Part shown: positions 1 to 23,600 of the stretch, in pieces | Layout: each line of letters begins with the position of its first letter | Position numbering within the stretch: position 1 is the first letter of the stretch | Virus record (IMG/VR): IMGVR_UViG_3300012930_000027 | Coordinates: 1 to 23,600 of that record | Origin: a virus | Strand: one strand, 5' to 3' | DNA: 23,600 bases | Notes under the pieces: generated by a model | The model's input: only the letters and a program-made list of their open reading frames with translations | The model's database searches: none | Told to the model about the DNA's origin: nothing | Program-made: the position numbers and the translations under genes

Positions 1-1414
1 ACTTGACAGGGACTTTGCGAAGTTTAAGGGTTTCAAAAAGCAATTTCCGCATCTGGGGAACGCTGGCAGGGTTGAAGTTTTCGGAGCCTGCTATCCACTT
101 TATTTCAAGGTCCAGGGTAGCAAGTTCTTTTTTCCATTCCACCTCTAATCCTTCCATGTAGGGCCGGTCAATTAAAATGCCTTCGTGTATCGTATCCCCG
201 ATAAACTCAGCGGCAGGATAGAGGATGTTATCCAGCGCATACCGGATGCCTTTCTCCCCTGGTGCTATCGGCTCCTCGGCTATATCTTTCTGGAATCGTT
301 TGTACAGTCGGTAGGTGTAGATGCAGTCCTTTCCCTGGTACTCGTACAATACCTCACGAGGGATATTCTCAAAGGTTGCGCCCTCCTCTTTTAAGTATTT
401 CTTGGCATCTTTTGAGTAATCTGGCAGGCCGAAATAATCCGACACGTTGCCTTTGAGGGATTGCTTACCGGGCCTTTCGTCCAGGGTGTAATGCATCAAC
501 ATTGTGTCATCCTCAATATAGAGGGGGAGGTCCAATGCCGTGAGGAGGAAGGGGGCATCAAAGATAATTGCATTCTGTCCTACCCACTTCAGCCGGGTAT
601 CCTGAAAGAGCGGGCGAAGGGCCTGTATAACCCTCTGTGAGGAATAGAGCAGGTTATCAGGGATTATGTAGCAGATGTCCTGTGGCGTGTGTCCGGGCAA
701 AGGGGAGGGGCTAATCCCGATGCTGAGACATCGGCTGTACTTCGGGTTGAACCCTGTGGTTTCAATGTCAATAACCCGGATACCATCATCCCCGGAACCT
801 CGATATTGGATATGCTCCCGGATGACTTTCAGGGCCGCGCGTTCGGTAGTCAAAACGTGTGTGGTAGTCGGTGGGGGTATGGTGGATTTGGCCCCTGCCA
901 GGATTTTCTGAACGTCCCGGTGCAGGTCCACATAGGCAGGGGGGTCCCGGAGAATCATGGCGGGATGATAGGTCGCTATCGTTTCGATACCGTGCCACTC
1001 GGTAAAGACGCCCCGATAGGCAATCATGGGTAGATTGCATTTCTCACCCCCGAAGAAGGCATTCAGGGCCGCGACACCGAGGAGCAGAATTCGATCCGGT
1101 ACAAAACTTTGAACCTCCGCAAAGACCCGCTCCCGACTTGCTATGATTTCCTCCGGGAATAAATCCCGATTGTCTTCTGGCCTCACGTTCGCTACATTGG
1201 TAAAAAAGGCGTAATCGTCGGAGTGACCTAACGAGCGGAGGGTAGCCCGTATCAACTTCCCGGACTGCCCCACGAAAGGGGTTTGCTCGTACTGCTCCCA
1301 TTCGCCGGGGGCTTCCCCTACGACGGCGAGACGGAGCGTACCGGCAGGGGGTTCCTCTAAAAGGGACTGGGGTACAACCCGGCCCATGATGTCTTTTTCG
1401 AGGAGTTTAGGCAT
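1..1414 (-). CDS. Uracil-DNA glycosylase / family-A DNA polymerase fusion (3' end outside window)
   Basis: This is the phage replicative polymerase, here with an N-terminal family-4-like uracil-DNA glycosylase domain. Reading from the ATG at 1414 gives 471 codons before the window ends. Residues about 28-165 carry the UDG motifs GEAPG (33-37), PFVGQSGKL (46-54), TNVANVRP (72-79) and HPAMILR (150-156). The proofreading 3'-5' exonuclease follows, with DIETTG (216-221, Exo I), GQNAIIFDAPF (279-289, Exo II) and YQGKD (359-363, Exo III). From about 395 the family-A palm/thumb region begins (FNPAS, 447-451). The polymerase motifs A-C lie beyond the edge. The Fe-S cysteines usual in family-4 UDGs are absent from this domain (only C126 is seen). 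The start overlaps the stop of the upstream gene (1407-1414), which suggests translational coupling. Function from motifs is secure; whether the UDG part is active is uncertain. Confidence 0.9.
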   Translation of the reverse strand, partial: MPKLLEKDIMGRVVPQSLLEEPPAGTLRLAVVGEAPGEWEQYEQTPFVGQSGKLIRATLRSLGHSDDYAFFTNVANVRPEDNRDLFPEEIIASRERVFAEVQSFVPDRILLLGVAALNAFFGGEKCNLPMIAYRGVFTEWHGIETIATYHPAMILRDPPAYVDLHRDVQKILAGAKSTIPPPTTTHVLTTERAALKVIREHIQYRGSGDDGIRVIDIETTGFNPKYSRCLSIGISPSPLPGHTPQDICYIIPDNLLYSSQRVIQALRPLFQDTRLKWVGQNAIIFDAPFLLTALDLPLYIEDDTMLMHYTLDERPGKQSLKGNVSDYFGLPDYSKDAKKYLKEEGATFENIPREVLYEYQGKDCIYTYRLYKRFQKDIAEEPIAPGEKGIRYALDNILYPAAEFIGDTIHEGILIDRPYMEGLEVEWKKELATLDLEIKWIAGSENFNPASVPQMRKLLFETLKLRKVPVK

Positions 1415-1751
1415 AGTTCTTTTCAAACTCCCGAAGATTTAGAACCGTTCGTATGTAATCTACTTCCACTTTACGATTAAAAGTAACGGTTCCATTAGGG
1501 GTAACAAGAGCATGGTAAGGATGTTTTGATTCATAAGTAGCCCCCTCCTCTATTAGTGAATCAATCACACTACCCGCCGTTGTTTTATCAGTGTATTTCA
1601 GCGCATGGGCCGCTACTGCCGCGTTATAGCGTTTGAAGTACCGTGCGACTTGCTCACGGGTGATTCCAGGCTTCGGGATAGATGCCTGAGAGTTAGGGGA
1701 ATCTATCAGGACTTCGACCCGCTCTGCGGTAATTCGTTCAAGGTTTGACAT
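1407..1751 (-). CDS. Hypothetical protein, 114 aa, between methyltransferase and polymerase
   Basis: I do not recognise a family. The protein is soluble and mixed alpha/beta in character, with no signal peptide or membrane segment. Residues about 31-65 (GITREQVARYFKRYNAAVAA) could form a small helical, perhaps DNA-binding, unit, but this is only an impression. The start ATG at 1751 overlaps the end of the upstream methyltransferase by 14 nt, and an AAGAGGAT ribosome site lies just upstream. Its stop overlaps the polymerase start by 8 nt. The first 12 nt of the gene are identical to the first 12 nt of the upstream methyltransferase gene (both start MSNL), perhaps from a local duplication of the start region. 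Tight coupling in a replication operon supports a real gene. Confidence 0.8.
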   Translation of the reverse strand: MSNLERITAERVEVLIDSPNSQASIPKPGITREQVARYFKRYNAAVAAHALKYTDKTTAGSVIDSLIEEGATYESKHPYHALVTPNGTVTFNRKVEVDYIRTVLNLREFEKNYA

Positions 1752-2691
1752 TGTTTTTATCCTCTTGGGCCGTTATTCGCCTCTCGGCTATATCATTGTA
1801 TTCCGGGTTTAACTCTATCCCGATGTAGTTCCTTCCGAGTTCTATCGCGACTACCCCGGAGGTTCCAGCCCCACTGAAGCAATCCAGAACAGTATCACCG
1901 GGTCGGGAGGAGGCTTTGATGCACAAGCGGGGAATCTCTGAGGGGAAGACGGCGAAGTGGGCATCTTTACAGGGTTGGGATGATAGTGACCATACCGTGC
2001 GCTTGTTTCGGACTCCTGCTTCACGGGAACCATAATCACTTCGCCCAACATCGTTTCTGTCGCCGGGTGCGTAACCTTTCGCTGAACCTTCAAACCCTAC
2101 GCGCTTCACCGTCGGTTCCGCGATTGCTTTGGCATCATAGAAATACCGCCCCTGCTTCGCCAGCATATAAATCATTTCATGGGCGCGGGTCGGTCGGTCG
2201 GTCACGCTTTCTGGCATCGGAGATTTTTTGGCCCAAACAATCTCACTCCTTAGTATCCATCCGTTCGATTGTAAAGCGATTGCGAGACGCGCTGGTATCA
2301 TCAGCAGGTTCTTGGCTGGGATAGTGTCAGCGGGTCGCGCAGGCGTCTTGGTTGCACCTCTGCTTGGGCGCGTGGCGTTGAAGTCGGAATTCCCGAAAAC
2401 CTTATCCCCGGCCGCTTTCCCGCCAGAAGAATACGAGTCCCCGATATTCACCCAGAGCGTTCCGCCGTCTTTCAGGACGCGCCGTACCTCCGCAAACACG
2501 GCAACCAATCGCCCGATAAAAGCGTCTGGTGTCGCTTCTAATCCAATCTGCCCGTTTACTCCATAATCTCGAAGGTTATAGTAAGGTGGAGAAGTTACAC
2601 AGACCTGCACGGATTCGGAGGGGAGTTTCTTCAGAGTGGTCAGGGCATCCCCATCCCACAGTTCCCATTGGGGTTTCGTAAGGTTTGACAT
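1738..2691 (-). CDS. Site-specific DNA methyltransferase (beta-type, SPPY)
   Basis: An amino-methyltransferase that transfers a methyl group from SAM to cytosine N4 or adenine N6 of DNA. Of 317 residues, the catalytic motif IV TSPPY is at 33-37, near the N-terminus, and the SAM-binding motif LDCFSGAGTSG is at 269-279. This IV-before-I order is the beta class. SPPY favours N4-cytosine but does not prove it. No restriction endonuclease is seen beside it, so it is probably a solitary phage enzyme used against host restriction or for regulation. The ATG at 2691 has no Shine-Dalgarno sequence; a TATAAT box sits only 4 nt before it (2696-2701). Either the mRNA is nearly leaderless or the gene depends on read-through. 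It begins a run of three overlapping genes ending with the polymerase. Confidence 0.9.
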   Translation of the reverse strand: MSNLTKPQWELWDGDALTTLKKLPSESVQVCVTSPPYYNLRDYGVNGQIGLEATPDAFIGRLVAVFAEVRRVLKDGGTLWVNIGDSYSSGGKAAGDKVFGNSDFNATRPSRGATKTPARPADTIPAKNLLMIPARLAIALQSNGWILRSEIVWAKKSPMPESVTDRPTRAHEMIYMLAKQGRYFYDAKAIAEPTVKRVGFEGSAKGYAPGDRNDVGRSDYGSREAGVRNKRTVWSLSSQPCKDAHFAVFPSEIPRLCIKASSRPGDTVLDCFSGAGTSGVVAIELGRNYIGIELNPEYNDIAERRITAQEDKNNVKP

Positions 2692-2695
2692 TTTA

Positions 2696-2701
2696 ATTAT
2701 A
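2696..2701 (-). promoter_or_regulatory. TATAAT box abutting methyltransferase start
   Basis: A consensus -10 hexamer lies 4 nt upstream of the ATG at 2691, within the 8-bp TATAATTA box shared with other intergenic sites. No good -35 is visible at 17 nt. If used, transcription would start at or just inside the start codon, so this may be a binding-site remnant rather than the true promoter. Confidence 0.35.
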
Positions 2702-2713
2702 GTTTCCGGGGGT

Positions 2714-2741
2714 GAAAAGAGAGGGAGTCAGCAGGACTCCC
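2714..2741 (-). terminator. Rho-independent terminator after tRNA-Ser
   Basis: On the minus strand a perfect 7-bp stem (GGGAGTC at 2741-2735 with GACTCCC at 2729-2723) with a 5-nt loop is followed by TCTCTTTTC. It lies just downstream of the tRNA and upstream of the methyltransferase gene. Confidence 0.75.
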
Positions 2742-2763
2742 TATAGAATTAAAACCAGTAAAT

Positions 2764-2852
2764 CGGAGAGGGCGGGACTCGAACCCGCACACCGTTTGCA
2801 ATGGCGAGACCGTTTTCAAAACGGCTGCGATACCATTTCCGCTCACCTCTCC
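2764..2852 (-). tRNA. tRNA-Ser (anticodon UGA)
   Basis: An 89-nt cloverleaf on the minus strand. The acceptor stem is GGAGAGG (2852-2846) with CCTCTCC (2771-2765), followed by a G discriminator. The anticodon loop TTTGAAA is closed by GCCGT/ACGGT and gives anticodon TGA. There is a long class-II variable arm, as expected for serine, and a canonical T arm (CGGGTTCGAGTCCCG). CCA is not encoded. It is probably a phage-borne tRNA that supplements decoding of TCN serine codons. It is flanked by terminator-like hairpins on both sides. Confidence 0.93.
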
Positions 2853-2884
2853 AAAAGAAGGGGAGCAACGGCATTGATGCTCCC
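2853..2884 (-). terminator. Terminator-like hairpin immediately before tRNA-Ser
   Basis: On the minus strand a 7-bp stem (GGGAGCA at 2884-2878 in minus sense, pairing with TGCTCCC at 2867-2861) with a 10-nt loop is followed by CCTTCTTTT, and the tRNA begins at once. It could be a true terminator of the upstream recombination operon, or a processing hairpin. The 3' arm can alternatively pair with 2949-2955. Confidence 0.45.
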
Positions 2885-2955
2885 TGAAGATTGGTTGCGC
2901 GATTGGGGCGGCAACCGGAAAGATACTTACAAGGAAGAGTGTATCACTGCTCCCC
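2860..2955 (-). ncRNA. Structured RNA segment upstream of tRNA-Ser, unknown
   Basis: This 96-nt non-coding stretch can fold into a cloverleaf-like shape. It has a 7-bp closing stem (GGGGAGC 2955-2949 with GCTCCCC 2866-2860), a 6-bp arm (2893-2898/2911-2916) and a 5-bp arm (2922-2926/2941-2945). It lacks the conserved T-loop and any clear 7-nt anticodon loop, so I do not call it a tRNA. It could be a degenerate tRNA, a leader structure or a small RNA. The stem positions are seen directly; the function is unknown. Confidence 0.3.
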
Positions 2956-2970
2956 TATAATTACCATGAG

Positions 2971-3240
2971 TCAAAACCTTCGCAATTCCGCAGACTCAGG
3001 GAATGTACGCGGGTCCGGTGGAGGGGGTGGCTCTACCCAGACCTTTGATGGTGGGGATTCTGTTCTGATAACGGCGTCCGCTTCTTGAATTGCTATTCGT
3101 AGAGCATTTTGCAGGGTCCCTGACTGGTTATTGCTATCCGTTGGGTTTAGTAGAGATATAGCCTCAACGAACCCATGCGCCTGTAGTGCAACATCACGTA
3201 ATTGTATTGCTACTTCTAACAGGGCTTTTTGTACTGGCAT
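2971..3240 (-). CDS. Hypothetical protein, 89 aa
   Basis: A small soluble protein of unknown function. Its first 60 residues look like a helical pair (VAIQLRDVALQAHG, then LQNALRIAIQEADAVI), and its C-terminus has a proline run (EPPPPPDP). The ATG at 3240 lies 12 nt after the stop of the upstream gene and has an AAGGAG ribosome site 9 nt before it, which supports a real gene. It is the last protein gene of the recombination operon before the tRNA region. I see no known motif. Confidence 0.75.
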   Translation of the reverse strand: MPVQKALLEVAIQLRDVALQAHGFVEAISLLNPTDSNNQSGTLQNALRIAIQEADAVIRTESPPSKVWVEPPPPPDPRTFPESAELRRF

Positions 3241-3252
3241 TTTAGGTACTCC

Positions 3253-3810
3253 TTACCGGCGGCGACGGAGGGCCGGGATAGATTCCTCTTCGGGTTCGGT
3301 TTCTGCCGGTGCAGGACGGGGGCCGGTACCGCTGAGATAGGCATCCTCGGCTTCCTCACGCGCAGACGCACGGCCTCTCCCCGGCGCTTTCAGGGCTTTC
3401 TCACGGGCCTGCTCCTCTAACTCCTCCGGGTCGGAGTCTGCGTGGAAATACCGCTGCGGCTTGGATTGGGCGTTACCCTGAAAAACCTCATCTTTAATGA
3501 GGGCATAGACCTTGATACCGGGCAGGTCATCGGTATCCAGCCGCTGCTTGTTCGCCAGAAGGTCCTCGTCATAGAGGTCCGCTGCTTTCAGGAAGTTCGC
3601 CATTTTGAAGGCTGCGGCAGGATTCAGCGAGAGAACTTCCCGGATTCTTGCCCCGGCGTAGTCCCCCTCCTGAATCTTGAAGGTGAGGTCCACATACGGG
3701 AATTCCCCGCCTTCTTTCTTTTTGACTTTGTAATCAAACACACCGAGGAGATAGTACCCCTCCGGTACCGTTTCGGAAGCGGCGGAGAGGTCAAGGTTAA
3801 GGATTGCCAT
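3253..3810 (-). CDS. DUF669-like, putative single-stranded DNA-binding protein
   Basis: 185 residues. The first ~120 resemble the phage DUF669 family: an opening LPEG/VPEG-type turn (VPEGYYLLGVFDYKVKKKEG), then FPYVDLTFKI and a GARIREVLSL segment. Proteins of this family usually sit directly after a Sak4-type ATPase and are thought to act as SSB-like partners in recombination. The same arrangement is present here, since the Sak4-like gene ends at 3883. The tail (130-185) is charged and low in complexity, ending in four arginines, unlike the acidic tip of classical SSBs. The ATG at 3810 follows AAAGGGAA. The family call is moderately sure; the SSB role is inference from context. Confidence 0.7.
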   Translation of the reverse strand: MAILNLDLSAASETVPEGYYLLGVFDYKVKKKEGGEFPYVDLTFKIQEGDYAGARIREVLSLNPAAAFKMANFLKAADLYDEDLLANKQRLDTDDLPGIKVYALIKDEVFQGNAQSKPQRYFHADSDPEELEEQAREKALKAPGRGRASAREEAEDAYLSGTGPRPAPAETEPEEESIPALRRRR

Positions 3811-3882
3811 ACAAACAGTTCCCTTTCGTGTGGGAGGATCCGACTGCTTGAAGCGGTGTCAGAGCCGTAGTGGGTTCACCGA

Positions 3883-4737
3883 TTATTTCCGGGCTTGGCG
3901 ACCGGGGGGTTCGGGTAGTGTAATGAATTCTTCCGGTGTTTGTTCCTCCTGCGGCGGGGCATTGAAGGAAGCAAAGGGTATTGCCTCTTCCTGATGTCCG
4001 AATTCTAAGAGGTCGAAGAATTTCGGCAGGGTGATACCCTTCTGGGTTATACCGAGTCTGCCCCCTTCCGAACGGTCCTTTGCGGAGATTCGGTCGGAGG
4101 GCTGGAACCTGCATTCCCGACTGCCATCTTTGCCGATATAGAGATACCCTACGATGTCCACCATCGCGGGTATCTCATCTTGAAGCCGCCCTGTGAAGTT
4201 GGGCTTCATCTGGATTCCACCGGTCAGTTCGTCCTTTACCGAGGCAGACAGGGCCGTGAAAAAGACGTTCATATCCAGGTCCCGAAAGTCGCGTATCAGG
4301 TCATTCATACGCACGTTGGAGCGTCCGTAGTCCTGTAACTGGGGAACCTCCGAATCCCCTTTACCGGTCTTCTCGTAGTTATCCCGCATGGATTGAAGTA
4401 GCACGAGACGATTAACTTCCGTGAGGGAATCTACCATGAGCGAGTTCCACGGAAACTCCCCTTTGTCGGAGAAGCGATACAGAGCCGTCAGGATGGTATC
4501 CAGGTCTTTGGTGTCCCGGATAGAAACGGTATCCAGGCCCTTAGTAGAGGAGACTTTCCCCTCCTTGACATCCTTCACGCTGATTTCATGGACGCGGGAG
4601 GCAATAGAAAGCGTTCCCCCCTCCACGTTCAGCAGCAGGCCCTTATCAAACCGCTTATCTCCTACCCCGGAGGCCAGTACGGTCGTCTTCCCGATACCGT
4701 AGTCTCCGTAAAAAATGGCCTTGACTCTTTGTGCCAT
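3883..4737 (-). CDS. Sak4-like RecA-fold ATPase (AAA_24), recombinase
   Basis: A phage RecA-core ATPase of the Sak4/AAA_24 type, which promotes single-strand annealing or strand exchange during phage recombination. From the ATG at 4737 the protein has 284 residues. The Walker A motif GDYGIGKT is at 11-18, and a Walker B strand (SLMVDSLTE) lies near 105. The C-terminal 40 residues are proline- and glutamate-rich and probably disordered. I chose the ATG at 4737 because AAAGGA lies 5-6 nt before it. An in-frame TTG at 4758 would add seven residues, but it has no ribosome site and would overlap the preceding gene. It stands between a Cas4-like nuclease and a DUF669-like protein, which together form a recombination cassette. 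Confidence 0.85.
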   Translation of the reverse strand: MAQRVKAIFYGDYGIGKTTVLASGVGDKRFDKGLLLNVEGGTLSIASRVHEISVKDVKEGKVSSTKGLDTVSIRDTKDLDTILTALYRFSDKGEFPWNSLMVDSLTEVNRLVLLQSMRDNYEKTGKGDSEVPQLQDYGRSNVRMNDLIRDFRDLDMNVFFTALSASVKDELTGGIQMKPNFTGRLQDEIPAMVDIVGYLYIGKDGSRECRFQPSDRISAKDRSEGGRLGITQKGITLPKFFDLLEFGHQEEAIPFASFNAPPQEEQTPEEFITLPEPPGRQARK

Positions 4738-4747
4738 ACTATCCTTT

Positions 4748-4936
4748 CTATTCCTCAATATCTTCTGGGAGTGTAACCACCGCCATACCGAAGAATCTCA
4801 GAGAACTTGCGCCCATCGCCATAGCGATTTTTAGAGTTTCAGGTACAATTCTGTAACCCTTGTTGAGATACTCCTGCAATTCCACGGTGAATCTGAATTC
4901 GGTATCTGCAGATACCACTATTTGCTTTTGCTTCAA
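4748..4936 (-). CDS. Small hypothetical protein, 62 aa (TTG start)
   Basis: A short protein with the pattern ELQEYLNKGYRIVP followed by SLRFFGMAVVTLPE. This resembles the small phage DUF1737-like proteins, in which a helix with a GY/GW motif precedes a final beta strand, but the resemblance is loose. The start is TTG at 4936. A good AAAGGA site lies 7 nt upstream, inside the last codons of the preceding nuclease gene. The stop is 10 nt before the Sak4-like start. Spacing and ribosome site make it likely to be real. Function unknown. Confidence 0.7.
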   Translation of the reverse strand: MKQKQIVVSADTEFRFTVELQEYLNKGYRIVPETLKIAMAMGASSLRFFGMAVVTLPEDIEE

Positions 4937-4940
4937 CGAT

Positions 4941-5948
4941 TTATCCTTTCGTAGTCAGCACGTTTAACCGATGTTTAAGGCTCTCCTCTCGATAGTTGTA
5001 GAATTCCCGGATAAGGGCCGTAGTATCCCCTCCGCTGGACTGGACCTTACAGAGCAGGCTATAGTCACAGGAGGGGCATCCCCACGAAGGCGAGGGGTAG
5101 CACTCTAACCGGTTGCTGGTGAGGTCACGGGCAAGCCCTATCAGGTTTGTTTCAAACTCTCGCCAGGAGGAGCCGTTAAAGCGAATAGGCTCCCGGCGAA
5201 ATAACTCCATTGGCGGCAGGGAATCCAGAAAAGCAGTATACTCAAATTCGGGGAGATTGTGCCGGGTGATTGCCTCCTGGTATACTTCACGAGTGGTTGT
5301 CCCCTTCAGGCTTTCCTTCGTGGAGAGTTTGCCTGATTTCAGCAGGTTCGGTATCTCCGGCTCCCGTTTTAGCAACTGGTTATAGATACCGGTTCGGACC
5401 GTGTACCCGTGCTGTCGGAGCATCCAGGAATAGGCAATGAGTTGGTCATCAAAGTCTAATTTCTGGGGTGTGAGGAATTCGCGATAGGTTTTGTGATCAA
5501 TCACCACTAACTGCCCCTCGGCATCCACACAGAGCAAATCACAGGTTCCCTGTAGCCAGACATTATCCAGACCAGGTATCGGCGCGTACAGGGTAGTCTC
5601 AACCGCTGGCTTGCCGTTGATGGTAGCGATACGGAGTCCTCTGTCTGCTTCCTTACCCCACGGAAAATAGTTTGATACCATTGAATAGAAGAGGGTTCTC
5701 ATTTCTGCCGGAACACCCTCTGCAAACGTTTCTACTCGGAATAACTCACAGCGATAGTAAGCCGCTAAAAACTCATGCACTGCCGTTCCGAAGATTCGGG
5801 CCTCCATGCCGGTTTTTGGCTCTAATCCAGCCTCGTACATAAAGGACCATTTTCGGCGGCACTCCCGGAAAAATGACCGCTCGGTAACGCGAATCAGGAT
5901 AGCGTTTGCCGGTGGGGTGGGTATGAGGATGTTGGGTACTTTAGGCAT
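4941..5948 (-). CDS. PD-(D/E)XK nuclease, Cas4/RecB/AddB-like, Fe-S cluster type
   Basis: A 335-residue nuclease of the PDDEXK_1 family that probably resects phage DNA ends for recombination. Visible motifs: GTAVHEF (54-60, with H58), D137 in GTCDLL, the core VVIDHKT (148-154, with D151 and K153) and a downstream QLIAY (169-173) like motif QxxxY. Four cysteines (C30 and C291, C294, C300 in GCPSCDYSLLC) match the split cluster that holds a 4Fe-4S centre in AddB/Cas4 enzymes. The neighbouring Sak4-like ATPase and DUF669-like genes fit a recombination set. The ATG at 5948 overlaps the preceding stop region by a few bases. It should not be read as CRISPR Cas4: no cas genes or arrays are present. 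Confidence 0.87.
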   Translation of the reverse strand: MPKVPNILIPTPPANAILIRVTERSFFRECRRKWSFMYEAGLEPKTGMEARIFGTAVHEFLAAYYRCELFRVETFAEGVPAEMRTLFYSMVSNYFPWGKEADRGLRIATINGKPAVETTLYAPIPGLDNVWLQGTCDLLCVDAEGQLVVIDHKTYREFLTPQKLDFDDQLIAYSWMLRQHGYTVRTGIYNQLLKREPEIPNLLKSGKLSTKESLKGTTTREVYQEAITRHNLPEFEYTAFLDSLPPMELFRREPIRFNGSSWREFETNLIGLARDLTSNRLECYPSPSWGCPSCDYSLLCKVQSSGGDTTALIREFYNYREESLKHRLNVLTTKG

Positions 5949-5949
5949 T

Positions 5950-6216
5950 TTAGTAGTCTTCGTTTTCTACAGAATCATCTATTATTCCTACGATTTTGGC
6001 ATCCTCAACGTTGCAGGATATGAAAGCGGTAGGGTAGGAATCTTGAATACATCCCTGCAATCGCATTACTGCTGTCCAGCGGGCCTCTAAAGATTCGTCT
6101 CCCCCTTTACCGGTGAAGACTTCACATCCTCGAATCGTCATATCGTCTCCCTTCTGGAAAGGGGCTTGCCCATCAATCTCCACCGTCACATAAACCTCTA
6201 TGCAATATGTCTTCAT
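5950..6216 (-). CDS. Hypothetical protein, 88 aa
   Basis: The first gene behind a strong promoter (6247-6275). The sequence looks like a small alpha/beta fold: an N-terminal strand (TYCIEVYVTVEID), a central helix (SLEARWTAVMRLQGC) and a final acidic strand (AKIVGIIDDSVENEDY). I recognise no family. The ATG at 6216 follows the leader AGAGGTACTTACGAAA, which shares AGGTACTTAC with two other promoter-proximal leaders in this window. It leads the recombination operon and is almost certainly expressed early. Confidence 0.75.
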   Translation of the reverse strand: MKTYCIEVYVTVEIDGQAPFQKGDDMTIRGCEVFTGKGGDESLEARWTAVMRLQGCIQDSYPTAFISCNVEDAKIVGIIDDSVENEDY

Positions 6217-6242
6217 TTTCGTAAGTACCTCTCGTTTTCTAC

Positions 6243-6275
6243 TATAATTATAATGTAGATTGTAAAGGGTGTCAA
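6243..6275 (-). promoter_or_regulatory. Sigma70 promoter of the recombination operon
   Basis: On the minus strand a consensus -35 TTGACA (6275-6270), a 17-nt spacer and a consensus -10 TATAAT (6252-6247). The -10 lies within the palindrome TATAATTATA (6243-6252), a possible repressor operator. It drives the gene at 6216 and those after it. Confidence 0.85.
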
Positions 6276-6289
6276 GGAGATTGGAATAA

Positions 6290-7087
6290 TTATTTTGTTA
6301 TCCCCGCATAGAACTTTCGGACATACTCCGGTAATTGTATGTTGATGGCATATTCCCTTTTGGAGAGTCCTGTACCCCTTCGGTTGGTATTCGCGGCCCA
6401 GGTCCAGGCTGCACTATCCACCGATACCACACGGGCAAGCAAGGGGCTTTTCTCACGCAGGACGGCTCCCTTTACGCCCCAGAGGTGCAGAGGGTAATCG
6501 GGCAAAACCTCTTGCACAGCCCGTACCACATCCTGTATTAAGGTGGTTTTCTCACGTTGACATAGAGAGCCGATACCTACCCGGAATTCAGAATCTTTGC
6601 CATAGTGGGATGCCATTTCGGTTATGAGCGGCTTTAACTCCGCAGCATGGCGCACATAGTCAGCCGGTTCCCATCCCTGCACCGTAGGAACCCAGGCAAA
6701 GGGGGTGTCTTTATATTCCCCCCATGTGGCATAGGCATTTTCCGTTGTTCGTGCTTGCCGGATTACCATAAGGTTAGAATCGGTTGCTATATCCGGCTCA
6801 CAGCAGTAGTCTCGCATTGCAGCCCATTGAGGATTAAAGGTAAATAACCAATCTGTATACTGCTCCTGAGAATACTGATAGTCTCCGAATTTCTTGGTAG
6901 CAACATATCCCCCCGAATCAGCGGCCCGTCTTGTTACCTGTGGAGGAAGATTACCCGGTTTCAAGGCCCCGGTTTTCTTACTGCAAAATCGTGCAAACGA
7001 GGATGCCGGGAGCAGAACGGCTATGCCTTCCGGGATATAGGGGCGTACATCATCAGCGGCAAAGGTGGCATAGAATTGTATTGCCAT
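6290..7087 (-). CDS. dpdA: DpdA-like 7-deazaguanine DNA transglycosylase
   Basis: This protein resembles the phage DpdA/TGT superfamily, which exchanges guanine in DNA for a 7-deazaguanine base (preQ0, preQ1 or a derivative). From the ATG at 7087 it has 265 residues. Motifs in order: DSGGY (57-61, the TGT-type substrate loop), CCEPD (95-99), VPTVQGW (133-139), GIGSLCQRE (171-179), LWGVKG (202-207) and SVDSAAW (222-228, with D224). I preferred the ATG at 7087, 4 nt after the upstream stop, to the in-frame ATG at 7186: homologues begin with a short strand just before the barrel, and the longer form would overlap the QueF-like gene by about 95 nt. It is the last gene of the XRE-led operon. The family is fairly sure; the exact base inserted is not. 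Confidence 0.82.
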   Translation of the reverse strand: MAIQFYATFAADDVRPYIPEGIAVLLPASSFARFCSKKTGALKPGNLPPQVTRRAADSGGYVATKKFGDYQYSQEQYTDWLFTFNPQWAAMRDYCCEPDIATDSNLMVIRQARTTENAYATWGEYKDTPFAWVPTVQGWEPADYVRHAAELKPLITEMASHYGKDSEFRVGIGSLCQREKTTLIQDVVRAVQEVLPDYPLHLWGVKGAVLREKSPLLARVVSVDSAAWTWAANTNRRGTGLSKREYAINIQLPEYVRKFYAGITK

Positions 7088-7091
7088 TGGG

Positions 7092-7517
7092 CTACTCAGA
7101 GCGAGGTTCGGCGAATCCGGTAATACGAAATTCCCCGGTATCCAGCAAGATAACTGATCGGAAACGCACTGAAACTTGCAAGGCATCCGCCGCCATTTGT
7201 GCTACTAACTGCACCATGCCCTCCATGTTCCGCTCCGGTGGGTATGTTCCACACTCAGAGCCGGGATACCCTCCGACAAACCTATTAAGTAATGATCGTA
7301 GTGAATAGACTTCTAAGGTGCTATTCTCAGGGGTATATCGCAGGCTGAGGGTGGACCCGGCACGAGGATTTTTGCTAACCGGGCAGCAGGCGGGAGGTAA
7401 TTCGACTCGATGACATAGTACAAAATATATTTCATGGTATGAACGGGGCATGACACGTAATCCAGAAGCAACATGTAATACGGAATCTCCTATTAAGGAG
7501 CAAATTAGTTTAGCCAT
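7092..7517 (-). CDS. QueF-like tunnelling-fold protein (preQ0 handling)
   Basis: A 141-residue protein resembling single-domain QueF, the NADPH-dependent reductase of preQ0 to preQ1. It has CPVSKNP after a cysteine pair (C44-C45, the position of the QueF catalytic Cys), a strand ending YTPENSTLE and the helix start EVYSLRSLLNRF (69-80), matching the QueF ESKSLKxYLxSFR signature with the substrate-binding Glu kept (E69). Two other QueF catalytic positions differ: the Asp of the GQPD-type motif is not seen (KNPRAG), and the His of FHE appears replaced (NMEGM). It may therefore be a divergent reductase, an amidinotransferase-like QueF-L or simply a preQ0-binding fold. The start ATG overlaps the RuvC-like stop by 8 nt, and dpdA follows 4 nt downstream. 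Confidence 0.7.
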   Translation of the reverse strand: MAKLICSLIGDSVLHVASGLRVMPRSYHEIYFVLCHRVELPPACCPVSKNPRAGSTLSLRYTPENSTLEVYSLRSLLNRFVGGYPGSECGTYPPERNMEGMVQLVAQMAADALQVSVRFRSVILLDTGEFRITGFAEPRSE

Positions 7518-8010
7518 TATCGTTTACATAATCTCGCAGGGGGATGTATTCCAGGCGTTCGATATTTTCCAGCAGTGGAATCAGGGAGCGGAACGGTATC
7601 TCCTTTTTGTGAGTAAGGTACCTTACAAGGTGGCAAAGGGCATCCCGCTCATGCTCTTTGCAGGTAATGGCGTTCAGGGTGTCGGCGTAGCGCCGGCTGA
7701 TAAAGTCCGGTGTGGAAGGGGGCTGATTGATAAAGGGTAGCCCATAGTCATAGGCCCGCTCCCGGATAGCGCCGTATACCTCAAACACGATAGGATTCAC
7801 CCTCGGTGTCAGGAAAGGCTTTTCGGCGATAACCTCCACGGTGTCATAATCGCGTGCTAATTGCCCTATCTTATAGTCCACCCATCGAAAGTGGGGAAAC
7901 TGCCCGATAATGATTCTCTCCCCGTTGGTAAATCCCCGGTAGATTGCCATACCGGTAGTTAATCCAGGGTCAAAGGCGATACAGCCGTAGGAGCCATAAG
8001 AGGTTAACAT
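7510..8010 (-). CDS. RuvC-like Holliday junction resolvase / RNase H-fold nuclease
   Basis: A protein of about 166 residues with the RuvC/RNase H-fold acidic triad: D14 in AFDPGLTTG, E63 in VEVIAEKPF and D124 in HERDALCHL. Phage RuvC-like enzymes cut four-way junctions during packaging or recombination. I chose the ATG at 8010, which overlaps the upstream stop as TAATG. A GTG at 8022, in frame, would add four residues. Its place between the PP-loop and QueF-like genes, with overlaps on both sides, is unusual for a resolvase and raises the question of whether it acts with the base-modification genes. Confidence 0.82.
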   Translation of the reverse strand: MLTSYGSYGCIAFDPGLTTGMAIYRGFTNGERIIIGQFPHFRWVDYKIGQLARDYDTVEVIAEKPFLTPRVNPIVFEVYGAIRERAYDYGLPFINQPPSTPDFISRRYADTLNAITCKEHERDALCHLVRYLTHKKEIPFRSLIPLLENIERLEYIPLRDYVNDNG

Positions 8011-8843
8011 TAGAATACACACTCACAGGGGCGAATATCGGCTTCCTCAATAGCAATGTTTAACGACTTTACCGCTTTTCTTGCGCCACTCCAAAAGGTT
8101 GCCTGATGCAGATGTTCCGTAGGATATACCCCGGCCAATTTCATTTTTGAAAATTCCGGTTCCAAGTCGGTAAGGTAAACCCCTTCGCTAATTATCCCGT
8201 GTCCGATGATGTCTTCCGCCATTTTCGCCTTTGTGAATAGGTCAGGCCGGACACAATAGACCACGTACCAGTGCTGTTTTCCACCTTTGATACATCCTTG
8301 ACAGTTGGCGTGTTTAAATACACTGTAGGTATTGGGTAGTGGTATGCTAATTTCAAGGGTGCTGAAAATGGTTCGCTCCTCCGGCAGCCAGTGAGCAAGG
8401 GGGAACGCCGTTCGGTATCCCATTTCGGCGAGAATGGAGGAACGCCGCTGTATTCGGATTTTCTCACTAACATCATACCCATAGTAGATGATGCAGTTTT
8501 CACCGGGTGGGAAGTTAGCCTTCAAATAGGCTTGAAAGGGGCGTGTTTTTAAGCGGGAGGTACAGACGACTTGCCCTTGAATACCGCCTTTGAAACCCAT
8601 CTCCTTAATAGCAACATCGAATTGGTCTAACGCCTCAAAACCTGGCATATTGGCGTAGGTTATGGGGATACCGAGATAGGCCGCAAGGTCCCGCTTGAAT
8701 CGCTTTATGTCGGCATCCTCTACCGAGGCGTTAATGTCGTGATTTAAGAGGATAGTATTCTCCGGGCCGAACTTTCGAGAAACCTCCACGGCAACCAACC
8801 CGGAGGAATGGCCTCCTGAGTAGCAGACAATATGCTTTAACAC
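8010..8843 (-). CDS. PP-loop ATPase, PAPS-reductase/DndC-like
   Basis: 277 residues. An N-terminal PP-loop SGGHSS (9-14) binds ATP for adenylating a substrate. C94 in VVCTSRLKTRPF (92-103) matches the CxxxLKxxPF signature of phage PAPS-reductase-like proteins. A later CQGC (181-184) with GGKQHW, and a terminal CEC, suggest a metal or Fe-S site. The same superfamily includes QueC, TilS and DndC, so a role in nucleobase or backbone modification is possible, but true sulfate reduction is unlikely in a phage. The start is GTG at 8843, with a strong GGAGG 7 nt upstream, and overlaps the XRE stop by 7 nt. The family is sure; the substrate is unknown. Confidence 0.8.
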   Translation of the reverse strand: MLKHIVCYSGGHSSGLVAVEVSRKFGPENTILLNHDINASVEDADIKRFKRDLAAYLGIPITYANMPGFEALDQFDVAIKEMGFKGGIQGQVVCTSRLKTRPFQAYLKANFPPGENCIIYYGYDVSEKIRIQRRSSILAEMGYRTAFPLAHWLPEERTIFSTLEISIPLPNTYSVFKHANCQGCIKGGKQHWYVVYCVRPDLFTKAKMAEDIIGHGIISEGVYLTDLEPEFSKMKLAGVYPTEHLHQATFWSGARKAVKSLNIAIEEADIRPCECVF

Positions 8844-9103
8844 TTCGGAGCCTCCAACCCGGTCCCCCGGTACTCATAGCCCGGCAGCCAGGTTTCCAGT
8901 AAAAGGGCCTGGTCACAGAGTCCGAGGAGGGTAGCAATCTTTGCTTTCTTCTGCTCCGAGGTCGGCGTCTTCAGCCCGTTTTCCATATTGGAAATATCTA
9001 CCTGAAACAATCCGACTTCGCGCGCGAGTTCCGTCTGTGAGATGCCCTGCTGTCGGCGAAGAACTTCCAGGACGGTGGGTTTATAGGGGGTTTTGTTTTC
9101 CAT
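8837..9103 (-). CDS. XRE/Cro-family helix-turn-helix regulator
   Basis: 88 residues with a classical HTH_3 unit at about 11-62: VLRRQQGISQTELAREVG, then the recognition helix segment FQVDISNMENG and KIATLLGL. Such proteins bind short palindromes and control phage gene sets. It is the first gene of the operon that also holds the PP-loop, RuvC-like, QueF-like and DpdA genes, so it probably autoregulates that operon. A candidate operator is the TATAATTATA-like box in its own promoter and in other intergenic regions here. The ATG at 9103 has AAAGG about 9 nt upstream. There is no C-terminal peptidase domain, so it is Cro-like rather than CI/LexA-like. Confidence 0.85.
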   Translation of the reverse strand: MENKTPYKPTVLEVLRRQQGISQTELAREVGLFQVDISNMENGLKTPTSEQKKAKIATLLGLCDQALLLETWLPGYEYRGTGLEAPKC

Positions 9104-9124
9104 GTTTTGAACCTTTCAATAATA

Positions 9125-9156
9125 ATTATAATACAGGAGAATCTATCGGGTGTCAA
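9125..9156 (-). promoter_or_regulatory. Promoter of the XRE-DpdA operon
   Basis: On the minus strand a consensus -35 TTGACA (9156-9151), a 17-nt spacer and TATTAT (9133-9128), overlapping TATAAT (9130-9125), inside an AT-rich box close to the shared TATAATTATA palindrome. It drives the gene at 9103. Confidence 0.75.
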
Positions 9157-9164
9157 GGGGGTTT

Positions 9165-11231
9165 CTAATCTGCCGGGAGCGGATTTCCGCCCATTGCCCG
9201 GATAAGGGCATCGGTCATCGTTACCCACTGGATAACGGCGTTTACAGGGTCTGTTGTGATTTTGAAATACTGATTGCCGTCTTTGTCTTGGGCATCTTTC
9301 AGGTGCTTTTTCGCGGTGGATTCCCCCCTTCTCAGGTCTTTTGCCATTTTACCGAGGGTGGCGGTATGACCGTTTTTTGTGAAGAGATAATCAGCATACT
9401 CGCCGAATGCTGCTGCCGCTACCTGGTGGTTGCGAACGGTAAGCAAGCCCTCTTCAAAGTCAATTTTAAAATACTCGCTGCCGTTCTTGTCGGTGGGGGT
9501 TTTGATAGAGCGCCCATCGAAACAGACCTTGATACCGAATCCCTCTTTGATAGGGAGAGCCTCCACGAAAACGGCAATATCCACCTCCCCGGCGATTTTA
9601 GAGGAGCCTCTAAACCCTTTTAGTTTATCGGCGATAGTGGCGGATTTTGTGAAATGGTGAATCAGTACAATAGTCAGGTGGGGAAATTCTGTAAGAAGGG
9701 ATTGTATCCGGGCCAGCACTGGGGCCATTTCCTGTGATTTATCTTCATCCACGCTGTAGGTTCGGGAGAAGGGGTCTACTGCGAGTACGTCAATGCTATG
9801 TTGGGTTATAGCCTGTTTCAGGAGGGGCATGGTGCTGTCATTGTCGAACTGTAAGCCGATACGATGTCCCCAGAAGGTTCTCTCTTTCCAGTCCGGTATA
9901 TCCCCTAAGACCATTTCCGCTCGTTCGTATAGTTCCTGTATCGGCCCCTCCTCCTCTATTATAAGGCAGTTTAATGGCCTTACCTCCTCTGCAACCTGCA
10001 TACCCGGCAATCCTAAAAAGGTTTCCGAGGTCAGCAGAGTTCGTACCAGATTGAACATTACCCAGGTCTTTTTACCTTTAGGCTGCCCGGCGATAATCAT
10101 AAGTTGCTGTCGGGACACCAGATTATTGATAAGCCATTTTCGAGGGTGATTGGCCTCGGATTCAAATTCGGCCCCGGTGAAGATTTTCTTTCGCCGTGAG
10201 GGAATCGCCTGGTTCAATCGGTCGAGGATATGGGAGTCTTTGTGGTATCTCAGCCAGTCGGCGAGGTCGTTTCCGTGCTGGTAGCGTCTCCACGGTAATT
10301 CGAGGATAACGGTATCCTCACGGGCCTGCTGTACCTGTTTGAGCATCTTCTGCGCGGCTTCATCGCCCTGTGGTATGTATAAGAGGGTTCGGGCATCTGC
10401 GATTTCCCGCAGCCATTCTCGCTTAAAGAGGGCGGTCGGGGTGCCTACGACGTGGTAGCGATTGCGTTCCTCATTATCCGGGGTGTGGGGTCCCAGAAGG
10501 TCATCCAGGGCCTGACACAGGCGCAGGGTGTCGGTTTCCCCCTCCATGAGGATACAGGTATCATAATAGGTCTCCGGCAGATGCTCCGTGCCATAGAGCG
10601 TAAAGTAACTTTTTTTCGGGGCGGATTTACTACCGGCCTCATCCCGCAATCGCAAGCCGGTAATTTTTCCATTGTAGTAGTAAGGGAAGGTCAGGCAGTC
10701 CCTTAAAAAGTGATCGGGCGCTTTTTCGATGGGAAGAAACCCTACGCCGTACCGTGACAATGTACTATAGTGAATTCCCCTGGCATCGTCGTACCAGCGC
10801 ACAAGGGGATTATCCTCTGTCAGGAGCAGTTTGGACTCCTCATACAATAAGGTCAGTTTTGGCTGTGGTAGGGGCGGCGTAAAACTGAAGTGGCTATCAT
10901 CGTGGTAGACCAGTTTCGATTCCTGCCGGAAGGATTCCAGGGCGGGCAGGATTTCCCCTTTGGAGCCACCTGTCAATCTTTCCAGCAGCTCCACCGGGGA
11001 GAAGGTCCCGCAGACGAAGCAGTTAAACGTGCCGGTCGTGCGGGATACTCCTGCGGAGGGTGTGCTGTCGTCATGGAACGGGCAGCGGACGCGGTACCAG
11101 GGACTATCCGGTAGGGTTTCGGCAAACTCTAAGTAAGGCTCCAAAAATTCCCGGTAGGTTCCTTTGATTTCCTCAGAGGGGGCAGCGGCTTCCTTGCCTG
11201 CCGGGGCTTCCTCATGCACTTTATTTCTCAC
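9165..11231 (-). CDS. Primase-helicase (CHC2 zinc finger, Toprim, RecA/AAA_25 helicase)
   Basis: A 688-residue replication protein. Residues about 43-80 form a CHC2-type zinc ribbon (C50, H53, C71, C74). The Toprim-like primase part follows, with ILMEGETD (227-234). A RecA/RepA-like AAA_25 helicase domain begins near 365: Walker A AGQPKGKKT (381-389), Walker B LAVDPFS (483-489) and LIHHFTK (523-529). The Walker A Gly before the catalytic Lys is Lys (GKKT in place of SGKT), a variant I believe occurs in this family. The last ~90 residues may hold a winged helix (LGKMAKDLRRGESTAKKHL). It should unwind and prime phage DNA for the fused polymerase. The start is GTG at 11231 behind an AAGGTACTTAC leader; another in-frame GTG lies four codons on. 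It stands alone between a promoter box and the XRE promoter. Confidence 0.88.
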   Translation of the reverse strand: MRNKVHEEAPAGKEAAAPSEEIKGTYREFLEPYLEFAETLPDSPWYRVRCPFHDDSTPSAGVSRTTGTFNCFVCGTFSPVELLERLTGGSKGEILPALESFRQESKLVYHDDSHFSFTPPLPQPKLTLLYEESKLLLTEDNPLVRWYDDARGIHYSTLSRYGVGFLPIEKAPDHFLRDCLTFPYYYNGKITGLRLRDEAGSKSAPKKSYFTLYGTEHLPETYYDTCILMEGETDTLRLCQALDDLLGPHTPDNEERNRYHVVGTPTALFKREWLREIADARTLLYIPQGDEAAQKMLKQVQQAREDTVILELPWRRYQHGNDLADWLRYHKDSHILDRLNQAIPSRRKKIFTGAEFESEANHPRKWLINNLVSRQQLMIIAGQPKGKKTWVMFNLVRTLLTSETFLGLPGMQVAEEVRPLNCLIIEEEGPIQELYERAEMVLGDIPDWKERTFWGHRIGLQFDNDSTMPLLKQAITQHSIDVLAVDPFSRTYSVDEDKSQEMAPVLARIQSLLTEFPHLTIVLIHHFTKSATIADKLKGFRGSSKIAGEVDIAVFVEALPIKEGFGIKVCFDGRSIKTPTDKNGSEYFKIDFEEGLLTVRNHQVAAAAFGEYADYLFTKNGHTATLGKMAKDLRRGESTAKKHLKDAQDKDGNQYFKITTDPVNAVIQWVTMTDALIRAMGGNPLPAD

Positions 11232-11250
11232 AGGGGGTAAGTACCTTAGT

Positions 11251-11260
11251 TATAATTATA
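11251..11260 (-). promoter_or_regulatory. TATAATTATA box, probable -10 of the primase gene
   Basis: A perfect 10-bp palindrome containing TATAAT on the minus strand, about 20 nt upstream of the GTG at 11231, followed by the AAGGTACTTAC leader. No consensus -35 is visible 17 nt upstream, so it may be weak or activator-dependent. Confidence 0.55.
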
Positions 11261-11271
11261 GATGGGGAGGG

Positions 11272-11439
11272 GGTAAAAAGGACGGAGGGAAAAGGCCCCC
11301 TCCGCCTTAGATGCTACCTCAGTTCAAACGATGTTAGAGTATCACACTCGTTTCAACACCATATTGGTTCGGCTAAAGGCTTCTCTCCTCGTGAGAAAAT
11401 TGAGGGTGGTTTAACGGGGAGGGGCGGCATAGCGCATAC
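11272..11439 (-). ncRNA. Candidate small RNA between accessory genes and primase
   Basis: No convincing gene lies in 11232-11538. On the minus strand a promoter-like pair (11446-11472) and a strong intrinsic terminator (11275-11306) bracket about 165 nt. That is the layout of an independently transcribed small RNA. The only reading frame inside is a 25-codon one without a ribosome site. The transcript would include a small hairpin (TTCTC/GAGAA) near 11381-11397. The existence of the RNA is inferred from these two signals only. Confidence 0.35.
11275..11306 (-). terminator. Rho-independent terminator
   Basis: On the minus strand a 9-bp stem with one G-U pair (11306-11298 with 11289-11281) and an 8-nt loop is followed by CTTTTT (11280-11275). 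It ends transcription of the accessory genes at 12903-11539 or of the candidate small RNA. Confidence 0.8.
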
Positions 11440-11445
11440 CAGTAG

Positions 11446-11472
11446 GTTATACCTATTTCCGGGGGCTGTCAA
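11446..11472 (-). promoter_or_regulatory. Promoter-like pair in gene-poor segment
   Basis: On the minus strand TTGACA (11472-11467) and TATAAC (11451-11446) with a 15-nt spacer, shorter than ideal. No gene follows before the terminator at 11275-11306. Confidence 0.4.
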
Positions 11473-11538
11473 GCAGAAACATTTATCGGTAGGCTCCCCC
11501 TTCGTTTTCCCAGTGGGGAAGTACGATCTTCATCTGTG

Positions 11539-11856
11539 CTATAGTCTCCTGATATTGTCGCCGGGAATTTCGTAACTGCTAACGAGGGCAGACGGTTCTT
11601 CCAGGTCGAATTCCGGCACTCCCTTTAGAATTATGTTCTCCCGCCTCAGTGCGTACAATTCTTTTCTCAGTGCGTACAATTCTTTCCTGAGTGCGGTCAA
11701 AGTCCTGTAGGATTCTACAAGAATAACAACGACATCAGCATCAATGGTGGTACGAGTCCCCAATGATTTCGATTTCCACGCCCGATATGCTGCGTTGTCC
11801 AGCAGTTCCCCGGTCAGCATCGACAGTTCTGGTTCTCTGTTGGTCATGTCAGGCAT
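11539..11856 (-). CDS. Hypothetical coiled-coil protein with heptad tandem repeat, 105 aa
   Basis: From the ATG at 11856, with GGAGGAGGG 8-9 nt upstream, the protein has 105 residues. Its middle (about 51-76) is a strong coiled coil with an exact heptad repeat, ALRKELY ALRKELY ALRREN. At DNA level this is a 21-bp tandem repeat. The repeat ends before VPEFDLEEP. No catalytic motif is visible. The start overlaps the previous stop (ATGCCTGA). A longer frame runs upstream to 12039, but it covers the neighbouring real gene and lacks a ribosome site, so I rejected it. It is probably an oligomeric accessory protein of unknown function. Confidence 0.75.
   Translation of the reverse strand: MPDMTNREPELSMLTGELLDNAAYRAWKSKSLGTRTTIDADVVVILVESYRTLTALRKELYALRKELYALRRENIILKGVPEFDLEEPSALVSSYEIPGDNIRRL
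11645..11695 (-). repeat. 21-bp in-frame tandem repeat (heptad coding)
   Basis: Two 21-bp units (11645-11665 and 11666-11686) differ only at the last base, and a partial third (from 11687) diverges after a few bases. Each unit codes for one coiled-coil heptad (LRKELYA). Confidence 0.85.
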
Positions 11857-12103
11857 TCTCTTTGCCCTCCTCCGGGGATTTGTCCAACTCCAATAGAAGC
11901 GCGTCTGCGAACCGTACTGCCTCTGTCGCTGTGTAGTTCGGGAAAGTTGCATACTCTGGACTACGGGCGGCAAGGATACCCGTAAGTGCAGCGGCGGCGA
12001 AGTAGTCACGGCGGATAGCACGGTCCCCAGTGGTTTCAATCCTCACCGGCCCCGAAGAGCCGGTGCAACTTTCTTTGACCGGTTCTGTCGTTATATCTTC
12101 CAT
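11849..12103 (-). CDS. Small hypothetical phage protein, 84 aa
   Basis: The recognisable part is AIRRDYFAAAALTGILA (29-45) followed by ATEAVRFADALLLEL (59-73). This is a pattern found in many short phage proteins of unknown function, with an RD(Y/W)FAAAALTG core and a second helix ending in ADALLxEL. It is probably a helical hairpin. The ATG at 12103 is 2 nt after the stop of the gene at 12106. The ribosome site is weak, so expression may depend on coupling. It overlaps the next gene start by 8 nt. Confidence 0.78.
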   Translation of the reverse strand: MEDITTEPVKESCTGSSGPVRIETTGDRAIRRDYFAAAALTGILAARSPEYATFPNYTATEAVRFADALLLELDKSPEEGKENA

Positions 12104-12105
12104 GA

Positions 12106-12903
12106 TTATTTATCCAGTCCCATCTTCGCCCGCCAGAGGGCGCGATAGTCTATGTTCGCCTTACTACCCCGTACCCCTTTTAGAGTGTAGCGAGAGTTTA
12201 GTACGGTGATTCCGTCCAGTTTGTAGCCCTCTATAACCTCATAACGTTTATTCTGTGCCTCAGATTTCGTCTTAAAGGTTTCGATAAGCACCACTTCGTA
12301 GGTAGCGTTTGCCTCTACTAACTCGTTTATCTTTTTGATGTACGCGGCAGGTTTTGTCTTACCCCGCCCCTTCTTATCCTGCGCGGCATAGAAGTCCAGG
12401 GAATTTCGGAGGTCTTCCGCGCTGGTATGTTGGGAGAGCATGACATAGAAGGGGTTGCCGGACTGATAGTAGGTATCCCGGAATTTTTGGGGTTTTGCGT
12501 TCATTACTTCATCCTGGCTATCTCCTAATACATAGACGCTCCATGTCTGATTGGTCTTGATGAGCGCGGAGAGGGCTGCCGATAGTTCGGTGTAGTGTTC
12601 TGTTTGATAGGCTTTTTTAGCCTCTATCGCCAGCGATTTTGTCAGATGGTGAGAAAGGATACAGGTTTCTGTATCTTCATTCCTTGACCAGAGGGCTTCA
12701 ATGGCGAGGCAAAGTGTTACCTGTGGTCGTTTGCCGTTGATCAATTCCTGCTTTACCGTGTTCAAGCGGTCTTCCGGGTCTTGTACCGTGACCCCCAGGA
12801 AGTAGGGTTGCTTTGTTAGTACCCCCTGATAGGCATAAAGGGTGTAGTTCCCTTCCTCCTGGGCATCCGTCAAATCTTCCTGCTTCTGCGACTCTAATAT
12901 CAA
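12106..12903 (-). CDS. Hypothetical protein, possibly GIY-YIG-like (TTG start)
   Basis: A protein of about 265 residues. YTLYAYQGV with YFLGVTVQDPEDRL near the N-terminus, then HHLTKSLAIEAKKAY, resemble the strands and the AxExxx helix of GIY-YIG domains. A second segment (YEVVLIETFKTKSEAQNKRYEVIEGY, then VLNSRY) looks similar, but I cannot confirm catalytic residues. The gene could be a degenerate nuclease or something else. I chose TTG at 12903 because GAAAGGAG lies 8 nt before it and the promoter at 12933-12961 would start transcription near 12926. The in-frame ATG at 12942 lies upstream of that start and has no ribosome site. It leads the accessory operon. Confidence 0.6.
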   Translation of the reverse strand: MILESQKQEDLTDAQEEGNYTLYAYQGVLTKQPYFLGVTVQDPEDRLNTVKQELINGKRPQVTLCLAIEALWSRNEDTETCILSHHLTKSLAIEAKKAYQTEHYTELSAALSALIKTNQTWSVYVLGDSQDEVMNAKPQKFRDTYYQSGNPFYVMLSQHTSAEDLRNSLDFYAAQDKKGRGKTKPAAYIKKINELVEANATYEVVLIETFKTKSEAQNKRYEVIEGYKLDGITVLNSRYTLKGVRGSKANIDYRALWRAKMGLDK

Positions 12904-12932
12904 TTCGGGTACTCCTTTCGGGGAATAGGTAT

Positions 12933-12961
12933 GTTTTATCATTTAGTAGGTAGTCTGTCAA
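12933..12961 (-). promoter_or_regulatory. Promoter of the accessory operon
   Basis: On the minus strand a consensus -35 TTGACA (12961-12956), a 17-nt spacer and TAAAAC (12938-12933, 4 of 6 to consensus). The predicted start near 12926 precedes GAAAGGAG and the TTG at 12903. Confidence 0.55.
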
Positions 12962-13010
12962 GTATTTTGCCATACAAAGTGATTAAGATTAAAATAAATT
13001 TTTATGGTTG

Positions 13011-13043
13011 TGGTATAGTCATGGTATGTTCATGGTATATATG
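13011..13043 (+). repeat. Three 11-bp direct repeats beginning TGGTAT
   Basis: TGGTAT recurs at 13011, 13022 and 13033, an exact 11-bp spacing, or about one helical turn. The first two units share 9 of 11 bases (TGGTATxxTCA). A degenerate TGGTTG precedes them at 13005. They could be iterons or an operator array. Confidence 0.7.
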
Positions 13044-13140
13044 TTGAAAGTGTAGGATAGTTTTATAACAAGTTTTATTGTATTCATGTACCTCACTATC
13101 ACTCACCATCGTTTATTATCCGATAATATCCTTTCTTTCG

Positions 13141-13187
13141 TACATGTGGGAGGGGGGGGGTATTACCCCCACCCCCACCAACACGTA
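13141..13187. repeat. Imperfect inverted repeat with G9 and C5-A-C5 tracts
   Basis: A nine-G run (13152-13160), a TATTA loop and two five-C runs form a long imperfect hairpin, extended outward by TAC/GTA and TGT/ACA pairing. There is no T run on either strand after the stem, so it does not look like a terminator. It is a potential G-quadruplex or slippage-prone tract. Confidence 0.6.
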
Positions 13188-13446
13188 AAAAAGGAAGGTT
13201 ATCGGGAATAATACGTGGGATGAGATGAATAGCACCGAATTATGAAGAAAAGAAAAATAGGGAAATTTTTGCCCAGAAAATCCCCTGCCTGTGCGCCGGA
13301 TGGGGTAAACGTCCCGGATAGCGCGCGGAATAGCACAGAAGTCAAGCCAGGGGTGTAGAAATGGGTATTTTGAAGGGGGGTTGAACCAGGGATTGCAGGC
13401 AGCAGGGGGATATGCCGGAAAAGGGCTATAAATATTGAAAATTTTG

Positions 13447-13455
13447 TGATAGAAT
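13447..13455 (+). promoter_or_regulatory. Extended -10 element for the ParB-methyltransferase gene
   Basis: TGATAGAAT is an extended -10. The predicted start at about 13462 lies 5 nt before the ATG at 13467, which would give a nearly leaderless mRNA. No -35 consensus is seen. Confidence 0.35.
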
Positions 13456-13466
13456 GCAGTACCGAA

Positions 13467-15242
13467 ATGGCTAAAAAGTCTGTTACCCCGCCGCCGATTC
13501 TCAACCAGGAGTATGCCAGGGTTAGCGTGGATGTCCTGAAACTGCATCCCCGCAATATCCGGCAAGGAGACACGGGGGCTATTTATGAGTCTATTGAGGC
13601 GAATGGGTTCTACGGAGCCTGTGTGGTACAGCGATCCACAAACTTTGTTCTGGCAGGCAATCACAGGCTTATCGGGGCGAAGAATGCCGGATTGAAAGAG
13701 GTTCCGGTTATCTGGGTGGATGTGGATGACGAAGCGGCCCTGCGTATCATGCTGGTAGACAATCGTACCAATGATTTAGCGTCAAATTCGGAAGCGGCCC
13801 TTGCGGAATTACTCACGGAACTGGCAAGAACGCCGGTCGGACTCGCCGGGACAGGTTTTGACGGTGATGACCTGGATTTATTGCTTTCGGACCTGGCTCG
13901 CCCGATGCCGGATACATCAGGAGACAGGATTACCCCGGAGGCAGCCCGGAAGACATTAGCGGAGCGGTTCGGCGTTCCCCCTTTCTCCGTTCTGGACGCA
14001 CGGCAAGGATACTGGCAGGATAGAAAACGGGCATGGCTCGCCCTCGGTATACAGAGTGAACTGGGCCGGGGAGAGAATCCACAGGAACCCTCTAACGCTC
14101 CCGGAGGCGCACCCCGTCCGGCGACGCGCCTCCGGGATGGGGAAACAGTACGCGGCGACAGTAAGGGGAAAGCATTAAATCCTGCCCGTTGCTTTGGGCA
14201 GGATTTAATGCGCGGCGAAGGGACGAACGTACTGCCGGGTAAGAAAGACCGTCTGACCTGGGTTCCCGGAGATAGGGAAAAACAAGATTTAGACGAGACC
14301 AGCCGCAAGAATCTTGCGGCTGGTCGGAAGCCTGCGCATTCGATACCTGGCGGGGGAACCGGTAAAAACAGTGGATACATGTTTCGTACTGAAGGGGGCG
14401 ATAGCCCCCTGAAGGAGATTCAGCAGGAAGCAGACAAAAAACTCGGCGGCCTTATCCGTCCAAGTAAGGCCGCCGAGTTTGATGGCTACCGAGTACAGAA
14501 CGGGGAACGTGAGACGCCGGAAGTAAGCGGAACCTCTATCTTTGACCCGGTGCTTTGTGAACTCGCGTACCGCTGGTTTTGCCCACCGGAGGCGCAGGTA
14601 TTAGACCCGTTCGCCGGGGGGTCTGTGCGGGGCGTTGTGGCGTCCCTGTTGGGGTATCTATATACTGGCGTGGAACTTCGCGGGGAGCAGGTCGCCGCAA
14701 ACGAGGTACAGGGGAAGGAAATCGGAAACTCGGAAAAACCGTGCCGGTGGATAACGGGGGATTCCCGGAATATTGAAATCCTTGCGCCAGGGGAATATGA
14801 TTTTGTTTTCTCCTGCCCTCCGTATGCCGATTTAGAGCGGTATAGCGAAGACCCGCAGGACATCAGTACCCTGGAATATCGGGAATTCCTCACGGTGTAC
14901 CGGGGGATAATCGCCGGGGCGGTGGGGATGTTGAAACCGGAACGTTTTGCCTGCTTCGTGGTCGGGGATGTGCGGGACAGGAAGCGGGGATTTTACCATA
15001 ACTTCGTCTCTGATACGATACAGGCGTTTTTAGATGCCGGAATGGAACTCTATAATGAAGCAATTCTAATAACTTCGGTGGGTTCGCTTCCCATTCGAGT
15101 AGGAAAGCAGTTCGGCTCCTACCGTAAACTGGGTAAAACTCACCAGAACGTACTGGTATTTTACAAGGGGAATCAAAAGAACATCCCCGGCATTTTCGGG
15201 GATGTTGACTTTACAGAGGCGGAGGAAACGGCTACCGCATGA
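13467..15242 (+). CDS. ParB-like domain / DNA methyltransferase fusion
   Basis: About 591 residues. An N-terminal ParB-like domain (about 13-118) has VSVDVLKLHPRNIR and the nucleotide-site segment LAGNHRLIGAKNAG. A helical part follows, ending YWQDRKRAWLALGIQSELGRG (about 182-202), as in many phage ParB-methylase proteins. A long low-complexity linker (about 203-353) leads to the methyltransferase: motif I VLDPFAGGSVRG (378-389) and motif IV SCPPY (449-453). CPPY in place of D/N/SPPY is unusual. The protein probably methylates phage DNA; the ParB-like part may guide or load it. The linker DNA holds five perfect inverted repeats. I chose the ATG at 13467; an in-frame GTG at 13446 has no better ribosome site. 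The end overlaps the convergent 65-residue gene by 11 bp. Confidence 0.88.
   Translation: MAKKSVTPPPILNQEYARVSVDVLKLHPRNIRQGDTGAIYESIEANGFYGACVVQRSTNFVLAGNHRLIGAKNAGLKEVPVIWVDVDDEAALRIMLVDNRTNDLASNSEAALAELLTELARTPVGLAGTGFDGDDLDLLLSDLARPMPDTSGDRITPEAARKTLAERFGVPPFSVLDARQGYWQDRKRAWLALGIQSELGRGENPQEPSNAPGGAPRPATRLRDGETVRGDSKGKALNPARCFGQDLMRGEGTNVLPGKKDRLTWVPGDREKQDLDETSRKNLAAGRKPAHSIPGGGTGKNSGYMFRTEGGDSPLKEIQQEADKKLGGLIRPSKAAEFDGYRVQNGERETPEVSGTSIFDPVLCELAYRWFCPPEAQVLDPFAGGSVRGVVASLLGYLYTGVELRGEQVAANEVQGKEIGNSEKPCRWITGDSRNIEILAPGEYDFVFSCPPYADLERYSEDPQDISTLEYREFLTVYRGIIAGAVGMLKPERFACFVVGDVRDRKRGFYHNFVSDTIQAFLDAGMELYNEAILITSVGSLPIRVGKQFGSYRKLGKTHQNVLVFYKGNQKNIPGIFGDVDFTEAEETATA
14099..14137. repeat. 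Inverted repeat 1 in linker of ParB-methyltransferase
   Basis: A perfect 12-bp arm pair: TCCCGGAGGCGC (14099-14110) and its complement (14126-14137), with a 15-nt loop. It is inside coding sequence. Confidence 0.9.
14172..14211. repeat. Inverted repeat 2 in linker of ParB-methyltransferase
   Basis: A perfect 16-bp arm pair: GCATTAAATCCTGCCC (14172-14187) and its complement (14196-14211), with an 8-nt loop. An 8-bp direct repeat CGCGGCGA occurs at 14151-14158 and 14211-14218. Confidence 0.92.
14297..14325. repeat. Inverted repeat 3 in linker of ParB-methyltransferase
   Basis: A perfect 14-bp arm pair: GACCAGCCGCAAGA (14297-14310) and its complement (14312-14325) around a single central base. 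Confidence 0.92.
14393..14410. repeat. Inverted repeat 4 in linker of ParB-methyltransferase
   Basis: A perfect 7-bp arm pair AGGGGGC/GCCCCCT with a 4-nt loop, bracketed by the 7-bp direct repeat CTGAAGG (14389-14395 and 14409-14415). Confidence 0.8.
14439..14480. repeat. Inverted repeat 5 in linker of ParB-methyltransferase
   Basis: A perfect 16-bp arm pair: AAACTCGGCGGCCTTA (14439-14454) and its complement (14465-14480), with a 10-nt loop. Confidence 0.92.
15174..15206 (-). terminator. Probable terminator of the 65-residue gene, inside the methyltransferase gene
   Basis: A perfect 10-bp stem AACATCCCCG/CGGGGATGTT (15180-15189/15197-15206) with a 7-nt loop. On the minus strand it is followed by CTTTTG, which suits a terminator for the gene at 15232-15429. 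On the plus strand no T run follows. Confidence 0.5.
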
Positions 15243-15429
15243 GGGCAAGCGCGGAGGCAGGTTTGAACGGTTTTTTATACTTCCTGGCTATCTCCTTGCC
15301 CTTTACATTGATAGCGTCAGCAAGCAGTTGGGCAGCGGCCTTCATTTCATCATAGGAGCCTGCCCCGGCATAGAAACGGACTTTTGCCGATTGCAGGGAT
15401 TCACGAAGGGTAAGGATTTCAGGGTTCAT
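15232..15429 (-). CDS. Hypothetical small protein, 65 aa
   Basis: A basic, helical protein (LRESLQSAKVRFYAGAGSYDEMKAAAQLLADAINVKGKEIARKY). It resembles short phage and bacterial proteins of unknown function with an AGAGxYxEMKAAAxxLADAIN-type core. The ATG at 15429 has a leader with GAGGTACTTAC and a consensus promoter at 15458-15486, so it is probably well expressed early. It is convergent with the ParB-methyltransferase gene, overlapping it by 11 bp, and shares its promoter region with the rightward late genes. Function unknown. Confidence 0.72.
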   Translation of the reverse strand: MNPEILTLRESLQSAKVRFYAGAGSYDEMKAAAQLLADAINVKGKEIARKYKKPFKPASALALMR

Positions 15430-15430
15430 T

Positions 15431-15459
15431 TTGTAAGTACCTCAGATTGATACTATAAT
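15431..15459 (+). promoter_or_regulatory. Rightward promoter of the late (terminase) module
   Basis: TTGTAA (15431-15436), a 17-nt spacer and consensus TATAAT (15454-15459). It shares the palindromic TATAATTATA core with the leftward promoter and would transcribe terS at 15498. Confidence 0.6.
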
Positions 15460-15486
15460 TATAATCTATCAATTTAGAATTGTCAA
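15454..15486 (-). promoter_or_regulatory. Leftward promoter of the 65-residue gene
   Basis: On the minus strand a consensus TTGACA (15486-15481), a 17-nt spacer and TATAAT (15463-15458), overlapping the rightward promoter through the palindrome TATAATTATA (15454-15463). Confidence 0.82.
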
Positions 15487-15497
15487 GGAAGAAAATA

Positions 15498-15923
15498 ATG
15501 GCAGGTCGGCCTACAAAACTTACACTACAAATTCAGGAGGATATTTGTAAAGCCCTCCTCGCAGGAAACCATTTTTCAACGGCTGCTCAGTACGCAGGTG
15601 TAGACATAAGTACGGCTAAAGATTGGGTTTTACGGGGTGAAGGACGAATAAAAGGACGCCCTGCCACGGCAGAATATGTTGCATTTGCGGTCGCTGTTCG
15701 TAAGGCGGAGACCGATGCCGAGGTTCGGACCGTTGCAAACTGGCAAAATGCGATCCCGAACAACTGGCAAGCAGCACGGGATTTCTTAGCACGACGGTAC
15801 CCGAAACGATGGCAGGAGAAGAAAAGAATCGAACTCGCTGACCTTACCCCAGAGCAAATAATGGCGCTATTGCTTGAGGAAGGCGATACCCCAGGGGACG
15901 ATACTACCGAGGGAGAAGAATGA
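15498..15923 (+). CDS. terS: Terminase small subunit-like DNA-binding protein
   Basis: A 141-residue protein with an N-terminal helix-turn-helix: GRPTKLTLQIQEDICKALL, then FSTAAQYAGVDISTAKDWVLRG. The middle (YVAFAVAVRKAETDAEVRTV) probably forms the oligomerisation helices. It recognises phage DNA and presents it to the large terminase. NWQAARDFLARRYPKRW is a common tail in TerS-like proteins of this type. I start at the ATG at 15498, which has AAGGAAG 7 nt upstream; the in-frame TTG at 15480 lies upstream of that ribosome site. The stop overlaps the next start by ATGA, and terL follows shortly after. Confidence 0.83.
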   Translation: MAGRPTKLTLQIQEDICKALLAGNHFSTAAQYAGVDISTAKDWVLRGEGRIKGRPATAEYVAFAVAVRKAETDAEVRTVANWQNAIPNNWQAARDFLARRYPKRWQEKKRIELADLTPEQIMALLLEEGDTPGDDTTEGEE

Positions 15924-16153
15924 GTAAGGCTAAAAAACTACCACGAGTGATTATTCGCTCTGCCATTTTCTTGCGTCTCGCTACGGAACTTGAACACCTT
16001 GACAGTCTGGGAACATTTTATGCAGAATTCGATGAATCCGATATAGATAATGTCATCGCAGAAGTTCAAGCCCTGCGAGATGAGTTCTCTGTACGCGGTA
16101 TCCCGTTTCTTCATCATCCGGTATCTGACCCTAACTGTACCATAGAGAAGTAG
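15920..16153 (+). CDS. Hypothetical protein between terminase subunits, 77 aa
   Basis: A short, mostly helical protein (IRSAIFLRLATELEHLD, then SDIDNVIAEVQALRDEF). I recognise no family. It overlaps the terS stop by 4 nt (ATGA) and has a GAGGGAGAAGA ribosome site. Its stop codon shares a base with the hairpin that precedes terL. Position and coupling suggest a packaging accessory factor, but nothing in the sequence proves it. Confidence 0.75.
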   Translation: MSKAKKLPRVIIRSAIFLRLATELEHLDSLGTFYAEFDESDIDNVIAEVQALRDEFSVRGIPFLHHPVSDPNCTIEK

Positions 16154-16167
16154 GGAAACTATTTCCC
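16153..16167 (+). promoter_or_regulatory. Hairpin directly before terL start
   Basis: A perfect 6-bp stem GGGAAA/TTTCCC with a 3-nt loop ends 1 nt before the ATG at 16169. The only G-rich ribosome-site candidate (GGG) is inside its 5' arm. It may control terL translation. Confidence 0.55.
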
Positions 16168-16168
16168 C

Positions 16169-17677
16169 ATGGTTAAACTTCCCCCGAAACTTCGCGCGCG
16201 GCTCGTGGCGGAGGCCATTCGTCGCGGGCTGATGGCGGCCCCGGTCCCTGGTGCCTTATCGCCGAGGGAGATCGGCAAACTCCCCTATACTGAGTTTCTC
16301 TCACGATACTTTCCCCAGGCCGCGCGCTTCTCCTTAGCAAGCAGGCATATTGATTTATGGGAATGGGTCTCCTCCCTGCAAGCCGGTGTCTACCAGCCCG
16401 GCTACTTTGCGGTATGGCCCCGTGGGGGTGCAAAAAGTTCTACTGCGGAATTGTCTACCAATTATCTGGGATGCCGATTGACCCGCCGTTTTGCGCTTGT
16501 CGTTTCGGAGACACAGGAACAGGCGGACGTACACGTTCAGAATATAGCGACTAATTTTGAGAATTTAGGCGTTCCCCGTGCATTAAGTGTCTATGGTAAG
16601 TCTAAGGGGTGGCGGCGTAACCAATTACAGACAGCACAGGGCTTCAATGTCGCTGCTTTCGGGCTGGATGTGGGCCTTAGAGGTATTAAGATTGATAACT
16701 ATCGCCCTGACATTATCGCATTAGATGACATTGATAACCGGCACGATACCCTACAGACCCGCAAAAAGAAGATTGAAACCTTAACCCAGACCGTTATTCC
16801 CTCCGGCTCAATGGACTGTACGGTACTCGGCGCACAGAACCGAATCACAAAGGATTCCATTTTCTCACAGGTAATTGATCGTAAGACGGATTTCCTCACA
16901 GATATACAATTTACCGAAGATAAGGCCCTTATAAACCCGACAATTGTTAAAGTTTTCAATGAACTAACACAGATATATCAGTACAAGGTAACGGAAGGGG
17001 AGCCGACCTGGGAAGGGCAGGACATCGCCGCCTGTGAAAGCCTCCTTGCGCGCATTGGACTAAAGGCGTTTCTGCGAGAGTGCCAGCAGCAGGTTGAGGA
17101 GACTGAAGGGGGTATCTGGACAGCGGAGGTCATTGAGGAGACCCGGAGAATCAGTCACCCGCAACTGCTCCGAACCGTGGTCGCGGTGGACCCTTCTTCC
17201 TCCGCAGACGGGGATGCCTGCGGAATCATTGTCGGCGGTGTGGCGCGAATTCTCGGCATCCTCCATGCCTTCATCATTGAGGATGCCACAATGGAGCATT
17301 CTACCCCTAAGCAGTGGGCCGCACAGGTACTGGCCTGTGCGCGCAAGTTCAACGCTGCCGAGATCGTCGTGGAGGGAAACCACGGGGGCGGCATGGCCCG
17401 AACGATCTTAGAGTCGGAGGCGCAACTGCAAAAAGAGCCGCTAAATATCCCCGTTCGGTTAGTCCATGCGACGGTGGGGAAAGTTACACGCGCTGAACCC
17501 GTGGAGAAGAAATACGAGGATGGGTTAGTACACCATGTGGGGCATTTTGTCGAATTGGAGGCCGAATTAACCTCCTGGCGACCAACTTCGGGTATGCCTT
17601 CGCCCGGTCGCTTAGATGCCTGTGTTTGGGCTGTGCATGCCCTATTGGATGAAGAATCAGTATTGACTTTTTATTGA
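16169..17677 (+). CDS. terL: Terminase large subunit (ATPase and nuclease)
   Basis: The 502-residue packaging motor. The N-terminal ATPase has a Walker A-like WPRGGAKSS (83-91) and Walker B IIALDDID (182-189, with D186 and D187). The C-terminal RNase H-fold nuclease is marked by VVAVDPSSSADGD (about 335-347), EIVVEGNHGGG (about 407) and a final GRLDACVWAV (about 482), which supplies the last acidic residue. All key residues seem present and the length is normal. It powers DNA entry through the portal and cuts the DNA. The start is ATG at 16169, preceded by a hairpin rather than a spaced Shine-Dalgarno sequence. It is followed by an independent homing endonuclease instead of the portal gene. 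Confidence 0.93.
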   Translation: MVKLPPKLRARLVAEAIRRGLMAAPVPGALSPREIGKLPYTEFLSRYFPQAARFSLASRHIDLWEWVSSLQAGVYQPGYFAVWPRGGAKSSTAELSTNYLGCRLTRRFALVVSETQEQADVHVQNIATNFENLGVPRALSVYGKSKGWRRNQLQTAQGFNVAAFGLDVGLRGIKIDNYRPDIIALDDIDNRHDTLQTRKKKIETLTQTVIPSGSMDCTVLGAQNRITKDSIFSQVIDRKTDFLTDIQFTEDKALINPTIVKVFNELTQIYQYKVTEGEPTWEGQDIAACESLLARIGLKAFLRECQQQVEETEGGIWTAEVIEETRRISHPQLLRTVVAVDPSSSADGDACGIIVGGVARILGILHAFIIEDATMEHSTPKQWAAQVLACARKFNAAEIVVEGNHGGGMARTILESEAQLQKEPLNIPVRLVHATVGKVTRAEPVEKKYEDGLVHHVGHFVELEAELTSWRPTSGMPSPGRLDACVWAVHALLDEESVLTFY

Positions 17678-17687
17678 TTACCTTGTA

Positions 17688-17696
17688 TGGTATAAT
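17688..17696 (+). promoter_or_regulatory. Extended -10 promoter of the homing endonuclease
   Basis: TGGTATAAT is a consensus extended -10 just after the terL stop, with a poor -35 (TTTTTA, 17668-17673) at 17 nt. The predicted start, about 17703, falls inside the 5' arm of the next hairpin. Confidence 0.65.
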
Positions 17697-17698
17697 AT

Positions 17699-17718
17699 TT
17701 GGTAGGGGCAAATACCAA
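17699..17718 (+). promoter_or_regulatory. Hairpin directly before HNH endonuclease start
   Basis: A perfect 6-bp stem TTGGTA/TACCAA with the loop GGGGCAAA ends 1 nt before the ATG at 17720. The likely ribosome site (AGGGG) is at the stem-loop junction. Confidence 0.6.
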
Positions 17719-17719
17719 T

Positions 17720-18397
17720 ATGGACTATACAGAGATTAAGTCAATTCGGGGGAATCGTATTCAGGTTGTCAACTTCAATGGGCTTGAATACAGACGGTAC
17801 CCTGACAGTACCAGCAAACCTGCTGCCCGGTACTTTTATCCCTATGAGAAGGGGAATCGCGCCCTCGGTAAGCCCTGCCTCCACGTTGCGGTATGGGAGC
17901 ATCATCACGGCCCCGTTCCGAAAGATTATCACATCCACCACAAAGATAAGGGATTCGAGGATAACAGTATTGAAAACCTTGAAATGCTTTCTCGAAAGGA
18001 ACATGGTGCGCGGCATCGTGGAGATGATATGGAACGCAAGGTCAAGCAGATGGACTATGCGCGTAAATTTGCGTCCGAGTGGCATGGTAGCGAAGAGGGG
18101 CTTGCTTGGCATTCGGAACATGGTAAACACACTTGGGATAACCGGGAGCGTGAAAAGTTGATTGTTTGCGTCGAATGTGGGAAGGAATCTCTCTCTTACT
18201 TTGGCGACCAACCAGACCTTCGATTCTGCTCTCGTGTGTGTACTAACAGATACAATCACCGTACCAAGAGATACCATGAGACACGGACCTGCATCGTTTG
18301 TGGCAATTCTTTTATCATCAAGAAAAGCCTTAAACAGCAGTCTTGCTCTCGTAAATGCTCGTGGGTTATTCGTCGGGATGTGCCTGGGGGTAAATAA
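17720..18397 (+). CDS. HNH homing endonuclease, free-standing
   Basis: 225 residues from the ATG at 17720. An HNH_3-type core, with CLHVAVWEHHHGPVPKDYHIHHKDKG split over about 52-79, is followed by NSIENLEMLSRKEHGARH, carrying the expected His and Asn. Two C-terminal zinc-finger-like pairs, CVECG...CSRVC and CIVCG...CSRKC, probably bind DNA. Such genes nick or cut an intergenic site in related phages lacking them and spread by repair. It sits between terL and the portal gene, normally neighbours, with its own extended -10 promoter and a hairpin before the start. The in-frame TTG at 17699 is upstream of the ribosome site, so I did not use it. Confidence 0.88.
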   Translation: MDYTEIKSIRGNRIQVVNFNGLEYRRYPDSTSKPAARYFYPYEKGNRALGKPCLHVAVWEHHHGPVPKDYHIHHKDKGFEDNSIENLEMLSRKEHGARHRGDDMERKVKQMDYARKFASEWHGSEEGLAWHSEHGKHTWDNREREKLIVCVECGKESLSYFGDQPDLRFCSRVCTNRYNHRTKRYHETRTCIVCGNSFIIKKSLKQQSCSRKCSWVIRRDVPGGK

Positions 18398-18413
18398 GGA
18401 ATGTGGTATGCTG

Positions 18414-18440
18414 TGGGGTAGGATAAGCAACCCTACCCCA
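18414..18440 (+). promoter_or_regulatory. Hairpin directly before portal start
   Basis: A 9-bp stem TGGGGTAGG/CCTACCCCA with a 9-nt loop. Its last paired base is the A of the portal ATG (18440). No spaced Shine-Dalgarno sequence is present; the G-rich element is the 5' arm. Confidence 0.6.
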
Positions 18441-20950
18441 TGAATAACGGACTCCAAAAGTTTATAGACCGGGCGAAGTCCTTTTTTGTGGAGCAGAAAA
18501 GCCCTTTTAACGCACCCTACTCCGAAAATTGGCATTGGCACCCGGTATCCCAATCCTTTGACAATGGCAGATTACCCGGAAGTAATCGGGACTGGGCTGT
18601 TAAAGCCGGGGACCTGTGGCTTAACGGCACTATCGCGATTGGCCTGGATTGGATTCAAAACGCACTATTAGATGCCCCGATACGAGTCTTCCGGGATGTG
18701 GTCAATAGTGAGGGAATCACCGACCAGGTTCCGATTCCCCCGGAGAATTCCGTATACGCCAATCTGTTGGAAAACCCAAATCCCTGGTACGATGGTAGCA
18801 CCCTCTGGGCCGGTACCGTTACCTCCTGGAAAACGGACGGGAATGCCTACTGGCTGAAATGGCGACTGCTCGGACCCGGCAGCAATTCCCCCGTAATCGG
18901 CCTTTTTTATATTCCTCACTACCTGATTGAGCCGGCGCGCCGCAAACCGCAGGACGGCGGTGGGTTGTACTACCGCTACTGGGTCGGGGGTGTCTCACAA
19001 GAAATTCCCTATGAGGATGTCATTCACTTCCGCAAAGGGCTGGACCCCCGAAACACCCTGAAGGGAATCAGTCCCCTCCGGGCCAACCTGCGCTCCGTCG
19101 TTGCCACCAATGAGGTAGATACCTACCTCACGGGCATTCTCCTTAACATGGGCATTCCCGGTGCCATTGCTGCTCCGAAGGGGGAGGGCGTTCGGGTAGA
19201 CCCGGATAAAGCCGAACTGATGAAGGAGAAATGGGCCGCCCTTAGAGGAGATCGTGTCGGGGAACTCCTGGTAGCGCCGGTGGCAATGGAGATAACCCCG
19301 GCAGGATTCAACCCGGAACAACTCATGCTGGACAAAATACGCACGGTTCCGCAGGAAACCCTTTGCGCGGCGCTTGGCTTATCTTCGATGATTCTCAATT
19401 TGCCGTCCGGTGCAGGCAATCGAACCTACAGCAATTATGCCGAGGCCGATAGCCAGGCATGGCTGAACGGTATCGTCCCGATGGCGAAGATACTGTCTCG
19501 GCAGTTAAAAGCCCATGCGGTTGACTTAGGCGCACGGCCAGGGGAGTACGCGGCCTTCGACATGACCGGCGTGATTGCCCTTCAAGGCGATATGAAGGTC
19601 ATCGCCGATACCCGCTTCGTGCAGGCACAGGCCGCTGTGCAACTGGTGAACATCGGCTTTGACCCAGAAGAGACTATCGCCGCCCTCGGACTGCCGGAAA
19701 TAGCCTTTATCGGCAGGCCCCAACCTGTCGCGAGTGGACCCAATACTGGAACGGAAGCCGGTGAGGATGAAGCAGAGCAGGAATCCGAGGATGGTAAATC
19801 CTGGCAGCCCCTGTATGAATACGACGCAGACCCCCACTATCTGACAAAGGACGGGCTATCCGCTGTTTCACGTGAAACATCGGCGCTGTATGCTGCCCTG
19901 AATCAGTTCCGCCACCAGTTATCCAACCGGGAGAAATCAGCGGTACAGGACATCCTCCGGGTCATGGCTGCTGGGACGAAGCGAATCCAAAAACTGCTGA
20001 TTCCTGTCTACTCACGAATCAAGGAACTGCAAGACGCCGGGCAGCCTGTACCGGTACAGATTGAAGGAATGCGAACTGCCTATGAGCGGCAATTAGGCTT
20101 GCTCACGGAGGAGTACCAGAGCCTGAGTACCTCCCTGTCGGAGATTGTAGAGGGCGCGCAGGAATCGGCTATCTCAAATACGATTGCCAATTCCACAGGC
20201 ATTTTTCAAGCCTCTCTGGGTTCTATCCCCACCGGCATTACCCCGGCACAGGAAAATACAGCCCTGCGGATTATGACCGGATTCTCAACCGGGGGCCGTC
20301 ACGGATTAGACGCCATGCGGACACTGGTAGGCTTCACCGGAGATGGCAGCCCGGTTAAATCTTACCTCAGTGAGAAATTCAAGGGTTTAGAGAAATCCAT
20401 TGTAGAGGAGATGGGAGCCGGTCTGATTGCCGGGGAGAATCCGGTCAAGGTGGCACGTCGCATCGGCAAACTAACTGACAAAGCCACCAATGAGGTAACG
20501 ACCTTAACCCGAACCGAAATGCTCCGTGCATCCCGCGAGGCATCCCGTGAACTGTACGAAGGGTCCAGCGTTTGTGATGGTTGGACCTGGTTTTGCGCTC
20601 AAGATAGTAGAACATGTGTTTGCTGTTGGGCTATGAGCGGAAAAAAGTTTACATCTGACGTGAAATTTGGTAGCCATCCGTCTTGCAGATGCTCCCTAAT
20701 TTGCAGCACGAAGTCATGGAGTGAACTGCTCGGTGTGGATGGCTTGGAGGATACCCAACCGGAAATACCAGACGGTTCGGAGGTATTCGCGGCCCTTTCT
20801 CATAAAAAGCAAGCAGAGATATTAGGGCCTGGGGGATATGAACTTTATCGGGCCGGTAAACCGCTGGAATCCTGGGTACACTACGAAGAGAACCCGCAAT
20901 GGGGACCGACACGGCGCGTTAGTACCTTAGCGGAGGTGAACACTCCATGA
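18440..20950 (+). CDS. Portal protein fused to MuF-type head morphogenesis domain
   Basis: 836 residues. About 1-430 is an HK97-type portal, the ring through which DNA is packaged (IAIGLDWIQNALLDAPI, IPYEDVIHFRKGLDP, GISPLRANLRSVV, AALGLSSMILNLPSGAGNRTYSN). After an acidic linker (about 435-460) and a helical region, about 560-750 is a MuF domain (ATNEVTTLTRTEMLRASREAS, then CAQDSRTCVCCWAMSGKKF and SHPSCRCSL, a cysteine-rich motif likely to bind metal). The two proteins are often separate genes. The last four codons, including the TGA, come from the inserted tnpB element; the ancestral end was probably INSTN. The gene also contains an exact parS palindrome at 19864-19879. Its ATG is preceded by a hairpin. 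Confidence 0.9.
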   Translation: MNNGLQKFIDRAKSFFVEQKSPFNAPYSENWHWHPVSQSFDNGRLPGSNRDWAVKAGDLWLNGTIAIGLDWIQNALLDAPIRVFRDVVNSEGITDQVPIPPENSVYANLLENPNPWYDGSTLWAGTVTSWKTDGNAYWLKWRLLGPGSNSPVIGLFYIPHYLIEPARRKPQDGGGLYYRYWVGGVSQEIPYEDVIHFRKGLDPRNTLKGISPLRANLRSVVATNEVDTYLTGILLNMGIPGAIAAPKGEGVRVDPDKAELMKEKWAALRGDRVGELLVAPVAMEITPAGFNPEQLMLDKIRTVPQETLCAALGLSSMILNLPSGAGNRTYSNYAEADSQAWLNGIVPMAKILSRQLKAHAVDLGARPGEYAAFDMTGVIALQGDMKVIADTRFVQAQAAVQLVNIGFDPEETIAALGLPEIAFIGRPQPVASGPNTGTEAGEDEAEQESEDGKSWQPLYEYDADPHYLTKDGLSAVSRETSALYAALNQFRHQLSNREKSAVQDILRVMAAGTKRIQKLLIPVYSRIKELQDAGQPVPVQIEGMRTAYERQLGLLTEEYQSLSTSLSEIVEGAQESAISNTIANSTGIFQASLGSIPTGITPAQENTALRIMTGFSTGGRHGLDAMRTLVGFTGDGSPVKSYLSEKFKGLEKSIVEEMGAGLIAGENPVKVARRIGKLTDKATNEVTTLTRTEMLRASREASRELYEGSSVCDGWTWFCAQDSRTCVCCWAMSGKKFTSDVKFGSHPSCRCSLICSTKSWSELLGVDGLEDTQPEIPDGSEVFAALSHKKQAEILGPGGYELYRAGKPLESWVHYEENPQWGPTRRVSTLAEVNTP
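19864..19879. promoter_or_regulatory. Exact parS-type palindrome inside portal gene
   Basis: TGTTTCACGTGAAACA is a perfect 16-bp palindrome that fits the chromosomal ParB binding consensus TGTTNCACGTGAAACA at every position. In frame it codes for part of AVSRETS in the linker after the portal domain. Whether it is used is unknown. Confidence 0.65.
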
Positions 20951-21060
20951 GGCTTGTCCTCATGGCTTCTATGCCGGTATACCGACAAGGCCGTATGTTC
21001 CCACGGCTTTTTGCAGAATGTTAATCGCGGCATTGGTATCTCTGTCCAGACTTGACCCGC
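20936..21060 (-). ncRNA. Putative omega RNA (reRNA) 3' part, right end of the element
   Basis: TnpB guide RNAs come from the 3' end of tnpB through the right end. Here the scaffold would end at 20936 with the terminal hairpin CCATGAGG/CCTCATGG (20945-20965), followed by a guide copied from flanking phage DNA (20935 downward). The 5' limit given is arbitrary. Confidence 0.5.
20945..20965 (-). repeat. Right-end hairpin of the tnpB element
   Basis: A perfect 8-bp inverted repeat with a 5-nt loop. It contains the present stop codon of the portal-MuF gene (20948-20950) and lies between the tnpB stop and the right end. Confidence 0.8.
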
Positions 21061-22087
21061 ATATCGGGCAGAGGTGCCAACGCTCTTTTAGTGTTTTCTT
21101 TGCACGATGCCCGCACTGATGGCAGTCCTGCGAAGTGTACGCTGGGTCTATGTTTGCCACTATCCTACCGGCACTTTCAGCCTTGTAGGATAGTACAGCG
21201 CGAAACATTGACCATGCAGCATCACTGATGCTTTTAGCAAGGCAATGGTTCTGCATCATGCCTTTAATGTTGAGTTTTTCAACGGCGATTGTGCCGTACT
21301 CATTAACCAGTTTACGGGATAACTGATGCACAAAATCATGCCTGCGATTACGAATACGCTCATGGATACGAGACAGAACCTTGTTGGCTTTGCGCCGGGG
21401 CTTACTGGCCTTCGCGGTTCGGGATTGTTTCCTGCCTGCCTTCGCCAACGCTTTCTCATCCTGTCGAAAGAATCTCGGATTCTCCACGAACGAGCCGTCA
21501 CTGAGGGCCGCGAATTTGTTAAGCCCTATGTCAATGCCGATGCTCTTATCGGACGCAGGAAGGGGAACGGGTTCGTACTCACAGACAAAGCAGACGAACC
21601 ATTTACCAGCAAGGCGGTGGATAGTGGCGGTCTTGGGAGTGTCAATCAAAGGACGGTGAACGATACACTTAACCTGACCTATCTTGGAGACTTGAATGTA
21701 CTCACCTTGCAGTCGGCAACCACCCTTGTCAATCTGCGGGAATGTCAGACTATCATAAGTTCCACGCCCTTTATAGCGCGGGTATCCCGGCTTCTCTCCG
21801 CTCTTGACACGGCGGAAGAAGGCTTGAAAGGCGAGTTCTACTCGTTCCGAAACGTTCTGCAAAACCTGAGAATGAACGCCTTTAAGTTCCGGGTGAGACG
21901 CTTTCCACTGAGCAATGTGGTTGTTCTGCGTGTTACGGGAAAGGGACTTACCTTGTGTTTTATAGAGTGCGGTTCGCTCAGTGACAAGGCTGTTATAGAC
22001 TTGACGGCAAATATCCAGCGTTTCTGAGAGCGCGGTTTCTTGCGCTTTTGTTGGCAATATTCGATATTTTATACAGAGCGAAGACAC
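20969..22087 (-). CDS. tnpB: TnpB, RNA-guided RuvC endonuclease of IS200/IS605
   Basis: 372 residues, a usual length, and apparently intact. The N-terminal OrfB helical part starts CIKYRILPTKAQ. RuvC-I D186 is in GIDIGLN, RuvC-II E270 in VEKLNIKGM and RuvC-III D350 in DRDTNAA. Between II and III is the zinc finger C322-x2-C325 and C340-x2-C343 (CHQCGHRAKKTLKERWHLCPICG in two parts). TnpB cuts DNA matched by the right-end RNA next to the target pentamer, which helps the element to be retained. The start is GTG at 22087, just inside the left-end hairpin; an out-of-frame ATG lies at 22095. The tail VGTYGLVGIPA overlaps the RNA scaffold. It is oriented against the late genes. Confidence 0.93.
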   Translation of the reverse strand: MSSLCIKYRILPTKAQETALSETLDICRQVYNSLVTERTALYKTQGKSLSRNTQNNHIAQWKASHPELKGVHSQVLQNVSERVELAFQAFFRRVKSGEKPGYPRYKGRGTYDSLTFPQIDKGGCRLQGEYIQVSKIGQVKCIVHRPLIDTPKTATIHRLAGKWFVCFVCEYEPVPLPASDKSIGIDIGLNKFAALSDGSFVENPRFFRQDEKALAKAGRKQSRTAKASKPRRKANKVLSRIHERIRNRRHDFVHQLSRKLVNEYGTIAVEKLNIKGMMQNHCLAKSISDAAWSMFRAVLSYKAESAGRIVANIDPAYTSQDCHQCGHRAKKTLKERWHLCPICGSSLDRDTNAAINILQKAVGTYGLVGIPA

Positions 22088-22100
22088 AAAGACATACTAT

Positions 22101-22128
22101 CACTGTTTAGTATAGAAAGCAAACAGTG
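22101..22128 (-). repeat. Left-end hairpin of the tnpB element
   Basis: A perfect 8-bp inverted repeat CACTGTTT/AAACAGTG with a 12-nt loop, 14 nt upstream of the tnpB start. A second stem GCGCGGA/TCCGCGC lies at 22140-22156, nearer the left end. Confidence 0.75.
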
Positions 22129-22218
22129 GGATTAGTCCGGCGCGGATCGTCCGCGCGGTTTTCTCCACCCTACTCTATAAATTCGACTAATTAACGACCT
22201 GATATACTGAGAAACACA

Positions 22219-23169
22219 ATGATAACCAGAAAAGCCTACAGTTTGAAGGGTGTTTCGCTGGAAGAGAACTGTCTGAAAGCAAATACCTCCTGCATGGGAT
22301 ACATGGATGAGGAGCAGGACGTTATTTTCCCCTCTGCCTTCAAAAAGGGGGGATGCCTCCCCGATTTCCTTACGAACGGCTTTATCGCCCTGTCCCATGA
22401 TTGGGCCGCGCTTCCTATTGCCATGCCAACAATGATTCGTGAGGATGGCAACATGCTTTATTCAGAGGCGGAATATCATTCCACAGAGGAGGCGCAGGCC
22501 GCGCGTACTGTCGCAATGGAGCGTATGGACAAGGGGCTAACGGTTCCGGTATCTATTGGCTTCCGTATCGGGGATGATATGGGGGATGGTTACTCCTATT
22601 TTGAGAACGGGCAAAAGTTGTTGGATTTTGCCGACAAAAACGGCTACGACCTCGGATTATTCGACACAAAACAGATTAAGAAATGCACATATTTTTGCCG
22701 TGGTATTATGACGGTGGCAAAATTGTTTGAATGGAGTCAAGTAACCGTTCCGGCGAATCAGCGCGCGTTAGCCGTTGATGCAAAGGGGCTGAAAATTGCC
22801 TCCCTTCTCGAATCTGGTCCTGTCTCGTTGGAGGAAGTCCTTTCCTCACTGCCGGAGGGTTCCCCGCTTGCGCTCCGCGTGAAAGGGGTTATTACCCAAC
22901 TGCATCAACTGAAACGGGACGGAATAGCGGCGTGTGGGGATGGCATCCTTCACACCGAACGCGGTTTTGAGGAATTCCTGCGGGACGCTGGCTTTTCCAG
23001 AAAACTTGCAAAGGGTATCGTCACGGTGGGATTGAAGACGGCTCTGCGGGATGCAGGGCAGACAGAAGCCCCCGACGATAAGCCCGTATCTGCCGAGACT
23101 CTTGTACGAGTTAAGCAGTTACGCATAGAATCCCTCCGGCGGGTAAATACGGAGCGGATTGCCCTTTAA
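22219..23169 (+). CDS. Prohead protease, HK97 type
   Basis: 316 residues. The serine protease core has FIALSHDW (55-62, catalytic H60) and TVPVSIGF (108-115, catalytic S112), then the typical closing strand LFEWSQVTVPANQRA (about 169-183). It processes the capsid and scaffold segment during head maturation. The C-terminal part ends in a FEEFLRDAGFSRKLAKGIV segment common in these proteases. Between the core and this tail is an extra ~45-residue stretch (SGPVSLEEVLSSLPEG to ACGDGIL) that looks like a small winged helix. The ATG at 22219 has a weak TGAG site. Before the tnpB insertion it lay about 24 nt after the portal-MuF stop. Confidence 0.88.
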   Translation: MITRKAYSLKGVSLEENCLKANTSCMGYMDEEQDVIFPSAFKKGGCLPDFLTNGFIALSHDWAALPIAMPTMIREDGNMLYSEAEYHSTEEAQAARTVAMERMDKGLTVPVSIGFRIGDDMGDGYSYFENGQKLLDFADKNGYDLGLFDTKQIKKCTYFCRGIMTVAKLFEWSQVTVPANQRALAVDAKGLKIASLLESGPVSLEEVLSSLPEGSPLALRVKGVITQLHQLKRDGIAACGDGILHTERGFEEFLRDAGFSRKLAKGIVTVGLKTALRDAGQTEAPDDKPVSAETLVRVKQLRIESLRRVNTERIAL

Positions 23170-23190
23170 CTCACTGGAAAGGTGTACAAA

Positions 23191-23600
23191 ATGACTCTGA
23201 AAGAGTTGTATGCCGCCTGGAAACTTAAAACCCTGAAACTGTCGGAACTCCTGAAAAAGGGGGATGAACTGACAGAGGCGGAAGTAACCGAGGCGGAAGC
23301 CCTCAACACGGAAATTGATGCCCTGGAACCCAAAATGGAGGCAGCGAAGCGTCTGGAAGCCGTCCATAAGGGACTGTCCGCGCGAACGGCCCTGATTGAG
23401 GGTCTGGACATTGCCGGTGCGGGGGGAACGGTGGTAGCCCCTCCGGTCGGCGGCCTAAAGAACGGCGACAATCCGAATGAGGATGGCGACGATACGGACG
23501 ACGGAACCGGCTCTGTCTTTGCGACGGCACATACTACCAACAAAAGCACCCAGTACAAAACGGCGCTGAAGTCCGGTAAGGTCCCTGCCTATGCAAAACA
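23191..23600 (+). CDS. Major capsid protein, HK97-like, N-terminal part (truncated by window)
   Basis: The first 136 codons are visible. Residues 1-60 are a charged coiled coil (LKELYAAWKLKTLKLSELLKK, EVTEAEALNTEIDALEPKMEA in part), typical of the delta/scaffold domain that the protease removes. A glycine- and aspartate-rich linker (about 75-110) follows, then the start of the mature protein. The ATG at 23191 has GGAAAGG 8 nt upstream and lies 21 nt after the protease stop. The call rests mainly on position and on this N-terminal architecture; the capsid fold itself lies outside. Confidence 0.78.
   Translation, partial: MTLKELYAAWKLKTLKLSELLKKGDELTEAEVTEAEALNTEIDALEPKMEAAKRLEAVHKGLSARTALIEGLDIAGAGGTVVAPPVGGLKNGDNPNEDGDDTDDGTGSVFATAHTTNKSTQYKTALKSGKVPAYAK

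Follow-up and report, generated by a model that had tools for sequence, protein, structure and literature searches.

Coding Palindromes in Other Systems

In Saccharomyces cerevisiae, template switching at quasipalindromes in coding DNA leaves two traces, arm homogenisation and spacer inversion (Abraham and Hazkani-Covo 2021, PMC8604942); the former yields perfect-repeat arms, whereas the latter concerns spacers of 2-5 nt, including gaa/ttc, and causes multi-nucleotide amino acid changes. Both traces recur in the linker of the phage ParB-methyltransferase gene described here; however, the yeast cases are single events scattered over many genes, while the phage linker carries 2-5 hairpins in one gene family and in many phages.

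The coding palindromes of Nematomorpha mitochondria (Mikhailov et al. 2019, PMC6649704) are likewise perfect intragenic repeats with both arms translated; they are gained and lost between species, seldom contain mismatches and disfavour phase 3, in which third codon positions are paired together and which is the most restrictive for the protein. The phage linker appears to share these properties, with perfect repeats, an open frame and only 4/48 hairpins in phase 3. Nematomorpha palindromes, unlike the short phage hairpins of a single gene, reach 284 bp and occur in many mitochondrial genes; clear spacer inversions and a modular host region, predicted to be disordered, distinguish the phage case.

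Rickettsia palindromic elements (Ogata 2000), as summarised in the citing work (PMC6649704), also lie in frame within coding sequence, but they are inserted transposable palindromes, whereas the phage hairpins are unrelated in sequence, belong to one gene and seem to have formed in place. Finally, fusions of a ParB-CTPase fold to an N6_N4 methyltransferase, the same domain pair as here, are reported as frequent in phages in passages of PMC12704722 that describe no linker palindromes, split forms or poly-G tracts. No earlier description of arrayed palindromes in any phage gene came up in a literature search, which is limited evidence; the mutational mechanism is known, and its focus on one modular linker across diverse phages appears to be new.

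The ParB-Methyltransferase Gene and Its Inverted Repeats

The window, i.e., the whole stretch of 23,600 nt that was analysed, is an IMG/VR virus record, derives from an uncultured tailed phage and encodes a terminase, a portal protein with a Mu-F-like domain, a DnaG-type/AAA primase-helicase-like protein and, besides the ParB-methyltransferase (Table 1), a second methyltransferase. In Pfam comparisons of the ParB-methyltransferase protein, ParB_N was slightly under the cut-off (E 1e-5) and N6_N4_Mtase over it (1.8e-7, residues 445-571). The AlphaFold prediction is moderate to good for the ParB N-terminal-like domain, while pLDDT is <50 across nearly all residues 200-358 of the linker; such very low confidence is consistent with disorder.

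Table 1. Coordinates of the ParB-methyltransferase gene, its domains and its inverted repeats in the window
Feature	Position	Strand	Remarks
ParB-methyltransferase gene	13467..15242	+	591 aa from ATG 13467; ORF open from 13446
ParB N-terminal-like domain	13548..13763	+	residues 28-99; Pfam PF02195
Left anchor of the linker	13968..14072	+	conserved block FGVPPFSVLDARQGYWQDRKRAWLALGIQSELGRG; invariant columns in A1/A2
Modular linker with hairpin array	14073..14528	+	predicted disordered
Hairpin 1	14099..14137	+	12 bp arms TCCCGGAGGCGC/GCGCCTCCGGGA; loop 15; PGGS module APGGAPRPATRLRDG
Hairpin 2	14172..14211	+	16 bp arms GCATTAAATCCTGCCC/GGGCAGGATTTAATGC; loop 8, GTTGCTTT; module ALNPARCFGQDLMRG
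Hairpin 3	14297..14325	+	14 bp arms GACCAGCCGCAAGA/TCTTGCGGCTGGTC; loop 1 (A); module ETSRKNLAAG
7-bp inverted repeat	14393..14410	+	AGGGGGC-GATA-GCCCCCT; loop 4; chance level by itself
Hairpin 4	14439..14480	+	16 bp arms AAACTCGGCGGCCTTA/TAAGGCCGCCGAGTTT; loop 10; module KKLGGLIRPSKAAEFDGYRVQNGE
Methyltransferase catalytic region	14529..15242	+	GTSIFDPVLCELAYRW, DPFAGGSVRG, SCPPY; Pfam N6_N4_Mtase; invariant columns

The initial annotation had described five perfect and mutually unrelated arm pairs in the linker between the two domains. All five are present, the arms of the hairpins have no sequence in common and the inter-domain position is correct; the non-random character of the cluster, however, belongs to four of them. 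Repeats with arms of at least 12 bp and loops of up to 15 nt number 4, against 0.017 expected per 23.6 kb from a dinucleotide-Markov model, 60 sequences of which contained at most 1 such repeat; when codons were shuffled synonymously with the protein fixed, 0.022 repeats of at least 10 bp were expected where 4 were observed, and these shuffles rule out that the hairpins are a by-product of a protein motif. In 382 bp, 0.33 repeats of at least 7 bp are expected, hence the 7-bp pair is at chance level. Among the 6 perfect repeats of the whole window with arms of at least 10 bp and loops of up to 40 nt, four are hairpins 1-4, and another, a 10-bp pair at chance level (15180-15206), closes the ParB-methyltransferase gene on its 3′ side. 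Two direct repeats said to accompany the arms do exist, but neither is significant: CGCGGCGA, at 14151 and 14211, codes for RGD and RGE, conserved motifs that homologues possess with or without a hairpin, so that it is not a target-site duplication, and CTGAAGG has four copies in the window.

A window-specific artefact or an assembly chimera was rejected as the main cause, since many independent contigs, as well as one MAG, carry similar clusters, always restricted to the linker. In addition, a second record (L003/G001, IMGVR_UViG_3300012929_000043) is equal to the window over all 10,060 bases compared, hairpins included; this record possibly comes from the same environment. The cyanobacterial HIP1 sequence was not found in the window.

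Homologous Linkers

Several hundred related loci were gathered from viral contigs, one bacterial/archaeal genome scan and phage records. Their linker, which PPFSVLDARQGYW and GTSIFDP delimit, either remains open in a single frame (fused) or is divided into two ORFs (split), and in the split form a pyridoxal-phosphate-enzyme-like ORF sometimes stands between the two. It is composed, like a mosaic, of short modules whose order varies, among them GLLGESEQARSHY, PGGS..A.L..DGKTVRGDGKGR, ARTFGQDLMRGEHVVG, RLTWVAGDR..DLDETSRKILAAG, TVTQNPDGTLAYRP and RSNxNNAPxxPDWA.

Two or more perfect repeats with arms of at least 11 bp were present in 15/166 distinct linkers, with 2-5 hairpins each; one of these arrays is in a Chloroflexota MAG (L222), and the cultured relatives Pam4, Mae-JY30 and R6L have none. 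The hairpin-rich genes are scattered on the gene tree (11 changes for 15 genes), which is weakly supported, so that the number of independent gains is uncertain. The initial annotation, whose interpretation stands in part, had looked to homologues for the deciding evidence, and rightly; it had held that homologues without pairing, or palindromes common throughout the genome, would speak against its reading. Most homologues indeed lack the pairing (at least 15 of the 166 linkers carry hairpins); such palindromes are not, however, common in the genome, the repeats being concentrated in the linker. Perfect repeats (arm ≥11, loop ≤25) number 43 over 20 kb of fused linkers, compared to 26 over the flanking 492 kb. 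When six phage contigs were read almost to their full length, the linkers, ~3.1 kb in all, contained 23 repeats and the remaining ~282 kb contained 27, several of them terminator-like, which corresponds to a linker density ~77 times that elsewhere. Synonymous-codon shuffling of 62 fused linkers gave 0.9 expected repeats against 48 observed.

A PALP (pyridoxal-phosphate-enzyme-like) domain was recognised in L211 (312-2891), L209 (10718-11476), L189, L013, L366 (Pam4) and L368 (R6L), through Pfam for L209 and L211, annotation for Pam4 and sequence for the others; it lies between the split ORFs, directly downstream, or inside the methyltransferase domain between DPFAGGS and CPPY, and a role in DNA hypermodification is possible.

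Rewriting of the Arms

Comparison of the modules suggests that the hairpins are probably coding palindromes, created and kept perfect at the DNA level by inverted-repeat template switching during phage replication. At a near-palindrome the nascent strand would fold back or jump to the opposite template, one arm would then be replaced by an exact reverse-complement copy of its partner, on some occasions with inversion of the spacer; the new codons would be tolerated, provided that the frame stays open, because the linker between the ParB-like domain and the N6/N4 methyltransferase is modular, fast-changing and, by prediction, disordered.

The GQDLM module is common to 128 distinct sequences, in 119 of which the hairpin is absent; nine copies are paired at 11-14 of 14 positions and the rest far less. 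In these nine, the left arm matches the synonymous codons of the phage's own right arm; being the reverse complement of each phage's GQDLM codons, it indicates that the right arm is conserved and the left one rewritten. The same polarity is seen in hairpin 2 of the window, whose right arm encodes the conserved GQDLM while the left is the variable side. Arms are homogenised relative to imperfect homologues in other modules as well: NAPxxPDW is unpaired in L031 (NAPLKPDWATGTGT), paired over 8 bp in L084 and over 13 bp with other arms in L139, and DGTL is perfect in L087 and L211 and unpaired in L018, L021 and L222. Moreover, the closely related L123 and L167 are set apart by a block of substitutions that is matched between the two arms of one hairpin. 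These two linkers also display a sharp, recombination-like boundary, with many differences upstream and identity for the remainder of the 600 bp compared downstream.

Different arm sequences can pair perfectly in the same module. SRKxLAA, the module of hairpin 3, has 12 distinct versions, each paired at 9-10 of 10 positions with at most one mismatch, in several different arm sequences and with A, T or G as the loop; the PGGS module of hairpin 1 is paired through different arms in L087, L211, L209 and L166, and the module of hairpin 4 reads AAACTCGGCTTGACC-cca-GGTCAAGCCGAGTTT in L086. This pattern, together with the strong predicted RNA fold (-191.7 vs -139.9 +/- 5.5 kcal/mol in shuffles for 14090-14490, z -9.5), is what compensatory selection on functional mRNA or ssDNA hairpins might produce, whether they served ribosome pausing, expression control or a packaging/replication signal. 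The conserved RNA structure that had been proposed is nevertheless improbable: the hairpin is missing from most homologues, including the 119 GQDLM genes above; hairpin count, position and centre are variable; G.U pairs are nearly absent; no Rfam match was found in the region; and the loops are exactly inverted (see below), which is not a product of RNA selection. Fused hairpins contain few mismatches, among them 3 G.U and 1 A.C, too few for the asymmetry to decide on RNA selection, and since the hairpin centre of the PGGS module shifts between phages, a fixed-register pairing test is uninformative for that module. Binding sites through which the protein would control its own gene, another initial suggestion, may also be considered, but common sequence among the arms is lacking.

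The GLLGESEQ module departs from this picture: its copies in nine genes are almost the same and occupy three linker positions, which shows that recombination also acts in the linker; this resembles the movement of a module more than its origin on the spot, and counts against the template-switch model. Such mobility, and the mosaic order of short common modules, would fit mobile palindromic mini-elements akin to those of Rickettsia, inserted in frame and later diverged. This origin, which corresponds to the serial insertion suggested initially, is unlikely, as most modules have arms that vary from phage to phage and stem from local sequence, and the same modules exist with and without hairpins. 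The six matches to a degenerate GLLGESEQ pattern in IMG/VR were all on contigs with the module in the ParB-methyltransferase gene, and phage/plasmid records gave only partial, chance-level matches; a single sequence family dispersed in many genes, as in Rickettsia, was thus not seen, the arms being unrelated and GLLGESEQ having been found in this gene only. The Y1 transposase (PF01797), the hallmark searched for IS200/IS605 or REP-type mobility, had no match in 12 records of hairpin-bearing genomes; a reverse transcriptase (PF00078), as in diversity-generating retroelements, was not detected in 12 records that are possibly fragments, while the controls matched, and inspection by eye across the linker modules revealed no shared core sites like those of integron attC hairpins.

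Loop Inversion

Template switching between the arms would also account for the loops. Where two hairpins of one module have different loops of 2-4 nt, either loop is usually the other's exact reverse complement, with the arms retained and the flanks in unchanged orientation: tc/ga (L084/L210), ga/tc (L130/L176), gaa/ttc (L053/L209) and gata/tatc (L185/L210); in PGGS loops both gga and tcc occur. Exact inversion is unexpected from selection for RNA pairing and expected from template switching between arms, of which arm homogenisation plus spacer inversion is the signature. L085 is an exception, being a GLLG copy that has diverged, pairs imperfectly and has att as its loop; so are the SVF/AVF modules and some GQDLM loops, in which the relation is neither identity nor inversion.

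In GQDLM, with the antisense reading of the L087 palindrome left out, all five aberrant loops return to the canonical R-x-F on re-inversion (RNS to RCF, RSN to RCF, QTH to RVF, QRH to RVF and QRS to RTF), and F occupies the corresponding place in 111/114 hairpin-less copies; the L189 loop is RTS, with no inversion. Inversions alter the encoded amino acids, as in E/F, D/Y, T/P and RCF/RSN.

Probable Translation of the Arms

From the reading frames, the hairpin arms look translated, as phase-3 pairings are depleted and frames open. Phase 3 was used by 4/48 hairpins, compared to one third of the short repeats in the same linkers (P 5e-5); the counts are partly dependent, since modules are common to several phages, and with distinct cores only P is 9e-4. 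The frame of fused genes is open through every hairpin, and in several hairpins one arm codes for a peptide conserved in hairpin-less homologues. These features make it very improbable that the linker is untranslated owing to translational bypass or RNA processing, as in the byp elements of Magnusiomyces mitochondria or in T4 gene 60; this possibility, also put forward initially, is favoured by the interruption of the coding sequence by hairpins and by the division of some homologues into two ORFs.

Poly-G Tracts in Split Relatives

Split linkers contain a second kind of hypermutable sequence. Poly-G runs occur in a third of the split relatives and in zero fused linkers; runs of at least seven G number 62 in 54.6 kb of split linker vs 38 in 755 kb elsewhere, and runs of 7-12 G were recorded in the split linkers of L021, L022, L034, L093, L105, L120, L161, L176, L188, L201, L226 and L355. 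A shift of +/-1 at the run reopened the frame in 12/14 testable genes vs 3.5 expected, and the frame is restored only for the step from GQDLM to the methyltransferase; slippage giving one continuous ORF over the whole linker was rejected (1/35). Run lengths differ among the near-identical L021, L022 and L096. Judged from sequence, the runs look like a means of phase variation or programmed slippage.

The coexistence of two hypermutable sequence kinds in one linker makes a selected role in diversification conceivable. The linker might then be an evolved, enzyme-free diversification region, in which self-correcting and self-inverting hairpins (fused) or poly-G tracts (split) rewrite or switch the inter-domain segment, a proposal that we regard as doubtful. 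That hairpins and tracts are kept as a contingency region, selected for diversifying or switching the methyltransferase linker, is less probable still: the amino acid changes caused by loop inversion, the enrichment of poly-G runs with the frame reopening in 12/14 genes, and the varying run lengths all agree with it, but the linker is predicted to be disordered, fused linkers have no poly-G runs, and sequencing error may contribute to the run lengths seen in assembled contigs. If the focus on the linker were adaptive, it would offer phages an enzyme-free route to vary a DNA-modifying protein.

Agent and Location of the Rewriting

That the agent is template switching in replication, rather than recombination or cruciform resolution, is our inference; either of these would leave similar inversion traces. 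The location is likewise attributed, by inference, to permissiveness combined with a propensity of this site for fold-back. Other permissive regions ought to suffer from a general replication error as well, yet in the six near-whole phage contigs no such clusters were found in other regions of the hairpin-bearing genomes, so that the permissiveness of a disordered region explains the linker focus only in part.

Under template switching, these linkers would constitute a natural, replicated record of the rewriting of a protein, the value of which lies in many phages having the same modules, in ancestral and derived states found together, and in loops readable both ways. They also carry a warning: hairpins in coding DNA may covary perfectly without any selected RNA structure.

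Other Features of the Window

A TnpB/OrfB_IS605-like ORF is located at window positions 20969-22087 (-); TnpB-type domains were further found in L123 and in the contig of L086, and TnpA was not found. The second N6_N4 methyltransferase gene (1738-2691) is adjoined by a tRNA gene at 2764-2852 (-; Rfam RF00005, 50.9 bits). GATC is strongly depleted in the window, with 16 sites vs ~92 expected from base composition.
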